Source of the DNA: Oscillospiraceae bacterium
GTDB taxonomy: Bacteria > Bacillota > Clostridia > Oscillospirales > Oscillospiraceae
Assembly (NCBI GenBank): GCA_017561205.1
Contig: JAFZDL010000081.1
Location: 1 to 59,200 of the forward strand
Reading direction: 5' to 3'
DNA: 59,200 nucleotides
A model generated the notes under the pieces. The model was not told the DNA's origin. It did not search any database and saw only the letters and a list, made by a program, of their open reading frames with translations. Made by a program: the position numbers and the translations under genes. The stretch's first letter is position 1. Each line of letters starts with the position of its first letter. Below are positions 1 through 59,200 of this stretch, one piece after another.

Positions 1-1
1 A

Positions 2-127
2 ATTTATGGCGATTACTCTCGTTATACCAGCAAACCTCTCAAGGATTTTATCTATGAGAGCAATAAAGGCAAGAGTGTATTTTTTGTTTCCACCAAGGAA
101 GAAGCAATCGAAATGCTGACAAAGTAA
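2..127 (+). CDS. C-terminal 41 residues of an unidentified protein (cut by window edge)
   Basis: An open frame enters from the left edge and stops with TAA at 125-127. The visible tail is rich in Lys, Ser and aromatic residues and ends EAIEMLTK. A terminator hairpin follows 24 bases later, so this is the last gene of its transcript. The family cannot be judged from 41 residues. Base composition matches the rest of the AT-rich element. Confidence 0.6.
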   Translation: MYGDYSRYTSKPLKDFIYESNKGKSVFFVSTKEEAIEMLTK

Positions 128-150
128 ATTCCAATTTGTCGGCGACTACC

Positions 151-184
151 CCAACCCGCAGCGATGCGGTGTTGGGGTTTTCTT
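151..184 (+). terminator. Rho-independent terminator
   Basis: Stem CCCCAAC / GTTGGGG with an inner GCA/TGC pairing is followed by TTTTCTT, just after the partial gene ending at 127. Confidence 0.85.
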
Positions 185-187
185 GTT

Positions 188-224
188 CCTCCCACCCCTG
201 CATCCATAACTCTTAAAAGAGCAA
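188..224 (-). repeat. 38-bp intergenic motif, copy 1
   Basis: Read on the minus strand it contains GCTCTTTTAAGAG, then GTTATGGAT, then GGGGTGG. Related copies are at 3509-3550 (-), 3615-3652 (+) and 13819-13855 (-). Copies 1 to 3 lie immediately beyond a terminator hairpin. Confidence 0.5.
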
Positions 225-245
225 ACATATAAAACGGATGCAAAG

Positions 246-344
246 CGGTCGTTTTGGACTCGCTCTGCAACCGCTTAACAACCGTTTAGTATTCGTTTAG
301 CATTCGCTGTGCAACCGTTATTCATCCGAAAAGCACCCGCTAAA
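246..344. repeat. Array of nine degenerate 11-bp direct repeats (iterons)
   Basis: A CG dinucleotide recurs at exactly 11-base steps, starting at 250, 261, 272, 283, 294, 305, 316, 327 and 338. The units approximate CAACCGTTTAG. Clear units begin at 268, 279, 290, 301, 312, 323 and 334; those at 246 and 257 are more diverged. The period is not a multiple of three and the frames contain stops, so this is not protein repeat coding. An 11-bp period places one site per helical turn, as in ParR-type centromeres and iteron origins. Confidence 0.75.
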
Positions 345-454
345 CGACTGTAAAACAAGAATAAGTCTAACTATAAGAGAACCTAAAATAACAAAATATT
401 TAATTATTCAAACACCTTTGTAGGACTGCTTCATATTCTTCTATTTTAGTGCAT

Positions 455-520
455 TACGACCCCAAACGAAGAGTTAATGATATCTGGATGAGATATAACC
501 CTTTCGTGAGGTAGGTCGTA
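455..520. other. Nested stem-loop with GGATG loop
   Basis: Outer arms TACGACC (455-461) and GGTCGTA (514-520), middle arms near 466-471 and 502-507, and an apical perfect hairpin ATATCT-GGATG-AGATAT (480-496). The apex resembles the hairpin at 16925-16943 upstream of the excisionase gene. It could be an RNA leader structure or a protein-binding dyad. Confidence 0.4.
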
Positions 521-607
521 TTTCTTTGTCTTCTACACAATGAATAATGAGGAAAGAGGTGGACGGAAACAAAATCACTGCGAAACGGTATAAATGGGTC
601 AAACCCA

Positions 608-636
608 TGGACTACAGTTCTCTTTTATGTTATAAT
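608..636 (+). promoter_or_regulatory. Promoter (TGGACT - 17 - TATAAT)
   Basis: A near-consensus -35 at 608-613 and a perfect -10 at 631-636 with 17-base spacing. Transcription would start near 643, about 40 bases before the hairpin at 684-729. Confidence 0.6.
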
Positions 637-642
637 GAGAAC

Positions 643-735
643 CGTAGAGAACAGATACATATTTACATATTCACAAACACAATAGGAGTACATATTTATC
701 CCTTGGCGGAGGGATGGGTATGTACTCCTTTTTAT
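643..735 (+). ncRNA. Candidate small RNA or attenuated leader of about 90 nt
   Basis: It lies between the promoter at 608-636 and a strong terminator. The stem pairs AGGAGTACATA (684-694) with TATGTACTCCT (719-729) and has inner ATCCC/GGGAT pairing. TTTTTATTTT follows. No credible reading frame fits in between. The segment is either a discrete short RNA, for example a copy-control or antisense RNA, or a leader that regulates read-through into the genes at 877 and 1071. Confidence 0.45.
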
Positions 736-876
736 TTTATCTGGCAAAGTTAGTGTGTGTAGTTAACCTTTCTATTCCTCCTTTTATGTTTATGATATTC
801 CTCCTCCTTTATTTAGATGCACGGTGCCGAGCCAGACGGCACCACCTACATAATTATAAAGAAAGAAGGTGTGCAA

Positions 877-1068
877 ATGAGAATCCTTATTTTGAAGATG
901 ACACTGTCTGATGGACAGGTTGTATTTCTTCCATCCTTTGTAAGAGAAGATGATGTGGTCACAATCCATCTTCCCGATTGGGCAACGAAGGTCAATATCA
1001 TTAGAGAAGAACCGAAGCCTTCGGTAACAACTTTTACTATTTATGCAACAGACGGAAAGGAAGTGTAA
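877..1068 (+). CDS. Hypothetical 63-residue protein
   Basis: I do not recognise this protein. ATG at 877 is chosen because AAAGAAGGTG precedes it at normal spacing; the longer frame from 817 has no such site. The product is short and beta-rich in composition (alternating hydrophobics, DGQVVFLPSF, TFTIYATDGKEV), with no membrane segment or signal peptide. The next gene starts 2 bases after its stop, so the two are translationally linked. Confidence 0.6.
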   Translation: MRILILKMTLSDGQVVFLPSFVREDDVVTIHLPDWATKVNIIREEPKPSVTTFTIYATDGKEV

Positions 1069-1070
1069 CT

Positions 1071-1352
1071 ATGACCGATGAAACCATTAAAGATTTGTTC
1101 TATGGAAACCTGAACCTATTTGACAGACCGATGCACCGTAACGAAGAGTACAACACCGCTTTACAGGTTGCAGCAGAAGCAAGAGATGCTTTGGAAGCAA
1201 CGATGACCGACGAGCAGAAGAAATTGCTCGATGCCTATGTAGATAAGCATAGCACCGTATCCTGCCATCTGGAATACTCCGCATTCCTTGTTGGCTACAA
1301 AACGGCAACCCGCCTGTTGAGCGAGGCGATTTTCGGAAAGGAGCACGAATAA
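1071..1352 (+). CDS. DUF6809-like small protein, 93 aa
   Basis: The N-terminus (LFYGNLNLFDRPMHRNEEYNTAL) and the later helical segment ending GYKTATRLLSEAIFG look like the small DUF6809-type proteins frequent in clostridial mobile elements; that assignment is from memory of the pattern. It is predicted to be cytoplasmic and all-helical, with no catalytic motif. It starts 2 bases after the previous gene. The function of the family is unknown to me. Confidence 0.6.
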   Translation: MTDETIKDLFYGNLNLFDRPMHRNEEYNTALQVAAEARDALEATMTDEQKKLLDAYVDKHSTVSCHLEYSAFLVGYKTATRLLSEAIFGKEHE

Positions 1353-1487
1353 AAGCAAAAGTTCCTTTTTTATAGAAAAAGAGAACAGTAAAATCCCCAT
1401 TTTACAAGGGTTTTTAAATATTCCCTTGAAAAGTGGTCTAAAACAGGAACTTTTTTCATCGAAAACGAGAACTTTTAGGAGAAAACT
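1352..1487. other. Repeat-rich spacer upstream of the tyrosine recombinase
   Basis: Two direct copies of a CTTTTTT-AT-GAAAA-GAGAAC pattern (about 1363-1386 and 1450-1473) flank an AAGGG/CCCTT hairpin, and AAAAGTTCC (from 1357) is inverted as GGAACTTTT (from 1447). A 24-base segment at 1374-1397 nearly repeats at 19907-19931 beside guaA. Such clustered repeats next to a recombinase gene suggest binding or crossover sites. A RBS (TAGGAG) for the gene at 1488 lies at the end. Confidence 0.45.
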
Positions 1488-2063
1488 ATGACTTCAAGAC
1501 CTATCACAATGGAGGAATTTAAAAATATAGTTCAAGCCATTATGGACGGTGGCTATAACTTCCGCCCTAATCCCACCATCGCACTTTTGTGCCAGATGCA
1601 AGCCTCATGCGGATTGAGAATCAACGATTGTCTTCGTGTCCGATTAAAAGATATTTATAAGAGCGAAGACAATCACTATCGCATCAAAGTTAAAGAGCAG
1701 AAAACTGGGAAATGGCGAGATACCATTTTTTATGCCGACTTATATTTCAAACTATCGGAGTACTGTATAGAACACGGTCGCAAGAAGGACGAACCGATTT
1801 TTAACCTCACTTCCAGAGCAGTAAGCAAATATTTGAAGAAGGTAACCGAATATCTCGACCTTGATGGAGTCGGAACCCATTCATTTAGAAAACTGTATGC
1901 TACTGAAATATTTAAAAATTCTGACTTGCTGACCGTTTCTATGGCACTTATGCACAGTAATATTAATACGACCGTTCGGTACTTGGCCAAGAACCCTCGC
2001 CTTGATTCTGTTCTTGAAGAGTGTGGAAGCAAATTATTGAATATCGAGGTGACAAATAAATGA
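1488..2063 (+). CDS. Short tyrosine recombinase (catalytic domain only, 191 aa)
   Basis: This is a DNA strand-exchange enzyme of the tyrosine recombinase family. The catalytic residues appear in order: Arg in GLRINDCL (about 44), Lys in KEQKTGK, HxxR in HSFRK (about 128-131), His in LMHSN, and the Tyr nucleophile in VRYLA. There is no N-terminal core-binding or arm-binding domain, so at 191 aa it is the size of FimB/FimE-type invertases, not of a full integrase of 350-400 aa. RBS TAGGAG precedes the ATG. The stop overlaps the next start by 4 bases. Repeats in the 136 bases upstream are candidate target sites. The role could be DNA inversion, dimer resolution, or help for the main integrase at 17211. 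Confidence 0.85.
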   Translation: MTSRPITMEEFKNIVQAIMDGGYNFRPNPTIALLCQMQASCGLRINDCLRVRLKDIYKSEDNHYRIKVKEQKTGKWRDTIFYADLYFKLSEYCIEHGRKKDEPIFNLTSRAVSKYLKKVTEYLDLDGVGTHSFRKLYATEIFKNSDLLTVSMALMHSNINTTVRYLAKNPRLDSVLEECGSKLLNIEVTNK

Positions 2064-2686
2064 CAGTAGGAAAAGCATTGAAGTTCTCTTACAGAGCAAT
2101 CGTCATTGTAATAGTGTTTGCTTTGATTGCAGGACTGCTAATCAACAGAGCAACAGAGGCGGAAAGCGGTTCATTCACCGCTTTGTCCTCACCGATGTCT
2201 TCTGCAGACAAAAAATGGGTTCACGAGACCTTCGATGGTTATGAAACCTTCGAGGAACTGCTCTACGACGGAATGATACCTTTTGTAACGAGCAACTTTG
2301 TTTACGACAGTGACTACGACCGACACTTTCTGGTCATCCAGCAGTTCAACTTCAACCAGTTCAGGCAAGATAACTTCCACGGGGTTTGCTACCAGTTTGC
2401 ACAATGGGCAAAATCCGTTGTCACGGAATTATACGGCTGTGAAGTGCGATGCTATATTGCAGATGTCCGCTTAAATCGCAATTATTACAAAACACATTCT
2501 TACAACTATTTCATTGTTGAAGATTCTAATGGAAACCGAGAAACCTATTTTGTGGACTTCACTGGAATACTGTCTCATTATAGGCGGAACGAGCCGTATG
2601 GATGCTGTGTGAAGAAGATTGGTGATATGCCGTTTAAGGATTACTCTGAAAAGGTACTGAATGACGAAGTGTACCGAGTATACTAA
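2060..2686 (+). CDS. Membrane-anchored transglutaminase-like (Cys-His-Asp) protein
   Basis: One N-terminal hydrophobic helix (residues about 10-29) is followed by an extracytoplasmic domain. In order it contains GVCYQFAQW (Cys), KTHSYNYF (His) and TYFVDFTG (Asp), which matches the Cys-His-Asp triad order of transglutaminase-like proteins of the papain fold. Those proteins cleave or crosslink peptides. The start overlaps the recombinase stop by 4 bases, so the two are co-translated. The fold is inferred from motif order only. In a mobile element it could be a cell-wall or surface-processing enzyme. Confidence 0.55.
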   Translation: MTVGKALKFSYRAIVIVIVFALIAGLLINRATEAESGSFTALSSPMSSADKKWVHETFDGYETFEELLYDGMIPFVTSNFVYDSDYDRHFLVIQQFNFNQFRQDNFHGVCYQFAQWAKSVVTELYGCEVRCYIADVRLNRNYYKTHSYNYFIVEDSNGNRETYFVDFTGILSHYRRNEPYGCCVKKIGDMPFKDYSEKVLNDEVYRVY

Positions 2687-2699
2687 CGGAGGTGAAAAT

Positions 2700-3008
2700 A
2701 TGCAACTTATGTTTGGAGTAGTGTCTTACATCTTCATCCTTTTCGGAATGTACCATAGAAGTGTTATATCATTCATCCTGGCACCATTGTCAATCGCTAT
2801 GCTGTTTTTCCATTATAAAGAGTACAAGGTTATAACCATAGTTTTAATGCTTTTACAAGGTCTTCTGACCGCTTTTATGGTATATCTACGAATGCAGGGT
2901 ATCGTACACTCTGATTATCTGCTTTATGTATCGGCAATCAGTGTTCTGATGCTCTTATCAATGACCGTTGAAATGTTCATCCAGCAAAAACAGAAGGCGA
3001 CGGCATAA
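2700..3008 (+). CDS. Small polytopic membrane protein, 102 aa
   Basis: ATG at 2700 is selected because GGAGGTGAAAAT directly precedes it; the longer frame from 2661 would run through the previous gene. Three to four hydrophobic helices cover almost the whole length, with a short charged tail QQKQKATA. No family is recognised. It is the last gene of the run 1488-3008 and is followed by a terminator. Confidence 0.65.
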   Translation: MQLMFGVVSYIFILFGMYHRSVISFILAPLSIAMLFFHYKEYKVITIVLMLLQGLLTAFMVYLRMQGIVHSDYLLYVSAISVLMLLSMTVEMFIQQKQKATA

Positions 3009-3023
3009 TGTTTTGCACTATTG

Positions 3024-3058
3024 AAAATGCTCCGATTTTATTATCGGGGCATTTTTTC
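3024..3058 (+). terminator. Rho-independent terminator
   Basis: ATGCTCCGAT / ATCGGGGCAT stem followed by TTTTTTCTT, 16 bases after the membrane-protein stop. Confidence 0.85.
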
Positions 3059-3124
3059 TTGAAAATAAAAACGAATTCTAGAATCATGTGTTATCTCAAT
3101 TTTATTTATGAAGGAGTTTTTATT

Positions 3125-3475
3125 ATGTGTAAAGTCAATACAGGAGCAATTATTTTAGCAAACATTCCGTTTCACGAGGACAATCCGCATATGCACTATG
3201 GAGACCATTACTATGTCGTAGTAAGTAACACTGCTTGTTGCATACATAGTCCAGTGGTCCATGCGGTACCACTTTCCTCTAATTGCAACAGAAGATTGCC
3301 TACCCAAGTTGAGATTTATTGCAAAAACCTTCCGAAGAGGTCTTTTGCCCTTGCCGAGCAATTAACCCTGTTGCCAAAGTCTGCATTGGAAGATGGCAAA
3401 TTGTGCGGTTATATTGAAAATGAATCTATGGAAAGGGTTCATTCCGCAATCAAAATCCAACTTTCACTGAATTAA
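3125..3475 (+). CDS. MazF/PemK-like toxin-fold protein
   Basis: This is a 116-aa protein starting at ATG 3125 behind GAAGGAG. The features GAIILANIPF, GDHYYVVVSN, SPVVHAVPLSS and LPTQVEI follow the MazF/PemK family pattern (beta-barrel endoribonuclease, conserved G-D near the N-terminus, P-V-V and T-x-V-E-I). Family members cleave mRNA and are normally paired with a small antitoxin. None is encoded immediately upstream: the previous gene is a membrane protein separated by a terminator. It is therefore a solitary copy or is controlled from elsewhere. Substrate and activity are not shown by the sequence. Confidence 0.75.
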   Translation: MCKVNTGAIILANIPFHEDNPHMHYGDHYYVVVSNTACCIHSPVVHAVPLSSNCNRRLPTQVEIYCKNLPKRSFALAEQLTLLPKSALEDGKLCGYIENESMERVHSAIKIQLSLN

Positions 3476-3480
3476 ACAGA

Positions 3481-3507
3481 AAGCACCCGCTGGGGTGCTT
3501 TTTGTTT
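3481..3507 (+). terminator. Rho-independent terminator
   Basis: AAGCACCC-gct-GGGGTGCTT followed by TTTGTTTT, 6 bases after the MazF-like gene. Confidence 0.85.
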
Positions 3508-3508
3508 T

Positions 3509-3550
3509 CCAACCACCCATCTTTCTATCAGAACCCATAAAAGAGCAAAT
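3509..3550 (-). repeat. 38-bp intergenic motif, copy 2
   Basis: Minus-strand reading: TTTGCTCTTTTATGGGTTCTG, then GATGGGTGG. It lies directly after the terminator at 3481-3507 and faces copy 3 at 3615-3652, the two forming an inverted pair about 65 bases apart. Confidence 0.5.
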
Positions 3551-3614
3551 AAAGTCTATCCTTAAAAATCCCCAAAATTATACCAAGATATATTCCGCCG
3601 ACATAATTCAAAAT

Positions 3615-3652
3615 CAACTCTTTTAAGATTTCCAAGAGAGGATGGGTGGACA
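3615..3652 (+). repeat. 38-bp intergenic motif, copy 3
   Basis: CTCTTTTAAGA followed by TTTCC and GATGGGTGG on the plus strand. It lies just beyond the terminator of the minus-strand operon (3654-3686), the same arrangement relative to a terminator as copies 1 and 2. Confidence 0.5.
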
Positions 3653-3653
3653 G

Positions 3654-3686
3654 AAAAAGCACATCGGAATGAACCGATGTGCTTTT
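3654..3686 (-). terminator. Terminator of the TIR/SPFH operon
   Basis: Stem AAAAGCACATCGG / CCGATGTGCTTTT. On the minus strand it follows the stop at 3705 and ends in TTTTT. Confidence 0.85.
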
Positions 3687-3704
3687 ATGTTGGTTGGGTG
3701 GTTA

Positions 3705-4766
3705 TCAAAGCCGTCTGAAATTCTCGATTTTCCTTTTGTCGTAACGGAAATACATTCTTTCTTGTCGGGTTTTAATAACTCGTTCCAAATAATCAATGAC
3801 CATCAAACAGGTCTCCTCGTTGATATCATCACTGTAAATGCCTAACTTTGCATGGACGAGATTTCGTTTGTCACGAATGTCGTGTGCCATCTCGGCACCA
3901 TCCATCCATCGAGGGTATTCAATATATTTCACAGCATTGATATAGTCTTTAAGAGTTGCCTTCTCCTTATACCCCTTACGGTCTTCTGGCTGGAAATCTT
4001 CTTCAAAGTAATTCTTGCCACTCATATCATTAAGCCAGTCAATAAGGATTGCTTCCAATATACTTCCCGCCATTATGAGAGTTGCTTTATAAGCCTTTGC
4101 CTTGAAACAGGCCCTTAATTCCTCAATATCTTGTCGGACCATTTCGGAAAATAGTTCGGACTTTTTCTCAAGAACCTTATCAAGGCACTCTGTGTTGAAG
4201 AGAGATGCAATACTTTGATTTTCCTCTTCGTTCCACTTGGCAATCAATTCATTATAAGCATCTATATCCAGTTGGTAATGGTGCTCAATTTCAAATGTCT
4301 TGCGGTATTCCTTCTCCGATAGAGTAGGACGAGGTATGTAGAGTTCACGAATTTGATGAGCAGTTAATGTGGGGCCGATTGATGCACGAGTGAAGCACGA
4401 CAGCATTTCTTGTCCTGTCTGACTGTTTAAGAATAGGCAAATATATTCTGGCTGTACTTTCCCATTAGGGCGGAGAACGACATCCTGTTCCTTATGGTAA
4501 ATGGGTTCGTAGGGTTCTTCATCAACCATATACACCGACTTAATAAAACCGTTATGTATGATAATGTCGTACCGCTGCACCTGCATATCCGTGAGTGCCC
4601 ATTCTTTGAGTTTTGAATAGTCAATAGGATATTCGTATGCTCCGAGATTCTTGCCCGTTCCTTGCCGTCTGTGAGGTCTTCTGATTTCGGCAATATCGCC
4701 CAGACAGATAAGGTCCTCTTGGCCGATTAACTCTTGTATAAACTTTTTAACCTCACTTGTGTCCAT
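3705..4766 (-). CDS. HsdS-like target-recognition domain fused to a HEPN-like domain
   Basis: A 353-aa soluble protein, last gene of the seven-gene operon. The N-terminal half (about 15-165) resembles a type I restriction specificity target-recognition domain, notably VQPEYICLFLNSQTGQEML and the GPTLTAHQIRELYIPRP signature. The C-terminal half (about 205-345) is helical and carries RDKRNLVH (298-305), an Rx6H arrangement like the HEPN ribonuclease motif, in a DUF4145-like setting (AGSILEAILIDWLN). No methylase or HsdR is nearby, so it does not act as a normal HsdS. RBS AGAGGAAAT precedes ATG 4766. A likely role is recognition coupled to RNA cleavage in defence; this is an inference. Confidence 0.6.
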   Translation of the reverse strand: MDTSEVKKFIQELIGQEDLICLGDIAEIRRPHRRQGTGKNLGAYEYPIDYSKLKEWALTDMQVQRYDIIIHNGFIKSVYMVDEEPYEPIYHKEQDVVLRPNGKVQPEYICLFLNSQTGQEMLSCFTRASIGPTLTAHQIRELYIPRPTLSEKEYRKTFEIEHHYQLDIDAYNELIAKWNEEENQSIASLFNTECLDKVLEKKSELFSEMVRQDIEELRACFKAKAYKATLIMAGSILEAILIDWLNDMSGKNYFEEDFQPEDRKGYKEKATLKDYINAVKYIEYPRWMDGAEMAHDIRDKRNLVHAKLGIYSDDINEETCLMVIDYLERVIKTRQERMYFRYDKRKIENFRRL

Positions 4767-4784
4767 GGCGATTTCCTCTCTTGC

Positions 4785-5363
4785 TTAATGATACTTTATG
4801 ATAACTTTATCGTCTGGATAAAAATAGTTAATATCCTCAAAACTGTCGTTGCCGTCAATAGAAACACTTTTCACTTTTCCGTCGTTCCAGAATGCCAAAC
4901 CAGCATCATCCAAATCGACGGTAACTATGTTTGTGAAGCCCATTTCTTCGAACTGCTCGACAACTGCCTCGTAGTTTTCACCGATATAATCGTCATAGTA
5001 TCCAGCACATATTTTGCCTTGTGCCTGTGAAGTCCACTTGTTTATTCCAAAGCCAAGTAAGATGGCAAGAATTATAAACAACGGAATACCCAGTCCACAA
5101 ATAAGACCAATTTTGTTGTCTCGCTTGTCTTTTCGCTCCTCGTATTCAAGTTCGGTTAAGCGAACCTTTTCCTTTCGCTCGTTTTCTCTGATGCGGGCCT
5201 CATCTCGCTTTGTGTGAGTGTAGTTGTAATTGTAATTGTGAGTGGTTGTCCTGTTCTCATCATCAATTACCAACTTCGCACCGCAGTACGAGCAGAAAGC
5301 GATATTGTCTTTAACATCGAGGTTGGCTCCACAGTTCTGACAAGTTAATTTTACTGTTTTCAT
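4785..5363 (-). CDS. Zinc-ribbon / transmembrane / PASTA-like protein
   Basis: 192 aa. An N-terminal zinc ribbon (C8, C11, C24, C27) is followed by a charged coiled-coil stretch (about 50-85) and one membrane helix (about 87-108, GLICGLGIPLFIILAILLGFG). The outside domain contains GENYEAVVEQFEEMGFTNI, which looks like a PASTA-type fold. The zinc-ribbon spacing equals that of the proteins at 5376-8084 and 8852-10207, suggesting a shared docking mode. RBS GGAGGTTGGTGA. It lies 12 bases after the TIR gene and 18 bases before the next, so it is co-transcribed. YdjG-like proteins of the B. subtilis pspA-ydjGHI operon are a possible analogy. Confidence 0.65.
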   Translation of the reverse strand: MKTVKLTCQNCGANLDVKDNIAFCSYCGAKLVIDDENRTTTHNYNYNYTHTKRDEARIRENERKEKVRLTELEYEERKDKRDNKIGLICGLGIPLFIILAILLGFGINKWTSQAQGKICAGYYDDYIGENYEAVVEQFEEMGFTNIVTVDLDDAGLAFWNDGKVKSVSIDGNDSFEDINYFYPDDKVIIKYH

Positions 5364-5375
5364 TCACCAACCTCC

Positions 5376-8084
5376 TTAACCAACTGCTTCGATAGTGATT
5401 GTCCATCTCACATTGTCATCAGCATTGATTTCTAAATATCCTCCATTTAGTGGTCCGTTAAATGGTTGCATTTTTTCAAGCGATAATTTATCGGAAAACA
5501 GACTTTCTATCCAATATGCAGCATTATCACCATTGGAATATTTCAAATATACATAAAAACTACCGCCCCATTTTCCATCAATCGAAGATGCCTTTCCTGT
5601 AACAACAAAATTGCCACTAGGAACAGTTATATTTCGTATGGTTTTAAATCCACTACCAGAATAGGTTAGAGTTTTAAATGTAACCGTACCACATCTCGAA
5701 CACTTCGTTCCACCTGTACTATGACCGAGAGCACTACCAGAGGTTTGTCCACAAGTCTTACACTTCTTTGCTTCTGTGCAGGTAGCAGAGGAATAGTTAT
5801 GACCAGTTGCTTTAATATCATCACGATAACTATGGTCGCAAGTGGAGCACTTATAATCCTTGAAACCGCCTGCTTCACAAGTGGCATTCTTGGAATTGAC
5901 CACCTTGTAGTCGTGCTTACCAGTTGCTTTCAGGTCTTCACGATATGTCTGTCCGCAACCACCGCACTTGAAGTCTTTATATCCGTCCTTGACACAGGTA
6001 GCATTTTCGGAAGCGGTGACTTCGTAATTGTGTAAGTGAATGAGTTCGGCACTATCCTTGTAATCTTTTATCTGCTCGAACAAGGCATTTGCTTCGTCCC
6101 ATTTCTTTTCTGCTCTCAAAGCGGTTGCTTGAATATACAAGCATTCCTTTGCCTTTTCGGGAGCATCCTCGAAGTTGCCGAGTTTGCTGTAAATATCGTA
6201 AGCAGCAGAGTAATTCTGCTCGGCAAACAAGGCTTCCGCCTTGTTGTAATTGCTTCTCGGAAGAATGAATCCGAAGAAGATTACGGAGAAGAGGACAACC
6301 ACAGTAAGAACCAGCAAAGTGATTTTTGTAATTGTTTTTTTCTTTCGCTTCTTGGCGGCAATTGCTTCGTTCTCGGCATAAATTAACCGTTCGCAATTAT
6401 CAATCTGTACGGCAGCATCCTTATAATCTCTGATAGAACCAAACCCGTCGATTGCTTTTTGAAGAACGGCAATACGGTTGTCAGAGTTAGAGTTCATCAG
6501 TTTCAAAGACTTTTGATAGACAACTTCTTTCTTGGCCACTTCCGCTTTGTCAGAGCAGAGAGCAGATAAGTGTCGGGCATCTTCGAACTCCGAAATGCTA
6601 TCGAATAACTTCTTCGCTGCGATAAAGTCATCTGCCGTAGTACCAGCATTCATTTTTGCAACCGCTTGGGTATATACCGCTTTTGACTGCTGATACTGTG
6701 CTTCTTTTCGAGCTGATTCAGCCTTATCGGCACAAAGAATGGAGAGTTGCTTTGCATCGGCATAATGAGGGATGGTATCAAACAACCGCTTCGCAGACAG
6801 GAAATCATCCTCATAAATGCCGTCGTTCATTTTGGAAACCGCTTGGTCATAAATAGATTTCACACTATTCTTCTTAACTGCTTCGGCATATCCTTCAAGG
6901 GTTGCCTTCAATTGCGGGTTAGCAAAACGAACCGCTTTCTCATAGTTAGGAGAATGGTCAAAACTATCATCGAGTCGTGCCAAGTCTTCCTGCCTCTTAA
7001 CACCGCATTCAATGAGCAGTTTGGCAACATATATCATCGGGTGCTTCGGAGCCGTAGCGACCACTTGCTCTAACAATTGGTTTGCTTTCTGAATGTTGCC
7101 ATCCTCAATAAGAAGTAAGGCATAGTCGATAGTCGCCTCAATGCTGGTGCCACCACTTGCGGTGTTTTCCTTTTTGTCGGTTGTTTTACCAGCAGAAAGT
7201 ATTTTCTTGATGCCGTGTGTCAAGTCCTGCATGAATCCAAGTTTGGACATATCCTGTGCCTGCAAGTGGGAGAACTCTTCGGGCAGGTCGTAGGGGTCCA
7301 TATCACGGTATGCGGGAATGAGAGTGTTCCTGGCACCATTGCGGATAAGGGAGAGATATCTGCTCCATTCGTTCTTTACCCAAACAGCATTGAAGTGTTC
7401 AGGTTTGGTACCGAGCACAACCATAACCTTTGCGGAGTTGAGTGCAGCAAAGATAATCGGTTCATACTCCTGACCGAGTTTGTCTTCAAGTGTAATACGG
7501 GAGAAGAATACTTTGTAACCTTCACGGGTAAGTTCGTTATAAAGTTCGGTTGCGAGAACACTGTCTTGGGTTCTGCGGCCATTGGCATCGGTTTCCTTAT
7601 AACAGATAAACACATCAAACGGGTCTTCCGATTGAGATACTTCCAGAATGCCTTTTTGAATGCTGTCTATCTGTTCTGCTTCCTGCTCATAAATTGCTTT
7701 TTGAGTGTCATCCGCATACAGAATAGCGGACTTATAGTCCTCATCCGAGAAGATGGAAGTATATTGTGCTCGGTTAATAGTAGGAATACGACGGCGAGTA
7801 GCAGGGTCTTCTACATACTCAATACCATAACGGCAGAGAACGATAGACCAGTATGCTTCACTGTCACTCCTATCCTCGCTTAATATTTGCTCGTAAATGC
7901 TTAATGCCTTGTCATAATCATTGTTCCTACGGAAATGATTTGCTCGGTCATAAAGGTTTGAAATTCGCTCGTCAGACAGTCTTGGCAGGGTTTGCTTCGT
8001 GCCGCAATACTGACATTCAACTACGGTCGTACCTGCGACTATTTCAAGACTGCCTCCGCACATTTTACACTTGAATATAGACAT
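5376..8084 (-). CDS. Zinc-ribbon / TPR / TIR-domain membrane protein
   Basis: 902 aa. In order: zinc ribbon (C6, C9, C24, C27), a TPR-like helical pair (about 40-90), a TIR domain (about 155-300: FDVFICYKETD, RITLEDKLG, VWVKNEW with E239 at the place of the NADase glutamate), helical TPR-like repeats (about 320-580), one membrane helix (about 590-615), another TPR pair, CxxC repeats (KCGGCGQ, KCSTCDH, KCKTCGQ, KCSRCG), and a beta-rich C-terminal domain. TIR domains of bacterial defence systems degrade NAD or make cyclic ADP-ribose signals. The TIR part should be cytoplasmic and the CxxC part outside. RBS AAGGGGTGA. This is the central gene of the operon and the likely effector. Confidence 0.8.
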   Translation of the reverse strand: MSIFKCKMCGGSLEIVAGTTVVECQYCGTKQTLPRLSDERISNLYDRANHFRRNNDYDKALSIYEQILSEDRSDSEAYWSIVLCRYGIEYVEDPATRRRIPTINRAQYTSIFSDEDYKSAILYADDTQKAIYEQEAEQIDSIQKGILEVSQSEDPFDVFICYKETDANGRRTQDSVLATELYNELTREGYKVFFSRITLEDKLGQEYEPIIFAALNSAKVMVVLGTKPEHFNAVWVKNEWSRYLSLIRNGARNTLIPAYRDMDPYDLPEEFSHLQAQDMSKLGFMQDLTHGIKKILSAGKTTDKKENTASGGTSIEATIDYALLLIEDGNIQKANQLLEQVVATAPKHPMIYVAKLLIECGVKRQEDLARLDDSFDHSPNYEKAVRFANPQLKATLEGYAEAVKKNSVKSIYDQAVSKMNDGIYEDDFLSAKRLFDTIPHYADAKQLSILCADKAESARKEAQYQQSKAVYTQAVAKMNAGTTADDFIAAKKLFDSISEFEDARHLSALCSDKAEVAKKEVVYQKSLKLMNSNSDNRIAVLQKAIDGFGSIRDYKDAAVQIDNCERLIYAENEAIAAKKRKKKTITKITLLVLTVVVLFSVIFFGFILPRSNYNKAEALFAEQNYSAAYDIYSKLGNFEDAPEKAKECLYIQATALRAEKKWDEANALFEQIKDYKDSAELIHLHNYEVTASENATCVKDGYKDFKCGGCGQTYREDLKATGKHDYKVVNSKNATCEAGGFKDYKCSTCDHSYRDDIKATGHNYSSATCTEAKKCKTCGQTSGSALGHSTGGTKCSRCGTVTFKTLTYSGSGFKTIRNITVPSGNFVVTGKASSIDGKWGGSFYVYLKYSNGDNAAYWIESLFSDKLSLEKMQPFNGPLNGGYLEINADDNVRWTITIEAVG

Positions 8085-8120
8085 CTCTTCACCCCTTGGA
8101 ATAGGAATATTCCATTTCGT

Positions 8121-8822
8121 TTATTTTAACAATTTGCACTTCTTGTTTCTGATATCAATGAGTGAAAGCAGTTCATCTGCAGTAGAGGTAGCAAGTTCGT
8201 AATCTTCGCCATTAACGGCATTCTCAAAATCAGAGAAACCGTTCTGGATTTTTTCTTCTACTTCAACAAGAACTGCATTGGACATCGGGTCAGAATAACG
8301 GACTGCTTCATATACCTTTTTGGCAAGTGCTTTCAGTTCGGTGGTCTTGGCAGTGTTCATCAGATGCTCTGCATCTACTGTGAGAGATTTCACGAAGAAT
8401 GTCTTAACCTTTACTCGTTGGTCGATGTCGGTAACAACCGATGCTGCAAATCCAGCCGAAAGAACCGCAATAGCAGTAATGGCAAGAACAAGCAGGCAAA
8501 AAATAATACCAATCCAGTTGGGCAAATTTGGAATTGCCATACAAGCAGTTCCTGCGATGAGCATGGCAATTAATCCAGCATAACTAATGGTAACAAGAGG
8601 AATGTTATAAAATACCTTTTGCTTATCGCTGGGTTTGAATGCGAAAAATGCACATACCAATTGACCGATGAAGGCAATTGTGATGAATATATATCCAACC
8701 CAGAAAGCACCGCCGAACTTGGTCATTCCGCCTGCTTCATTCGGTGTAACAAATACAATTACATTAAATAGGGCAAGGAATGTCGCCCAAATTATCGAGA
8801 AAAAACCAAATGTCTTTTTCAT
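8121..8822 (-). CDS. Four-helix membrane protein with cytoplasmic helical tail
   Basis: 233 aa from ATG 8822, chosen because GGAGGTATAGCA precedes it; the longer frame to 8855 would overlap the upstream gene. Four hydrophobic helices lie in residues about 5-130 (IIWATFLALFNVIVFV, VGYIFITIAFIGQLVCAFFAF, YAGLIAMLIAGTACM, IGIIFCLLVLAITAIAVLSAGF). A soluble charged helical domain of about 100 residues follows. No known family is recognised. Gaps of 29 and 36 bases to its neighbours place it in the operon, where it probably provides the membrane component for the SPFH and zinc-ribbon proteins. Confidence 0.65.
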   Translation of the reverse strand: MKKTFGFFSIIWATFLALFNVIVFVTPNEAGGMTKFGGAFWVGYIFITIAFIGQLVCAFFAFKPSDKQKVFYNIPLVTISYAGLIAMLIAGTACMAIPNLPNWIGIIFCLLVLAITAIAVLSAGFAASVVTDIDQRVKVKTFFVKSLTVDAEHLMNTAKTTELKALAKKVYEAVRYSDPMSNAVLVEVEEKIQNGFSDFENAVNGEDYELATSTADELLSLIDIRNKKCKLLK

Positions 8823-8851
8823 TGCTATACCTCCGCTTACGATAGGAAAAA

Positions 8852-10207
8852 TCATCTATCCATGGTTAATTTAGATTTGATTGATTGCTTTTCTCTGTCT
8901 AAATCTTGAATTTGTTTCTTTAAAGGGGTCAATTCCTTTTCAATAGGAGCCAATTCTTCATTTACCGAAGCAATCAATTCATTCCGTTGATTTTTGGCAA
9001 TAACATCTAATCTGGCTCTTTCCGAATCAAGTGCTTGAACTTCTTCCATTATTGCTTTTTTTCGTTTACCTGCAAATAACCCCAAACTTTCTCGTTCTTT
9101 AAGCAATGCACTTCTCTTTTCGGACAAAACTCGTATTTCGGCATCGATGGGTACAGGATTATTCTTTTTCTTGCTAATATTATTATATTGAATGTCTAAA
9201 CGGCTTGCATTTTCCTTTAACGGTTTTAATTCGTCTTCAATTTCAGAAAGCCTTGCTTCTAGTTGTGCTTTTTCTTCGGCATGTTCGGCCCAGTATTTTT
9301 CAATTCTTTCTTCTTTTTCTTTTCGTGCTTTTTCTGCCTGTTTTTTCTCAAAATTAGACTTCCAAGTTTGCAAATTGCTTTTTGCTTTATTTATAGCAGC
9401 ACTCAATTCATTTCGAGCAGTAATTGTCTTATAATCGGGAGACACATTTTCAATAACATCCTCGTAAATCTGCCAGAAGGAGTTATATTTACTTCCCGTC
9501 TTAATGGAAAAAGAAGCATTCATATTGCTAACCGTGGTATTACCAAGACTAATAATCGTATTAATAAGATTAGTTAGGCCTTCCTTATCCTCATAATGCT
9601 CATAAGCGGTCTCATCCATCATATTAAGGTTAAACTTGATAAGTTCGCTTATCAAACATTCTCTTTCATAAAACTCTCTTGCCGCACTAACCACTTCACC
9701 AGCGAATTCGTTGGCATGATTTACAATTAAATTGGAAACTGCTTGTATCCAGTTAAACAATTCAACAGTCATTGCTAACTTTCCGTCAGCCTTCAATTTG
9801 TCAGTCTGCTCTTCATCGGTTAAAAGTAGTTTGGTTGCATCGACAATACCACCTAGAACCTCTGAAACACGAATGTTGGCAAGATTGGATTGCCATCCCA
9901 AACACATTCCTTTTCTGAATGTTGCAAACCAATAATCAACCTTTTTCTCCAAAATTTTACAATAATATGTATATGCTTCTTCGTAATTACTATTTCCGTA
10001 GGCAGTGCTTGCCATTGTTTCCCAATTGCCGATTTGTTCTTGAACGGCATCCGTATCGTCAATTTTAACCGTGCCCGTAATTTCTTGAACCTTTGCTTTA
10101 ACTCTATCCTTGGTATGTTTCATTCCACAACTTTCACAGACGGCAAAGTCACCACTTGCATCCATAGAGAGTTGACCACCGCAAATATCACAAATTAATG
10201 CTGCCAT
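8852..10207 (-). CDS. Zinc-ribbon protein with TPR-like and long coiled-coil regions
   Basis: 451 aa. The N-terminal zinc ribbon (C6, C9, C24, C27) is followed by a TPR-like segment (about 60-105, YGNSNYEEAYTYYCKILEKK) and a helical middle. A long charged coiled coil (about 275-451) is rich in E, K and L and contains AGKRKKAIMEEVQAL. There is no membrane segment. RBS AAGGAGAAAAAG. It is encoded 22 bases after the SPFH gene. The design suggests a cytoplasmic scaffold or PspA-like coiled-coil partner recruited through the zinc ribbon; partner identity is inferred. Confidence 0.6.
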   Translation of the reverse strand: MAALICDICGGQLSMDASGDFAVCESCGMKHTKDRVKAKVQEITGTVKIDDTDAVQEQIGNWETMASTAYGNSNYEEAYTYYCKILEKKVDYWFATFRKGMCLGWQSNLANIRVSEVLGGIVDATKLLLTDEEQTDKLKADGKLAMTVELFNWIQAVSNLIVNHANEFAGEVVSAAREFYERECLISELIKFNLNMMDETAYEHYEDKEGLTNLINTIISLGNTTVSNMNASFSIKTGSKYNSFWQIYEDVIENVSPDYKTITARNELSAAINKAKSNLQTWKSNFEKKQAEKARKEKEERIEKYWAEHAEEKAQLEARLSEIEDELKPLKENASRLDIQYNNISKKKNNPVPIDAEIRVLSEKRSALLKERESLGLFAGKRKKAIMEEVQALDSERARLDVIAKNQRNELIASVNEELAPIEKELTPLKKQIQDLDREKQSIKSKLTMDR

Positions 10208-10229
10208 TTTCTTTTTCTCCTTTTTTATA

Positions 10230-11360
10230 TTATAATATTTCGGAAAGCAACTTTGCTTTCATACTATTGAACTCTTCTTCGGAGAGCATTCCTGCTTCCT
10301 TCATCATTGTCAGTTTGTCAACCTTGGCCTTAAATGCTGCCATATCATCAACAGGAGCAGCAGGGGTTACAGGAGCAGTGGCAGAATTCATCGCATCGTT
10401 CATCATTCCGCCAACCATACCGCCAACGGCACCGCCGACACCTGCCATTGTTCCAAAACCAACACCCATATTCGTAAACTCACCAACCGCCTCGTTCTGG
10501 GCAACCTTTTCAGCAACATCGAAACCTCTCTCTTGCTGGTAGGTGTAACCTTCCTGTGCTCGTTTGGTTGCCTGTGCTCTCGAATCAATAACGGTTTTCT
10601 GTGCTTCGGTTTCTGCATTGATAATCTCGGTCTGCTGACGAAGTTTTGCTTCGGCAATGTCGGCATATTGACGGAAGTGCAGTTCCTTAAACTTTTCATA
10701 CTGTATGTCACCATCTGGCTTAACGATAGTAGTCACAAAGAACTGTTCGAGTGCCACACCATAATCTGCAAAATCGCCTACAAGAAGGTTCTTGATGGCA
10801 TTGGAGAACATAGTGAGGTTCTCGTCAATCTCAAAGATGTTAATGCTATTGGTCTTCATAACCTGTGCAATATAAGTCTTCACACGGGTCATCAGGAAGG
10901 AACGGAAGTAATTGGTCAACTGCTGTTGTCCAAGATAACTTTCGGTACCAACCAATTTCAGAAGAAGTTTTCTGCTATCTTCGGCACGGAGAGACATCTC
11001 ACCAGATGCACCGATAGAAAGTGGGAAGCCGTAAGTAGGTTCTATATACTGAACACGGGAGTCAGTGCCCCATTTAATGTTCATCTGCTCGGTCTTGTTG
11101 ATAAAATAAACCTCGCAATGGAACGGTGTTTTATCGTCTGTTGCCTTGTTGAGCACCTTGCCGATAAGGGGAATGTTCTGTGTTTCAAGAGTATAGCGAC
11201 CCGCACCGAACATATCGAGTGCCTGACCATTCATAAAGAAGATTGCTTCCTGGCTCTCGTGAACAATCAACTGGGTGAGGTAATTAAAGTCCTCACAGGG
11301 GTGTTTCCAAATAAAGGTGCTATTGTCACCTTCGTATTTAATTATGTCTGCTATTTTCAT
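10230..11360 (-). CDS. SPFH/Band-7 domain protein with C-terminal SHOCT (YdjI-like)
   Basis: 376 aa. The N-terminal two thirds match the YdjI-type SPFH proteins annotated as virion-core-like (FIWKHPCEDFNYLTQLIVHESQEA, ALDMFGAGRYTLET, NYFRSFLMTRVKTYIA), followed by a helical AE-rich tail (about 235-285). Next come a glycine-rich segment (about 290-320) and a C-terminal SHOCT motif (KLTMMKEAGMLSEEEFNSMKAKLL). SPFH proteins form membrane-associated oligomeric scaffolds. In B. subtilis YdjI works with PspA and YdjGH in membrane stress. RBS TAGGAGGAAG. It is the second gene of the operon, 33 bases after the RHH gene. Confidence 0.85.
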   Translation of the reverse strand: MKIADIIKYEGDNSTFIWKHPCEDFNYLTQLIVHESQEAIFFMNGQALDMFGAGRYTLETQNIPLIGKVLNKATDDKTPFHCEVYFINKTEQMNIKWGTDSRVQYIEPTYGFPLSIGASGEMSLRAEDSRKLLLKLVGTESYLGQQQLTNYFRSFLMTRVKTYIAQVMKTNSINIFEIDENLTMFSNAIKNLLVGDFADYGVALEQFFVTTIVKPDGDIQYEKFKELHFRQYADIAEAKLRQQTEIINAETEAQKTVIDSRAQATKRAQEGYTYQQERGFDVAEKVAQNEAVGEFTNMGVGFGTMAGVGGAVGGMVGGMMNDAMNSATAPVTPAAPVDDMAAFKAKVDKLTMMKEAGMLSEEEFNSMKAKLLSEIL

Positions 11361-11393
11361 TTCTGCTTCCTCCTATACAAAATGGTTTGTTAA

Positions 11394-11585
11394 TCAGTAT
11401 TCTTTGATTTCTAAATTATCAACAGCAAAGGCAAGGCACTTCTGAATTACTTCATTTCTTGTTCTGCCTGTTTCCTCGGCAATCGCATCCAGTTTCTTTA
11501 CCAGTTCGTCTGGCAATCGAATAGATACCACGGTAGAATCACCTCTATACTTCTTGGAAGAAATAATCAATTTTTCATTCGGCAT
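11394..11585 (-). CDS. Ribbon-helix-helix (CopG/Arc-type) regulator, 63 aa
   Basis: The core VVSIRLPDELVKKLDAIAEETGRTRNEVIQKCL is a textbook RHH DNA-binding domain: the beta strand SIRLP, then two helices around TGRTRNEV. It is the first gene of the minus-strand operon. A dyad lies inside its promoter spacer (11626-11639), so autorepression of the whole SPFH/TIR operon is likely. RBS AAGGAG. It could alternatively be the antitoxin-like member of the system. Confidence 0.8.
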   Translation of the reverse strand: MPNEKLIISSKKYRGDSTVVSIRLPDELVKKLDAIAEETGRTRNEVIQKCLAFAVDNLEIKEY

Positions 11586-11620
11586 AATACTTCTCCTTTT
11601 GATATAAATCTACATTTTCC

Positions 11621-11650
11621 ATTATATTACAAATGTAATGTATTTGTCAA
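11621..11650 (-). promoter_or_regulatory. Operon promoter with dyad operator in the spacer
   Basis: Minus strand: TTGACA (11650-11645), an 18-base spacer, then TATAAT (11626-11621). The spacer contains the perfect dyad ATTACA-TT-TGTAAT (11639-11626), ideally placed for an RHH dimer pair. It drives the gene at 11394-11585 and probably everything down to 3705. Confidence 0.75.
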
Positions 11651-11687
11651 CGATTGTCGTAAAAAGTTTTGAAAAAGTTTGATTTTC

Positions 11688-11716
11688 TTGCAATTTTGAT
11701 AGAAAGTAATTATATT
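11688..11716 (+). promoter_or_regulatory. Promoter (TTGCAA - 17 - TATATT)
   Basis: Plus-strand promoter-like sequence directed away from the RHH operon promoter and into the structured region ending at the terminator 12000-12036. Confidence 0.55.
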
Positions 11717-11722
11717 ATGGGC

Positions 11723-12036
11723 AGGTGGAATTAATCCTCCTTAATAATTTTTATAAAATAAATGGTTTCGATGTGCTCCACAGTCATAATGTGAAAAATA
11801 AATGTCTTCGCAGACACGGATGGGATTGCAGCACACCGAGCAGTTCCATCCGTCCTGCTTGCTTTATAAATAAAAATTAAAGCCCTTGTGCAAAGTTAGT
11901 TATATGTAGCAAAATCGGCAGAAATAGATAGACTTGCACATTGCATCGTCTGTCTCTTCTGCCTCCTTCTTTATGTATAAGTAAAAAATGCCTAGGAAAG
12001 CGACCGTAACATCCCCTGTTGCGGTCGTTTTTCTTT
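11723..12036 (+). ncRNA. Candidate structured noncoding RNA, about 310 nt
   Basis: Between a promoter and a terminator there are three stems. They are TGTCT/AGACA with a TCGC loop (11803-11816), ACGGATGG/CCATCCGT (11816-11853), and GGCAGAAATAGATAGAC paired with GTCTGTCTCTTCTGCC (11917-11963). The loop of the last (TTGCACA, 11934-11940) is complementary to TGTGCAA at 11887-11893, allowing a 7-bp pseudoknot. It ends with GCGACCG/CGGTCGT and a T run (12000-12036). I cannot match it to a known RNA class. It is transcribed divergently from the TIR/SPFH operon and towards the 3' end of the SLOG gene. Confidence 0.5.
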
Positions 12037-12040
12037 TGAA

Positions 12041-12544
12041 TCAGACGAGCATATCGTTAGTTTCAAAAATCACCTTATCCAGTTTTGCGGCATATTTCTT
12101 CGCCTCAAATGCTCCGCCGTGGTCACGACGAACATAGGTTACAATGAAATCGCTGTTTTCGACCATCCATCTATTTCTCTTGGTGATTGCCGACTTTGGA
12201 TGCACACCAGCAAGGATGTCGGGAATAACAACATCATCATAGGTGTACTCATAGTACTCCTTATTGGTATTAAGTTCATTGGAGAAATAAGGTTTGATAA
12301 GTATAAGTTTGATGTCGGGGTATTTTCGTTTCAGACCACGAACAGCAGCGGAGAAACTTCCGTCAAAGTTTCCCATTCCACCCGTCCAGAACTCCACGAC
12401 CCCTTGGTTAAGTATTAAGTCTTCAAGCAACTCCGATAATACACGAGAAAAATCCTTATAAGTTTCCCGATGCCCGAAGCAAGTGCATATTTTGTTTTCT
12501 ATTTTAAACCCTTCTTTCAGGATAAGTTTTCGATAACAGAACAT
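12041..12544 (-). CDS. SLOG-family (YpsA/DUF1273-like) nucleotide-binding protein
   Basis: 167 aa as read from ATG 12544. Motifs follow the YpsA-like SLOG fold: CTCFGHRE near the N-terminus, WTGGMGNFDGSFSAAVRGLK (glycine-rich Rossmann loop), YPDIKLILIKPYF, NRWMVENSDFIVTYVRRDHGGAFEA. SLOG domains bind nucleotides; in Thoeris the SLOG part of ThsA senses the TIR-made cyclic ADP-ribose. Here it lies on the same strand just upstream of a TIR operon. The start is uncertain: the -10 box (12554-12549) is so close that ATG 12544 would be at the transcript end. An alternative start is inside, just before ENKICTCFGHR. Confidence 0.65.
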   Translation of the reverse strand: MFCYRKLILKEGFKIENKICTCFGHRETYKDFSRVLSELLEDLILNQGVVEFWTGGMGNFDGSFSAAVRGLKRKYPDIKLILIKPYFSNELNTNKEYYEYTYDDVVIPDILAGVHPKSAITKRNRWMVENSDFIVTYVRRDHGGAFEAKKYAAKLDKVIFETNDMLV

Positions 12545-12548
12545 CTAT

Positions 12549-12578
12549 ATTATACAGTTTCTGATTATAAAACACAAG
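12549..12578 (-). promoter_or_regulatory. Promoter of the SLOG gene (extended -10)
   Basis: Minus strand TTGTGT, 17 bases, TGTATAAT. Predicted transcription start is about 12542, overlapping the first ATG, which implies a leaderless message or a downstream start. Confidence 0.5.
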
Positions 12579-12627
12579 TGGGTTAAAATATTTCTATAAG
12601 AAAACCTTACAGATAGAAGGTGAAATC

Positions 12628-12987
12628 GTGTTTGATTTTGGGTTAAGACTTCGTGAACTTCGAGAAAAGCATAAACTCTCGCAAGAGCAGTTGGGCAGAC
12701 GGGTGGACAGGTCAAAGTCTGTTATAAGTAGTTATGAAAACAATCTAAAAATGCCTCCGTTAAGCATCCTTACGGATTTTGCCGTGATATTCAATGTCTC
12801 CCTCGATTACCTCGTGGGCATTGATAAAAACGAAATGGTCTCTATTGACGGTCTTACCGAACAGCAGAAGCAGGTGCTTCAAACAATCGTTTTTGAGTTT
12901 AGAGATAACTCTTCAAAAGGAGCAGGCCTTACCGACCGTCAGCAGGAAATACTCAATATTCTTATGAAAGAATTTTCAAAAAAGTAA
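12628..12987 (+). CDS. XRE-family transcriptional regulator, 119 aa
   Basis: The N-terminal helix-turn-helix is of Cro/CI type (LRELREKHKLSQEQLGRRVDRSKSVISSYENNLKMPPL, residues about 5-60), with SLDYLVGID closing the domain and a C-terminal helical tail for dimerisation. GTG 12628 is the start, behind AGAAGGTG. It is transcribed away from the SLOG gene with about 80 bases between, so it may control both directions and possibly excision functions. No peptidase domain is present. Confidence 0.85.
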   Translation: MFDFGLRLRELREKHKLSQEQLGRRVDRSKSVISSYENNLKMPPLSILTDFAVIFNVSLDYLVGIDKNEMVSIDGLTEQQKQVLQTIVFEFRDNSSKGAGLTDRQQEILNILMKEFSKK

Positions 12988-13104
12988 GTCGGTTGGACGG
13001 CAATTTTCTTGATTTTTAATGATAAGCAATATACTATTATCTATGGTAAGGGATTTTACCTACATTATAATCTTCTTTATATGTAAAATTTGTGGGATGA
13101 GAAA

Positions 13105-13142
13105 CGCCATCGGCACAACGTGCTCGATGGCGCTTTCTTTTT
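13105..13142 (+). terminator. Rho-independent terminator
   Basis: CGCCATCG-gcacaacgtgct-CGATGGCG followed by CTTTCTTTTTAT. It serves the XRE gene or a short transcript from the TATAAT near 13066; it abuts the 3' end of the convergent gene at 13141. Confidence 0.8.
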
Positions 13143-13653
13143 ATGTGAGTTTATAATCAATGTTTACCGAGCATCCGATAAGGAACATAGCAAAGCAAAT
13201 GGTATACAGTTCTTCCACTGCCATATCTAGAACGGTCTGATAGGTAAGATACTGGCAAGCCTCGGTTGCTCGTTGCTGTAAATCATCGTGCTCCGCCTTG
13301 ATGCTCGCAGCATCAGAGTTCAGGAGCAGACCAACCAGCCGCCCGCCCATCGTAAATACATTACCCCGTAAAATAGAGATAATAAAAGCGGTTTTATCTT
13401 CGCTCTCCTGCTCAGAAAGGGTATCTAACATCTGACAGAAGAACCCAGCAGAGAATGCAATTTCAAGTGCTCTTTGAGGTGTTTTATAGTCGTCTCGGTT
13501 GCAATGCAAGAGACTTACAAGGAGATTATCGGTGTACTCTTTTGCATAAAACTGTTTTTCTGGGTCTTGGAGGGAGGGCGGACAGACACACCCGTTTAGG
13601 TTTGGAACAATTGTCCGAATCAACTCATCAAAAAGGGTCTTGTTATAGTCCAT
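13141..13653 (-). CDS. Hypothetical 170-aa helical protein
   Basis: I do not recognise this protein. The sequence is predominantly helical and acidic in the middle (SEQESEDKTAF, ASIKAEHDDLQQRATEA). It has a hydrophobic C-terminal stretch (ELYTICFAMFLIGCSVNI) that could be buried or membrane-associated. A short motif near the N-terminus, NGCVCPPS, contains two Cys. It is a single-gene unit divergent from the gene at 14101, with no neighbours that suggest a role. Confidence 0.5.
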   Translation of the reverse strand: MDYNKTLFDELIRTIVPNLNGCVCPPSLQDPEKQFYAKEYTDNLLVSLLHCNRDDYKTPQRALEIAFSAGFFCQMLDTLSEQESEDKTAFIISILRGNVFTMGGRLVGLLLNSDAASIKAEHDDLQQRATEACQYLTYQTVLDMAVEELYTICFAMFLIGCSVNIDYKLT

Positions 13654-14100
13654 TTATTCACCTACTTTCGCATATTTTTCCCACCTCATTTTAACTCGAA
13701 AATGTCCTTTTGATAATTGCGAAACGATATATTTTTCTATCGCCGTGGCAGACGATTAAGTTTAATTAAAAATTTTGTACGGCGATTAGAACCTTAAAAG
13801 GTATATCTATGCTCGTTTACCACCCTTTTTGCCATAATTCTTAAAAAGAGAACCCATATGGGGAAAACCTTTTTAAAAATAGTCCATTTAGTAATTGTAT
13901 TTTTTCAAAAATACAATTCGCAAATGATATATGTCTTAATATGGTCAAAAACCACTACCATTTTCGCTACCATTATATGTGTAGCAATAACCATATTTTT
14001 ACCTATAAAATTGACTATATGGAGTGCTTAAAGATTTCTTGCAATTAACTGAAAAATATCCGATAGTTTAATCATCAACATATATGAAAGGATGATTATA
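13654..14100. other. 447-base divergent intergenic region
   Basis: It contains the fourth copy of the 38-bp motif (13819-13855), a perfect 12-bp dyad AATTGTATTTTT / AAAAATACAATT (13893-13918), a repeated CTACCATT within 13950-13975, and the RBS (GAAAGGA) of the gene at 14101. It is very AT-rich. No small gene with a credible start is seen. Confidence 0.5.
13819..13855 (-). repeat. 38-bp intergenic motif, copy 4
   Basis: Minus-strand reading: TTCTCTTTTTAAGAATTATGG, a spacer, then GGGTGG. It is the only copy not obviously next to a strong terminator. Confidence 0.4.
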
Positions 14101-14409
14101 ATGGGCTTTACATATGCTTACAAAGATTTGGCCACTCACTGGTATCGAGGTTACTACATCAGACGGACTTGGTCGATGCACAAGGGAAAGTTTATCTATC
14201 AGATTAATGACGAACCGATAGATGCTCCACTCTCAAAGCGAGAACTGACCACAATGAAAAAGGTTCACGAGTATATAGACAAGAGAATTGAAGACCGTGA
14301 GCGAATTGTGGCACAGATAAAGGACATTGCTGCCGAAAACAAGGATTACCGAATCTGGGTTGAAAACGATGGCACGGACTGCCATCTACATATTGATATA
14401 AAACTATAA
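14101..14409 (+). CDS. Hypothetical 102-aa protein
   Basis: ATG 14101 is preferred over 14092 because GAAAGGA sits 8-9 bases upstream of it. The product is soluble, basic at the N-terminus (YRGYYIRRTWSMHKGKFIYQI) with a central charged helix (EYIDKRIEDRERIVAQIKDIA) and a beta-like end (IWVENDGTDCHLHIDIKL). No family is recognised. It is followed by a bidirectional terminator shared with the convergent gene. Confidence 0.55.
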   Translation: MGFTYAYKDLATHWYRGYYIRRTWSMHKGKFIYQINDEPIDAPLSKRELTTMKKVHEYIDKRIEDRERIVAQIKDIAAENKDYRIWVENDGTDCHLHIDIKL

Positions 14410-14410
14410 G

Positions 14411-14450
14411 AAAAGGCGCCGATAACTCTCGTTATCGGTGCCTTCTTCTC
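14411..14450. terminator. Bidirectional terminator between convergent genes
   Basis: AAGGCGCCGATAAC-tctc-GTTATCGGTGCCTT with T/C-rich flanks, between stops at 14409 (+) and 14451 (-). Confidence 0.8.
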
Positions 14451-14732
14451 TTACGGGTCGTGCATCTGAACATACCGTTTTAGGTAGCGGTATGATTTCC
14501 CCGTGATTTTCTCTGCTTCATAATACGATAGGGTTTTGTCTTTAAGGGCGGTCAGGAGGGCGGGCGGAACAACACAACGGTCCATCTTCGTTAGCATACC
14601 TGCCTTTTCAAAACCGTTTACAATGTGTGACACATAGGACGGTGAAACATAGTTTTCCGTCGAAATCTGTCGAATTGTTTTCCCGTTCCGAAACTGCTCC
14701 TTAAAGAACTCTGGGGTAAAAATAATCGCCAT
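14451..14732 (-). CDS. Small helix-turn-helix-like DNA-binding protein, 93 aa
   Basis: The central segment GKTIRQISTENYVSPSYVSHIVNGFEKAGMLTK looks like a helix-turn-helix of winged-helix or sigma-like type, and a second helical pair (YYEAEKITGKSYRYLKRYV) could form another HTH. No enzymatic domain is present. It precedes nothing on its strand apart from the terminator. It may regulate the neighbouring recombinase-like gene, whose product also ends in an HTH. Confidence 0.5.
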   Translation of the reverse strand: MAIIFTPEFFKEQFRNGKTIRQISTENYVSPSYVSHIVNGFEKAGMLTKMDRCVVPPALLTALKDKTLSYYEAEKITGKSYRYLKRYVQMHDP

Positions 14733-14802
14733 ATAATTCCTCCTTGGGTATAAATAACTACACCCATAAGGTATTACATGGCGATTTTATTTTCCAGAAA
14801 TC

Positions 14803-15714
14803 TTACTGGCGATACTTTAACTGCTTCAAATACTTATCGTACTTAATCGTCTGGCGATACAGATGATGTGCATTGACATAGTAACGGGTACTCAAACGGT
14901 CTGCTTCCTCTTTGGATGCATCGTCTTCCTTGATTGAGAGTTCTGATATTCTGTCCCAAGTGTCTAAATCTATACCAGCGAACGAGACAGCGACCTCTAA
15001 CGGATAGTTGTCAAACTCTTCGGGGTTTGCCTTTATATGCTCATATAACTTTTTAGCATCATCGGAAATGCCGCCGAGTTTGTTCGGGGTATTCAAAAAG
15101 TTATCGTCTTCAAGTGCTTTAAGATAACCTGCTACCCAATCTTCGGACCCGATATATTCTTCCACTCTGCGAATAAAGGTACTTTTGCTTGTGCCTATCT
15201 CCTCGATTGCCTCAACTTGGTTTTTTTCACCTTTCTCAATCTGCCAATAAGCAGCAGCAATACGAGGGTCAACGGTCTTTCTGCTATTGCTCAAAAACTC
15301 AAAGTTCGATTGTCCATCCAATCGTGCTATTACCTGTTCTAATGACAGAGTTTGCTTTTTTGTAAAAGAAAGAGTGGCAGAAGAAAGTTCATTCTCTTCA
15401 AGAACTCCGCCTTTACCGAAATAAGTAACAAGTACATCGTTTCCTGTCTGGATGATGCGACGGTAAACATCAGCAACTTCGTTCTTTTGTCCCAGAGCAG
15501 AAACATCGGAAACAACGACGACATTGCCCTCGGTCTGCAAGATTTGCTCCAAGTTATGCTTGTGTCTGTTGCGGGAAGTGCAGATATCAACAACTATGTT
15601 TTCGATGCCAAGTGCATTTGCAACCTCGGCAGCCTTCTGATACTTCTTTGTCTTTTTTGCTTCATCCATATCTATATGGCACTTATAAGTAATGCAGGCA
15701 TACACATATTTCAT
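14803..15714 (-). CDS. Serine-recombinase-like protein with a degenerate active site
   Basis: 303 aa. The N-terminal segment has the resolvase layout: VYACITY, AAEVANALGIENIVVD, then GNVVVVSDVSALGQKNEVADVYRRIIQTGNDVLV, corresponding to the DRLGR region. The serine nucleophile of the usual YxRxS motif is missing (ACITY), and SALGQK replaces the conserved RLGR arginines. A Hin-like helix-turn-helix (VEAIEEIGTSKSTFIRRVEEYIG) follows at about 165-190, then a helical C-terminus. It is probably a DNA-binding regulator or accessory factor derived from a recombinase, not an active enzyme. It is divergent from the gene at 15887. Confidence 0.55.
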   Translation of the reverse strand: MKYVYACITYKCHIDMDEAKKTKKYQKAAEVANALGIENIVVDICTSRNRHKHNLEQILQTEGNVVVVSDVSALGQKNEVADVYRRIIQTGNDVLVTYFGKGGVLEENELSSATLSFTKKQTLSLEQVIARLDGQSNFEFLSNSRKTVDPRIAAAYWQIEKGEKNQVEAIEEIGTSKSTFIRRVEEYIGSEDWVAGYLKALEDDNFLNTPNKLGGISDDAKKLYEHIKANPEEFDNYPLEVAVSFAGIDLDTWDRISELSIKEDDASKEEADRLSTRYYVNAHHLYRQTIKYDKYLKQLKYRQ

Positions 15715-15792
15715 TTAGATGCCCTCCTTTTATGAATCTGTGTCTATTTTAGCACATTTTTATAAAATTGTCAATATATCTGCATAAAGTAC

Positions 15793-15821
15793 TTGACTTT
15801 TAAGTTTCTTTGTGCTACAAT
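15793..15821 (+). promoter_or_regulatory. Promoter (TTGACT - 17 - TACAAT)
   Basis: It drives the gene at 15887. The leader then contains a strong stem GATGTG..GATACT / AGTATC..CACATC (15825-15858) before the RBS, which could regulate expression. Confidence 0.7.
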
Positions 15822-15886
15822 GCAGATGTGATGATACTTTTAAGAGTATCGGCACATCCCATAAACATAATAAAGGAGTTGATTTA

Positions 15887-16576
15887 ATGGACCTGATACC
15901 AGGTAAGAGATACAGACCAGAGTTCACACAGTTACCGTACGGCCTCATTAATGATAATACTGCTTTGCAGACTATTATTAGAGAGAAAGGTCTCGAGTAT
16001 CTCGCAATGTACATCGCCATTCAGGACAGAATGGCAAACCATACGGAAGAAGATTTTACCCTTTCGTATAGCGAGGCAATCGCAGAAGCCAAAGCATATC
16101 TTCAACTGCATTCTACGGAGAATGCCAACATCAAGGTTTGGCTTGATGATTTGATTGATGCTGAAATCGTGGAGCAGAGAATTTTCGTAAATGCCTATAC
16201 GGACATTGAAGAAACACGATACTGCATTCCTTCTGTCGCTGACACACTTGAAGCACTTCGAGATTCTTATTTCAGCAAGGTCATCAATCCTTTGAAGATG
16301 CCGAAGTCCGATAAGGATAAGTTGAAGGAAACTCAGGCAAAGGTCAGCGAAGTCCGAAAGAGCATCCGCATCAAGAATGCCCAAAAGCGGAATTGCCGCA
16401 ATGCTTTGACCAAGGAACTCGCAAAACCCGATTGTGATAAATCTGTCGCACAGATTTTGAATGCTCAAATCGAGGACTGCGACCGAGATATTGCGGCACT
16501 GTACCGAAAAGCACACACAATCGAAAAGGAAGTGGAACTTCTGATGCAAGGAGGTGGTTTGGTAGATGCAGAATAA
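15887..16576 (+). CDS. Replication-initiator-like winged-helix protein (DUF4373-like), 229 aa
   Basis: ATG 15887 follows AAAGGAG; the longer frame from 15812 would start inside the leader hairpin. The N-terminal part (NDNTALQTIIREKGLEYLAMYIAIQDRM) resembles the winged-helix start of DUF4373/Lin1244-type proteins of phages and elements, which act as DnaD-like replication proteins. The C-terminal half is a coiled coil (about 140-225, KETQAKVSEVRKSIRIKNAQKR). The stop overlaps the next gene by 11 bases. Assignment to replication is tentative. Confidence 0.45.
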   Translation: MDLIPGKRYRPEFTQLPYGLINDNTALQTIIREKGLEYLAMYIAIQDRMANHTEEDFTLSYSEAIAEAKAYLQLHSTENANIKVWLDDLIDAEIVEQRIFVNAYTDIEETRYCIPSVADTLEALRDSYFSKVINPLKMPKSDKDKLKETQAKVSEVRKSIRIKNAQKRNCRNALTKELAKPDCDKSVAQILNAQIEDCDRDIAALYRKAHTIEKEVELLMQGGGLVDAE

Positions 16577-16838
16577 GTTCCTTAATGTGTTGTGGTTTTA
16601 TCCATCCTATGCACCCGTTCGCCGTCGCAAACTTGATGCCTATTTCGAAGGCATCAAAGAAAATGCGACAAGCGGCGATGAGTATGCTAACTATGCAGCA
16701 TTCATTGTTGACATCGTTTGCTTCCGCAAGGATGCCTCTATTACCATCGAGCAGATGGATGAAATCATCACTGGTTACCATTACCCAAGTGATTTCGCAG
16801 ACCGTCTTCACAAAGAAGTGTCTGCTTTATTGAAATAA
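16566..16838 (+). CDS. Hypothetical 90-aa protein
   Basis: It overlaps the previous gene by 11 bases, with a start inside the upstream C-terminus (GGAGGTGG lies 5' of ATG 16566), so translation is coupled. It is helical with a basic patch (YAPVRRRKLDAYFEGIKENA). No family is recognised. Partner of the DUF4373-like product by arrangement. Confidence 0.6.
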   Translation: MQNKFLNVLWFYPSYAPVRRRKLDAYFEGIKENATSGDEYANYAAFIVDIVCFRKDASITIEQMDEIITGYHYPSDFADRLHKEVSALLK

Positions 16839-16840
16839 TA

Positions 16841-16894
16841 GTTGATTGTACCTGCTTGTAGTTGCCGTACAGTGACTACAAGCAAGGTCTTCAA
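16841..16894. other. Strong stem-loop
   Basis: TGCTTGTAGT (16853-16862) pairs with ACTACAAGCA (16875-16884), with outer GTTGA/TCAAC pairing. There is no T run after it, so it is less likely a terminator than a processing signal, recombinase-binding site or transfer-related hairpin. Confidence 0.45.
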
Positions 16895-16899
16895 CAACT

Positions 16900-16973
16900 C
16901 CTATATGTGGTCGTCCAACCGCTTACATATCTGGATGATATGTCACCCACCGAGGTGTAAAACACATATTAGG
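16900..16973 (+). promoter_or_regulatory. Leader structure that can mask the excisionase ribosome binding site
   Basis: Outer arms CCTATATGTG (16900-16909) and CACATATTAGG (16963-16973) pair with one bulge. The second arm includes the first AGG of the AGGAGG ribosome binding site for ATG 16985. Inside is a perfect hairpin ACATATC-TGGAT-GATATGT (16925-16943). Confidence 0.5.
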
Positions 16974-16984
16974 AGGTCATAAGA

Positions 16985-17209
16985 ATGACTAATACTGTTA
17001 ATACTGCCAATCAGAGCAGTGTGTACATCCGAGTTGGCGAAATCTGTCAACTCCTCGACATCTCTGAACCCACCGCCTATAAGGTTATGCATAAACTCAA
17101 CAAGGAACTTGCTGCGATGGGTTACATCACTCTTGCGGGAAGAACTAACCGTGCCTACTTTATGCAGAAGGTTTGCGGTTATCCTGCGGTAGCGGAAGGA
17201 GGTGTCTAA
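16985..17209 (+). CDS. Excisionase-like helix-turn-helix protein, 74 aa
   Basis: A MerR/excisionase-type HTH: VYIRVGEICQLLDISEPTAYKVMHKLNKELAAMGY. It sits directly upstream of the integrase gene, the usual place for the directionality factor that promotes excision. RBS AGGAGG at 16971-16976. The integrase start codon is 2 bases past its stop and the integrase RBS lies within its last codons, so the two are coupled. Upstream leader hairpins may control it. Confidence 0.8.
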   Translation: MTNTVNTANQSSVYIRVGEICQLLDISEPTAYKVMHKLNKELAAMGYITLAGRTNRAYFMQKVCGYPAVAEGGV

Positions 17210-17210
17210 T

Positions 17211-18374
17211 ATGGCAATAAGAGCAAACATCGCAAAAGATGGCGACAAGTTTCGTGTGACTTATCGTTATTACGACCCCGCTACTGGTATTACCAAAAAC
17301 ACCTGTAAACGAGGTTTCAAACTCAAACGAGAAGCCAAGAAGTGGATAGAGACCGAATTACCTTCAATCATCGAAGCCTTGGAACAAAAGAGGAAGGCCA
17401 TCAGCACAATGACGATGGACGAACTCATTGAAGAGTATCTCTTCTACAAGAAGATGCATGTCCGCATTACTACCTTCGAGACCAAGAAGCATATTATCGA
17501 GACCAAAATCTTGCCTTATTTCAAGGGTAGATTTGTCGTTGATATTGAACCCTACGATATTATGCAGTGGCAACACCATCTGATAGAGAGCCAAAAGTTG
17601 GTGAAGGAAACGGTTACATCTAACAATGGCAAGGAGAAGGTCATCAAAAGCAAGGAGTATTACTCTGACACCTACCTCCGCACCATTAACAACCAATTGG
17701 TTGCTATCTTCAATTTTGCCACCACTTTCCGCCATCTTCCTGTAAGTCCGTGCAGAGGCATCGTAAAGATGGGGGCAAAGAAGGCACCTGAACGAGAAAT
17801 CTGGGAACCGCACGAGTTCAACCAGTTTATTCGTACACAGGAAGATAACCCATTGCGACATTGTGCTTATAGTACCTTGTACTGGTCTGGCATTAGAGAG
17901 TCCGAGTTGTTAGGCATCACCTATGGAAGCATAGATTTTTCCAATAACATTCTCTATGTAAAAGATGGTTACCACAAGGTAAAGGGCAAAGTAGACAGAG
18001 GGTTGAAGACCAAGGAAAGTTATCGTCCCGTTAAGATACCTGCCTTTTTGAGCGAAGAACTCAAAGAGTATACGGACAGTCTTGGCCCTTTGATGCCTAA
18101 TGTTCGCATCTTCGAGACGAGCAAAACTTCTTTGCTGAAACATCTTCATGCAGGTGCGAAAGAGGCAGGTGTCAAAGATATCTGTGTGCACTGTCTGCGA
18201 CACAGTTACATCAGTATGTGTGTCCAGCAAGGTGTACCTTACACCACTATTTCTGCCCAAGTCGGTCACAGTGAGTTCCTTCAGAGTTTGCATTACTCTC
18301 ACTCTTACAAGAACAGCGGCGATTTCCTCGTCAATGCTTTGGAACAAGTGAAAGGATGTGTTGCAAATGTCTGA
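17211..18374 (+). CDS. int: Tyrosine integrase of the guaA-associated element, 387 aa
   Basis: Full-length integrase. The N-terminal arm-binding region (FRVTYRYYDPATGITKNTCKRGFKLKREAKKW) is followed by a SAM-like core-binding domain (about 60-180) and a catalytic domain. That domain shows Arg in YWSGIRESELLGI, HCLRHSYIS (HxxR), VGHSEFLQSL, and Tyr in LHYSHSY. ATG 17211 is chosen because AAGGAGGTG lies 7 bases upstream. The product probably integrates the element at the 3' end of guaA (19962), about 1.6 kb away. The 3' end overlaps the next gene by 8 bases. Confidence 0.9.
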   Translation: MAIRANIAKDGDKFRVTYRYYDPATGITKNTCKRGFKLKREAKKWIETELPSIIEALEQKRKAISTMTMDELIEEYLFYKKMHVRITTFETKKHIIETKILPYFKGRFVVDIEPYDIMQWQHHLIESQKLVKETVTSNNGKEKVIKSKEYYSDTYLRTINNQLVAIFNFATTFRHLPVSPCRGIVKMGAKKAPEREIWEPHEFNQFIRTQEDNPLRHCAYSTLYWSGIRESELLGITYGSIDFSNNILYVKDGYHKVKGKVDRGLKTKESYRPVKIPAFLSEELKEYTDSLGPLMPNVRIFETSKTSLLKHLHAGAKEAGVKDICVHCLRHSYISMCVQQGVPYTTISAQVGHSEFLQSLHYSHSYKNSGDFLVNALEQVKGCVANV

Positions 18375-18711
18375 AAAGAACCGTGACAACAAGAAACGAT
18401 GGCGATGTGTTACTGTTAGTTTTCGAGCATCGCCACAAGAGTCAGACACCATCAATATGATGGTGCTGACTTCGGGGATGACCAAGCAGAACTATTGTAT
18501 CAAACGATTGCTCTGCGAGGACATCGTTGTGCATCCAAACATTCGGATTCAGAAGTATCTTCGTGATTACCTTGTAAGTCTCACCGAAGAACTGAAACGA
18601 CTGGAACAGATAGACCAGTCCACCGATGTGCTCGAAAACATCAAATACCTGTTAGAGTTGATTGCAAAACTCTCTCCGACAGACGAAGGGGGTGATGCAA
18701 GTGACAGTTGA
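18367..18711 (+). CDS. Mobilisation-type ribbon-helix-helix protein, 114 aa
   Basis: CVTVSFRASPQESDTINMMVLTSGMTKQNYCIKRLL is typical of MobC-like relaxosome or plasmid RHH proteins (VSFRASPxE..., SGMTKQNY). A helical tail follows (YLVSLTEELKRLEQI). The start overlaps the integrase stop. RHH proteins of this kind nick-site bind for relaxases, but no relaxase is encoded in the window, so transfer functions would lie beyond the left edge or be supplied in trans. Confidence 0.6.
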   Translation: MSEKNRDNKKRWRCVTVSFRASPQESDTINMMVLTSGMTKQNYCIKRLLCEDIVVHPNIRIQKYLRDYLVSLTEELKRLEQIDQSTDVLENIKYLLELIAKLSPTDEGGDASDS

Positions 18712-19135
18712 AGTAAACGGACTGACCTTTGAGGTCGATGATATGCACATCGAGGCAGTCAAACGAATGGGTATGTTGTGTGTTCACGATGAAACCATCA
18801 GGCAGTTCGCAGAAGAAGGTCGTATCAGTAAGAGCGAACCGCCTTTCGGAGCCTTCTACTGGGTTGATGAGAAAGAACTGGAAGAAATCAGGTCTTGGGA
18901 AGCAGAGCACGGTGCCCGTGTCTATATGGTCGTTCGTAGTTACACCGAATACGGTACGATGGATGCTTACCTGTATGTGAGCAGGCACAGAGACGAATGG
19001 GAAGCCGACCAGCAACTCATAAGGAACGGCGAAACCATTGCCTATGTGGTCAATCGAGACGACCCATTCTGTTCTGAAATAGGTTCGATTGGCATAAGAC
19101 TGACCCCCGCCAAGGGTCTTGTCAGAACTTGGTAA
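18701..19135 (+). CDS. Hypothetical 144-aa acidic protein
   Basis: GTG 18701 is preferred because AAGGGGG sits 8 bases upstream, whereas ATG 18695 is too close to it. The N-terminus VTVEVNGLTFEVDD is beta-like, a helical segment follows, and an aromatic-rich region (ARVYMVVRSYTEYGTMDAYLYVSRHRDEW) suggests an alpha/beta fold. No family is recognised. It overlaps the RHH gene by 11 bases and ends the integrase operon at the hairpin 19142-19168. Confidence 0.5.
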   Translation: MTVEVNGLTFEVDDMHIEAVKRMGMLCVHDETIRQFAEEGRISKSEPPFGAFYWVDEKELEEIRSWEAEHGARVYMVVRSYTEYGTMDAYLYVSRHRDEWEADQQLIRNGETIAYVVNRDDPFCSEIGSIGIRLTPAKGLVRTW

Positions 19136-19141
19136 CAAAAA

Positions 19142-19168
19142 AGTGCTCCGATGAAAAGTCGGAGCACT
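19142..19168 (+). terminator. Terminator-like hairpin
   Basis: AGTGCTCCGA-tgaaaag-TCGGAGCACT after the integrase operon. The following sequence is only weakly T-rich. Confidence 0.6.
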
Positions 19169-19203
19169 CACTAACTTTAAAATAATTAAAAGGAGTTTTA
19201 TAT

Positions 19204-19824
19204 ATGCTTATTTCAAAAAATACTAATACAGATTTCTTTACCGTCAATGGAACGGCAAATGCAAGTGAATGTGGTGTGTTCAATGACCTTTATGATGTGA
19301 TAGGACCCAAAAGCAAACAAGAGTTTTGTTCACTTCTCGTTGATGAATATGGAGCCTTTAACTTGTATGATTTTGCCCCAAACATTAGAGAGGATGAGGT
19401 TTACAACTTCTTAAATAAGCCTTGCCGTATCTATCGAAACGAACTATCAAATGGTGTCATTACCACTTCGCTGCGAGGCATTACCAACACGGATTTTGTT
19501 CACCTGCCAAATACTTCTCTTGTGGATTTAAGAAGGGTTATTCCAGAAGGACAGCAAGTGAAATCCTTTTTGGTGGACACAGCAACAGATAAGATTAAGG
19601 GCATACGAATTGTAGAGTTATCGGACAAGACGATATCTCAACTTCTCAAAGATTGGATAACGATGGAAAACAGCGGCATTAGTTCATCAGAAATCTTTGA
19701 AACCCTTCAAGAGAAAGTGTACTGCTATTCGTCTGATGTCTTTATGAAAAGGTCAACATATGTTGGAAGGGATGTATCAAGTATGGTGCCCCGCAGTCTC
19801 TTCATTTCTCCGCCGATTGAATAA
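19204..19824 (+). CDS. Hypothetical 206-aa protein at the element end
   Basis: RBS AAAAGGAG precedes ATG 19204. The product is soluble, of mixed alpha/beta composition, with no recognised motif; CRIYRNELSNGVITTSLRGITNTDF is a beta-rich stretch. It is the last element gene before guaA, ending at a strong terminator, which is the position where such elements carry cargo genes. Function unknown. Confidence 0.55.
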   Translation: MLISKNTNTDFFTVNGTANASECGVFNDLYDVIGPKSKQEFCSLLVDEYGAFNLYDFAPNIREDEVYNFLNKPCRIYRNELSNGVITTSLRGITNTDFVHLPNTSLVDLRRVIPEGQQVKSFLVDTATDKIKGIRIVELSDKTISQLLKDWITMENSGISSSEIFETLQEKVYCYSSDVFMKRSTYVGRDVSSMVPRSLFISPPIE

Positions 19825-19846
19825 TCAAATCTGTACCTAAAACTAA

Positions 19847-19886
19847 AAGATGCTCTGCCGTAAAAAGCAGAGCATCTTGGTTTTTT
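19847..19886 (+). terminator. Rho-independent terminator at the element end
   Basis: AAGATGCTCTGC / GCAGAGCATCTT stem followed by GGTTTTTT. Confidence 0.9.
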
Positions 19887-19906
19887 GCTGTCATATTGCT
19901 GTCAAT

Positions 19907-19961
19907 AGCAAAATGAGAACTGTAAAATCCCTTGAAATCAGGGGTTTTCAGATGTGTAGGA
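19907..19961. other. Candidate element boundary (attachment region) beside guaA
   Basis: The region contains a near copy (19907-19931) of the 24-base segment at 1374-1397, sharing GAGAAC(A/T)GTAAAATCCC, and a CCCTTGA/TCAGGGG hairpin. It then meets the guaA stop codon. Element-like AT-rich DNA changes to GC-rich chromosomal DNA here. The exact crossover core cannot be fixed without the left end or an empty site. Confidence 0.45.
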
Positions 19962-20960
19962 TTATTCCCATTCGATGGTGCCGGTGGGCTTGGGAGTCAG
20001 GTCGAACAGAACGCGGTTGATGCCTTCTACCTCGGCGGTGATCCGGTTCACGATCTTGTGCAGAACGGCATAGGGAATCTCCTCGATGGTGGCGGTCATA
20101 GCGTCCTTGGTGTTCACGGCGCGGATGATGGCGGGCCAGCCTTCGTAGCGGCTCTCGTCCTTCACGCCAACGCTCTTGATGTCGGGAATAGCGATGAAGT
20201 ACTGCCAAACCTTCTCGGCCAGGCCGCACTTGTCGAACTCGTCACGGAGGATTGCATCAGCTTCCCGCAGAGCGTGCAGACGGTCGCGGGTAATGGCGCC
20301 TAGGCAGCGCACACCCAGGCCGGGGCCGGGGAAGGGCTGGCGGTAAACCATTGCGTGGGGCAGGCCCAGAGCCTCGCCGACCACACGGACTTCGTCCTTG
20401 AACAGCAGCTTCAGAGGCTCCACCAGCTCGAACTGCAGATCCTCGGGCAGACCGCCCACATTGTGGTGGGACTTAACAGCCTTCTTGCCCTCGGCAGCCT
20501 TGATGGACTCCAGAATGTCGGGATAAATAGTACCCTGGGCCAGGAAGGAAATGCCCTCCAGCTTCCGGGCTTCGTCAGCAAATACAGTGATAAATTCCTT
20601 GCCGATAATCTTGCGCTTGGTCTCGGGGTCGGAGACGCCTGCCAGCAGATCCAGGAAATGATCGGTAGCGTCAACATAGATCAGGTTGGCATCCATACCA
20701 TCCTTGAACATCTTGATGACATCTTCGGATTCGTTCTTACGCATCAGGCCGTGGTTCACGTGAACGCAAACCAGTTGCTTGCCAATGGCCTTGATCAGCA
20801 GCGCAGCGACCACGGAAGAGTCAACACCGCCGGAAAGGGCCAGCAGAACCTTCTTGTCACCAACCCGCTCGCGGACAGCGGCTACCTGCTTTTCGATAAA
20901 GGCGTCGGCCAAAGCCTTAGTGGTAATACGCTCCATAGTTTCGGGACGGACATTACTCAT
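19962..20960 (-). CDS. guaA: GMP synthase, ATP-pyrophosphatase subunit (no glutaminase domain)
   Basis: It catalyses amination of XMP to GMP with ATP and ammonia. The P-loop SGGVDSS is at 43-49, followed by IKSHHNVGGLPED, PFPGPGLGVRCLG, and the dimerisation end KPTGTIEWE. At 332 aa it equals only the C-terminal two thirds of a usual bacterial GuaA (about 510-525 aa); the N-terminal glutamine amidotransferase domain is absent. The start is real: TGGAGG precedes ATG 20960, and a palindromic repeat, not coding sequence, lies upstream. It resembles the archaeal GuaAb two-subunit arrangement, so a separate GATase must exist elsewhere. A mobile element is inserted at its 3' end. Confidence 0.92.
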   Translation of the reverse strand: MSNVRPETMERITTKALADAFIEKQVAAVRERVGDKKVLLALSGGVDSSVVAALLIKAIGKQLVCVHVNHGLMRKNESEDVIKMFKDGMDANLIYVDATDHFLDLLAGVSDPETKRKIIGKEFITVFADEARKLEGISFLAQGTIYPDILESIKAAEGKKAVKSHHNVGGLPEDLQFELVEPLKLLFKDEVRVVGEALGLPHAMVYRQPFPGPGLGVRCLGAITRDRLHALREADAILRDEFDKCGLAEKVWQYFIAIPDIKSVGVKDESRYEGWPAIIRAVNTKDAMTATIEEIPYAVLHKIVNRITAEVEGINRVLFDLTPKPTGTIEWE

Positions 20961-20985
20961 AACGGAAAACCTCCATATTTGTTAG

Positions 20986-21072
20986 GTCATTGCGAGCCAG
21001 TTCGCAAACTGGCGTGGCAATCTCCTTCTTAAGATGGGGATTCCCACATAGCCTTCGGCTCCTCGGAATGAC
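20986..21072. repeat. Palindromic intergenic repeat, family A copy 1 (about 87 bp)
   Basis: Ends GTCATTGCGAG and (inverted) GTCATTCCGAG. An inner hairpin CCAGTTCGCAAACTGG is followed by the shared block GGCAATCTCCTTCTTAAGATGG. The second copy is at 25214-25299. Confidence 0.75.
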
Positions 21073-21147
21073 AGTAAGAAGATACTCTGTATTATACAAC
21101 TGCTTTTTTCGATATGCAAGAGGAAAAACGCGAAATTTGACAGTTTT

Positions 21148-21879
21148 TTAATCTAAAGCGCGGCCAAACCAGCCCGGTTGGGGACAATCTTCCTGCAAAG
21201 GCAGCCACATGGCAAAATTTCGGTCTGCTCCCGGGACACGGAAACGGCCTTTTGAGAACCCCAACGCCCGAAGGATTCCCGGCGCAGCCTGGGTGTTGCC
21301 CAATAACTCCTGCGCCCATAAACCCTCCGGCGAAGCCTTGCAAACCAACAGGAAATCCTCTCCGGCATAAAAATCGCAATAGCCCGCCAAGAAGGCAAGG
21401 GCGTCGTTGCCTTGCTTTACACCGCCTTCCGGCAGGAAATGAGAACACAGCCGGGAATATTCCTCCGGGGAAATCTTCCGAATCGCCACGGGAGAATCTC
21501 CCGCATCGCAGGAGAATTTTGTGACGGTGGTGGCGGTCTGATAGCCGAATTGGCGGTAGAAATCAAAAAGAGCTGCGCCGCTGGGAACCAAAATTGCGCC
21601 GGCATAACCTTGGTTTCGCAAGATCTCGTGGGTTTCCCGCAGCAGCTGCCCGGCTAATCCCTTGCCCCGGTGGCTTTTTAAAGTGGCCACACCATAGATG
21701 TAGGCAAGTTTGCGACCGGAGAGTTCACAGTCAAACCAGTAAAGGGCGCTGACCGGCACACCGTTTTCTTTGATACAGTGGCATCGCTTAGGGGAATATC
21801 CCACAGTAAAAAACAGATTAATAAAATCATCGGGATCGCCAAAGGCCTCCTGCCAAAGTGTTCGTAAATCAGCAGTCAT
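21148..21879 (-). CDS. GNAT-family N-acetyltransferase, 243 aa
   Basis: The acetyl-CoA binding loop is SHRGKGLAGQLLRETHEIL (the R-x-x-G-x-G/A pattern), preceded by strand LAYIYGVATLK and followed by ALFDFYRQFGY, the usual motif A/B layout. A C-terminal extension (about 140-243) is not part of the core GNAT fold. Substrate is unknown. RBS AAGGAGGAA. The start overlaps the stop of the DUF2156 gene by 11 bases, so the two are translationally coupled and probably act on related substrates. Confidence 0.8.
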   Translation of the reverse strand: MTADLRTLWQEAFGDPDDFINLFFTVGYSPKRCHCIKENGVPVSALYWFDCELSGRKLAYIYGVATLKSHRGKGLAGQLLRETHEILRNQGYAGAILVPSGAALFDFYRQFGYQTATTVTKFSCDAGDSPVAIRKISPEEYSRLCSHFLPEGGVKQGNDALAFLAGYCDFYAGEDFLLVCKASPEGLWAQELLGNTQAAPGILRALGFSKGRFRVPGADRNFAMWLPLQEDCPQPGWFGRALD

Positions 21880-22777
21880 AGCCTTCCTCCTTCAGACACG
21901 CCCACCATTTCTCAATGAGCCTGTCCGGGCAGTAGGACAGTTTTGCTTTCCGCAGGCCCTCGATGCCCATATCGTCCTCCCGATTCAGCCATTGGAGATC
22001 CGGGTATTTCTCCCGCAGATACCGGGCAAATTCCCGGTTGATGGCGGCATAAGCCCCGTCATAGCCCTCTGCGGCCTTTTCAAAATGAATATCAAAGGTG
22101 TCGCTTGACAGGGCAGAGCCCATAGTCATGGCAATGATCTTGCCTTTGTATCGCAGAACAAGGCCTTCCATACCCAGCGCTTCCCGGTGCTGTAAGGCCC
22201 GGGCAATAGCGGCCTGCTCCAGATAGAAGCTGGCAGTGGGATCAGCGGCCAGCTTTTGCGCGTACCAATCTTCCAACATCTTCTCCACTTGTGGAGTGCT
22301 ATCCGCAGTAATGAGTTCTATAGTAGATTCCGGATAGGCATCCCAAAACCGGTTGCAGTGGTTGCGCTTGCGCTGGAGCTTTTTGCCCGTCAGTTCGGCA
22401 AGGGCTTCCACGGAATAGACATAGTCGTAGCTATCCCGGTCCGGCTGGAAATAGAACTGTTCCGGATACAGGCTCTCCAGCAAGTCCTTATCCTGGGTCG
22501 TCAGACAGGTGATCCGACAGGGAATGCCCCGCTCACAGGAATCGGCAATGATAGCATCCAGGGTGGGCTTCAGATTCTCACCTAATGGAAATTTATATAC
22601 GCTTTTTCGGTAGAATTGGGAGAAAAATGCCAAATTACCTTGGTGAAAAGTTGCCTTTTGTCGTCCCCACAGATACATATTGGCAAAACTGTACTCACAG
22701 CCCCGTTCTGCGCAGTAGCGCAGGTACGGTTCGTACAGATGCTTATCCGCAGGCTTTACAGTTTCAAAATTCAGCAT
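21869..22777 (-). CDS. DUF2156 (phosphatidylglycerol lysyltransferase-like C-terminal domain) protein
   Basis: 302 aa with the tandem-GNAT layout of the DUF2156 family: YEPYLRYCAERGCEYSFANMYLWG near the start, KKLQRKRNHCNRFWDAYPE in the middle, DIHFEKAAEGYDGAYAAINREFARYL and WLNREDDMGIEGLRKAKLSYCPDRLI at the end. Relatives transfer aminoacyl groups to lipids (MprF C-terminal domain), but this protein lacks a membrane flippase part. Its substrate is unknown. RBS AAGGAG. Promoter on the minus strand TTGTAC-17-TATACT (22833-22805). Confidence 0.8.
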   Translation of the reverse strand: MLNFETVKPADKHLYEPYLRYCAERGCEYSFANMYLWGRQKATFHQGNLAFFSQFYRKSVYKFPLGENLKPTLDAIIADSCERGIPCRITCLTTQDKDLLESLYPEQFYFQPDRDSYDYVYSVEALAELTGKKLQRKRNHCNRFWDAYPESTIELITADSTPQVEKMLEDWYAQKLAADPTASFYLEQAAIARALQHREALGMEGLVLRYKGKIIAMTMGSALSSDTFDIHFEKAAEGYDGAYAAINREFARYLREKYPDLQWLNREDDMGIEGLRKAKLSYCPDRLIEKWWACLKEEGYDC

Positions 22778-22848
22778 ATGCGCGTCACTCCTTTATATAA
22801 TTCCAGTATACCACAATTTTCGCCCCAGTACAACGAAAATATGGCTAC

Positions 22849-22877
22849 TTGCTTTTTGGCCTGGTTTTTGCTATACT
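22849..22877 (+). promoter_or_regulatory. Promoter (TTGCTT - 17 - TATACT)
   Basis: It drives the LRR lipoprotein at 22932 and is divergent from the DUF2156 promoter. Confidence 0.65.
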
Positions 22878-22931
22878 ATAGAAACAAAAAGAGTATAATC
22901 CTTAACCCCATAAGCAAAAAGGAGCGATGAT

Positions 22932-24323
22932 ATGAAAACACGAAAGGTAAAAGTTTTACAGGCATTGCTGACGGTGAGCTTGGCTGCGGTTTTGCTGCTG
23001 AGCTTTGCTGCCTGTGGCAAAAAGAAAAAGCCTGCCCCCACTGATGCAACCACCGAACCCACATTGATAACGGAGGCTACCGAGTCCACCGATGCAACCA
23101 CGGCCCCTACCCAGGCTCCCACCGAGGAGACCACCGAGTCCACTGAGCCCACCTGCGAGCATCCCAATGCCAAGATGGTTGTGGATAAGGAGCCTACCTG
23201 CCGGATTCAGGGCAGCCAGCATATGGAATGCGAAGACTGTGAGTATGTAGGACCTGCTGAGGTCATTGAGAAGATCGACCATATTTCCAGCGATTGGATC
23301 CTGGAGAAGGAAGCTACCTGCTTAGAGCAAGGCAATCAGTACATAGAGTGTACCATGTGCAAGACACGGCAGGCCAATATCCCAATCCCCAAGACAGGCC
23401 ACACTCCCGGTGAATGGATCTTAGATAAGCAGGCCACCAACACAGAGCCCGGCAAGACCCACCAGGAGTGCGATATATGCAAAGAAGTTCTTGCAACTGC
23501 AGAAATCCCCACCACCGGAACATCCGGTTTGGCATTTAAGCAGAACCTGGACGGACAGACCTATACCGTTACCGGCATCGGTACCTGCAAGGATACTGTG
23601 ATCTACATTCCCGGGGCCTATGAGGGCGGCGCTGTTACCGCCATTGGCGAGAAGGCCTTTGCCGGCTGCGCCAAGGTGGAGAAGATTATTTTGCCTAACT
23701 CCGTTACGGAGATCGGCGACCGGGCATTCTACGATTCTGGCATTCAGGAATTTACTATTCCTGCAAGTGTAAAGAAGATCGGCACACAGATTTTCTTCCA
23801 GGCAGATAAGCTGGATACTGTGTATTACAACAGCGATTATGCAAATCAAACCGCGCCTGTTTTTGGTGCTACCTGGATCAGAAAGGTAGTCTTTGACGGC
23901 AAGAAAGTACCTGCCTATGTATGCCAGGGCGCATCCGGACTTTCAGAAGTTGTCATTGGCAAGACTGTTACCGAAATCGGCAACAACGCCTTTGAAGATT
24001 GCACGAATTTGGGTACTGTGACCATTCCCGACAGCGTTTCTGCTATCGGTGAAGCATCCTTTGCCGGCTGTTCCGCTTTGAGCACTGTGACCATTCCCGA
24101 CAGCGTGACCCGTATCAACAAGCGGGCTTTCGCAGGCTGTACCAGTCTTTACACGGTTACTATTCCTGCCAGTATGACCAATATTGGCGAGGAAGCATTC
24201 AGCCAGTGCAAGAAACTGCAGACGATTGACTTCCAGGGCAAGCAGACCCAGTGGGATAAGATCACCAAGGGCGCAAACTGGGATTATATGATTAGCAATT
24301 ACGCCGTAAACACCAAAGGTTAA
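22932..24323 (+). CDS. Surface lipoprotein with BspA-type leucine-rich repeats
   Basis: 463 aa. The signal peptide ends in a lipobox (LSFAAC, Cys at about 26) followed by KKKK. A Thr/Pro/Glu-rich linker (about 30-75) is followed by three CxxC-containing repeats of about 40 residues (MECEDCEYVGPAEV, IECTMCKTRQANIP, HQECDICKEVLATAE). The C-terminal half has BspA-like LRR_5 units (TEIGDRAFYDSGIQEFTIP, TEIGNNAFEDCTNLGTVTIP, SAIGEASFAGCSALSTVTIP). It is anchored to the membrane and exposed outside, probably in adhesion or binding. Confidence 0.9.
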   Translation: MKTRKVKVLQALLTVSLAAVLLLSFAACGKKKKPAPTDATTEPTLITEATESTDATTAPTQAPTEETTESTEPTCEHPNAKMVVDKEPTCRIQGSQHMECEDCEYVGPAEVIEKIDHISSDWILEKEATCLEQGNQYIECTMCKTRQANIPIPKTGHTPGEWILDKQATNTEPGKTHQECDICKEVLATAEIPTTGTSGLAFKQNLDGQTYTVTGIGTCKDTVIYIPGAYEGGAVTAIGEKAFAGCAKVEKIILPNSVTEIGDRAFYDSGIQEFTIPASVKKIGTQIFFQADKLDTVYYNSDYANQTAPVFGATWIRKVVFDGKKVPAYVCQGASGLSEVVIGKTVTEIGNNAFEDCTNLGTVTIPDSVSAIGEASFAGCSALSTVTIPDSVTRINKRAFAGCTSLYTVTIPASMTNIGEEAFSQCKKLQTIDFQGKQTQWDKITKGANWDYMISNYAVNTKG

Positions 24324-24329
24324 GACAAC

Positions 24330-24352
24330 AGCGCCCCCGCGGGGGCGCTTTA
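24330..24352 (+). terminator. Rho-independent terminator
   Basis: AGCGCCCCC/GGGGGCGCT stem with TTTACC after the lipoprotein gene. The radical SAM gene follows closely. Confidence 0.75.
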
Positions 24353-24368
24353 CCTTTCAGGAGGCAGT

Positions 24369-25202
24369 ATGCGTTTTCGGAAAATATATGTGGAGATCTC
24401 CAATCTGTGCAATTTAAGCTGCGCATTCTGTCCCGGCACAAAGCGTGCACCCGGGCGAATGACCCCCGGGGATTTTGCAAAGCTTTTGCCCAAGCTGCGC
24501 CCCTACACGGATTATCTCTATTTTCATATTATGGGCGAGCCCTTATGCCACCCTAACTTGGCGGAGTTTTTGGAAATGGCACACGGACAGGGTTTTCGTG
24601 TGATTTTAACCACCAACGGAACACTCCTTGCCTGGCAGCAGGAGATGCTCCTTTCCGCCCCCGGTTTGCACAAAATCAATATTTCCCTCCACGCCTTTGA
24701 GGCCAATGACTTGGCTGTTCCTTTTGAGGAATACTTGTCCGATTGTTTTGGGTTCGGCAAGGCGGCAGAGGGCAGGAAACTGGTGGTGTACCGGCTGTGG
24801 AATAAGGGTGGCGCCGATGCCAAAAATGATGAAATTCTTTCGGCAATGGAAAAGGTATTTCCCAAACCCTGGGTGGTGGAGAACCGGGGAACACGCATCG
24901 CAGACCGTGTGTTTTTGGAATATGGCGAGAAATTCGATTGGCCGGACCTTGGGGCCCCGGAAGGATCGGAAAAACTGTTCTGCTATGGTCTGCGGGACCA
25001 GTTAGGTGTCCTTTGGGACGGCACGGTGGTGCCCTGCTGCTTAGACCACGAGGGAGATTTGGCCTTGGGAAACCTGTTTGACCAAGATATGGAGGAAATT
25101 CTCCAAAGTCCCCGTGCCAAAGCCATTTATGAGGGCTTTTCCCGGAAAGAGGCGGTGGAGGAATTGTGCCGCCGCTGCGGCTACGCCAGACGATTTGGAT
25201 AG
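24369..25202 (+). CDS. Radical SAM / SPASM-type protein, 277 aa
   Basis: The 4Fe-4S cluster motif is CNLSCAFC (CxxxCxxC, residues about 14-21), followed by the SAM-binding GEP (HIMGEPLCHP) and LTTNGTLL. The C-terminal part has GTVVPCCLDHEGDLALGNLFDQ and CRRCGYARR, cysteines consistent with a SPASM-type auxiliary cluster region. It would generate a 5'-deoxyadenosyl radical for modification of an unknown substrate. RBS TCAGGAGGC. No peptide precursor gene is visible beside it. Confidence 0.85.
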   Translation: MRFRKIYVEISNLCNLSCAFCPGTKRAPGRMTPGDFAKLLPKLRPYTDYLYFHIMGEPLCHPNLAEFLEMAHGQGFRVILTTNGTLLAWQQEMLLSAPGLHKINISLHAFEANDLAVPFEEYLSDCFGFGKAAEGRKLVVYRLWNKGGADAKNDEILSAMEKVFPKPWVVENRGTRIADRVFLEYGEKFDWPDLGAPEGSEKLFCYGLRDQLGVLWDGTVVPCCLDHEGDLALGNLFDQDMEEILQSPRAKAIYEGFSRKEAVEELCRRCGYARRFG

Positions 25203-25213
25203 AGCAAATAGCG

Positions 25214-25299
25214 GTCATTGCGAACCAGTGCGCACACTGGTGAGGCAATCTCCTTCTTAAGATGGGAATTCCCACGGGCATAAATGCCCTCGGAATGAC
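25214..25299. repeat. Palindromic intergenic repeat, family A copy 2
   Basis: It has the same ends (GTCATTGCGAA / GGAATGAC) and the same GGCAATCTCCTTCTTAAGATGG core as 20986-21072, with hairpin CCAGTGCGCACACTGG. The variable segment before the last end differs between the copies but keeps a small hairpin. Confidence 0.75.
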
Positions 25300-25402
25300 C
25301 GATTTTTGTTTAGTATATCCGTTTTTTGATAGGTTTCCTCTTGATTATTCCGGATTTTCTGCTACAATTATAATGAATATTTATGTGCTTAAGGAGCTTG
25401 AG

Positions 25403-27007
25403 ATGATTACTGTTAATAATTTAGGTATGCAATTCGGCGGCCAGTGGCTGTTCCAGCACGTGGACCTGCAGTTCCTGCCCGGCAACTGCTACGGCATCAT
25501 TGGTGCAAACGGCGCAGGCAAGTCTACTTTCCTGCGTATCCTCACCGGCGAGCTGGAATCCACCAACGGCTCTGTTTCCATAGATCCGGACAAGCGTGTT
25601 TCCGTTCTGAAACAGAACCAGAACGCCTACGACGAATATACGGTTATGGACACCGTCATTATGGGCAATCAGCACCTGTATGACGTGATGAAGGAAAAGG
25701 ACGCCATCTACGAAAAGGAAGACTTCACCGACGAGGACGGTATGCGTGCCTCTGAGCTGGAAGTGGAATTTGCCGAGATGGGCGGCTGGGAAGCAGAAAG
25801 CGATGCCTCTCGTATTTTGCAGGGACTGGGCATCACCACCGATATGCATTATGATTCCATGGGCTCCACCGACCCCCGTCTTAAGGTGAAGATCCTGCTG
25901 GCCCAGGCACTGTTTGGCAACCCCGACATCATTATGCTGGACGAGCCTACCAACAACTTAGACATTGAAGCCATCAATTGGTTGGAAGACTTCCTGTTGG
26001 ACTTCCCCGGTATGGTTATTGCCGTGTCCCACGACCGGCACTTCTTAAATACTGTCTGCACCCACACCGTGGATATCGACTACGGCAAGATTAAGATGTA
26101 TGTTGGTAACTATGACTTCTGGTACGAGTCTTCTCAGATGGTTCAGGCTATGATCCGCAACAAGAACAAGAAGAACCAGGAAAAAATCGAAGAGCTGCAG
26201 CTGTTTATTCAGCGATTCTCTGCCAATAAGTCCAAGGCCAAACAGGCAACTGCCCGCCGGAAATTGCTGGACAAGCTGACTGTTGAGGAAATGCCCTGCT
26301 CCACCCGCCGCTACCCCTTTGTGGGCTTTATGCCGGAGCGGGAGCTGGGTAAGGACATTCTGACTGTCAACGATGTTTCCGTCACCGTGGACGGTGAGAA
26401 GCTGCTGGACAAGGTCTATTTCTCTGTGGGCAAGAACGATAAGATCGCCTTTGTGGGTGAAAACGAAAAGGCCCAGACCGCTCTGATGCAGATTTTGATG
26501 GGCGAGCTGGAACCGGACGAAGGTAGTATCAAGTGGGGCATTTCCACCATTCGCAGCTACCTGCCCAAGGACAATACCGAGTATTTTGAGGGCAACGAGA
26601 TGGAGCTGGTGGACTGGCTGCGCCAGTATTCCGCCAAGAAGGACGATGTGTACCTGCGTGGCTTCCTGGGTCGTATGCTCTTCGGCAACGACGATGTGTT
26701 CAAGCATGTAAATGTCCTGTCCGGTGGTGAGAAGGTCCGCTGTATGCTCTCCAAGATGATGCTCAGCGGTGCCAATGTGGTGCTGCTGGACCAGCCCACC
26801 AACCACTTGGATATGGAATCTATCCAGGCTGTGAACAAGGGCTTGGAGGCCTTTAACGGCGTAGTGTTGCTTGCCTCCCACGACCACGAAATGCTCCAGT
26901 CCACCTGTAACCGTGTGATTGCCTTCCGGCCAGACGGCACCATTGTTGACCGCTACGGCACCTATGACGAGTACCTGGAATGGATGGCCCAGCAGAAAGC
27001 CGATTAA
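25403..27007 (+). CDS. ABC-F family ATPase (YbiT-type ribosome-associated), 534 aa
   Basis: There are two ATP-binding cassettes and no membrane domain. Domain 1 has GANGAGKST, a LKVKILLAQALF signature region and LDEPTNNLDIEAI. Domain 2 has VGENEKAQTALM in place of a normal Walker A, LSGGEKVRCMLSKM and LDQPTNHLDMESI. The linker (about 240-310) is a charged helix, as in ABC-F proteins that act on the ribosomal E site. The second Walker A (VGENEKAQT) lacks the GKS/T, which fits the YbiT-like subgroup. ATG 25403 has AAGGAG upstream; the longer frame from 25262 would translate the palindromic repeat. Confidence 0.9.
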   Translation: MITVNNLGMQFGGQWLFQHVDLQFLPGNCYGIIGANGAGKSTFLRILTGELESTNGSVSIDPDKRVSVLKQNQNAYDEYTVMDTVIMGNQHLYDVMKEKDAIYEKEDFTDEDGMRASELEVEFAEMGGWEAESDASRILQGLGITTDMHYDSMGSTDPRLKVKILLAQALFGNPDIIMLDEPTNNLDIEAINWLEDFLLDFPGMVIAVSHDRHFLNTVCTHTVDIDYGKIKMYVGNYDFWYESSQMVQAMIRNKNKKNQEKIEELQLFIQRFSANKSKAKQATARRKLLDKLTVEEMPCSTRRYPFVGFMPERELGKDILTVNDVSVTVDGEKLLDKVYFSVGKNDKIAFVGENEKAQTALMQILMGELEPDEGSIKWGISTIRSYLPKDNTEYFEGNEMELVDWLRQYSAKKDDVYLRGFLGRMLFGNDDVFKHVNVLSGGEKVRCMLSKMMLSGANVVLLDQPTNHLDMESIQAVNKGLEAFNGVVLLASHDHEMLQSTCNRVIAFRPDGTIVDRYGTYDEYLEWMAQQKAD

Positions 27008-27018
27008 ACCACAACCCC

Positions 27019-27060
27019 TGTCATCCTGAGCAAGCGTAGCGCGTCGAAGGATCTTCGCAC
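27019..27060. repeat. Palindromic repeat family B, left copy flanking the GIY-YIG gene
   Basis: TGTCATCCTGAGCAAGCG at the start and GTCGAAGGATCTTCGCAC at the end. It is inverted relative to 27376-27412. Confidence 0.8.
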
Positions 27061-27078
27061 CGATTAAGGAGCAAATGT

Positions 27079-27360
27079 ATGTACTTTGTGTATATCCTGT
27101 CAAATTGGAATGATTCCGTGATTTATATCGGCGTAACAGGAAATCTTCCCCGTCGTCTATATGAGCACCGCAATCACTTGGTGGATGGATTTAGTAGCAA
27201 ATACAATACAGATAAACTGGTGTATTTTGAGCAGTCCAACGATGTTTACAGCGCAATTGCTCGAGAAAAGCAATTAAAAGGCTGGACAAGAAAAAAGAAA
27301 AATGATTTGATCATGAAAGTGAACCCTGAGTGGAAAGATTTATCCGCTGGTTGGGATTGA
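27079..27360 (+). CDS. Small GIY-YIG endonuclease-domain protein, 93 aa
   Basis: A single-domain GIY-YIG nuclease of the UPF0213/YhbQ size: YFVYIL, IYIGVTGNLPRRLYEHR (catalytic Tyr and Arg region), and IAREKQLKGWTRKKK with the metal-binding Glu. It ends MKVNPEWKDLSAGWD. RBS AAGGAG before ATG 27079. The gene sits exactly between two inverted copies of the family B repeat and nothing else fits in the unit. This recalls the REP/RAYT arrangement and suggests the nuclease may act on, or spread, the repeat. Such a role is an inference; DNA repair is the alternative. Confidence 0.88.
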   Translation: MYFVYILSNWNDSVIYIGVTGNLPRRLYEHRNHLVDGFSSKYNTDKLVYFEQSNDVYSAIAREKQLKGWTRKKKNDLIMKVNPEWKDLSAGWD

Positions 27361-27375
27361 GGTTTTTATACTGCC

Positions 27376-27412
27376 AAGATCCTTCGACTCCCTACGGTCG
27401 CTCAGGATGACA
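27376..27412. repeat. Palindromic repeat family B, right copy (inverted)
   Basis: AAGATCCTTCGACTCC to GCTCAGGATGACA, the reverse complement pattern of 27019-27060 with a diverged centre. Confidence 0.8.
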
Positions 27413-27432
27413 ACATTGAGGAGAAACAAACT

Positions 27433-29184
27433 ATGGAAAAAATCTTAGATATTATCACCGCTAAGATGCAAAAGGCTTTTGCGGATGCCGGTTACGAAGC
27501 CGCTTTCGGCAGAGTCACCGTGTCCAACCGGCCCGATCTGTGCGAGTACCAGTGTAACGGCGCTTTGGCTGCTGCCAAGCAGTATAAATGCGCCCCCATT
27601 GCCATCGCCAATGCGGTGGCGGAAAAGCTGGAAAAGGCTGACTTCTCTATGATCGAGGCAGTGATGCCCGGCTTTATCAATCTGAAGCTGTCCGACACGT
27701 TCCTGCAGAACTATTTGGAGGGTATGCGTACCACTCCGGACTTTGGCGTGGAGAAATTCGGCACCGGCAAGACCGTGGTGGTGGACTACGGCGGACCCAA
27801 TGTGGCAAAGCCCTTGCACATCGGCCACCTGCGCTCTGCCATCATCGGCGAGTCCATCAAGCGCCTCTTTAAATTCTTCGGCTACAATGCCATCGGCGAT
27901 ATCCACCTGGGCGACTGGGGTCTGCAGATGGGTCTGATTATCTCCGAATTGCAGGAGCGTCAGCCGGACCTTGTTTATTTCGATAAGAGCTTTACCGGTC
28001 CTTATCCCGAGGAAGCGCCCTTCACCATCACCGAGCTGGAAGAAATTTACCCTGCTGCTTCCGCTAAGAAGAAAGAGGACGAGGCCTTTGCGGAGAAAGC
28101 CCACACTGCAACCTTTGAGCTGCAGCAGGGCAGACCCGGCTACCGGGCTTTGTGGCAGCATATTATGCGCCTGTCCCTGGCAGATATGCGGAAGATCTAC
28201 GATAACTTAAATGTCCACTTTGAGGCCTGGCTGGGTGAGAGTGATGCCGACCCCTATATCCCGGCAATGGTTGCGGATATGAAGGCCCGGGGTATTGCTG
28301 TTCAGTCTGAGGGCGCTTGGGTCATTCCCGTTGCCAAGGAGGATGATAAGAAGGAAGTGCCCCCCTGCATTTTGGTGAAGTCCGACGGCTCTGCCATCTA
28401 TGCTACTACCGACCTTGCCACCATGGTCCAGCGTATGCAGGACTTTAAGCCCGACCGGATGTTCTACATCACCGATAAGCGCCAGAGTCTGCACTTTGAG
28501 CAGGTGTTCCGTGCCGCCAAGAAGGCGGGCATTCTGCCTGAAAGCTATTTGGTGGAGCACTTGGGTTTTGGCACGATGAACGGTGCCGACGGCAAGCCCT
28601 TCAAGACCCGTGACGGCGGTGTTATGCGCCTGGAAGTGCTGATCAAGGAAATGACCGATTTTGTTCGCGCCAAGGTGGTGGAAAACAAGATCGTCTCTGA
28701 CGATGAGGTGGAAGCAACCACCCAAAAGATCGCTATGGCAGCGCTGAAGTACGGCGACCTTTCTAATCAGCCCACCAAGGACTATGTGTTCGATATGGAC
28801 CGCTTTGCCGCATTCGAGGGCAATACCGGACCTTATATCCTCTATACCATCGTCCGTATCAAGTCCATTCTCTCCAAGTACGGCGCTTGGGAGAACCTGC
28901 CTATCCAAGTTCCTGCCAATATGTATGCCAAGGAGCTGATGCTCGCCATCACCAAGGCAGGCCCTGCGCTGGAATCTGCGTTGGCCTCGGCTGCGCCGAA
29001 CCTCATTTGCGCTTATATTTATGAGCTGTCCGGCGCAGTGAACAAGTTCTACCACGAGACCCGCATCCTCACCGAAGAGGACAAGGATCTGCAGGCCGGA
29101 TATATCAGCCTTATTGGCTTGGCCAAGCAGGTGTTGGAAACCTGCATTGATATTCTGGGCTTCTCTGCTCCGGAGAAAATGTAA
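27433..29184 (+). CDS. argS: Arginyl-tRNA synthetase
   Basis: 583 aa, class I synthetase, charges tRNA-Arg in the cytoplasm. The N-terminal Add1-type domain (about 1-105) is followed by DYGGPNVAKPLHIGHLRSAIIGESI containing the HIGH motif. The catalytic domain then has AIYATTDLATM and FVRAKVVENKIV; the DALR anticodon-binding domain covers about 455-583 (GNTGPYILYTIVRIKSIL). Length is normal. RBS TTGAGGAGAAAC. The gene is flanked by family B repeats on both sides. Confidence 0.97.
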   Translation: MEKILDIITAKMQKAFADAGYEAAFGRVTVSNRPDLCEYQCNGALAAAKQYKCAPIAIANAVAEKLEKADFSMIEAVMPGFINLKLSDTFLQNYLEGMRTTPDFGVEKFGTGKTVVVDYGGPNVAKPLHIGHLRSAIIGESIKRLFKFFGYNAIGDIHLGDWGLQMGLIISELQERQPDLVYFDKSFTGPYPEEAPFTITELEEIYPAASAKKKEDEAFAEKAHTATFELQQGRPGYRALWQHIMRLSLADMRKIYDNLNVHFEAWLGESDADPYIPAMVADMKARGIAVQSEGAWVIPVAKEDDKKEVPPCILVKSDGSAIYATTDLATMVQRMQDFKPDRMFYITDKRQSLHFEQVFRAAKKAGILPESYLVEHLGFGTMNGADGKPFKTRDGGVMRLEVLIKEMTDFVRAKVVENKIVSDDEVEATTQKIAMAALKYGDLSNQPTKDYVFDMDRFAAFEGNTGPYILYTIVRIKSILSKYGAWENLPIQVPANMYAKELMLAITKAGPALESALASAAPNLICAYIYELSGAVNKFYHETRILTEEDKDLQAGYISLIGLAKQVLETCIDILGFSAPEKM

Positions 29185-29192
29185 TACGATCC

Positions 29193-29310
29193 TGTCATTC
29201 TGAGCGAAGCGACGAAGGAGCGAAGTCGAAGAATCTACGCACTATCGTTATTTTTAAACAGCGATTCGGTGCGAAGATCCTTCGACGCGCTGCGCTTGCT
29301 CAGGATGACA
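29193..29310. repeat. Palindromic repeat family B, head-to-head pair without a gene
   Basis: Two inverted copies (TGTCATTCTGAGCGAAGC... and ...GCTTGCTCAGGATGACA) are separated by about 25 AT-rich bases. The layout matches the GIY-YIG unit at 27019-27412 but lacks the gene. Confidence 0.75.
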
Positions 29311-29330
29311 GATTTTTTGTTTGCGAAGAA

Positions 29331-30251
29331 TTATTCTCCTGTGGCGGCAATTATCAAAATCGGCAGCACATCCCGGTATATCTCGTCAAACTGACTCAAA
29401 GGCAGGGGATTTTCTCCCTCGCCGACCTCGATGGTATAGCCCGGCCTGCGGAATTCTTGGATAAACCAATCCTTGTACCCGGCAAAGCTGGATGCATAGG
29501 GGGTGTCTGCCAGGGTGTAGCCGCTGGCCACCGCCATCTTGCGGCCCAATTCTTCCGCCCCCGGCACAAAAATATCCTTAAATTTCCAATAAATCTCCTT
29601 GCCCTGGCTGTGGAGGGCTACCACCAAAGCAGGATCAATAAACTCCGTATATCCGGCCAGTGCCTGGGTTTCAAATTGATTTAAGGGCGCGCGGCCCACA
29701 TAATCCCTTGGGCCGGGCTTTACAAAGCCCTGGGCAAATTTGATCTCCCGGGCCTGCAGCCACCCGGCGGGGTACTGAAGATTCAAGTCAACCCCCAAAA
29801 GATTGGCTTTCCAGCCATTGGGGAAAGGAATGGTGGGATAATCCCGGGCCAGCCGCTCCGCCAAGTCATACTGGATATCCCCCGGCCCAATAGCCCCGGT
29901 CACCAGATCCACCCCGTCGGGATCTACCATTGGCACCATATAGATGGTTACGGCTTCCGCTAACTGCCGGGCATCACGTCCGTAAATTTGTCCACCGGAG
30001 CGGATCGCCTCGGCCAGTTCCTCCGCAAACTTCAAAAGCACCAAGCTGGTGATCCACTCGTTTGCGTGGTGGGAGGCGGAGAATATTACTTTCCGTGGGC
30101 CGTTGCCTGCTACCAATGTGGAGACAGGCCGCTGAAAAGCGGTGTTTGTCAGCACCTCTGTACGCAGAAAAGGATATGTACTGACAAGAGCCCCAATATA
30201 TTGTTCGTTGGCCTTCGATGTGATGGGAATGCCGGTTTGTACAATGGCCAT
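29331..30251 (-). CDS. M14-family zinc carboxypeptidase / gamma-D-Glu-diamino acid endopeptidase-like
   Basis: 306 aa from ATG 30251, behind GGGAGGTGAT. Zinc-site pattern: SASHHANEWI (H-x-x-E), DPDGVDLV and then VALHSQGKEIYW (His) with YTIEVGEGENPLP (catalytic Glu). GVDLNLQYPAGW is typical of the M14C peptidoglycan endopeptidases that split gamma-D-Glu-meso-diaminopimelate. No signal peptide is apparent, so it may act in muropeptide recycling inside the cell, or lack a recognised export route. Confidence 0.85.
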   Translation of the reverse strand: MAIVQTGIPITSKANEQYIGALVSTYPFLRTEVLTNTAFQRPVSTLVAGNGPRKVIFSASHHANEWITSLVLLKFAEELAEAIRSGGQIYGRDARQLAEAVTIYMVPMVDPDGVDLVTGAIGPGDIQYDLAERLARDYPTIPFPNGWKANLLGVDLNLQYPAGWLQAREIKFAQGFVKPGPRDYVGRAPLNQFETQALAGYTEFIDPALVVALHSQGKEIYWKFKDIFVPGAEELGRKMAVASGYTLADTPYASSFAGYKDWFIQEFRRPGYTIEVGEGENPLPLSQFDEIYRDVLPILIIAATGE

Positions 30252-30302
30252 AAAATCACCTCCCATCAGTATATGCCGGTTTGGGTGATGGCGTTCAAAA
30301 AA

Positions 30303-30349
30303 TAACAACCCCACTGGGGGGTTGCAAGTTCTTCAAAATGGTGTATAAT
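30303..30349 (+). promoter_or_regulatory. csoR promoter with G-tract operator
   Basis: TTGCAA (30322-30327), 16 bases, TATAAT (30344-30349). The inverted AACCCC-actg-GGGGGGTT just upstream overlaps the -35 and resembles CsoR/RcnR G/C-tract operators, implying autoregulation. Confidence 0.6.
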
Positions 30350-30375
30350 AGGGGAAAACAAAGGAGGTGGGCCTT

Positions 30376-30705
30376 ATGCACGACCATCACGATCACGATC
30401 ATTCTTATATGCACGCCCACGGCATTGCCCACTCCCACGGCCATGTCCACGAAAATCAAAAGGCAGTGGTTAACCGCTTAGCCCGGGCCATCGGTCACCT
30501 GGAAAAGGTGAAGAGAATGGTGGAGGAGGGCTATGACTGCTCCGAGGTGCTGATCCAGCTGGCGGCTGTCCGCTCTGCGTTGGATAATACCGGCAAGGTG
30601 ATCCTTAAGGATCATATCCATCACTGTATGGTGGATGCGGTGGCGGCAGGCGACCAAAATGCCATCGACAGCCTTTGCGAAGCGGTAGATAAATTTATGA
30701 AGTAA
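30376..30705 (+). CDS. CsoR/RcnR-family metal-sensing repressor with His-rich N-terminus
   Basis: 109 aa. After 25 residues containing eleven His (HDHHDHDHSYMHAHG...), the DUF156 four-helix fold begins: AVVNRLARAIGHLEKVKRMVEEGYDCSEVLIQLAAVRSALDN, then HIHHCM. Cys (YDC), His and Cys (HHC) occupy the CsoR copper-ligand positions. The His tail could add Ni, Co or Zn binding. RBS AAGGAGGTGG. No metal exporter gene is adjacent; the divergent gene encodes an M14 peptidase. Confidence 0.88.
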   Translation: MHDHHDHDHSYMHAHGIAHSHGHVHENQKAVVNRLARAIGHLEKVKRMVEEGYDCSEVLIQLAAVRSALDNTGKVILKDHIHHCMVDAVAAGDQNAIDSLCEAVDKFMK

Positions 30706-30706
30706 A

Positions 30707-30738
30707 AAAGAGGAGTGCTCAGCACTCCTCTTTTTTTT
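30707..30738. terminator. Bidirectional terminator
   Basis: AAAAGAGGAGTGC-tca-GCACTCCTCTTTT between the convergent csoR-like and asnS genes. Confidence 0.92.
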
Positions 30739-32128
30739 ATAACTCGCAATTGCCCACAGTTCTGGGGAAGGGCAGCACATCACGAATGTTGCCCATACCG
30801 GTCAGATACATGACGCAGCGCTCAAAGCCCAGGCCAAAACCGGCGTGGCGGGCAGAGCCGTACTTCCGCAGATCCAGGTAGAAGTCGTAGTCCTCGGGGT
30901 TCATGCCCAGCTCCTCAATGCGGTTCTTGAGGATCTCGTAATCGTCCTCACGCTGGCTGCCGCCGATGATCTCGCCAATGCCGGGCACCAGGCAGTCCAT
31001 AGCAGCCACGGTCTTTCCGTCGGGATTCAGCTTCATATAGAAGGCCTTGATCTCCTTGGGGTAGTCGGTGACGAACACGGGCTTTTTGAACACTTCCTCG
31101 GTCAGATACCGCTCGTGCTCGGTCTGCAGGTCGCAACCCCAGTAGACGGGGTATGCGAACTTGTCGTTGCACTTCTCTAGAATCTCGATGGCCTCGGTGT
31201 AGGTCACGTGGCCGAAGTCGGAATTTACCACATGGTTCAGCCGTTCCAGCAGGCCCTTATCCACAAAGGAGTTGAAGAATTCCATCTCCTCGGGAGCGTG
31301 CTCCAGCACATAGGAAATGATATACTTGATCATATCCTCGGCAAGACGCATATCGTCGCTCAGATCGGCAAAGGCGATCTCCGGCTCGATCATCCAGAAC
31401 TCGGCAGCATGCCGGGTGGTGTTGGAGTTCTCGGCGCGGAAGGTAGGACCGAAGGTGTAGATGTTCTTAAAGGCCATGGCGAAGGTCTCACCATTGAGCT
31501 GACCGGACACGGTCAGATTGGTGGGCTTGCCGTAGAAGTCCTGGGAGAAGTCCACCTTGCCATCATCAAGCTTGGGGATGTTGTTCAAGTCCAAAGTAGT
31601 GACCTGGAACATCTCACCTGCGCCCTCGCAGTCAGAACCGGTGATGAGGGGAGTGTGGACATAGACAAAGTCCCGGTCCTGGAAGAACTGGTGGATAGCC
31701 ATTGCTGCCAAAGAACGGACACGGAACACAGCCTGGAAGGTGTTGGTCCGGGGGCGCAGATGGGTGATGGTACGCAAAAATTCCATAGAGTGCCGCTTGG
31801 GCTGCAGGGGGTAGTCACCGGTAGAAGCGCCTTCCACAGTGATCTCCTGGGCCTGGATCTCAAAGGGCTGCTTAGAGTCGGGGGTCAGTACCACAGTACC
31901 CTTGATGATGAGGGCTGCGCCGATGTTGATTTTGGAGATCTCCTGGAAGTTCTCCATAGCATCGGTGTACACCACCTGAATGGGGCTAAAATAAGTGCCG
32001 TCGTTCAGCATAATAAAGCCAAACTGCTTGGAAGGCCGGCGGTTACGCACCCAGCCACCCACGGTGACGGTCTTGTCGGCGTAAGCTGCGGTGTTCTTGT
32101 ACAGCTCACGAACAGAAATCAGATCCAT
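30737..32128 (-). CDS. asnS: Asparaginyl-tRNA synthetase
   Basis: 463 aa, class II synthetase. An N-terminal OB-fold anticodon-binding domain ([26 protein letters not shown]) is followed by motif 2 ([22 protein letters not shown]) and motif 3 ([22 protein letters not shown]). The sequence [12 protein letters not shown] favours Asn over Asp specificity. Length is normal. Overlap of its stop with the terminator stem marks the end of a single-gene transcript. Confidence 0.96.
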
Positions 32129-32206
32129 AGTGTTTACCTCTTTGTTTAGTCTATAATATAAAGAGTATAAGCCAAAAAGGAAGAATTTACAAGAGGTTTT
32201 GTAAAT

Positions 32207-32677
32207 TTAATTCAGCAAAAACACCCCAAAATTCAGATATCCGGCAAAAGTGACCCACAAAAGATAGGGAAGCAGCAGGTTTCCGGCGGTTTCATCGATG
32301 GCAGAGAAGCGCCGCAGGGTGATAAAAATGGCGATCCACAGGGCAATGAGAATGATAAATGCCAGCAGATACATCTGTCCGCCGAAGAATACCAAAGGCC
32401 AAATAAAGTTCAGCGCCAGCTGTACAGCATAAGTCTTCAGCGCGGAGCGAATGATCACCATATCCTCCCCGGAGGTCAGTACCCGGTAGGATGCTTCACC
32501 CATAAGCAGATACAGAATCGTCCACACGATGGGAAATACCCACCCCGGGGGCGAAAGGGGCGGCTGGTTCAACATTTTGTAGCTGCCCATTCCACCGCTG
32601 AGTAACGCGGCAAGACCACCCACCGCTAAGGGAATGGCCCAGCAAATCAGTCGTTTTTTCCAATCAGTTTTTTTCAC
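32207..32677 (-). CDS. tspO: TspO/MBR family membrane protein
   Basis: 156 aa with five hydrophobic helices. The family signature is present: LNQPPLSPPGWVFPIVWTILYLLMGEASYRV, ALNFIWPLVFFGGQMYLLAFIILIALWI, LLPYLLWVTFAGYLNFGVFLLN. TspO proteins bind porphyrins and tryptophan-derived ligands and act in stress responses. It sits in the cytoplasmic membrane. A family-typical length supports the start at 32677. There is no operon partner on this strand. Confidence 0.93.
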   Translation of the reverse strand: MKKTDWKKRLICWAIPLAVGGLAALLSGGMGSYKMLNQPPLSPPGWVFPIVWTILYLLMGEASYRVLTSGEDMVIIRSALKTYAVQLALNFIWPLVFFGGQMYLLAFIILIALWIAIFITLRRFSAIDETAGNLLLPYLLWVTFAGYLNFGVFLLN

Positions 32678-32765
32678 AGTAATCCCTCCCGATATACAGT
32701 ATATGGGAAAAACAGGCTTTTATAATTTTTGTTTTTTTGGATATACTGCATACGAGGTGTGCGGT

Positions 32766-33158
32766 ATGAAAAAAGCGGTGTGGTTGCTGATAGTATGTGT
32801 ACTTTTCTGCGGTTGCAAGAAAAAACAAACGCCCCCGGAGCATCGGGTGGTGACGGGGATACAGGTGGAGTATCACCAGGGAGAGAGTGTATTGCATCGC
32901 AATTACCAAAAAACGGAAAATGTCCAGTTTATGCTGAATTATCTTAGAATCTTAAATCCTTTTGGACCGGTGATCCCGGAGGGAAGACAGGCCGATAACT
33001 GCCGGATCACTCTGCAATATTCCCACGGTCCGGATAGCATATACCTGCAGCAGGGAAGTCATTATCTTTGCCGCAACGGCGGGCCTTGGGAGAGCATCGA
33101 CAGTGCCCGGGCAAGTCTGCTTTACCCAATGCTTTTGCTGCTGCCCTCAGATGCATAA
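32766..33158 (+). CDS. Small lipoprotein, 130 aa
   Basis: ATG 32766 begins a signal peptide (KKAVWLLIVCVLFCGC) with a lipobox Cys followed by KKK. The mature domain (about 115 residues) is beta-rich: VVTGIQVEYHQGESVLHRNYQKTENVQFMLNYLRIL and DNCRITLQYSHGPDSIYLQQGSHYLCRNGGPW. This recalls small secreted YcdB/DUF-type sensor proteins, but I cannot name the family. It is a single-gene unit followed by a bidirectional terminator. Confidence 0.75.
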   Translation: MKKAVWLLIVCVLFCGCKKKQTPPEHRVVTGIQVEYHQGESVLHRNYQKTENVQFMLNYLRILNPFGPVIPEGRQADNCRITLQYSHGPDSIYLQQGSHYLCRNGGPWESIDSARASLLYPMLLLLPSDA

Positions 33159-33194
33159 AAGACACCACAGACCGGAAGGCCTGTGGTGTCTTGC
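33158..33194. terminator. Bidirectional terminator
   Basis: AAGACACCACAG / CTGTGGTGTCTT between the convergent lipoprotein and PFP genes. Confidence 0.88.
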
Positions 33195-33208
33195 GTTTAT
33201 ATATTTGA

Positions 33209-34867
33209 TTAGCCCTGTTCCAGAGCCAGGATCTGGGTGGTCTGGTCGCAGACCTCTGCGGGGCCCCAGTACTGAATAGCGCCGGGGTACACATAGCAGG
33301 TCTCAACAGCCCACTCAGCACGGTTCTCGGCAAAGAAATTGAAGGGCTTGCCATCCAGCTCAACCAGTGCCTTGCGGATAACGGGCTTGTCAGCGCCGTG
33401 GCGGCGCTCGATGTTCATCATCTTGGTGATGGGCATACCGCCGGCAACCCACTCTTCAGCAGGCTTAGACAGGTTAGAAACCTTGCTGAGGTAGCCGGTG
33501 TAGCCGTACTGGATCAGCATAAAGGCATTGTAGCCCAGGCTGTAGCAGTAGTCAGCATCGAAGTTAGAGGGGAAAGCGCAGCGGCCTTCGTAACCCAGGA
33601 AGTGATGCAGGGGAGAGAACTTGCCTGCGTACTTGCCCTCTTTCTTGCGGGCAGCCAGGTTAGCCTTGACCATCTCGGAGAACAGCTTCTCGGACTCGAT
33701 GAGGGAAACCTGCACATTGCCGTGGGGGTCACGCTCTAAGAACAGCTGCTGCTGAATGGTCTGGGGCAGGATGGCAAATACAGCCATAGACTCCTTGGTA
33801 AGGCCTGCTTCGATAAAAGCGTACTTTTCTTCCCAGGTAGCCAGGGCGTTGAAAGCGTCGGCTTTCGCGCCTGCCAGCAGCTCGTTGATTTCCGCAATCA
33901 GCACGGAGAACTCGGGAACAAATTCCACGATGCCCTCGGGGATAATGGCAACACCGAAGTTCCAGCCCTTGGCGGCGCGGTTTGCAACGGAGTCGGCAAT
34001 GTAATCGGTGATCTGAGCCAGAGACATCTTCTTGGCGGCAACTTCCTCACCGATCAGGCAGATGTTGGGACGGGTCTGCAGAGCAGTCTCCAGAGCCACG
34101 TGGGAAGCGGAACGGCCCATGACCTTCACGAAGTGCCAGTACTTCTTGGCGGAGTTGGCGTCACGCTCGATGTTGCCCACGATCTCAGCGTAGGTCTTGG
34201 TGGCGGTGTCGAAGCCAAAGGAGCACTCGATGTCCTCATTCTTCAAGTCGCCGTCGATGGTCTTGGGGCAGCCAATGACCTGAATGCCGGTGTTTTGTGC
34301 GGCAAAGTACTCAGCCAGCACAGCGGCATTGGTGTTGGAATCGTCGCCGCCAATGATAACCAGGGCATTGATGCCATGCTTCTTGCAGTTCTCAGCGACA
34401 ATAGCGAACTGCTCCTGGGTCTCCAGCTTGGTACGGCCGGAACCGATAATATCAAAACCGCCGGTGTTGCGGTAGGCGTTGATGTACGCGTCGTCGAAGA
34501 TGATGTAGTCATCGTCAATGAGGCCGCTGGGACCGCCCTTGAAACCGTACAGGACATTGTCCTTGTCGGTGGCCTTCAGTGCATCGTACAGACCGCAAAT
34601 AACATTGTGGCCGCCGGGAGCCTGACCGCCGGACAGAATCACGCCAACCACCTGTTTCTTGGCAGGCGCGGTGTTCTTGCCCTTCTGGAAGGTGATTTCG
34701 TTCTTGCCGTAGGTATTGGGAAACAGAGCCTTGATCTTGTCTTGGTCGGCAACGCTCTGCGTAGCAGCGCCGCCACACACACAGATCTCGGCAATGCCGC
34801 CCCGGAGCATACCGGGCAGCTTAGGATTATACTGGTATCTTGCCAGCTGTAAAGGGGAAAGTTTCAT
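33209..34867 (-). CDS. pfp: Diphosphate--fructose-6-phosphate 1-phosphotransferase
   Basis: 552 aa, the long clostridial/plant-beta-like PPi-dependent phosphofructokinase. Motifs: [41 protein letters not shown] (catalytic TIDGD), [13 protein letters not shown], and [22 protein letters not shown]. It interconverts F6P and FBP using pyrophosphate, reversibly. Its divergent neighbour is the class II aldolase that consumes FBP, so both glycolytic genes share the intergenic control region at 34868-35041. Confidence 0.95.
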
Positions 34868-34960
34868 CTTATTACACTCCTTGCAGTATTTTTTATCGAT
34901 TATACTCCAACTTTACAAAAAGGTAAATAGGAAATTGCAAATATTTTTTATTTATGACTA

Positions 34961-34988
34961 TTGAAAAGCAAAAAAACTGTGTTATAAT
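34961..34988 (+). promoter_or_regulatory. fba promoter (TTGAAA - 16 - TATAAT)
   Basis: Strong promoter-like sequence 47 bases before the aldolase RBS. Confidence 0.75.
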
Positions 34989-35041
34989 GGTAGCTGTAAA
35001 AATACGGGACTGCCCCGTGAAATAAGAAAGGAAAGATGAAA

Positions 35042-36010
35042 ATGGCTCTTGTTACTACTACCGAGATGTTCAAGAAGGCTTATGACGGCGGCTACGCTAT
35101 CGGCGCTTTCAACGTGAACAATATGGAAATCGTTCAGGGTATCACCGAGGCTTGCTGCGAGGAGAACGCTCCTGTTATCCTGCAGGTTTCCAAGGGCGCC
35201 CGCGCTTATGCTAACCATACTTACCTGGTAAAGCTGGTTGAGGCTGCTGTTATTGAGTGCCCCAACATTCCCATCGCTCTGCACCTGGACCACGGCGACA
35301 GCTTCGAGACCTGTAAGTCCTGCATCGACGGCGGCTTCACCTCCGTTATGATCGACGCTTCCTCCAAGTCCTTCGAGGAGAACATCGCTATCACCAAGCA
35401 GGTCGTGGAGTACGCTCACGATCACGGTGTTGTTGTTGAGGCTGAGCTGGGCTCTCTGGCTGGCATCGAGGATGAGGTCAATGTTTCCGCTGAGGCTGCT
35501 TCCTACACCCGTCCCGAGGAGGTTGAGGAGTTCGTTTCCCGTACCGGTTGTGACTCCCTGGCTATCGCTATTGGCACCTCCCACGGCGCTTACAAGTTCA
35601 CTCCCGAGCAGTGCACTCTGAACGAGCAGGGCATCCTGGTTCCTCCCGCTCTGCGTTTCGACGTTCTGGAAGAAGTCACCAAGCGTCTGCCCGGCTTCCC
35701 CATCGTTCTGCACGGTTCCTCTTCCGTTCCCCAGGAGTACGTGAAGATGGTCAACGAGAACGGCGGCAAGATGCCCAACGCTATCGGCGTGCCCGAGGAG
35801 CAGCTGCGTAAGGCTGCAAGCCTGTCCGTCTGCAAGATCAACATTGACTCCGACCTGCGTCTGGCTATGACCGGTACTATTCGTAAGTTCTACAACGATA
35901 ACCCCGGCAAGTTTGACCCCCGTGAGTACCTGAAGCCCGCCCGCGCCAACATCAAGGAAATCGTTCGTCACAAGCTGATCAACGTCCTGGGCTGCGCCGG
36001 CAAGACCTGA
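35042..36010 (+). CDS. fba: Class II fructose-bisphosphate aldolase
   Basis: 322 aa. Zinc ligands and catalytic region: ALHLDHGDSFETCKSCIDGGFTSVMIDAS (HLDH), EAELGSLAG, AIGTSHGAYKF, IVLHGSSSVP and KINIDSDLRLAMTG. It cleaves FBP to DHAP and G3P. ATG 35042 is preferred over 35036 from spacing to AAGGAAAG. The codons are strongly biased, as expected for a highly expressed gene. It lies divergent from pfp. Confidence 0.95.
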   Translation: MALVTTTEMFKKAYDGGYAIGAFNVNNMEIVQGITEACCEENAPVILQVSKGARAYANHTYLVKLVEAAVIECPNIPIALHLDHGDSFETCKSCIDGGFTSVMIDASSKSFEENIAITKQVVEYAHDHGVVVEAELGSLAGIEDEVNVSAEAASYTRPEEVEEFVSRTGCDSLAIAIGTSHGAYKFTPEQCTLNEQGILVPPALRFDVLEEVTKRLPGFPIVLHGSSSVPQEYVKMVNENGGKMPNAIGVPEEQLRKAASLSVCKINIDSDLRLAMTGTIRKFYNDNPGKFDPREYLKPARANIKEIVRHKLINVLGCAGKT

Positions 36011-36158
36011 AATCACAATGGCAACGAAGATGAGGCTCGAACCGCCTACTAAGGTAAACGATAGAGTGTTAGTGCAGTACCGCGAATATAATACCCGTGT
36101 TATATATGTTTTTGCCCATTATCTGCATCTCTTTTGCAGAGGGATTGTATCATAGCGA

Positions 36159-36187
36159 TTGACAATTTGCGAGGGCAGAATTATAAT
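36159..36187 (+). promoter_or_regulatory. Consensus promoter (TTGACA - 17 - TATAAT)
   Basis: A perfect -35 and -10. It now precedes a galK-like remnant and the AEC transporter gene, and probably once drove a galactose operon. Confidence 0.8.
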
Positions 36188-36231
36188 TGTGGCATTAAAA
36201 ACGGTTTCCCCGAAGGAGATAACATGATGAA

Positions 36232-36354
36232 AAATGTATTGCCTTTGTGCCTGTGGATATGGTGGAGGACTTCCGGAAAAATATGGAAAATGCTCTGGGT
36301 AAGAGGGCTTGCCATATTCTGTCTGTGCGTCCTCAGGGCGGCATTGTGGTATGA
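36232..36354 (+). pseudogene. C-terminal remnant of a galactokinase-like gene
   Basis: In the frame starting at 36232 the translation reads AFVPVDMVEDFRKNMENALG and then HILSVRPQGGIVV before a TGA. This resembles the C-terminal end of Firmicute GalK (the conserved late FVP...F, then a G-C/H-hydrophobic-LS-x-RP-x-GG ending). The body of the gene is gone; an RBS and ATG (36224) upstream read another frame. With the galE remnant at 37377 it suggests a lost Leloir operon. The identification rests on about 35 residues. Confidence 0.5.
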
Positions 36355-36387
36355 TGTTGGAGATTTTGCGAAGCAAGAGGAATTGTT

Positions 36388-37742
<1,355 letters not shown>

Positions 37743-37783
37743 AACGAAGACAATTATGCGGCATTTGGATATTGCATACAAAT

Positions 37784-37822
37784 AAGGGTCTGTTGCAAAA
37801 TGCGTTTTTGCAACAGACCCTT
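37784..37822. terminator. Bidirectional terminator (17-bp perfect stem)
   Basis: AAGGGTCTGTTGCAAAA, loop TGCGT, TTTTGCAACAGACCCTT, between the galE remnant (+) and the small membrane gene (-). Confidence 0.85.
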
Positions 37823-37827
37823 GCTTG

Positions 37828-38021
37828 TTATTCTTTATCTTTGTTGTCCTTTATGAAGGCTTCTACCAAAGCCTCTATTGCAATCAAAATGGCAACACCA
37901 AACATTATCCACGATATCCAGGTCAGAAAATTGGTTACATAGTGCCCTATTTTCCAAACACGTAAAAAATACCAATTAACAATAAAAGTGCTGCCCAAAG
38001 TTGTTTTTTTATACATTTCAT
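37828..38021 (-). pseudogene. Small membrane protein gene interrupted by a one-base frameshift
   Basis: The best RBS (AAAGGAG) serves ATG 38021, which reads MKCIKKQLWAALLLLIGIFY, VFGK and then a stop. Shifting by one base in the run GGAAAATAGG continues as IGHYVTNFLTWISWIMFGVA and ends in FIKDNKDKE at 37828. The combined protein would be about 64 aa with two membrane helices. The alternative ATG 38016 gives an intact 62-aa frame but an unlikely N-terminus and poorer RBS spacing. A sequencing error in the A run is possible. Confidence 0.5.
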
Positions 38022-38038
38022 TTTGGTTTTCAGCTCCT

Positions 38039-38791
38039 TTATCCTAACAGATACTCCATAAATTGCCTGGTTAGTTCCGGGCGGGCGGTGCTTCGGACTG
38101 CGCCCACATAGATGATGGTGCCGTCTAAATAATAGGCCTTTTGCAGGTCCTTCCGGCGGCTTACATCAATGCCCACGGGAACGGGCTTTTTCATAGGTCC
38201 CGGATCCTTGGGGTCTTTGGGGTACTCCAGCGCATCGGGCTCGACCTGCTCACCGGCGGGAGCGTTCAGCACATCAATGATAGCTTCGTCAATGTAGTAA
38301 ATGCGGCCGGCAAGCTTTTCCAGAGTCTCCCCGTCCAAAACCTCCCGCAGGTCGGTAAGCAGATGCTGAGAAGTGTAGGCGCATACCTGGAAAGCATAGG
38401 GATCGCCGGCGATGAAATCCACGTCCTGCACGGCGCAGCTGGCGATGATTCGCTGGACAGTGTTATTGTTCAGCTGGGTCTGTCCGGGCATGATCTGCAC
38501 ATCCGAGTAGCAGGCCACAGTTTGCGTTTCTTCGTCGATGCCGGCGGTTTCATAAAAACCGTTCCAAAAAGGTTTTTCATCGACACCGATTTTGCAGTTG
38601 ATGCAGAAACCGGAAAAGACGATTTCCTTTTGGTTGGCAACGGTGACAACACCCTGTACAATCAGTACCACAATGAGGATGATACAAATGGCTTGGATTT
38701 TATAATAATCCCAGAAGAACTCCCATTTTTCTTTGGTGGGCATATCCTTGACCTTTTGCCAGTCTTCTTTGATGCGTTTGATAAATTTCAT
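38039..38791 (-). CDS. Single-pass membrane protein of unknown function, 250 aa
   Basis: A basic cytoplasmic N-terminus (MKFIKRIKEDWQKVKDMPTKEKWEFFWDYYK) is followed by one membrane helix (about 33-53, IQAICIILIVVLIVQGVVTVA). The domain outside the cell contains CINCK, ELNNNTVQRIIASCAV-like helices and a proline-rich stretch (about 195-210, EYPKDPKDPGPMKKPVP). It resembles Gram-positive envelope proteins with periplasmic-binding-like tails but I cannot name the family. It starts 1 base after the SIS gene stop, so it is translationally coupled to it. Confidence 0.65.
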   Translation of the reverse strand: MKFIKRIKEDWQKVKDMPTKEKWEFFWDYYKIQAICIILIVVLIVQGVVTVANQKEIVFSGFCINCKIGVDEKPFWNGFYETAGIDEETQTVACYSDVQIMPGQTQLNNNTVQRIIASCAVQDVDFIAGDPYAFQVCAYTSQHLLTDLREVLDGETLEKLAGRIYYIDEAIIDVLNAPAGEQVEPDALEYPKDPKDPGPMKKPVPVGIDVSRRKDLQKAYYLDGTIIYVGAVRSTARPELTRQFMEYLLG

Positions 38792-38792
38792 A

Positions 38793-39395
38793 TTACAGAG
38801 CCTTATTGTTCAGTCTTTCACCCACAGCTCCGCCCGGATGGATCAGCGCAAACTGCTCAGCCTGGTAGCCGGACTCTTCGATAACAGCGGCCTGCAGTGC
38901 GTGGAAGATCATGCACAGAGCGGTGGTGGAAGTGGTGCCCTGGGCATTCCACTTGTCGGTTTCCTTGTTCACGTGCTGCTTCAGCACCACATCAGCGGCC
39001 TGGGCCAGGGGCGATTCCATATTCTCGGTGACGGTGATGATGGAAACACCCTTTGCCTTGCAGATATCCACGATGGGCAGCAGCTCCTTAGTCTTGCCAC
39101 CCCGGGATGCGAAGATCATCACATCGCCTGCCTGCAAAAAGCCGGTAGCGCCGTGAACAGCCTCAGCAGGGGAGATGAACCGGGCAGGACGCTCGATGCA
39201 GCACATCAGATGGGCCATGTGCTGGCAGATGATGCCGGAGTGACCGCAGCCGCAGGTGCCGATACGGGGAGCCTTGCTCAGCAGGTCAACAGCCTTTGAG
39301 AATTGCTCGTCATCAATATACTCAATCATTTCATTGATGCAATCGCGCTCAATGACATAAGCATTGCGAATTGCTTGCAGACTTTCCTTTTTCAT
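38793..39395 (-). CDS. SIS-domain sugar-phosphate isomerase-like protein, 200 aa
   Basis: A single SIS domain: APRIGTCGCGHSGIICQHMAHLM (the phosphate-binding loop start), GDVMIFASRGGKTKELLPIVDICKAKGVSIITVTEN, ending FALIHPGGAVGERL as in KdsD/GutQ-type isomerases. No HTH or CBS domain is present, so it is an enzyme or sugar-phosphate binder, not an RpiR regulator. RBS AGGAGG. It is divergent from the catabolic block starting at 39652 and likely isomerises one of its intermediates. Confidence 0.85.
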   Translation of the reverse strand: MKKESLQAIRNAYVIERDCINEMIEYIDDEQFSKAVDLLSKAPRIGTCGCGHSGIICQHMAHLMCCIERPARFISPAEAVHGATGFLQAGDVMIFASRGGKTKELLPIVDICKAKGVSIITVTENMESPLAQAADVVLKQHVNKETDKWNAQGTTSTTALCMIFHALQAAVIEESGYQAEQFALIHPGGAVGERLNNKAL

Positions 39396-39426
39396 AGAAA
39401 ATCCTCCTGAATTTTACTTTTCGATG

Positions 39427-39460
39427 ATTATAGCACAAAAGAAGGGACCCTTCAAGGGAT
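39427..39460 (-). promoter_or_regulatory. SIS gene promoter (TTGAAG - 17 - TATAAT)
   Basis: Minus strand, 32 bases upstream of the SIS start codon. Confidence 0.7.
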
Positions 39461-39548
39461 TTGCAAAAATTTTACAAACCTGCAGGAAATGAATTGCAAA
39501 AGAAAGAAAATAATTTGCCAAAAGAGGCGGAAAACCCCTTGGTATCAA

Positions 39549-39577
39549 TTGACAAATCCCCTTGCGGAGGTTATTAT
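39549..39577 (+). promoter_or_regulatory. Promoter of the catabolic block (TTGACA - 17 - TATTAT)
   Basis: Consensus -35 at 39549-39554 and -10 at 39572-39577. A TCAATTGA dyad (39545-39552) overlaps the -35 and could be an operator. Confidence 0.75.
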
Positions 39578-39651
39578 GTTAGGGTACAAGTGTAACTATG
39601 CCGCAATGCGGAAAACGCAGTCGGCGAAAATACATATTTGAGAGGTTAATT

Positions 39652-40350
39652 ATGAGCAACTGTAAGATCAAGGCGCCTTTCTTTGAAATCGGCCCCAAGT
39701 CCTACCTGTACGGCGACCAGATCCTGGACCTGGCCAAGGCTGCTGACGCAGCTTCTGAGAAGTACGGCGTAGACATCCTGTTCACCTGCCCCGTTGTGGA
39801 CATCCGCCGGGTGAAGGAGAACACCAAGCGCATTCACGTATTTGCGCCCCATATGGATCCCATTCCCGTGGGCCGTGGCCTGGCAGATATCCTGCCCGAG
39901 TCCCTGGTTGCAGCCGGCGCTGAGGGCGTTATGCTGAACCATGTGGAAAAGCCCCTGGATTTTGATACCTTGGCTGCTACCATTAAGCGTGCTGACGAAG
40001 TGGGTTTGACCACCATCGTCTGCGCTGATTCTATGGCAGATGCAAGTAAGATCGCTACGCTGAATCCCGACATCATCGTTGCCGAGCCTTCCGAGCTGAT
40101 CGGTACCGGTGTCAGTGTGGGCCCCGAGTATGTGGAAGCTGCCACCAAGTGCGTCAAGAGCGTTAACGAGAACATTCTGGTGCTGACCGCTGCAGGCATT
40201 GCAAACGGCACCGATGTATATAACACCATCATCGCCGGCGCCGATGCCACCGGTTCTTCCTCCGGCGTTGCCAAGGCCGCTGACCGCGCCGCTATGGTGG
40301 ACGAGATGATCGCCGCAGTCCGCAAGGCCTGGGACGAAAGACACAAGTAA
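39652..40350 (+). CDS. Archaeal-type triosephosphate isomerase-like protein
   Basis: 232 aa. Motifs follow the short archaeal TIM family: APHMDPIPVGRG, EGVMLNHVEKPL (catalytic His), VAEPSELIGTGVSVGPEYV (catalytic Glu), TAAGIANGTDV and GSSSGVAKAAD (phosphate loop). It interconverts DHAP and G3P, or acts on a related triose phosphate. ATG 39652 has GAGAGG upstream and excludes an 18-residue extension with no RBS. A housekeeping TpiA is expected elsewhere, so this copy is probably specific for the pathway of this block. Confidence 0.85.
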   Translation: MSNCKIKAPFFEIGPKSYLYGDQILDLAKAADAASEKYGVDILFTCPVVDIRRVKENTKRIHVFAPHMDPIPVGRGLADILPESLVAAGAEGVMLNHVEKPLDFDTLAATIKRADEVGLTTIVCADSMADASKIATLNPDIIVAEPSELIGTGVSVGPEYVEAATKCVKSVNENILVLTAAGIANGTDVYNTIIAGADATGSSSGVAKAADRAAMVDEMIAAVRKAWDERHK

Positions 40351-40410
40351 GAGCAACCGCCAATTTGGCTGCTACATAAAAGAAAAATAATTTTTTGGAG
40401 GTAACAAAAA

Positions 40411-41037
40411 ATGGAATTTAAGGTTTATCAGAAAGAGCTGCAGCTGCAGAGCCGCGGCTGGATCCCCACTTTCCACGACATTTCCAAGGAAGTTATGGAG
40501 ATCGTAAAGCAGTCCGGCGTTAAGAACGGTACTGTTGCTGTGGTTTCTCACCACACCACCTGCTCCGTTATGGTCCAGGAGTGCTCTCACGATATCGACT
40601 CCTTCGACCTGGAGTTCCTGCAGCACGACCTGTTGGACATCATGCGCAAGATGATCCCCGACTACACCAACGAGGGCGATTACCGTCACCCCGGCCCCAT
40701 CCACGCACAGTTCGGCCGCTATGTTGACGAGCCCGGCAACTATACTTCTATGAACACCGACGGCCACCTGCGCTCCGTGTTCTTCGGCCGCTCCGAGACT
40801 CTGACCATCAAGGATGGCAAGCTGGACGGCGGCGAGTTCGCTCACATCTACTTCATCGACTGGGACCACGTTCGCGCCCGTCCCCGTCAGGCCAACATCA
40901 CCGTTATGGGTACCACTGAGGACGTAAACGACCGCAAGTGGAAGGGCGGCGAGACCATCAACACCCTGCGCAAGTTCACCGCAGAGGAGAAGGCTTACGA
41001 CCTGCACTACGACAACCAGCTGGAAGACCGCGTATAA
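40411..41037 (+). CDS. YjbQ/UPF0047 family protein, 208 aa
   Basis: A YjbQ-type trimeric protein: QSRGWIPTFHDISKEV, SHHTTCSVMVQE, DLLDIMRKMIP, HAQFGRY and GRSETLTIKDGKL. The metal-binding His residues of the family are present (SHHTTC, HPGP..H). At 208 aa it is longer than the usual 130-140 aa because of a central insertion (about 90-115) and a C-terminal extension (about 165-208). Some members have weak thiamine-phosphate synthase activity; the real role is unknown. RBS TTGGAGG. It is tightly followed by the ceramidase-like gene. Confidence 0.85.
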   Translation: MEFKVYQKELQLQSRGWIPTFHDISKEVMEIVKQSGVKNGTVAVVSHHTTCSVMVQECSHDIDSFDLEFLQHDLLDIMRKMIPDYTNEGDYRHPGPIHAQFGRYVDEPGNYTSMNTDGHLRSVFFGRSETLTIKDGKLDGGEFAHIYFIDWDHVRARPRQANITVMGTTEDVNDRKWKGGETINTLRKFTAEEKAYDLHYDNQLEDRV

Positions 41038-41049
41038 TCGGAGGTAGCT

Positions 41050-42393
41050 ATGAATACTTTACAGGCTGGCTTCAGCAGAGTGAATGTCACTCCTATGATG
41101 GGCATTCCTATGCGTGGCTACTTCAAGGAGCGTTATGCCGAGGCTGTACTGGATGATCTGGAGATCGTGGCGGTGGCCTTGGCTTGCGGCGAGACCAAAA
41201 CCCTGCTGATGGCTATTGATAATCTCCAGATTGGCACCAAACTGGTGAAGAACTATCAGGAAAGAATTTCTGAAAAGACCGGTATAGCCAAAGAGGCTAT
41301 CTTCATTCACTCCACCCATACCCATACTGCCGGTATGCTGGATATGGACAGCAAAAATGAACTGGTGCTGGAGTATACAGAATTTGTAGGCAAGCGCTTT
41401 GTGGATGTTGCCGTATTTGCGCTTAACGACCTGAAGCCTGCCAAGATGGGTTGGGCTGTGGGCAAGGCTCCGGGCATTGCTTTTGTCCGCCGTTTCCGGA
41501 TGAAGGACGGCAAGGTCCGCACCAACCCCGGTGTGGGCAACCCCGACATTCTGCACCCCATTGGCGATATTGACGATCGTGTGAACGTGATCCGCTTCGA
41601 CCGTGAAGGCGCTGAAACCATCGTGATGGCCAATATGGGCTGCCACCCCGACGTAGTGGGCGGCAACAAGATCTCTGCTGACTGGCCCGCTATGTTCCGC
41701 CGCCGTTTGGAGAAGTCTCTGGACAATGTGAAGGCCATCTTCTTCAATGGCGCCCAGGGTGATATCAACCATGTGAATGTAAACGCCAAGGACGGCGACT
41801 TCAACGACACCTTCCACGACTTTGATGATGTGGATCGCGGCTATGGCCACGCCCGTCACATGGGTAATGTGATGGCCGGCGCAGTCCTGCAGGTCTATGA
41901 CAAGGTCAACTACCGGGATGTGGATACCATTCGCTTTGCCTATAAGGTCAGCGAACTGCCCTCCAATATGCCCAAGCCCGAGGATATGCCTCTGGCCCGT
42001 AAGTATCATGAGCTCCATCTTGCAGGCAAGGACAGCGAGATCCCCTTCAAGGGTATGGAGCTGACCACCGTGGTTGCCGAGGCTGGCCGTATGGTTCGCC
42101 TGGAGCACGGCCCCGAGACCTTCCCCTTGGGGCTGAGCGCTGTGACCATTGGCCCGGTTGCTCTGTTGGGCATCCCCGGTGAGCCCTTCAACGGCATTGG
42201 CCTGGGTATCAAGGAAGCCAAGGGCTGGGAAGTGGTTATGCCCTGCTGCCTGACCAACGGCTCCGAGGGTTATTTCCCCATGCAGGACTCCTACGACGAG
42301 GGCGGTTACGAGGCACGCTCCTCCCGTTATAAGGCCGGTACTGCTGAGCTGATCATCGAAGAGGGTAGGGCACTGCTGGACACCCTGCACTAA
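41050..42393 (+). CDS. Neutral ceramidase-like hydrolase (cytoplasmic), 447 aa
   Basis: The N-terminal pattern of neutral/alkaline ceramidase-fold proteins is visible: AGFSRVNVTPMMGIPMRGYF, DDLEIVAVALACG, IFIHSTHTHTAG (metal-binding HTH) and MANMGCHPDVVGG, with FFNGAQGDINHVN. It lacks a signal peptide, so it acts inside the cell. Family members hydrolyse amide bonds of N-acyl amino alcohols; in this block it could remove an acyl group from an amino-sugar substrate. RBS GGAGG 5' of ATG 41050. 12 bases separate it from both neighbours. Confidence 0.8.
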   Translation: MNTLQAGFSRVNVTPMMGIPMRGYFKERYAEAVLDDLEIVAVALACGETKTLLMAIDNLQIGTKLVKNYQERISEKTGIAKEAIFIHSTHTHTAGMLDMDSKNELVLEYTEFVGKRFVDVAVFALNDLKPAKMGWAVGKAPGIAFVRRFRMKDGKVRTNPGVGNPDILHPIGDIDDRVNVIRFDREGAETIVMANMGCHPDVVGGNKISADWPAMFRRRLEKSLDNVKAIFFNGAQGDINHVNVNAKDGDFNDTFHDFDDVDRGYGHARHMGNVMAGAVLQVYDKVNYRDVDTIRFAYKVSELPSNMPKPEDMPLARKYHELHLAGKDSEIPFKGMELTTVVAEAGRMVRLEHGPETFPLGLSAVTIGPVALLGIPGEPFNGIGLGIKEAKGWEVVMPCCLTNGSEGYFPMQDSYDEGGYEARSSRYKAGTAELIIEEGRALLDTLH

Positions 42394-42405
42394 GGAGGGT
42401 ATGCA

Positions 42406-43545
42406 ATGACTGCTATAATCAATGCTACACTGGTCATGCGTGACCATTTGATCCCCAATGGCGTACTGTTGATGGAAAATGGCAAGATCACTGCTTTTGG
42501 CGAAAGCCGGAAGATGGAGATTCCGGAAGGCTGCGAGATCATTGATGCTGAAGGAAAGTACGTTGGCCCCGGCTTTGTGGATATCCACACCCATTCCGAC
42601 GGCAAGGTTTTCTTCTATGACGATCCCAAGTCTGTGGGCCATCACCTGAAGCACGGTACTACCACCATTTTGGCAGCCCTGTACTTCAGTATGACCACAG
42701 AAGAATTTGTGGACGCTATGGGTAAGATTCGGGAAGCGATGAAAGACCCGGATTGCAGGAACCTGTGCGGCATCTATATGGAAGGTCCTTATATGAACCC
42801 CAAGTTCGGCTGTGACAAGGAGCATAACCCCTGGGTAGGCCCTGTGGACAGAGAAAAGTATCAGCCCATCATCGATGCCGGCTGGGACTTGGTAAAGGTT
42901 TGGGGCCTGGCTCCCGAGCGGGAGAATATTGTGCAGTTTGTGCAGGATGTAAAGGCTAAGAACCCTGCAGCGGTGTTCTCCGTTGCTCACTCTGAGGCTT
43001 CTCCGCAGGAGGTGGAGGCGCTGATGCCTTACGGCCTGCGGATCGGCACCCACCACACCAATGCCACCGGCGACCGTATTTTCTACCCCGAGGTCCGTGG
43101 CGTTTGCGTGGACGAAGCGGTTAACTACAACCGGGAGATCTATGCTGAGCTGATCTGCGACAGTATGGGTATCCATGTAGATCCCTATATGCTGCGTCTG
43201 GTGCGTAGAATCAAGGGCGATGACCGTATCATTCTGATTTCCGATGCCTATGCCTGCGATGGCCCGATTCCCGAGGGCTATGACGGTGTGGACGATATCA
43301 ATTTTGACTGGGAAGGCGAGATCGCCGGCTCCAAGCTGACACTGGATATTGCCTGCCGCAATGCTTTGAAGCATTTGGGCGCTTCCGTTGTGGATGTGTT
43401 CCGCTTTGCTTCTTACAACCCTGCTATGGCAGTAGGGTTCTATGACCGCGGTGAGATCGCGGTTGGAAAACGTGCTGACCTGGTGATCGTTGATCACTGG
43501 ATGAAAGTAAACAAAGTAATTTTCGAAGGAGAGACCGTACAATGA
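42406..43545 (+). CDS. NagA-like amidohydrolase (N-acetylglucosamine-6-phosphate deacetylase family)
   Basis: 379 aa. Metal and catalytic residues: HTH at 61-63 (PGFVDIHTHSD), MEGPYMNPKFG (Glu), VAHSEAS and GTHHTNA (His), ILISDAYACDG (catalytic Asp), and SYNPAMAVGFYDRGEIAVGKRADLVIVD at the end. NagA removes acetate from GlcNAc-6-P; here the neighbouring NagB-like and kinase genes suggest a related but distinct phosphorylated N-acyl sugar. RBS GGAGGG. The stop overlaps the next start by 4 bases. Confidence 0.88.
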   Translation: MTAIINATLVMRDHLIPNGVLLMENGKITAFGESRKMEIPEGCEIIDAEGKYVGPGFVDIHTHSDGKVFFYDDPKSVGHHLKHGTTTILAALYFSMTTEEFVDAMGKIREAMKDPDCRNLCGIYMEGPYMNPKFGCDKEHNPWVGPVDREKYQPIIDAGWDLVKVWGLAPERENIVQFVQDVKAKNPAAVFSVAHSEASPQEVEALMPYGLRIGTHHTNATGDRIFYPEVRGVCVDEAVNYNREIYAELICDSMGIHVDPYMLRLVRRIKGDDRIILISDAYACDGPIPEGYDGVDDINFDWEGEIAGSKLTLDIACRNALKHLGASVVDVFRFASYNPAMAVGFYDRGEIAVGKRADLVIVDHWMKVNKVIFEGETVQ

Positions 43546-44513
43546 AAGATTTCATTACCGATCCCGCAACCAAATTTGACTTCCAACCCCACGACTTTGT
43601 TCCCTTCAAGGACAAGAAGGTCTGTGAGTATGTCCGCAGCCTGAGTGGCAAGGACCTGGAAAAGCGCGAGCCCTGGTGGCATCCCGAGTTCGATGTTAAG
43701 GTTATTATGAACCCCCATCCCATTCTGATCGCTACTCTGTTCTCCCGTCTGAAGGCAGCTTCCGAGGCTGGCAAGACCTTCACCATGATCCTGGGCAACC
43801 CCGAGCCCGACACCTACATTCCTCTGGCTCAGCTGATCAACTACTTCCAGGTTGACTGCTCCAAGGTTCACCTGTTCGCTGAGGACGAGTGGGCTGATGA
43901 GAACGGCAATATCGCCCCCATCACCTACGAGGCTGGCTTTGCTCACTCTATGATCAAGTACTTCTACTATCAGATCGACGAGAAGCTGCGTATGCCCATG
44001 GAGAATGTTCACTTCCCCACCAATGAGAATATCAAGGACTACTCCAAGATCATCAACGACATCTCCGAGGGTGGCGCTGATATCGCTTCCACTTCTCCCG
44101 GTTGGGCTGGCCACATGGCATTTGTGGATCCTATCCCCGAGTTCATTGGCTCCGGCGATATCGAAGAGTGGCTGAATCAGCCCGCTCAGATCGTCAAGCT
44201 GCACCCCATGACTATTATGCAGAACTCCCTGAACGGTACCTTCGGTCAGTCCGGCGACATCGCAAACGTTCCTCCCTGCGCCGCTACCATCGGACCGCTG
44301 GATGTTATGCGTGCTAAGGAGCGTATCGAGGTTCACGCACTGGCTACCTGCGGTACTTTCTCCTCCTGGCAGAGAATGACCTCCCGTCTGTGCACCCACG
44401 GCCCCATCACTCCCTACCTGCCCTCCTCCATGCTGCAGACCAAGAAGACTCAGGTCTACATCAGCGAAGAGCTGGCTGCTCCCTTCGAGTGCTGGGAGAA
44501 GGTTGGTTACTAA
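43542..44513 (+). CDS. NagB-like (glucosamine-6-phosphate deaminase superfamily) protein, altered active site
   Basis: 323 aa, longer than NagB (about 240-270). Superfamily motifs: TMILGNPEPDTYIPL, VHLFAEDEWADENG (NagB: MDEY), GGADIASTSPGWAGHMAFVDP, and VPPCAATIGPLDVMRAKERIEVH. In NagB the motif is G-x-D-G-H-I-A-F-N-E-P; here Ala189 replaces the catalytic Asp, His191 is kept and Asp196 replaces Glu. The reaction is therefore probably not standard deamination of GlcN6P; isomerisation or another amino-sugar substrate is likely. It overlaps NagA-like by 4 bases and is followed by a terminator-like hairpin. Confidence 0.75.
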   Translation: MKDFITDPATKFDFQPHDFVPFKDKKVCEYVRSLSGKDLEKREPWWHPEFDVKVIMNPHPILIATLFSRLKAASEAGKTFTMILGNPEPDTYIPLAQLINYFQVDCSKVHLFAEDEWADENGNIAPITYEAGFAHSMIKYFYYQIDEKLRMPMENVHFPTNENIKDYSKIINDISEGGADIASTSPGWAGHMAFVDPIPEFIGSGDIEEWLNQPAQIVKLHPMTIMQNSLNGTFGQSGDIANVPPCAATIGPLDVMRAKERIEVHALATCGTFSSWQRMTSRLCTHGPITPYLPSSMLQTKKTQVYISEELAAPFECWEKVGY

Positions 44514-44534
44514 TTCCCATTATTCCAATGGCAA

Positions 44535-44567
44535 GGGGCCGCATCAACGATGTGGCCCCTTTTCTAA
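44535..44567 (+). terminator. Intercistronic terminator-like hairpin
   Basis: AAGGGGCCGCAT-caacg-ATGTGGCCCCTTTT between the NagB-like and kinase genes. It may lower downstream expression. Confidence 0.65.
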
Positions 44568-44583
44568 AAAGGAGGACACCCCT

Positions 44584-46032
44584 ATGTATATTGGTGTTGA
44601 CTTGGGCAGTACCAATCTAAAAGCTGCCCTGTATGATGAAAACTTAAATTGCATTGCCCAAAAGGGCGCTCCTGTTGCGTATATCCGAGAGGGAGAGTTT
44701 GTTGAGTTTGACGCAGAAAAGTATTTTGACGATCTCGTTGCAGTATTGCACGATCTGATGGCTGAGAATCCCGGCAAGGTGCTGGAGATCGCCCTCACCG
44801 GCCAGGCCGAGTCCTTAGTTTGCTTGGATGCAGAGGGTAAGGCCGTTTATAATGCTATCTCCTGGATGGATGAGCGTTCCGACGAGGAGTGCGAGATCCT
44901 TTCTCAGCAGTTTGATGCCAAGCTGTGCCACCGCAAGACCGGCCAGCAGGCTGTGCTGCCCACCTGGCCTGCCACCAAGATTTTGTGGCTGAAGCGCAAC
45001 CGCCCGGAGATTTTTGGCAAGGTGGCAACCTATATGCTGCTGAAGGACTATATCGTTTACCGGCTCACTGGCAAGAAGTGTGCCGATATGTCCATTGCCA
45101 CTTTCTCTTTTTACTTTGACATTTACGGAAAATGCTACTGGCAGGAAATGCTCCAGGCCATTGGCATTACCGAGAAACAGCTCCCTGAGCTGATAGAGCC
45201 CTGTACTGTAGTTGGCGGTCTGACCGAACAGGTGGCAGTAGCCACTGGTCTGACTATTGAGACCAAGGTCAATGTGGGCACATTGGACCATTTTGCCGGC
45301 ATGATCGGCACAGGCAACACCGCTCCCGGCGGCATGAACCTGTCCACCGGTACCACAATGGTGCTCACCGCTATGACCGAGGAAAAGCCCGACCCGGATT
45401 GCGATCTGGCGCTCCACTACGGTTTTATGCCCGATACCTATATTATGCTGCCGGTTATGGAAAGTGGCGGTGTGTGTTTGGATTGGTTCCGTCGTACATG
45501 TATGAACAATCTGGATTACGATACCTTAAATGCCGAAATCTTGAAAGCCCCGGAAACAGACCTGCTGTTCCTGCCCTATTTGGTAGGCACAAATGCTCCC
45601 GAATTTGACCGGGAGGCCAGCGGTGTGTTCTTTGGCCTGCGTCAGGAGCATACCAACATCCAAATGGCTAAGGCTGTTATGGAGGGCGTGTGCTTTGTCC
45701 TGCGGAAAAACTGCGAGGACATTCTATCCAAGGGCACAAAGATCTCCAGCATCGTTGCCACCGGCGGTGGCGCAAAGAGTCCTGTTTGGTGTCAGCTGCA
45801 GGCGGATATCACCGGCCTGCCCCTGGAAGTTCCCGCTGTTACCGAGGCTGGCTGCCTGGGCGCTGCTATGATTGCGGCCAAGAGCCAGGGTCAGTTTAAG
45901 AGTCTGGAAGAGGCCGCCCAGGGCGTGGAGATGGTCCGTTCTTATACCCCCAACCCCAGTGCCCGTATCGAAGAAAAATACCGCAAATTCTGCAAGCTCT
46001 ATGAAGCTGCATTGGAAATTGCCAGAAAGTGA
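44584..46032 (+). CDS. FGGY-family carbohydrate kinase (xylulokinase-like)
   Basis: 482 aa. ATP-binding and sugar-kinase motifs: YIGVDLGSTNLKAALYD, NAISWMDERSDEE, GTLDHFAGMIGTG (catalytic Asp), LSTGTTMVL, FLPYLVGTNAPEFDREASGVFFGL, and ATGGGAKSPVWCQLQAD. It phosphorylates a sugar or polyol, and the neighbours suggest an amino-sugar or ketose. ATG 44584 follows AAGGAGG; an upstream extension from 44503 would read through the hairpin. Confidence 0.92.
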   Translation: MYIGVDLGSTNLKAALYDENLNCIAQKGAPVAYIREGEFVEFDAEKYFDDLVAVLHDLMAENPGKVLEIALTGQAESLVCLDAEGKAVYNAISWMDERSDEECEILSQQFDAKLCHRKTGQQAVLPTWPATKILWLKRNRPEIFGKVATYMLLKDYIVYRLTGKKCADMSIATFSFYFDIYGKCYWQEMLQAIGITEKQLPELIEPCTVVGGLTEQVAVATGLTIETKVNVGTLDHFAGMIGTGNTAPGGMNLSTGTTMVLTAMTEEKPDPDCDLALHYGFMPDTYIMLPVMESGGVCLDWFRRTCMNNLDYDTLNAEILKAPETDLLFLPYLVGTNAPEFDREASGVFFGLRQEHTNIQMAKAVMEGVCFVLRKNCEDILSKGTKISSIVATGGGAKSPVWCQLQADITGLPLEVPAVTEAGCLGAAMIAAKSQGQFKSLEEAAQGVEMVRSYTPNPSARIEEKYRKFCKLYEAALEIARK

Positions 46033-46043
46033 GAGATTTTGCT

Positions 46044-46649
46044 ATGAAGACTTACACATTAAAGAAAATCACCGGCACTCCTGATTGGAGCACCATCGAG
46101 GTTATGCCCGTTGACAATTTGCTGTGGACAGACCCCCTGCCCATTACCGCCAAGGCTCAGCTTTGCTGGGATGAGGAGGTTATTTACCTGCGGATGGAGG
46201 CTTTTGAAAAAGATATCCGTATGGAAGAGAGCGATCCCCTGGCAGAAACCTGCAATGACAGTTGTCTGGAGTTCTTCCTCCAGCCTACCGATGCGCCCAC
46301 CTATCTGAACTTTGAGATCAACCCCTTGGCAAATTATCTCATTGGCCAGGGTGATTGCGACGTGGGCAACCGTTTGCGTGTCATCATTCCGGACTTTGAG
46401 ACCCGTATGGAACCCAAGGTGACCTTCACTGAAACCGGCTGGGTGCTGACCTACAAAGTGCCCTTCTCCTTTATCCGCCTGTTTTATCCCCAATTTGAGG
46501 CAAAGCCGGGCGTGAAGGTTCGCGGTAACTGCTATAAATGCGGTGATTTGACCGTAAAGCCCCATTTCCTGGCCTGGAGTCCCACTGTCAGCGAAGTACC
46601 CGCCTTCCACCTGCCGGAGTATTTCGGTCAGCTGATCTTTGGAGAGTAA
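46044..46649 (+). CDS. Cytoplasmic CBM9-like carbohydrate-binding protein
   Basis: 201 aa beta-sandwich protein resembling CBM9 domains: AKAQLCWDEEVIYLRMEAFEKDIR, NDSCLEFFLQPTDAPTYLNFEINPLANYL, and GVKVRGNCYKCGDLTVKPHFLAWSP near the end. No signal peptide, so the sugar-binding fold is used inside the cell, perhaps as a sensor or chaperone of the substrate. GTG 46029 overlapping the kinase stop is an alternative start; ATG 46044 is chosen. The gene is followed by a promoter. Confidence 0.75.
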   Translation: MKTYTLKKITGTPDWSTIEVMPVDNLLWTDPLPITAKAQLCWDEEVIYLRMEAFEKDIRMEESDPLAETCNDSCLEFFLQPTDAPTYLNFEINPLANYLIGQGDCDVGNRLRVIIPDFETRMEPKVTFTETGWVLTYKVPFSFIRLFYPQFEAKPGVKVRGNCYKCGDLTVKPHFLAWSPTVSEVPAFHLPEYFGQLIFGE

Positions 46650-46699
46650 ATTTATTTCTTAGGCACTTTCACGAATTTTTGAAAAAGATAAGACAGCAA

Positions 46700-46728
46700 T
46701 TGACTTTTCCAGCCTTTTATACTAAACT
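46700..46728 (+). promoter_or_regulatory. Possible internal promoter (TTGACT - 17 - TAAACT)
   Basis: It precedes the ASRT-M24-creatininase genes by about 75 bases, in the 155-base gap after the CBM9-like gene. Confidence 0.45.
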
Positions 46729-46804
46729 ATTAGTTGGTATAAAATGGCGTTCTATGAGAGTGAAACTGCCATAGAGATTATTTATAATGAGGAGGAAAAC
46801 CCCA

Positions 46805-47161
46805 ATGGACTACGGCAAAAAAGTTTGGATTTTTCCGGATGCAGAGCTGCCCCCTGTGGGTGTGAACCTGATTCCCGGTCACGAATCCGTCATCATTACC
46901 AATGTGAGCGACAAGGTGGCAAATGTGAAGTTCACCTTGATCTACACCGATAAAGATCCTGTGGACTTCACCATTCAGGTGGAGGCTATGCGTGTGCGTT
47001 GCCTGCGCACCAACGAGGAGAAGGATTTTGGCAAGTACACCGCTAAATTCGACGAGCAGTATGCGATTATGCTGGAGAGCGATCAGCCCATCGTTGCCCA
47101 GTACGGCCGCGCCGAACCCCGCGAGGTCAATTTCTACACCACCCCCGGTTACTGCGAGTAA
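46805..47161 (+). CDS. ASRT-family (Anabaena sensory rhodopsin transducer-like) small-molecule-binding protein
   Basis: 118-aa all-beta protein aligned along its length with the ASRT family: VWIFPDAELPPVGVNLIPGHESVIITNVSDKVANVKFTLIYTDKDPV, TNEEKDFGKYTAKFDEQYAIMLESDQPIVAQYGR and an aromatic end. No rhodopsin is nearby. Published comparative work argues that ASRT-like domains bind sugars and sense them in sugar operons; a Thermotoga relative lies in a rhamnose operon (from memory). Here it is probably the substrate sensor or chaperone. RBS GAGGAGGA. Confidence 0.82.
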   Translation: MDYGKKVWIFPDAELPPVGVNLIPGHESVIITNVSDKVANVKFTLIYTDKDPVDFTIQVEAMRVRCLRTNEEKDFGKYTAKFDEQYAIMLESDQPIVAQYGRAEPREVNFYTTPGYCE

Positions 47162-47203
47162 TCGAAAATAAATTATGTAAACTATTTTAGGAGGAAATAC
47201 AAA

Positions 47204-48376
47204 ATGGCAAGAATTTGCATTCCTGATCACGAGTACAAAGAAAGAGTTAAGCGCTGCGCTGCGATCCTGGTCCGCGAAAAGTTGGACGTGCTGATCGTAA
47301 ACGGCAACGAGGCTGACTACGCTAACCCCCGTTACTTCTCCGGCTTCTGGCCCCTGTTCGAGCGCGCCGGTGTGGCTATCGCTGCTAACGGTGAGGCTGC
47401 TTTGATGGTAGGTCCCGAGTCCTCCATCTTCGGTGCTGACCGCAACAAGCTGGACAAGATCTTCACCCTGCTGGCTTACCGTGAAGGCGCTGACCCCGCT
47501 TACCCCGAGGCTAAGCCCGACACCTTCCACGATGTCTTCAAGGCTATCGGTGTGACCGGCAAGAAGATCCGCATCGGTGTGGCATCCTTCCTGGATACCT
47601 CCGTTACCATCTTCAATGCTATCAAGGAAGCTTTCCCCGAGGCTGAGATCGTTGACGCAGGCAAGATCATGGTCGAGCTGCGCCGCATCAAGAGTGAAAA
47701 CGAGCTGGCTTGCCTGCGTGAAGGCTACCGCATCGCTGACCTGGCTACTCAAGCCGTTATGAAGGAAATCCGTCCCGGTATGACCGAGCTGCAGGCTGTT
47801 GGTATCGCACAGCGCGTTGTTTACGAGAACGGCGCCGAGTACGAAGGCCTGCCCATGTACGTGTTCTCCGAGGCTTCCACCCGTCACGCTATCTCCCGTT
47901 CTTCCTACCGTGAGTTCCAGAAGGGTGACATCGTGCAGCTGAACCTGTCCGCTAAGATCGACGGCTACTCCGCTGCTATCGGTTACCCCATCTGCCTGGG
48001 CACTTTGGAAGGCCAGCGCCGCGACATCGTGCAGTTCTGCCGTGAGGCTCACGCATGGTCCGAAAAGCAGGTCAAGGCTGGCGTTTACGCTGCTGACATC
48101 GCTAAGGGCTTCTACAAGTACTTTGTTGATAACGGCTACGAGAAGAACTATGTTTACGGTCCTCTCCACGGCACCGGCATCATCGAGGTTGAAGCACCCT
48201 GGTGCGAGACTTCCTCTACTTACTACCTGGAGCCCAACATGACCTTCCAGGTGGACACCTACATCTCCTCCGACACCTTTGGCGTCCGTTGGGAGAAGGG
48301 TATCGCAGTTAAGGAAGGCGGCTACGAGGTTCTCAGCCCCGAGATCCCCGAGGTTTGCCCTGAGATCCACTTCTAA
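47204..48376 (+). CDS. Creatinase-like M24-family protein with degenerate metal site
   Basis: 390 aa pita-bread fold with an N-terminal domain (about 1-160). In metallopeptidases the ligands are Asp, Asp, His, Glu, Glu. Here they are N247 (LNLSA), A258 (GYSAAIG), H322 (GPLHGTG), D351 and E364 (VRWEKG). Creatinase has the same LN...GY..A pattern because it works without a metal. The protein is thus more likely a creatinase-type amidinohydrolase or non-peptidase than Xaa-Pro dipeptidase. RBS AGGAGG. It precedes a creatininase-family gene. Confidence 0.75.
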   Translation: MARICIPDHEYKERVKRCAAILVREKLDVLIVNGNEADYANPRYFSGFWPLFERAGVAIAANGEAALMVGPESSIFGADRNKLDKIFTLLAYREGADPAYPEAKPDTFHDVFKAIGVTGKKIRIGVASFLDTSVTIFNAIKEAFPEAEIVDAGKIMVELRRIKSENELACLREGYRIADLATQAVMKEIRPGMTELQAVGIAQRVVYENGAEYEGLPMYVFSEASTRHAISRSSYREFQKGDIVQLNLSAKIDGYSAAIGYPICLGTLEGQRRDIVQFCREAHAWSEKQVKAGVYAADIAKGFYKYFVDNGYEKNYVYGPLHGTGIIEVEAPWCETSSTYYLEPNMTFQVDTYISSDTFGVRWEKGIAVKEGGYEVLSPEIPEVCPEIHF

Positions 48377-48383
48377 TTAACCG

Positions 48384-48413
48384 AAAATGCACCCAGGAAA
48401 CTGGGTGCATTTT
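48384..48413 (+). other. Intercistronic hairpin
   Basis: AAAATGCACCCAG-gaaa-CTGGGTGCATTTT between the M24 and creatininase-family genes. It may act as an mRNA processing or partial termination signal. Confidence 0.6.
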
Positions 48414-48434
48414 AACCAAAAGGAGAATAAAACT

Positions 48435-49172
48435 ATGCAAATGCTTGAAATGTTTTACGATCAGATCCAGGACGCTGTGGACCGCAAGGTTCCCTTTGTG
48501 ATCCCCATCGGCACCATGGAGTACCACGCAAAGCACGCATCCTGCGGCACTGACACTTTGGTGGTTACCGGCTGCCTGCGGGAGTTGGCTAAGGAGAAAG
48601 AGATCGTGATCTGTCCTCCTATCTGGTACGGCGTGGCTTCCTACGCAGTTTGCGAGCCCAAGCCCAGCCACTTCCATGTGGACGAGGACGCTTATGTAAA
48701 TTATCTGTACTACATTCTGAAGTCTATGATCGATGCCGGTCATAAGAATATCTACTTAGTACCCCATCACCAGACCGAGGGCGCAGGCTTGATGCCCATG
48801 ACCATTGCCTGCCATAAGGCAGCCAAGAAGGTGACCATGGAGTATATGGAGCAGAAGCTCGGCAAGGGCTGGTGGGGCAGCGATGCCTACGCAAGCTACT
48901 ACGAGGATATGGGCTCCGAGGACGATCCCTTCTCCTATATTAAGGTGATCCCCCTGATCGGCGCCGAGGCACAGATCAAGTGCGGTGGCTTCGACCACGC
49001 AGGCAAGTGGGAGACCTCTTTGCTGATGGGCACCTACCCCGAGCTGGTTGATCTGAACCGCTGCAAGGACAACACCGAGTGGTTCGCCAAGAGCGCCGTC
49101 GAGGCCAGCGCTGAGACCGGTAAGCACATGGTGGAGTGCACCCTGGAGTGGCTCCGGGAGGCTATTCAGTAA
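48435..49172 (+). CDS. Creatininase-family amidohydrolase, 245 aa
   Basis: Metal ligands: E29, H31 and D40 in PIGTMEYHAKHASCGTD, and DHAGKWETS later (His and the ETS motif). Creatininase opens the cyclic amide of creatinine; other members hydrolyse lactams, cyclic or sugar-linked amides, or the ring of dehydro-inosose. The neighbours include a kinase and NagA/NagB-like enzymes, so creatinine itself is unlikely as the sole substrate. RBS AAAAGGAG, ATG 48435. Confidence 0.85.
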   Translation: MQMLEMFYDQIQDAVDRKVPFVIPIGTMEYHAKHASCGTDTLVVTGCLRELAKEKEIVICPPIWYGVASYAVCEPKPSHFHVDEDAYVNYLYYILKSMIDAGHKNIYLVPHHQTEGAGLMPMTIACHKAAKKVTMEYMEQKLGKGWWGSDAYASYYEDMGSEDDPFSYIKVIPLIGAEAQIKCGGFDHAGKWETSLLMGTYPELVDLNRCKDNTEWFAKSAVEASAETGKHMVECTLEWLREAIQ

Positions 49173-49181
49173 GTTTTTTGT

Positions 49182-49212
49182 CATTGCCACGGCGCTTTTG
49201 CGCTGTGGCAAT
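49182..49212. repeat. Short palindrome related to repeat family A
   Basis: ATTGCCACGGCG / CGCTGTGGCAAT ending GGCAATCTC, the same GGCAATCTC as in family A. It may also terminate transcription after the creatininase gene. Confidence 0.5.
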
Positions 49213-49385
49213 CTCTCTAGTTAACTGAAAAATGACAGCAGGGAACGGACAGTGTGTTGCTCCTTGCTGTTTTTGCGCGATTTATTACGGTAAAGTGCTG
49301 AAATTTGAAGGGCGTTGATAAGCGGTTTTTGTGTAAAAATACAGAAAAACGCAAAAAGTGTGTTTCGTACAGAGAAATTTGTGCG

Positions 49386-49421
49386 CAACCGGTTGACAAA
49401 CTGGGATTCAGGGTGTATAAT
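49386..49421 (+). promoter_or_regulatory. ABC importer promoter with CAACCGGTTG operator
   Basis: TTGACA (49393-49398), 17 bases, TATAAT (49416-49421). The dyad GCAACCGGTTGAC overlaps the -35 and has the centre of LacI-family operators. Confidence 0.75.
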
Positions 49422-49468
49422 CAGCCCATCAATTGATTCACCAAGAATCAGCAAAGGAGATTAAGATT

Positions 49469-50488
49469 ATGAAAAAAGTATTAGCGCTTGTTTTGGTAGC
49501 CGTGATGCTGTTTGGCTTGGCTGCTTGCACGGCAAAGCCTGCAGACCCCGCTGCAAGCGAACCCACCGCTACCGAAGCAACCAAGGCTGAAACTGCTGAC
49601 AAGAAGTTCACCATTGGTATCTGTCAGTTTGTGCCCCACCCTGCACTGGATCAGGCAACCAAGGGCTTCAAGGAAGCCGTTACCAAGGAACTGGGCGCTG
49701 ACAAGGTTACCTTCAATGAGCAGAACGCAGCCGGCGAGGCTTCCAACTGCTCCACCATCGTCAACGGCCTGGTTTCCTCTAAGGTAGACCTGATCATGGC
49801 AAACGCTACTCCCGCTGTGGCAGCTGCTTACAACGCAACAGAAGAGATCCCCATTCTGGGCACCTCCGTTACCGAGTATGGCGCAGCCCTGGGCATTAAG
49901 GATTTCTCCGGTACCGTTGGCGCAAACGTTTCCGGTACTTCCGACCTGGCTAACCTGGACAAGCAGGCTCAGATGATCCTGGATTGGTTCCCCGCAACCA
50001 AGAAGGTCGCTCTGCTGTACTGCTCCGGCGAAGCTAACTCCCAGTTCCAGGTTGATAAGGTTGCTGCCTATCTGAAGGGCAAGAACGTTGAGACCAAGAT
50101 GTTCAGCTTTGCTGATACCAGCGATATGATGGCTGTTGCACAGTCTGCTTGTGACTATGCTGATGTGATCTATGTTCCCACCGATAACACTGTTGCAAAC
50201 AATGCTACCGCTATCGACAGTATCGCCCGCACAGCTAAGAAGCCCATCATCGCCGGTGAGTCCGGTATCTGCGGCGGCTGCGGTGTTGCTACTTTGTCCA
50301 TCGACTACTACGACTTGGGCTACGCCACCGGTATGATGGCTGTTAAGATCCTGCGTGACGGCGCTGACATCACCAAGATGCCCATTGAGTACGCACCCAA
50401 GGAAACCGCTCTGTACAACGAGGAGATCTGCAAGGCTCTGGGCGTTACTCCTCTGGAAGGCTACGAAAAGCTGGCCGTAGAAAAATAA
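49469..50488 (+). CDS. ABC importer substrate-binding lipoprotein (TrpX-type)
   Basis: 339 aa. The signal peptide ends at lipobox LAAC (Cys about 19), followed by an A/T/E-rich spacer. The mature domain has KFTIGICQFVPHPALDQATKGFKEAV, NGLVSSKVDLIMANATPAVAAAY and ETALYNEEICKALGV, the features of the PF04392-type (TrpX-like) binding proteins. TrpXYZ systems import tryptophan or related compounds. Here the gene follows the catabolic block, so the ligand may be its substrate. ATG 49469 follows AAAGGAG. Confidence 0.85.
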   Translation: MKKVLALVLVAVMLFGLAACTAKPADPAASEPTATEATKAETADKKFTIGICQFVPHPALDQATKGFKEAVTKELGADKVTFNEQNAAGEASNCSTIVNGLVSSKVDLIMANATPAVAAAYNATEEIPILGTSVTEYGAALGIKDFSGTVGANVSGTSDLANLDKQAQMILDWFPATKKVALLYCSGEANSQFQVDKVAAYLKGKNVETKMFSFADTSDMMAVAQSACDYADVIYVPTDNTVANNATAIDSIARTAKKPIIAGESGICGGCGVATLSIDYYDLGYATGMMAVKILRDGADITKMPIEYAPKETALYNEEICKALGVTPLEGYEKLAVEK

Positions 50489-50504
50489 TATAGTTTGATT
50501 TCTT

Positions 50505-50536
50505 AGTGCAGCCGCTGAGATTCAGCGGCTGCACTT
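50505..50536 (+). other. Intercistronic hairpin between binding protein and permease genes
   Basis: AGTGCAGCCGCTGA-gat-TCAGCGGCTGCACT without a strong T run, a typical mRNA-stabilising or attenuating hairpin in importer operons. Confidence 0.7.
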
Positions 50537-50582
50537 AAGGTGTGTTTGGAGAAAAATTTATCCGTTGGAGGATTCCCCTTAT

Positions 50583-51548
50583 ATGGAACGCTTATTGAAT
50601 TTCGGCAATGCGTTGCCGGGTGTTTTGTCCCTGGGTCTGATCTGGGGCATTATGGCCATTGGCCTGTTTATTACTTATAAAATTCTGGAACTGTCCGACT
50701 TGACGGTGGACGGCTCTTTCTGCACCGGCGGCGCTGTGTGTATCGTGATGATGGCCATGGGCCAACCCACCTGGCTGGCAATGGTCTGCGCTTTCCTGGC
50801 CGGTATGCTTACCGGCGCGGTTACAGGCTTTTTGCATACTACCTGCAAGATCCCGGCTATTTTAGCTGGTATTTTGACCCAGTTGGGTTTGTGGACGATC
50901 AATATGATCATTATGGGCATAGAAAAGGGCGAGCTGGTCTCTACCCTCACCATTCCTGCCCGGAACAGTAAACCCCTGGTGTCTGCAATGTTTTTGAAAA
51001 CTGCATTGAACGGCACCAAGCCTGTCTATATGTATCCCCCCTTTGTGTTGGTGGTGATTACCGCTTGTATCATCGGTCTTCTGTACTGGTTCTTTGGTAC
51101 GGAGCGGGGTGCATCCATCCGCGCTACCGGCGCCAATGAGCATATGGCAAGAGCCCAGGGTATTAACACCAATGCCAACAAGATGCTCGGCTTGATGCTG
51201 GCCAACGGTTTGGTGGCCCTGTCCGGTTCTCTGTTTGCCCAGTACAACGGCAACAGTGAAATCAATATGGGTCGTGGCGCTATTGTTATCGGACTGGCTG
51301 CCATCATCATCGGCGATGTGCTGTTCGGCAAACTGTTTAAGAACTTTGCGCTGAAGCTGCTGGCTGTCAGCTTCGGTGCCATTGTCTACTACCTGGTCAT
51401 CCAGGCAGTTTTGACACTATTGCAGGTAGACTCTCAGTATCTGAAACTGATGTCCGCTGCCATTGTGGCCATCTTCCTGACTGTACCCAATTTGGGCGGC
51501 CACAGTTTCAAAAAACATAAAAAGGAGGCACCGGTATGCTCGAAATAA
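50583..51548 (+). CDS. ABC importer permease (TrpY/branched-chain-like)
   Basis: 321 aa. About eight to nine hydrophobic helices with the branched-chain permease layout: SLGLIWGIMAIGLFITYKILELSDLTVDGSFCTGGAV, GAVTGFLHTTCKIPAILAGILTQ, and GTERGASIRATGANEHMARAQGINTNANKMLGLMLANGLVALSGSLFA, the EAA-like region that contacts the ATPase. ATG 50583 has GGAGGAT upstream. The stop overlaps the ATPase gene by 13 bases. Confidence 0.88.
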   Translation: MERLLNFGNALPGVLSLGLIWGIMAIGLFITYKILELSDLTVDGSFCTGGAVCIVMMAMGQPTWLAMVCAFLAGMLTGAVTGFLHTTCKIPAILAGILTQLGLWTINMIIMGIEKGELVSTLTIPARNSKPLVSAMFLKTALNGTKPVYMYPPFVLVVITACIIGLLYWFFGTERGASIRATGANEHMARAQGINTNANKMLGLMLANGLVALSGSLFAQYNGNSEINMGRGAIVIGLAAIIIGDVLFGKLFKNFALKLLAVSFGAIVYYLVIQAVLTLLQVDSQYLKLMSAAIVAIFLTVPNLGGHSFKKHKKEAPVCSK

Positions 51549-52330
51549 TTGATATCCACAAGACCTTTAATGCCGGTACCATCAACGAAAAGCGCGCCCT
51601 GCAGGGCGTAAGCCTGCATTTGAAGCCCGGCGATTTTGTCACCGTTATCGGCGGTAACGGCGCAGGTAAGAGTACCCTTATGAACTCCGTATCCGGCGCA
51701 TACCCCGTGGATGAGGGCAAGATTCTCATTGACGGCGTGGATGTAACCCACCTGCCGGAGCATAAGCGGGCCCAGTATATCGGCCGTGTGTTCCAGGATC
51801 CTATGATGGGTACTGCCGCGACTATGCAGATCGAAGAAAACCTGGCATTGGCTGCCCGGCGTGGCAAGATCCGTACACTGCGTACCGGTATCACCAAAAA
51901 GGAGCGGGCGCTCTATAAGGAGCAGTTGGCAACTTTGGGCCTGGGCCTGGAAGACCGAATGACCGCCAAGGTCGGCCTGCTGTCCGGTGGCCAACGCCAG
52001 GCGCTGACCCTGCTGATGGCAACCCTGCAGAAGCCCAAGCTGCTGCTGTTGGACGAGCATACTGCCGCCCTGGACCCCAAGACCGCAGCCAAGGTGCTGG
52101 AGACCACCCAGCGCATTGTGGAGAGAGATAATCTGACCACTTTAATGATCACCCATAATATGCGTGATGCCATCACCTATGGCAACCGTCTGATTATGAT
52201 GTACGACGGTCGCATTGTTGTAGACGTGTCCGGCGAGGAGAAGAAGAAGCTTACCGTGGAACAGCTGCTAAGCCTGTTCAGCAAGGCCAGCGGTTCTGAC
52301 GAAGTCAACGACAAGCTCCTGCTGTCCTAA
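51536..52330 (+). CDS. ABC importer ATPase (TrpZ-type)
   Basis: 264 aa. Walker A GGNGAGKST, Q-loop VFQDPMMG, signature LSGGQRQAL, Walker B LLLLDEHTAALDP, H-loop ITHNM. It energises uptake with the permease and binding lipoprotein upstream. RBS AAAGGAGG inside the permease gene. A bidirectional terminator follows. Confidence 0.93.
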   Translation: MLEIIDIHKTFNAGTINEKRALQGVSLHLKPGDFVTVIGGNGAGKSTLMNSVSGAYPVDEGKILIDGVDVTHLPEHKRAQYIGRVFQDPMMGTAATMQIEENLALAARRGKIRTLRTGITKKERALYKEQLATLGLGLEDRMTAKVGLLSGGQRQALTLLMATLQKPKLLLLDEHTAALDPKTAAKVLETTQRIVERDNLTTLMITHNMRDAITYGNRLIMMYDGRIVVDVSGEEKKKLTVEQLLSLFSKASGSDEVNDKLLLS

Positions 52331-52332
52331 GA

Positions 52333-52366
52333 AATACCCCCCGCTCCAAAAGGAGCGGGGGGTTCT
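52333..52366. terminator. Bidirectional terminator
   Basis: ACCCCCCGCTCC-aaaa-GGAGCGGGGGGTT between the convergent ATPase and lipoprotein genes. Confidence 0.9.
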
Positions 52367-52372
52367 ATGTGC

Positions 52373-53329
52373 TTAATAATGCAGGTAACTCCAACTGGTA
52401 GAGAGTATCATATCCACGGGATAGTTGCTGTCTGTGGATTCAGTGACCTTCAAATTACCGTTGCCCATCAAAACCATTTTGATGGTAGTGCTATACCACT
52501 GATCAGTGATTAAGATTTCGGTGTCGGTTAGGTCCACCTCGGCGGGGTGCATACCGGCACCGTGGCGGTAGTATTCCTTACCACCATAGGCAACGGGGGG
52601 TCTGTTCTTATCGATGTCTTCCTCGTTGGCGGAGAACATAGCATCCAGCAACAGGCAGTAGACACCTTCTCCATAACCGCCGTTATCCCAAAAAGAGATG
52701 CCCCGGGCGGAGATGGTCTCCTCATCATAGGGAATATATGCCTGAGAAATGTACTCCGGATTGGCGTCATCACTGCAGATTTTGAGATTTGTATTGGGAT
52801 TCAGAATATCTGCGGCATTGCAAACAGTGCAGACACCGTTTTCAAAAGTATGGGAACCCACAGAGCCTTCTGTTGCGCCGCAGCTGGTGCAGGTCTTGGG
52901 CGCTTGGCAAGTAGCATCTTTCCAGGTGTGCATATGAGGGGGTTCTGTAGATTTTGTGGTAGGAGTGGTGGCGGGTTTTGTGGTGGGGGTCGTAGTGGGC
53001 TTTACAGTGGGCTTCGTGGTAGGAGTGGTTGAGGGCTTCACTGCGGGCTTCGTGGTAGGAGCAGTAGTGGGGTTCGCAGTAGGCTTTGTGGTAGGAACTG
53101 CTGTGGGCTTTGTAGAGGAAGGATCCGTGGCTGTTGTTGCCTCGGTAGCTACGGTGGACTCGTCGGTTACATCGGTAGCAGCAGTAGATTCAGCAGTAGG
53201 TTCAGCGCTGGGTGCGGTAGTCGCTACTGTGGTGGGGGAGGTTCCTTTTTGCTCAGTTTTCTTTTTGCCACAGGCGGCCAGGGAAAGACAAAGAACTAAC
53301 GCCAGGGTAAAGGAAAGCGCTTTTTTCAT
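52373..53329 (-). CDS. Surface lipoprotein with long Thr/Pro-rich stalk
   Basis: 318 aa from ATG 53329 (MKKALSFTLALVLCLSLAACGKKK), lipobox Cys about 20. A low-complexity stalk (about 30-120) of TTKP/TTPT repeats follows, then CxxC units (CQAPKTCTSCGATEG, CTVCNAAD) and a C-terminal beta-rich domain ending SWSYLHY. It is anchored in the membrane with the stalk reaching through the wall. The frame stays open to 53674 but that part covers a terminator hairpin and an inverted repeat; it has no start with an RBS, so it is leader. RBS GAGGTAAT. Confidence 0.85.
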   Translation of the reverse strand: MKKALSFTLALVLCLSLAACGKKKTEQKGTSPTTVATTAPSAEPTAESTAATDVTDESTVATEATTATDPSSTKPTAVPTTKPTANPTTAPTTKPAVKPSTTPTTKPTVKPTTTPTTKPATTPTTKSTEPPHMHTWKDATCQAPKTCTSCGATEGSVGSHTFENGVCTVCNAADILNPNTNLKICSDDANPEYISQAYIPYDEETISARGISFWDNGGYGEGVYCLLLDAMFSANEEDIDKNRPPVAYGGKEYYRHGAGMHPAEVDLTDTEILITDQWYSTTIKMVLMGNGNLKVTESTDSNYPVDMILSTSWSYLHY

Positions 53330-53345
53330 AATATTACCTCTTTCT

Positions 53346-53376
53346 AATAAAAAATGCGCAGCAGAAGCTGCGCACG
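53346..53376 (-). terminator. Leader terminator or attenuator upstream of the lipoprotein gene
   Basis: On the minus strand TGCGCAGC-ttct-GCTGCGCA is followed by TTTTTTATT, only about 17 bases before the start codon. A transcript from further upstream would stop here unless relieved. Confidence 0.7.
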
Positions 53377-53399
53377 AAAAACACAGCCTCCTGCTTGCG

Positions 53400-53506
53400 C
53401 CACACAAGTTCAACATTCTTTTAGAGAAAGTCAAATTAGGAGAACGTGTTTTTACCATAAGGATAAAAACATTTTCTCCAAAAGAATATGATATAAACTT
53501 GTGTGG
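53400..53506. repeat. 107-bp near-palindrome with 11-bp inverted ends
   Basis: Ends CCACACAAGTT (53400-53410) and AACTTGTGTGG (53496-53506). Inner blocks TTCTTTT, GGAGAA and GTTTTTA also pair, giving one long imperfect hairpin. It could be a MITE-like remnant or the structured part of the lipoprotein leader. Confidence 0.6.
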
Positions 53507-53557
53507 CAGGAATATTGTAGCAGTTACTTTCAAAAAATGCAAGGCTTTTCTGTCGAA

Positions 53558-53583
53558 AAAGCCCCGCCTAAAGGCGAGGCTAA
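53558..53583 (-). terminator. Terminator of the yitT-azlC-azlD operon
   Basis: On the minus strand GCCTCGCC-ttta-GGCGGGGC is followed by TTTTT, just after the stop at 53599. Confidence 0.85.
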
Positions 53584-53598
53584 AGAAAGACGGATGAA

Positions 53599-53916
53599 TC
53601 AGAAAATCACTTGTACCAGTATCATATAAAACACTGTGCCGGCGCCGATGCTCAGCAGGCTGTTTCGTTTCCACAGATGCAAAAGAGCAACGAACACAAT
53701 TCCCAGCAGTTCCGGAATGCCATAGGGATAAGCCAGAGGTGTGACCTCTTTCAGACAGTACACCACCAGCATACCCATAATGGCGCAGGGGAGAACCTTG
53801 CCTAAATACAGGATCAGCTCCGGGGTTTTTCGCTTTTCGCCGAAAATCAAAAAGGGCAAAAACCGGGTGGACATGGTGACCAATGCGACCACAACGATCA
53901 AAGCGATTTTATACAT
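53599..53916 (-). CDS. azlD: AzlD-family branched-chain amino acid exporter subunit
   Basis: 105 aa with three to four membrane helices: ALIVVVALVTMSTRFLPFLIF, YLGKVLPCAIMGMLVVYCL, IPELLGIVFVALLHLWKRNSLLSIGAGTVFYMIL. Residues TRFLPF and the MG-ML centre are typical of AzlD. It pairs with AzlC, whose gene overlaps it by 8 bases. Confidence 0.88.
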   Translation of the reverse strand: MYKIALIVVVALVTMSTRFLPFLIFGEKRKTPELILYLGKVLPCAIMGMLVVYCLKEVTPLAYPYGIPELLGIVFVALLHLWKRNSLLSIGAGTVFYMILVQVIF

Positions 53917-54601
53917 TGTCCTGCCTCCTTCCTGTCTTGCGGGAGATGGTCAGCAGCAGGGCAATCATAACCATAGAGGGGATTAGAAAAATATTCTGTC
54001 CGAAAATCAACAAGCACAGCAGGGTAGAACCCACACCGATGATAGCCGGCAAATGGTTTTTGTGGCTGAGCCACTGTTCTACAAACATAGTCACAAACAG
54101 CGCTGTCAGCACAAATTCCACACCCGCAAAGCTGATGGGCAGCAAACTCATCAGATTGCCCAAACTGCAACCGATGATCCAGTAGATATGATTGAAAAGG
54201 GTCACCAAAAAGCAGTATGTATGGCGGGTCATGCCCTCCGGGGGCTCATTTTGGGTGACCAGGGAGTAAGTCTCATCGGTAAGACCGAAAATCATATAGG
54301 TTTTTTTCTTGCCGGCGCCCTTATAGGGAGTCAAAAGGGAAATGCCGTAGAAAATATGCCGGGCGTTGACCAGGAATGTGGCGATGGCCACACTGATAAG
54401 GCTTGCATGGTCGGCAATCAGGCTCACTGCCAGATACTGACCGGAACCGGCAAACATAGTAAGCGCCATAATGGCGGCCCAACCCACACCCAGGCCGGTC
54501 TTTTCGCCTAAAAGGATACCAAAGCCCGCACCTAAAAATAGGTAGCCGGTTAGGACAGGAACGGTGTCCAAAAATGTAGTTTTCAGAGCTTTACGGTTCA
54601 T
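53909..54601 (-). CDS. azlC: AzlC-family branched-chain amino acid exporter subunit
   Basis: 230 aa, about seven membrane helices. Family sequence: DTVPVLTGYLFLGAGFGILLG, MALTMFAGSGQYLAVSLI, FLVNARHIFYGISLLTPYKG and FGLTDETYSLV. AzlCD exports branched-chain amino acids or analogues. The start overlaps the YitT-like gene by 11 bases, and azlD overlaps its 3' end. Confidence 0.9.
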   Translation of the reverse strand: MNRKALKTTFLDTVPVLTGYLFLGAGFGILLGEKTGLGVGWAAIMALTMFAGSGQYLAVSLIADHASLISVAIATFLVNARHIFYGISLLTPYKGAGKKKTYMIFGLTDETYSLVTQNEPPEGMTRHTYCFLVTLFNHIYWIIGCSLGNLMSLLPISFAGVEFVLTALFVTMFVEQWLSHKNHLPAIIGVGSTLLCLLIFGQNIFLIPSMVMIALLLTISRKTGRRQDNV

Positions 54602-55193
54602 GCTTTGCCTCCGTGGGGAAATTAAAACGCTGGACGATGCCCACCAGCTTGCTGGAAAGTAGCACCGTCAGCAGGGAAAATCCAATTCGCTGTACCGGGA
54701 TATAACTTAAGGAAAGGAGCAGTACAGTAATATCGGAAATCATATAGAAATACTCGATTTTCGTCTTAAAAATATGGCTTAATATGATTGCCAGGGCATC
54801 GTCACCACAGGGAGCGCCGCCTATCCGTACGCACAATCCGCAGCCTATGCCTACGAAAACAGCACCAAGCAGCGCCGCCGCCAGAGGATATTGCGCCAGT
54901 TCCGGAAAGACGGGGGGAAATTGCTCAAAGATGCGATAAAAGCCACTGAAGCCAACTGCGGCAATCAGAGAGTAGAACAAAAAGGATTTGCCCAATGCCT
55001 TCCACCCGGCGGCATAGCAGATAATGTTGATCACCAAGGCGGAAATTGCCGGGGTGATGTGCAGCCAATGGTGCAGCAGTAGGGTAAGGCCTAACTGACC
55101 GCCCTCGGTAACGCCGGACAATGCGTGGATATGGCATAAACCAAAGGCCAGTATGCAGCTGCCCAACAGGGTTACCAAACATCGCTTTACCAT
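54591..55193 (-). CDS. YitT/YczE-family membrane protein, 200 aa
   Basis: ATG 55193 follows GGGGAGGT. Five hydrophobic helices: CLVTLLGSCILAFGLCHI, ALVINIICYAAGWKALG, SFLFYSLIAAVGFSGFYRIF, AALLGAVFVGIGCGLCVRIGGAPCGDDALAIILSH, YMISDITVLLLSLSYIP. The G-x-G-C-x-x-R-x-x-G-A-P-C-G-D-D motif is the YczE/YitT signature. Function unknown; co-transcribed with azlCD. Confidence 0.82.
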   Translation of the reverse strand: MVKRCLVTLLGSCILAFGLCHIHALSGVTEGGQLGLTLLLHHWLHITPAISALVINIICYAAGWKALGKSFLFYSLIAAVGFSGFYRIFEQFPPVFPELAQYPLAAALLGAVFVGIGCGLCVRIGGAPCGDDALAIILSHIFKTKIEYFYMISDITVLLLSLSYIPVQRIGFSLLTVLLSSKLVGIVQRFNFPTEAKHEP

Positions 55194-55264
55194 TGCGCAC
55201 CTCCCCAAATAATCCCTTTTAATATAGGCATAAATCAACAAAATGTCAATACTACAAAAAACAC

Positions 55265-55293
55265 TTGTCATTTCGTTTTTTTGCTGTTATCAT
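55265..55293 (+). promoter_or_regulatory. Promoter (TTGTCA - 17 - TATCAT)
   Basis: It precedes the flavoprotein gene by about 20 bases. Confidence 0.6.
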
Positions 55294-55314
55294 AAAGAAT
55301 AAGGAGGCGTGATT

Positions 55315-55839
55315 ATGCAAAAGGAAATAAATGTTTGCGACTATGCCGGCCAAATTTTGGCGGGTGTGGAAAAGGGCGCTCTGCTCACAACGAAGGCCGG
55401 GGATGAAGTGAATACTATGACCATCGGCTGGGGTCATTTGGGTGTTGAATGGAGCAAACCGATTTTTGTTGTCTATGTGCGGCAAAGCCGCCATACCAAG
55501 GCGATTTTGGATAAAAACGGGGAGTTTACCGTAAACATCCCGGTTGGCCCTATCGATAAGAAAATTTTGGGTATCTGTGGCACAAAATCCGGCCGGGATA
55601 TGGACAAATTTAAGGAGCTGGGACTGACCCTGGTGCCGGGACAGACTGTGTCCGTGCCGGCCATTGCGGAACTTCCGCTGACTTTGGAATGTAAGGTCAT
55701 CTATCAGCAGGACCAGGACCTGTCCGCCCTGGAGCCTGCCTACCGGGAGCATAGCTATCCTGCCGGCACGGTAGAGGAAAATAATTTCCACACCGCCTAC
55801 TACGGCGAAATCACTGCTGCCTACATTTTGGAAGATTGA
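55315..55839 (+). CDS. Flavin reductase-like (FMN-binding split-barrel) protein, 174 aa
   Basis: ATG 55315 follows AAGGAGG; the earlier GTG at 55309 is too close. Sequence features: GKGALLTTKAGDEVNTMTIGWGHLGVEWSKPIFVVYVRQSRHTKAILDKNGEFTVNIP, typical of the flavin reductase-like domain in anaerobes (flavoredoxin type). It binds FMN and transfers electrons; partner unknown. Its stop overlaps the -35 of the gpsA promoter. Confidence 0.87.
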   Translation: MQKEINVCDYAGQILAGVEKGALLTTKAGDEVNTMTIGWGHLGVEWSKPIFVVYVRQSRHTKAILDKNGEFTVNIPVGPIDKKILGICGTKSGRDMDKFKELGLTLVPGQTVSVPAIAELPLTLECKVIYQQDQDLSALEPAYREHSYPAGTVEENNFHTAYYGEITAAYILED

Positions 55840-55863
55840 CAATCCCCGGGAAATAGGTATCAT
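55836..55863 (+). promoter_or_regulatory. gpsA promoter (TTGACA - 16 - TATCAT)
   Basis: The -35 overlaps the stop codon of the flavoprotein gene. Confidence 0.65.
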
Positions 55864-55896
55864 ATAGAAAATACTTTTTGAAGGAAAGATGCAATT

Positions 55897-56922
55897 ATGA
55901 GCAAAATCGGCGTTTTGGGCGCAGGTACCTGGGGTATGGCTTTGGCCCGGATGCTTTATAACAGCGGCCACAAGGTTTGCATTTGGTCCGCCCTTAAGAA
56001 GGAAGTGGAGGAGTTCTCCGCTACCCGGCGGCATCCCAACCTGCCCGGCATGGAGATTCCCGCAGGAATTGCTTTTACAGAGGAGATCGCAGAGGTATGT
56101 AAGGATAGGGATATTCTGCTGTTTGCCGTGCCCTCACCCTTTGTCCGGAGCACTGCCCGGCAGGCTGCACCCTATGTCAAAGACGGTCAGATCATTGTGG
56201 ATGTGGCCAAGGGTATCGAGGCGGATACTTTGCTGACCATGACCGGCATCATCGCCCAGGAGCTGAATAACCCCACTGTGAAGCTGGTGGCCCTGTCCGG
56301 CCCTACTCACGCGGAGGAGGTTGCCAAGGATATGCCTACCACCATCGTGTCCGCCTGTGAGGACAGAGATGTGGCGGAGTTCGTGCAGACTGTGTTCTGG
56401 GGCACTTGTATGCGAGTGTACACCAATGACGATGTGCTGGGTGTAGAGCTGTGCGGTGCTATGAAGAATGTGATCGCTCTGGCATCCGGTGTTGCTACCG
56501 GCCTGGGCTATGGCGACAATGCAAAGGCTGCCCTAATCACCCGGGGCATGGCGGAAATTTCCCGATTGGGAATGGCTATGGGCTGCCGGGAGCAGACCTT
56601 TGGCGGCCTAGCAGGTATTGGCGACTTGATCGTTACCGCCACCAGTATGCACAGCCGCAATAACCGCTGCGGTATGCTCATTGGTCAGGGCGTGCCGGTG
56701 GAAGAAGCTACCAAGCAGGTGGGAATGGTGGTGGAGGGCATCAATGCCCTGCCTGCAGCCATCGCTCTGAAGAAAAAATATCAGGTGGAAATGCCCATTG
56801 TGGATGCGGCCTATGCTGTGGTCTTTCAAGGAATTCCCCCTAAGAATGTGGTGCAGCAGTTGATGACCCGTGGCAGAAAGCCCGAATTGCCCCCTGCGGC
56901 CTGGGATAACCAATACGAATAA
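55897..56922 (+). CDS. gpsA: Glycerol-3-phosphate dehydrogenase [NAD(P)+]
   Basis: 341 aa. Rossmann GxGxxG (VLGAGTWGMALARML), VDVAKGIEADTLLTM, LSGPTHAEEVAKDMPTTIV (catalytic Lys in VAK), LCGAMKNVIALASGVATGLGYGDNAKAALITRGMAEI, and GLAGIGDLIVTATSMHSRN. It makes sn-glycerol 3-phosphate for phospholipid synthesis. RBS GAAGGAAAG. Normal family length. Confidence 0.96.
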   Translation: MSKIGVLGAGTWGMALARMLYNSGHKVCIWSALKKEVEEFSATRRHPNLPGMEIPAGIAFTEEIAEVCKDRDILLFAVPSPFVRSTARQAAPYVKDGQIIVDVAKGIEADTLLTMTGIIAQELNNPTVKLVALSGPTHAEEVAKDMPTTIVSACEDRDVAEFVQTVFWGTCMRVYTNDDVLGVELCGAMKNVIALASGVATGLGYGDNAKAALITRGMAEISRLGMAMGCREQTFGGLAGIGDLIVTATSMHSRNNRCGMLIGQGVPVEEATKQVGMVVEGINALPAAIALKKKYQVEMPIVDAAYAVVFQGIPPKNVVQQLMTRGRKPELPPAAWDNQYE

Positions 56923-56957
56923 AAAAAGCAGCTTGTCATTTGACAAGCTGCTTTTTT
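56921..56957. terminator. Bidirectional terminator
   Basis: AAAAAAGCAGCTTGTCA-ttt-GACAAGCTGCTTTTTT between the convergent gpsA and ychF genes. Confidence 0.93.
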
Positions 56958-56958
56958 G

Positions 56959-58056
56959 TTACACATTAAACAGAAAGTTGACAATGTCGCCGTCCTTCAT
57001 TACATATTCCTTGCCCTCGCTGCGGACAAGGCCCTTTGCCTTGGCGTTTGCCATAGTGCCCTGCTCCTTCATATCGGTGAAGGCGATGACCTCAGCCCGG
57101 ATGAAACCACGCTCAAAATCGGTGTGGATCTTACCGGCGGCCTGGGGTGCCTTGGTGCCCTTCTTGATGGTCCAAGCCCGGCACTCATCTGCGCCTGCGG
57201 TGAGGAAGGAAATCAAACCCAGCAGCGCGTAGGAGGACTTGATCAGCCGATCCAAGCCGGATTCAGCAACACCCAGCTCTTCCATAAACATTGCCTTCTC
57301 CTCGGGATCGTCCAGCTCGGCAATGTCAGCTTCCAGCTTGGCGCAGATGGGAATCAGTTCACTGCCCTCGGCAGCGGCCAGTTCTTTCACTGCCATATAG
57401 TGGCGGTTGCTTTCCGGCTCATTGATCTCGTTCTCTGCCAGGTTTGCTACATAAATGGTCTTCTTCAGTGTCAGCAGATCGGAAGTGGCGATGAGAGCCA
57501 TATCGTCGTCAGTGCCGTCAAAGGTGCGGGCCAGCTTGCCCTCGTTCAAGTGAGCCAGGAGTTCAGTGAACAGATCAGCTTCCCGGGCGAACTTCTTGTC
57601 GCCGCCCTTCATAGCCTTCTGCGCCTTGTCAATGCGGCGCTCTACCATCTCAATGTCAGCCATCACCAGCTCCAAGTTGATGATGTCGATGTCACGGAGG
57701 GGGTCGGTGCTGCCCTCCACATGGGTCACATTGGTGTCTTCGAAGCAACGGACCACATGGACGATAGCATCGGTGGTGCGGATGTTGCTCAGGAACTTGT
57801 TGCCCAGACCTTCACCCTTGGATGCGCCCTTCACAAGACCGGCAATGTCCACGAATTCAATCACCGCAGGGGTGAGCTTCTTGGGATTGTGCAGCTCGGC
57901 CAGCCAGTCCAGCCGCTCGTCGGGCACGCTTACAACGCCCACATTGGGGTCGATGGTGCAGAATGCGTAATTGTCAGCAGGCACGCCCGCATTGGTAATA
58001 GCATTAAACAAAGTAGACTTGCCCACATTGGGCAGTCCCACGATACCTAATTTCAT
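56959..58056 (-). CDS. ychF: Ribosome-binding ATPase YchF
   Basis: 365 aa, Obg-family P-loop protein. G1 GLPNVGKSTLFNAIT, G3-like DIAGLVKGASKGEGLGN, the altered G4 that favours ATP (NLAENEINE), and a C-terminal TGS domain (TDFERGFIRAEVIAFTDM to YVMKDGDIVNFLFNV). It binds the 70S ribosome and regulates translation and stress responses. RBS AGGAGAT. A phage-type integrase gene ends 75 bases upstream on the same strand. Confidence 0.96.
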   Translation of the reverse strand: MKLGIVGLPNVGKSTLFNAITNAGVPADNYAFCTIDPNVGVVSVPDERLDWLAELHNPKKLTPAVIEFVDIAGLVKGASKGEGLGNKFLSNIRTTDAIVHVVRCFEDTNVTHVEGSTDPLRDIDIINLELVMADIEMVERRIDKAQKAMKGGDKKFAREADLFTELLAHLNEGKLARTFDGTDDDMALIATSDLLTLKKTIYVANLAENEINEPESNRHYMAVKELAAAEGSELIPICAKLEADIAELDDPEEKAMFMEELGVAESGLDRLIKSSYALLGLISFLTAGADECRAWTIKKGTKAPQAAGKIHTDFERGFIRAEVIAFTDMKEQGTMANAKAKGLVRSEGKEYVMKDGDIVNFLFNV

Positions 58057-58131
58057 ATATACTCATATCTCCTTTATTTCCAATGGTTTTTTGATTCGAC
58101 GGTGTGGCTTTTACACCATTTTTACACCATT

Positions 58132-59200
58132 TTATGCAAACAGTCTTTCAAACTGCTGTACAGCCAAGTTCATAGAATCGTCTGTCACATGGACATATCG
58201 ATCCATTGTGGTCTTAATACTTGCATGACCTAATAACTTCTGCAGCACCTTTGGCTGCATGCCACTTTCAATAGCACGGGTTGCGTAGGTGTGACGCAGA
58301 GCATGCATACAAAATCGCTTAATGCCTGCTTCGTCGCATAGCTTGTAGAGGTGGGTATCATAGGAACTGTTTTTAGCGGGTTCCCCGGTCCGCCAATTGA
58401 TGAAAACTAAATCTTCCATAACAAGGACTTTCTGTTGGCCGGTACGCCTGTCCATATAGGGGAGTGCTTGAGATAGTTTTTCGGAACGCTTGTGGTTTTC
58501 TCGATTATCATAGATGGTTTTCAGAATCTCATAGGCACGGTTGGTCAGTGGAATGGTCCGGTAGCTTTGCTGGGTCTTAGGGGGACCGGCTCTCCAATCC
58601 TTTTGCTTATGCCGAAATTCCAAGGTTTTATTGACAGTCAGGGTTCGTTTCTCCCAATTGATCGCATCCCAGGTCAGGCCGATCAATTCACCGGTACGAA
58701 GACCGGTCTCCAAGATCAAGGCGTACTGGTAGTAGTTGTGGGATCGTTTGGCAACCTCCAAGAATTTCATCTGTTCTTCCACAGTAAGGAACTTGATGTC
58801 ATTGACTGCTCGAACCGGTTTGGTGTATCTTACACCATCCATGGGGTGCTTAGCAATCAAATCGTTCATAAGTGCTGCACGGAACATTGTACCCATTGCA
58901 ATATAGGTCTGCCGGATGGTAGAGCCTGCATAGTCTGCTTCCATCTGATTGAGGACCATCTTGCAGTACATGGGTTTCACATCGGTGAGCCGCATTTTGC
59001 CGAGCACAGGCTGGATGTTGTGCTTGTACCGTTCGCGGTAATTTCTCCGGGTGTTAGGTGCCAGATCGCCAACAATATTGGTGATCCAAAACTCAAACCA
59101 TGCATCAACGGTCATTTCAGTTGGAATAAACAGATCAGTCTGGGGTGTTGGGTTCTTGGATTCTTCCAGCCACTTCCGTGCTTCCGGAAGAGTAGAGAAA
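58132..59200 (-). CDS. Tyrosine integrase of a second mobile element (5' end outside the window)
   Basis: The reading frame is open through the right edge; ATG 59115 is internal, since the frame continues upstream with [14 protein letters not shown], as is normal in phage integrase N-termini. Core-binding domain: [29 protein letters not shown]. Catalytic residues: Arg in [24 protein letters not shown] (HxxR), [17 protein letters not shown] (His and Tyr). It marks a second integrated element extending to the right. Its 3' end faces ychF, so the attachment site is probably in the gap 58057-58131 or nearby. Confidence 0.93.

Follow-up and report, generated by a model that had tools for sequence, protein, structure and literature searches.

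The window operon and its surroundings

The window, by which we mean the whole stretch of 59,200 nucleotides that was analysed (contig JAFZDL010000081.1 of the Oscillospiraceae assembly GCA_017561205.1), contains an operon of seven minus-strand open reading frames with intergenic gaps of 12-36 bases (Table 1), as had been described in an earlier, sequence-only reading of this DNA. As annotated ORFs, those of the 451-aa protein and the TM protein overlap by 4 bases; a conserved Met of the TM protein lies at 8822, where the profile match begins, and a start at this position leaves a gap of 29 bases to the 451-aa ORF. The mobile-element setting proposed in the same reading agrees with the presence of integrases at 1488 and 17202, a NikA-like protein at 18358 and PemK at 3122.

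Table 1. Genes and regulatory features of the window operon
Feature	Positions	Strand	Evidence or detail
RHH (CopG/Arc-like) regulator, 63 aa, first operon gene	11394..11585	-	Pfam RHH_1 1.7e-8
SPFH/Band 7 scaffold protein, 376 aa, core	10230..11360	-	Pfam Band_7_1 9.8e-38
N-terminal zinc ribbon and coiled-coil-like protein, 451 aa, accessory	8852..10207	-	C6, C9, C24, C27
TM protein, 244 aa, core; about four predicted TM segments, conserved RYSDPMS motif	8121..8855	-	alignment
Zinc ribbon-TPR-TIR-TM-sensor protein, 902 aa, core	5376..8084	-	Pfam TIR_2 1.9e-10, TPR_14 3.5e-12
Zinc ribbon single-TM protein, 192 aa, accessory	4785..5363	-	
HsdS-type TRD with HEPN-like domain (Rx6H, R298-H305), 353 aa, accessory cargo	3705..4766	-	
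Sigma-70 promoter	11621..11650	-	12/12 consensus, 18-nt spacer
Probable terminator	3655..3686	-	13-pair stem, then TTTTTCTGT on operon strand

The spacer of the promoter contains the palindrome ATTACATTTGTAAT, which extends to the first base of the -10 element, and the RHH protein is probably an autorepressor of the operon. Of the 112 non-redundant loci, 11 contain an RHH gene, in every case on the same strand as the TIR gene, and the sequence upstream contained TACA-N2-TGTA/G in nine of them and a TTGACA box with TAnnnT at 16-18 nt in seven. Promoter-like matches in the window were in no excess over shuffled sequence (16 versus 20.0), while terminator-like matches numbered 12 versus 7.4; the stem at 3655-3686 appears on the plus strand only in the terminator list of the tool, and a further minus-strand terminator-like site is located at 3501-3480. 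An identical early spacing had been ascribed to the zinc ribbons of three products, which is correct for two of them (CxxC-14-CxxC), whereas the 192-aa protein has CxxC-12-CxxC.

A conserved core and variable accessory genes

The conserved unit consists of three genes, encoding the SPFH protein, the TM protein and the zinc-ribbon/TPR/TIR protein, and it is found in many Clostridia. The proposal that all seven genes form one system was not upheld, since only these three are widely shared. Genes in the loci of relatives were called with a custom ORF picker, and descriptions given here as read come from reading the translations. Both partners were encoded within 6 kb of the TIR gene in 63 of 110 non-redundant TIR loci (SPFH in 70, TM in 67), and in the 74 loci with either partner nearby all partners were on the TIR strand. 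When only well-flanked loci were considered (one flank of at least 6 kb, the opposite one of at least 3 kb), the SPFH gene was present in 40 of 55. Since the SPFH family had 64 matches in 30 host genomes, with the TIR-adjacent ones counted, we estimate that chance adjacency of SPFH and TIR genes would be found at about 1% of loci. Among 295 genomes of the order, in which three TIR candidates were scored per genome, the TM protein was present in 20 of the 27 genomes with a TIR protein (the match in one of them, G038, covers C-terminal parts only) versus 7 of the 268 others (both, 20; TIR only, 7; TM only, 7; neither, 261; Fisher p 1e-19), and six of the seven matches in the TM-only genomes were weak (E 1e-11 to 1e-17). 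Fisher and Poisson values take no account of kinship, and the base of the latter supposes ~2500 genes per genome. Clustering of 1255 neighbour proteins revealed no other widely shared family besides the core, the next families being RHH (11 loci) and an ABC-ATPase (7 loci).

The linkage is not universal. Neither SPFH nor TM was found in 15 of the 55 well-flanked TIR loci, nine of which fall in seven genomes that were searched for SPFH, and in six of these seven a strong SPFH gene was located on another contig. Conversely, 10 of 18 further SPFH loci, picked from those not known beside TIR, had no TIR gene in view. Sequence distances of SPFH and TIR proteins were uncorrelated beyond permutation (r 0.18, the maximum of 500 permutations being 0.22; 59 loci), whereas those of SPFH and TM (0.60) and of TM and TIR (0.44) were correlated. 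More than one TIR protein was present in 26 of 110 loci, some of these being split or cut genes, and in 21 of 112 loci with a floor of 500 aa. Spread by plasmids or phages was considered and rejected, because neither the TIR protein (first 520 residues, E 1e-5) nor the TRD-HEPN protein had a match in the plasmid and phage collections; one IMG/VR contig is among the TIR loci.

The 451-aa, 192-aa and TRD-HEPN genes are accessory. A search of 138 loci, some of which overlap (L033-L151, the window and L171-L188), turned up the tails of the 192-aa and TRD-HEPN proteins nowhere but in the window, and the tail of the 451-aa protein at just one locus besides the window, L151, where the homologue is located between the TM and TIR genes; for the 451-aa protein the search was restricted to the tail, since the iterated profile drifted into the zinc ribbons of TIR proteins. 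The TRD half of the 353-aa protein is matched by PADLOC models of type I specificity subunits (best, Specificity_I, 4.9e-8). The HEPN half was recognized by its motif, the sole match to a family model being DUF4145 at E 0.15; R298 and H305, which are indeed at the residues reported by the sequence-only reading, form an Rx4-6H motif that is kept, with the six-residue spacing, in 4/4 aligned TRD-HEPN proteins, window included, and IR[DK]KRNLVHAKL is found in three relatives as well as in the window protein. A survey of 391 genomes of the class yielded these strong relatives in three, own genome aside, and weak matches in two more (G421 and G575). The synteny that the earlier reading proposed to check is borne out in part: SPFH and TIR genes recur on the same strand in Clostridia, but no core module was present in the stretches analysed around the three TRD-HEPN relatives, one of which is placed, as read, in a type I restriction-modification locus.

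The genes that accompany the core at other loci vary and include SIR2, HEPN, second TIR and protease genes together with many ordinary ones. HEPN-like genes, proposed earlier to be part of the system, do recur as accessory partners. In 118 accessory proteins (of 132 with a length of 84 aa or more, 14 being left out), SIR2_2 was found in four and HEPN_RiboL-PSP in two, versus six and one, respectively, in 30 genomes that supplied the base rate, these two families having been chosen after the accessory Pfam results were viewed. The 25 commonest Pfam families of the set were mostly ordinary metabolic or transport families. PADLOC enrichment was rejected as proof of defence, because a random set of 118 proteins from 19 host genomes gave a similar number of matched families (47, versus 44 for the accessory proteins), in a comparison that counts families instead of proteins and in which the random set is longer. 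Since PADLOC matches random genes as often as accessory ones, a role of the module in immunity is something that we infer. A YpsA-SLOG gene upstream of the operon was also rejected as a conserved partner, being present at two loci only (the window and L074).

The TIR protein and its variable C-terminal part

In the 902-aa protein the TIR domain spans residues 158-282 and a TM helix begins at about residue 590, and the C-terminal part contains, besides TPR and Cys-rich repeats, a terminal domain. The Cys-rich repeat resembles two lipoproteins predicted in the window (single comparisons, E 0.006 and 8e-6), which is a hint at most. E239, put forward earlier as a candidate NADase Glu and found at that residue, is invariant together with W235 in all 38 proteins that a search free of motif patterns had yielded; the count was limited to these because the patterns used to find other loci cover the E239 region. 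The zinc-ribbon Cys residues are conserved as well in the alignment of TIR proteins. The Glu of the WxxxE helix, the catalytic position of NADase TIR domains, aligns, in a weak match, with the TIR Glu of flax L6. WxxxE is also found in the TIR of a Toll-like receptor (TLR), a class of receptors not known to be catalytic, and the best PDB sequence match of a TIR-only profile was a TLR TIR (E 3.9e-5). PDB profile searches with the TM protein and with the SPFH protein yielded no useful match.

Among the 120 long TIR proteins, 91 have a helix between the TIR domain and the C-terminal part, and the flank on the TIR (N) side is the more positive one in 84 of these 91. Most members thus look like receptors with a cytoplasmic TIR domain, according to a topology that is predicted from hydropathy and charge. 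The other 29 have no helix, and DUF6273 or RCC1 was present in nine of the ten of these that were scanned; since helix-less members carry the same domains, the sensor need not be outside, and this weakens the idea that all sensors are strictly outside.

The variable C-terminal domain, located mostly beyond the membrane helix, is the main feature of the family and was missed by the sequence-only reading. One locus set holds the best 80 (78 distinct) of at least 564 relatives, and the patterns used in its search took in the E239 region. For 78 single-helix proteins, from the best 80 of at least 564, the median identity of the first 300 residues was 76% over 3003 pairs, a value inflated by the retention of relatives most like the query, whereas the C-terminal parts gave a match in 1786 pairs, over half the length in 1328, with a median of 36%. 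Thirty less selected TIR sequences were 49-75% identical to the window protein. In a Pfam scan of 76 of the 78 C-termini (two were left out), again from the best 80 of at least 564 relatives, we found DUF6273 in 50, RCC1 in 11 and leucine-rich repeats (LRR_5) in six; no LRR match in Pfam was obtained for the window protein.

Possible function and relation to known systems

We infer that the core genes encode a conserved membrane signalling module, which most likely serves as an anti-phage or envelope-surveillance immune system, a reading to which we give about an even chance. The SPFH protein would assemble on the inner membrane face and be anchored by the TM protein, for which the holding of the SPFH protein YdjI by YdjH offers a precedent (PMC8581546). 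The TIR protein would be the receptor, with a cytoplasmic zinc ribbon-TPR-TIR portion that may dock on the scaffold, possibly through the common zinc ribbon, in most members a single membrane helix, and a C-terminal domain that is diversified and presumably senses the ligand. Candidate sensors are C-type-lectin-like DUF6273, RCC1 propellers, leucine-rich repeats, internalin-like repeats and, in the window, TPR and Cys-rich repeats. Upon ligand binding or membrane disturbance, receptors may cluster on the scaffold and their TIR domains assemble, leading to NAD+ cleavage or a cyclic-ADPR-type signal, and at some loci variable partners (HEPN, SIR2, second TIR, protease-like) could add killing or arrest. 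In the window such partners would be the 451-aa and 192-aa zinc-ribbon proteins and the DNA-recognising HEPN-like protein, under one promoter with the RHH gene first. If this is true, the module would represent receptor-like TIR signalling at a bacterial membrane, link membrane-scaffold biology to immunity and provide a testable handle in Clostridia, where few defence systems are known to have been examined experimentally. As the sequence-only reading had supposed, no curated model over its cut-off names the core set, and it is new to the literature searched: an SPFH-TIR operon is undescribed in the titles and abstract starts covered, which represent subscription journals thinly, and in passages of PMC7159879, PMC9239133, PMC10743442, PMC13142454 and PMC8581546; nor did this literature contain a phage or NAD experiment on the module.

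Alternatively, the SPFH, TM and TIR proteins could sense the state of the wall or membrane, or environmental glycans, and regulate membrane homeostasis without an immune role, the TIR domain being an assembly adaptor and no enzyme. The SPFH partner belongs to the YdjI family, and YdjGHI and PspA act in envelope stress (PMC8581546). SPFH-TM pairs also occur beside zinc-ribbon proteins with a weak TIR-profile match (L172, L175) or with TIR not in view (L177, and L186, which is cut by a contig end), the accessory genes show no PADLOC enrichment, and the context of the module at one locus (L064) is, as read, a chromosomal housekeeping one, which makes partly true the risk that these are conserved as ordinary chromosomal genes. 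Such a role is nevertheless rather unlikely in our judgement, considering the patchy distribution (27 of 295 genomes), the loci with at least two TIR proteins of at least 500 aa (21 of 112), the SIR2/HEPN-type partners above base rate, and the invariance of E239, which suits an enzyme, though not only that.

It is less likely still that the activated TIR domain makes a cyclic-ADPR-type messenger for separate SIR2, SLOG or HEPN effectors, in the manner of Thoeris. SIR2_2 was found in four of the 118 accessory proteins, two of them checked singly or near the threshold (1.8e-8 in L127 and 1.3e-5 in L108), one accessory protein each was matched by the models of ThsA (2.5e-15) and ThsB (1.1e-24, in L088), and the nearest NCBIfam model to the window TIR is ThcB4 of Thoeris III (E 4.4e-6), with a score of 25.8 against a cut-off of 220. 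Most loci, however, have no such effector, and the SLOG gene upstream in the window and L074 is confined to these two non-redundant loci. A chance assembly, in which genes without any relation or common role came together in a mobile element, might be suspected because four of the seven genes (451-aa, 192-aa, TRD-HEPN and RHH) are rare or absent at other loci. The recurrence of the core in 63 of 110 loci and its co-occurrence across genomes refute this for the core and make it highly improbable overall, although for the accessory genes it could still hold.

Returning to the immune module, we also suggest, quite tentatively, that it may be a bacterial counterpart of TLR signalling, in which SPFH/TM-scaffolded TIR receptors with outward sensors of lectin-like, leucine-rich or propeller type, zinc-ribbon docking tags and exchangeable effectors (HEPN, SIR2, TIR, protease) would detect, from outside the cell, an attack by phage or on the envelope. 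The bacterial TIR systems known so far mostly respond to cues inside the cell. As in animal TLRs, a single helix is predicted between the cytoplasmic TIR domain and a variable sensor, and leucine-rich repeats occur in some members (L042). In contrast to TLRs, the predicted order is inverted (N-in, C-out), zinc ribbon and TPR precede the TIR domain, the sensors are mostly DUF6273, and some members have no helix. The likeness concerns parts of the receptor.

In CBASS, TIR-STING, TIR-NLR and other TIR effectors, TIR is a signalling or effector domain. The seven window genes differ in that none of them was matched to a STAND ATPase, a CD-NTase, STING or SAVED. The 353-aa protein resembles HsdS specificity subunits of type I restriction-modification systems in its TRD half and differs in its fusion to a HEPN-like domain and in an operon without HsdM or HsdR. 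Thoeris, which combines the TIR protein ThsB with ThsA or TM effectors, shares a TIR domain with the WxxxE position and, at some loci, a SIR2 partner. Unlike in Thoeris, the TIR domain of the module is fused to a zinc ribbon, TPR, a TM helix and a sensor, and SPFH and TM genes take the place of a fixed ThsA; no ThsA-type effector was found in the window operon with Pfam, NCBIfam and PADLOC, and the 902-aa protein had no PADLOC match up to E 1. The TM protein matched no Pfam model over the cut-off. Finally, as in the pspA-ydjGHI operon of Bacillus subtilis, an SPFH protein of the Band_7_1 kind is encoded with a membrane protein, and a zinc ribbon is present on a partner, which in that operon is YdjG (PMC9239133). 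In contrast to pspA-ydjGHI, no PspA match was found among the seven window genes with Pfam, and the client of the scaffold is a TIR receptor-like protein.

Linkage of the SPFH, TM and TIR genes

Of the 295 genomes of the same order, 27 gave a match to the 902-aa TIR protein, frequently more than one, with that in one genome (G038) being restricted to C-terminal parts, and in the neighbourhoods examined the SPFH and TM genes adjoined the TIR gene. When the zinc ribbon-TIR alignment was scanned against genome_contigs (84,980 species), at least 564 relatives were obtained, and the best 78 loci of these, which were used, had titles mostly from Clostridia; L124 (a planctomycete by its title) and L150 (Solobacterium) are among the exceptions. 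After duplicate removal, the fetched loci including these 78 (L033-L151) and the window made up 110 TIR loci, among which SPFH was present within 6 kb of TIR in 70, TM in 67 and both in 63, always on the TIR strand (74 of 74 loci having either partner). The sequence-only reading had proposed a seven-gene candidate immunity or membrane-stress module, and for its SPFH and TIR genes the synteny does recur in relatives. Amply flanked loci (n = 55) had SPFH in 40, SPFH and TM in 35 and neither in 15; nine of the 15 partnerless loci lie in seven genomes covered by the SPFH search, in six of which a strong SPFH gene is located on a different contig. At whole-genome level, matches to the TM protein at E 1e-10 or below occurred in 20 of the 27 TIR genomes versus 7 of the 268 others, and at E 1e-20 the latter fell from 7 to 1.

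Clustering of 1255 neighbours revealed no widely shared family beyond this core, the next commonest being RHH (11 loci) and an ABC-ATPase family (7 loci). Upstream of the RHH gene, TACA-N2-TGTA/G was found in 9 of the 11 loci and a TTGACA box paired with TAnnnT at a distance of 16-18 nt in 7, and the former resembles an operator lying between promoter boxes. Tyrosine integrase or serine recombinase genes (as read) are located near SPFH (L060, L061, L175; L073, L125), which suggests that the module is mobile in some loci.

Of 18 further SPFH loci from the same hosts, mostly picked as not known to adjoin TIR, eight had TIR in view (several being loci already in the set) and ten did not. Among these ten, SPFH-TM was followed by zinc-ribbon proteins with weak TIR-profile matches in L172 and L175, SPFH-TM was present in L177 and L186 and SPFH alone in L187, and L178-L181 and L183 belong to more distant SPFH sequences; in L179, L180 and L181 the distant group lies beside small zinc-ribbon or membrane-protein genes. 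The 451-aa zinc-ribbon protein of the window has a homologue in the corresponding slot of L151. We infer that SPFH-TM is a platform whose putative clients are marked by N-terminal zinc ribbons. In B. subtilis, membrane localisation of YdjI requires YdjG and YdjH, and a YdjH-YdjI interaction is reported (PMC8581546).

Architecture of the TIR protein

W235 and the candidate NADase residue E239 were invariant in the 38 proteins, that of the window among them, which had been retrieved without motif patterns, and each zinc cysteine was kept in 36 to 38 of these; with pattern-selected proteins counted, E239 was present in 130 of 134. The conservation expected of E239 is thus borne out. The TIR domain is clear, because a TIR-only profile matched a TLR TIR among PDB sequences (3.9e-5; TcpB and flax L6 came next, not significant at 0.03 to 0.4), and is a candidate enzyme.

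The topology is predicted from a hydrophobic helix after residue 330, seen in 91 of the 120 proteins that reach 600 residues or more, the N side being the more positive flank in 84 of the 91. Across 78 proteins with a single helix, median identity was 76% over the first 300 residues, a value inflated by ranking of loci on this part, and the C-terminal parts matched in 1786 of 3003 pairs, with half covered in 1328 and a median of 36%. Pfam, applied to 76 of these C-termini, gave DUF6273 in 50, RCC1 in 11, BspA-type LRR in 6 and Listeria-Bacteroides repeats in 4; L042 has a TIR-TM-LRR layout, and TPR_6 was the sole match in the window C-terminus. DUF6273-like domains of gut phage proteins have been modelled as C-type-lectin-like (PMC10743442). 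The helix was absent from 29 of the 120 proteins, and DUF6273 or RCC1 occurred in 9 of the 10 of those scanned, which tells against a purely outward sensor.

The window operon and accessory genes

Coordinates of the features discussed
Feature	Location	Strand
Seven-gene operon	window 3705-11585	-
YpsA-type SLOG gene	window 12041-12544	-
YpsA-type SLOG gene, closest relative	L074:1807-2241	
PemK/MazF-like toxin gene	window 3122-3472	+
Predicted lipoprotein (as read)	window 52373-53674	-
Predicted lipoprotein (as read)	window 22932-24323	+
Trypsin-like protease fused to zinc ribbon	L052:8976-9707	
Type I R-M locus (as read)	L195:4568-13026	

The operon is present as described earlier, with a perfect match to a sigma-70 promoter ahead of it (promoter-like matches in the window overall are no commoner than in shuffled sequence) and a stem downstream, after which the operon strand runs into T's, and its mobile setting was corroborated by surrounding integrase and mobilisation genes. 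Most domain calls were likewise correct: RHH, SPFH (Band_7_1), TPR and TIR were above Pfam cut-offs, the TRD was recognised by type I specificity models, and HEPN is assigned by a motif kept in relatives. Three zinc ribbons of identical early spacing had been claimed; two share the spacing and the third differs. The SLOG gene upstream of the operon was found in no other non-redundant locus than the window and L074 at E 1e-4. The toxin gene is immediately beyond the operon, and a PemK-like gene (as read) is also near the module in L074. The short Cys-rich repeats of the two lipoproteins weakly resemble the repeats in the C-terminus of the TIR protein.

Synteny did not extend to TRD-HEPN, which among the 295 genomes of the order was found in its own genome only. 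Strong relatives occurred in three further genomes of 391 in the class, and IR[DK]KRNLVHAKL is common to all four proteins. One relative, in L195, adjoins hsdM, hsdS and hsdR (as read) and forms the C-terminal part of a 512-aa protein with an extra N-terminal region. The window TRD-HEPN looks like a cargo gene.

Variable genes sit between TM and TIR or within the same run; 172 accessory proteins were collected, of which 132 had at least 84 aa and 118 were scanned. Checked singly, HEPN was above the cut-off in L113 and below it in L073, L114 and L127, and SIR2_2 was found in L127 and L108. Also present were a second TIR (L088), DUF4365 (L119) and, between SPFH and TIR, the protease of L052; HEPN- and SIR2-like proteins of L140 and a SIR2-like protein of L041 were assigned by reading the sequence, the L140 SIR2-like protein having no Pfam match. 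SIR2_2 occurred in 4 of the 118 proteins, against a total of 6 genes across 30 host genomes, and RiboL-PSP HEPN in 2 and 1, respectively, these two families having been chosen for comparison after the result was seen. Other common families were mostly ordinary.

A possible scaffolded receptor and its relation to known systems

The module has about an even chance of being a scaffolded TIR receptor, in which the SPFH scaffold and TM protein would hold receptors, the diversified C-terminal domain would act as sensor, assembled TIR domains would cleave NAD+ or produce a nucleotide signal, and the effector partners would differ among loci. Gene linkage, co-occurrence and residue conservation are established by the data, the topology is predicted, and sensing, enzyme activity and immunity are putative. 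PADLOC models matched 44 families in the 118 accessory proteins versus 47 in 118 random genes, and lend no support to defence because random genes match as many. The strongest rival of the receptor reading, envelope signalling of a non-immune kind, appears less likely to us.

That the gene set is not known from any named system agrees with our searches, in which curated models above cut-off named single domains and none the set, and no description of an SPFH-TIR operon was found in the literature searched, mostly outside subscription journals. Both TIR systems and SPFH scaffolds belong to known kinds.
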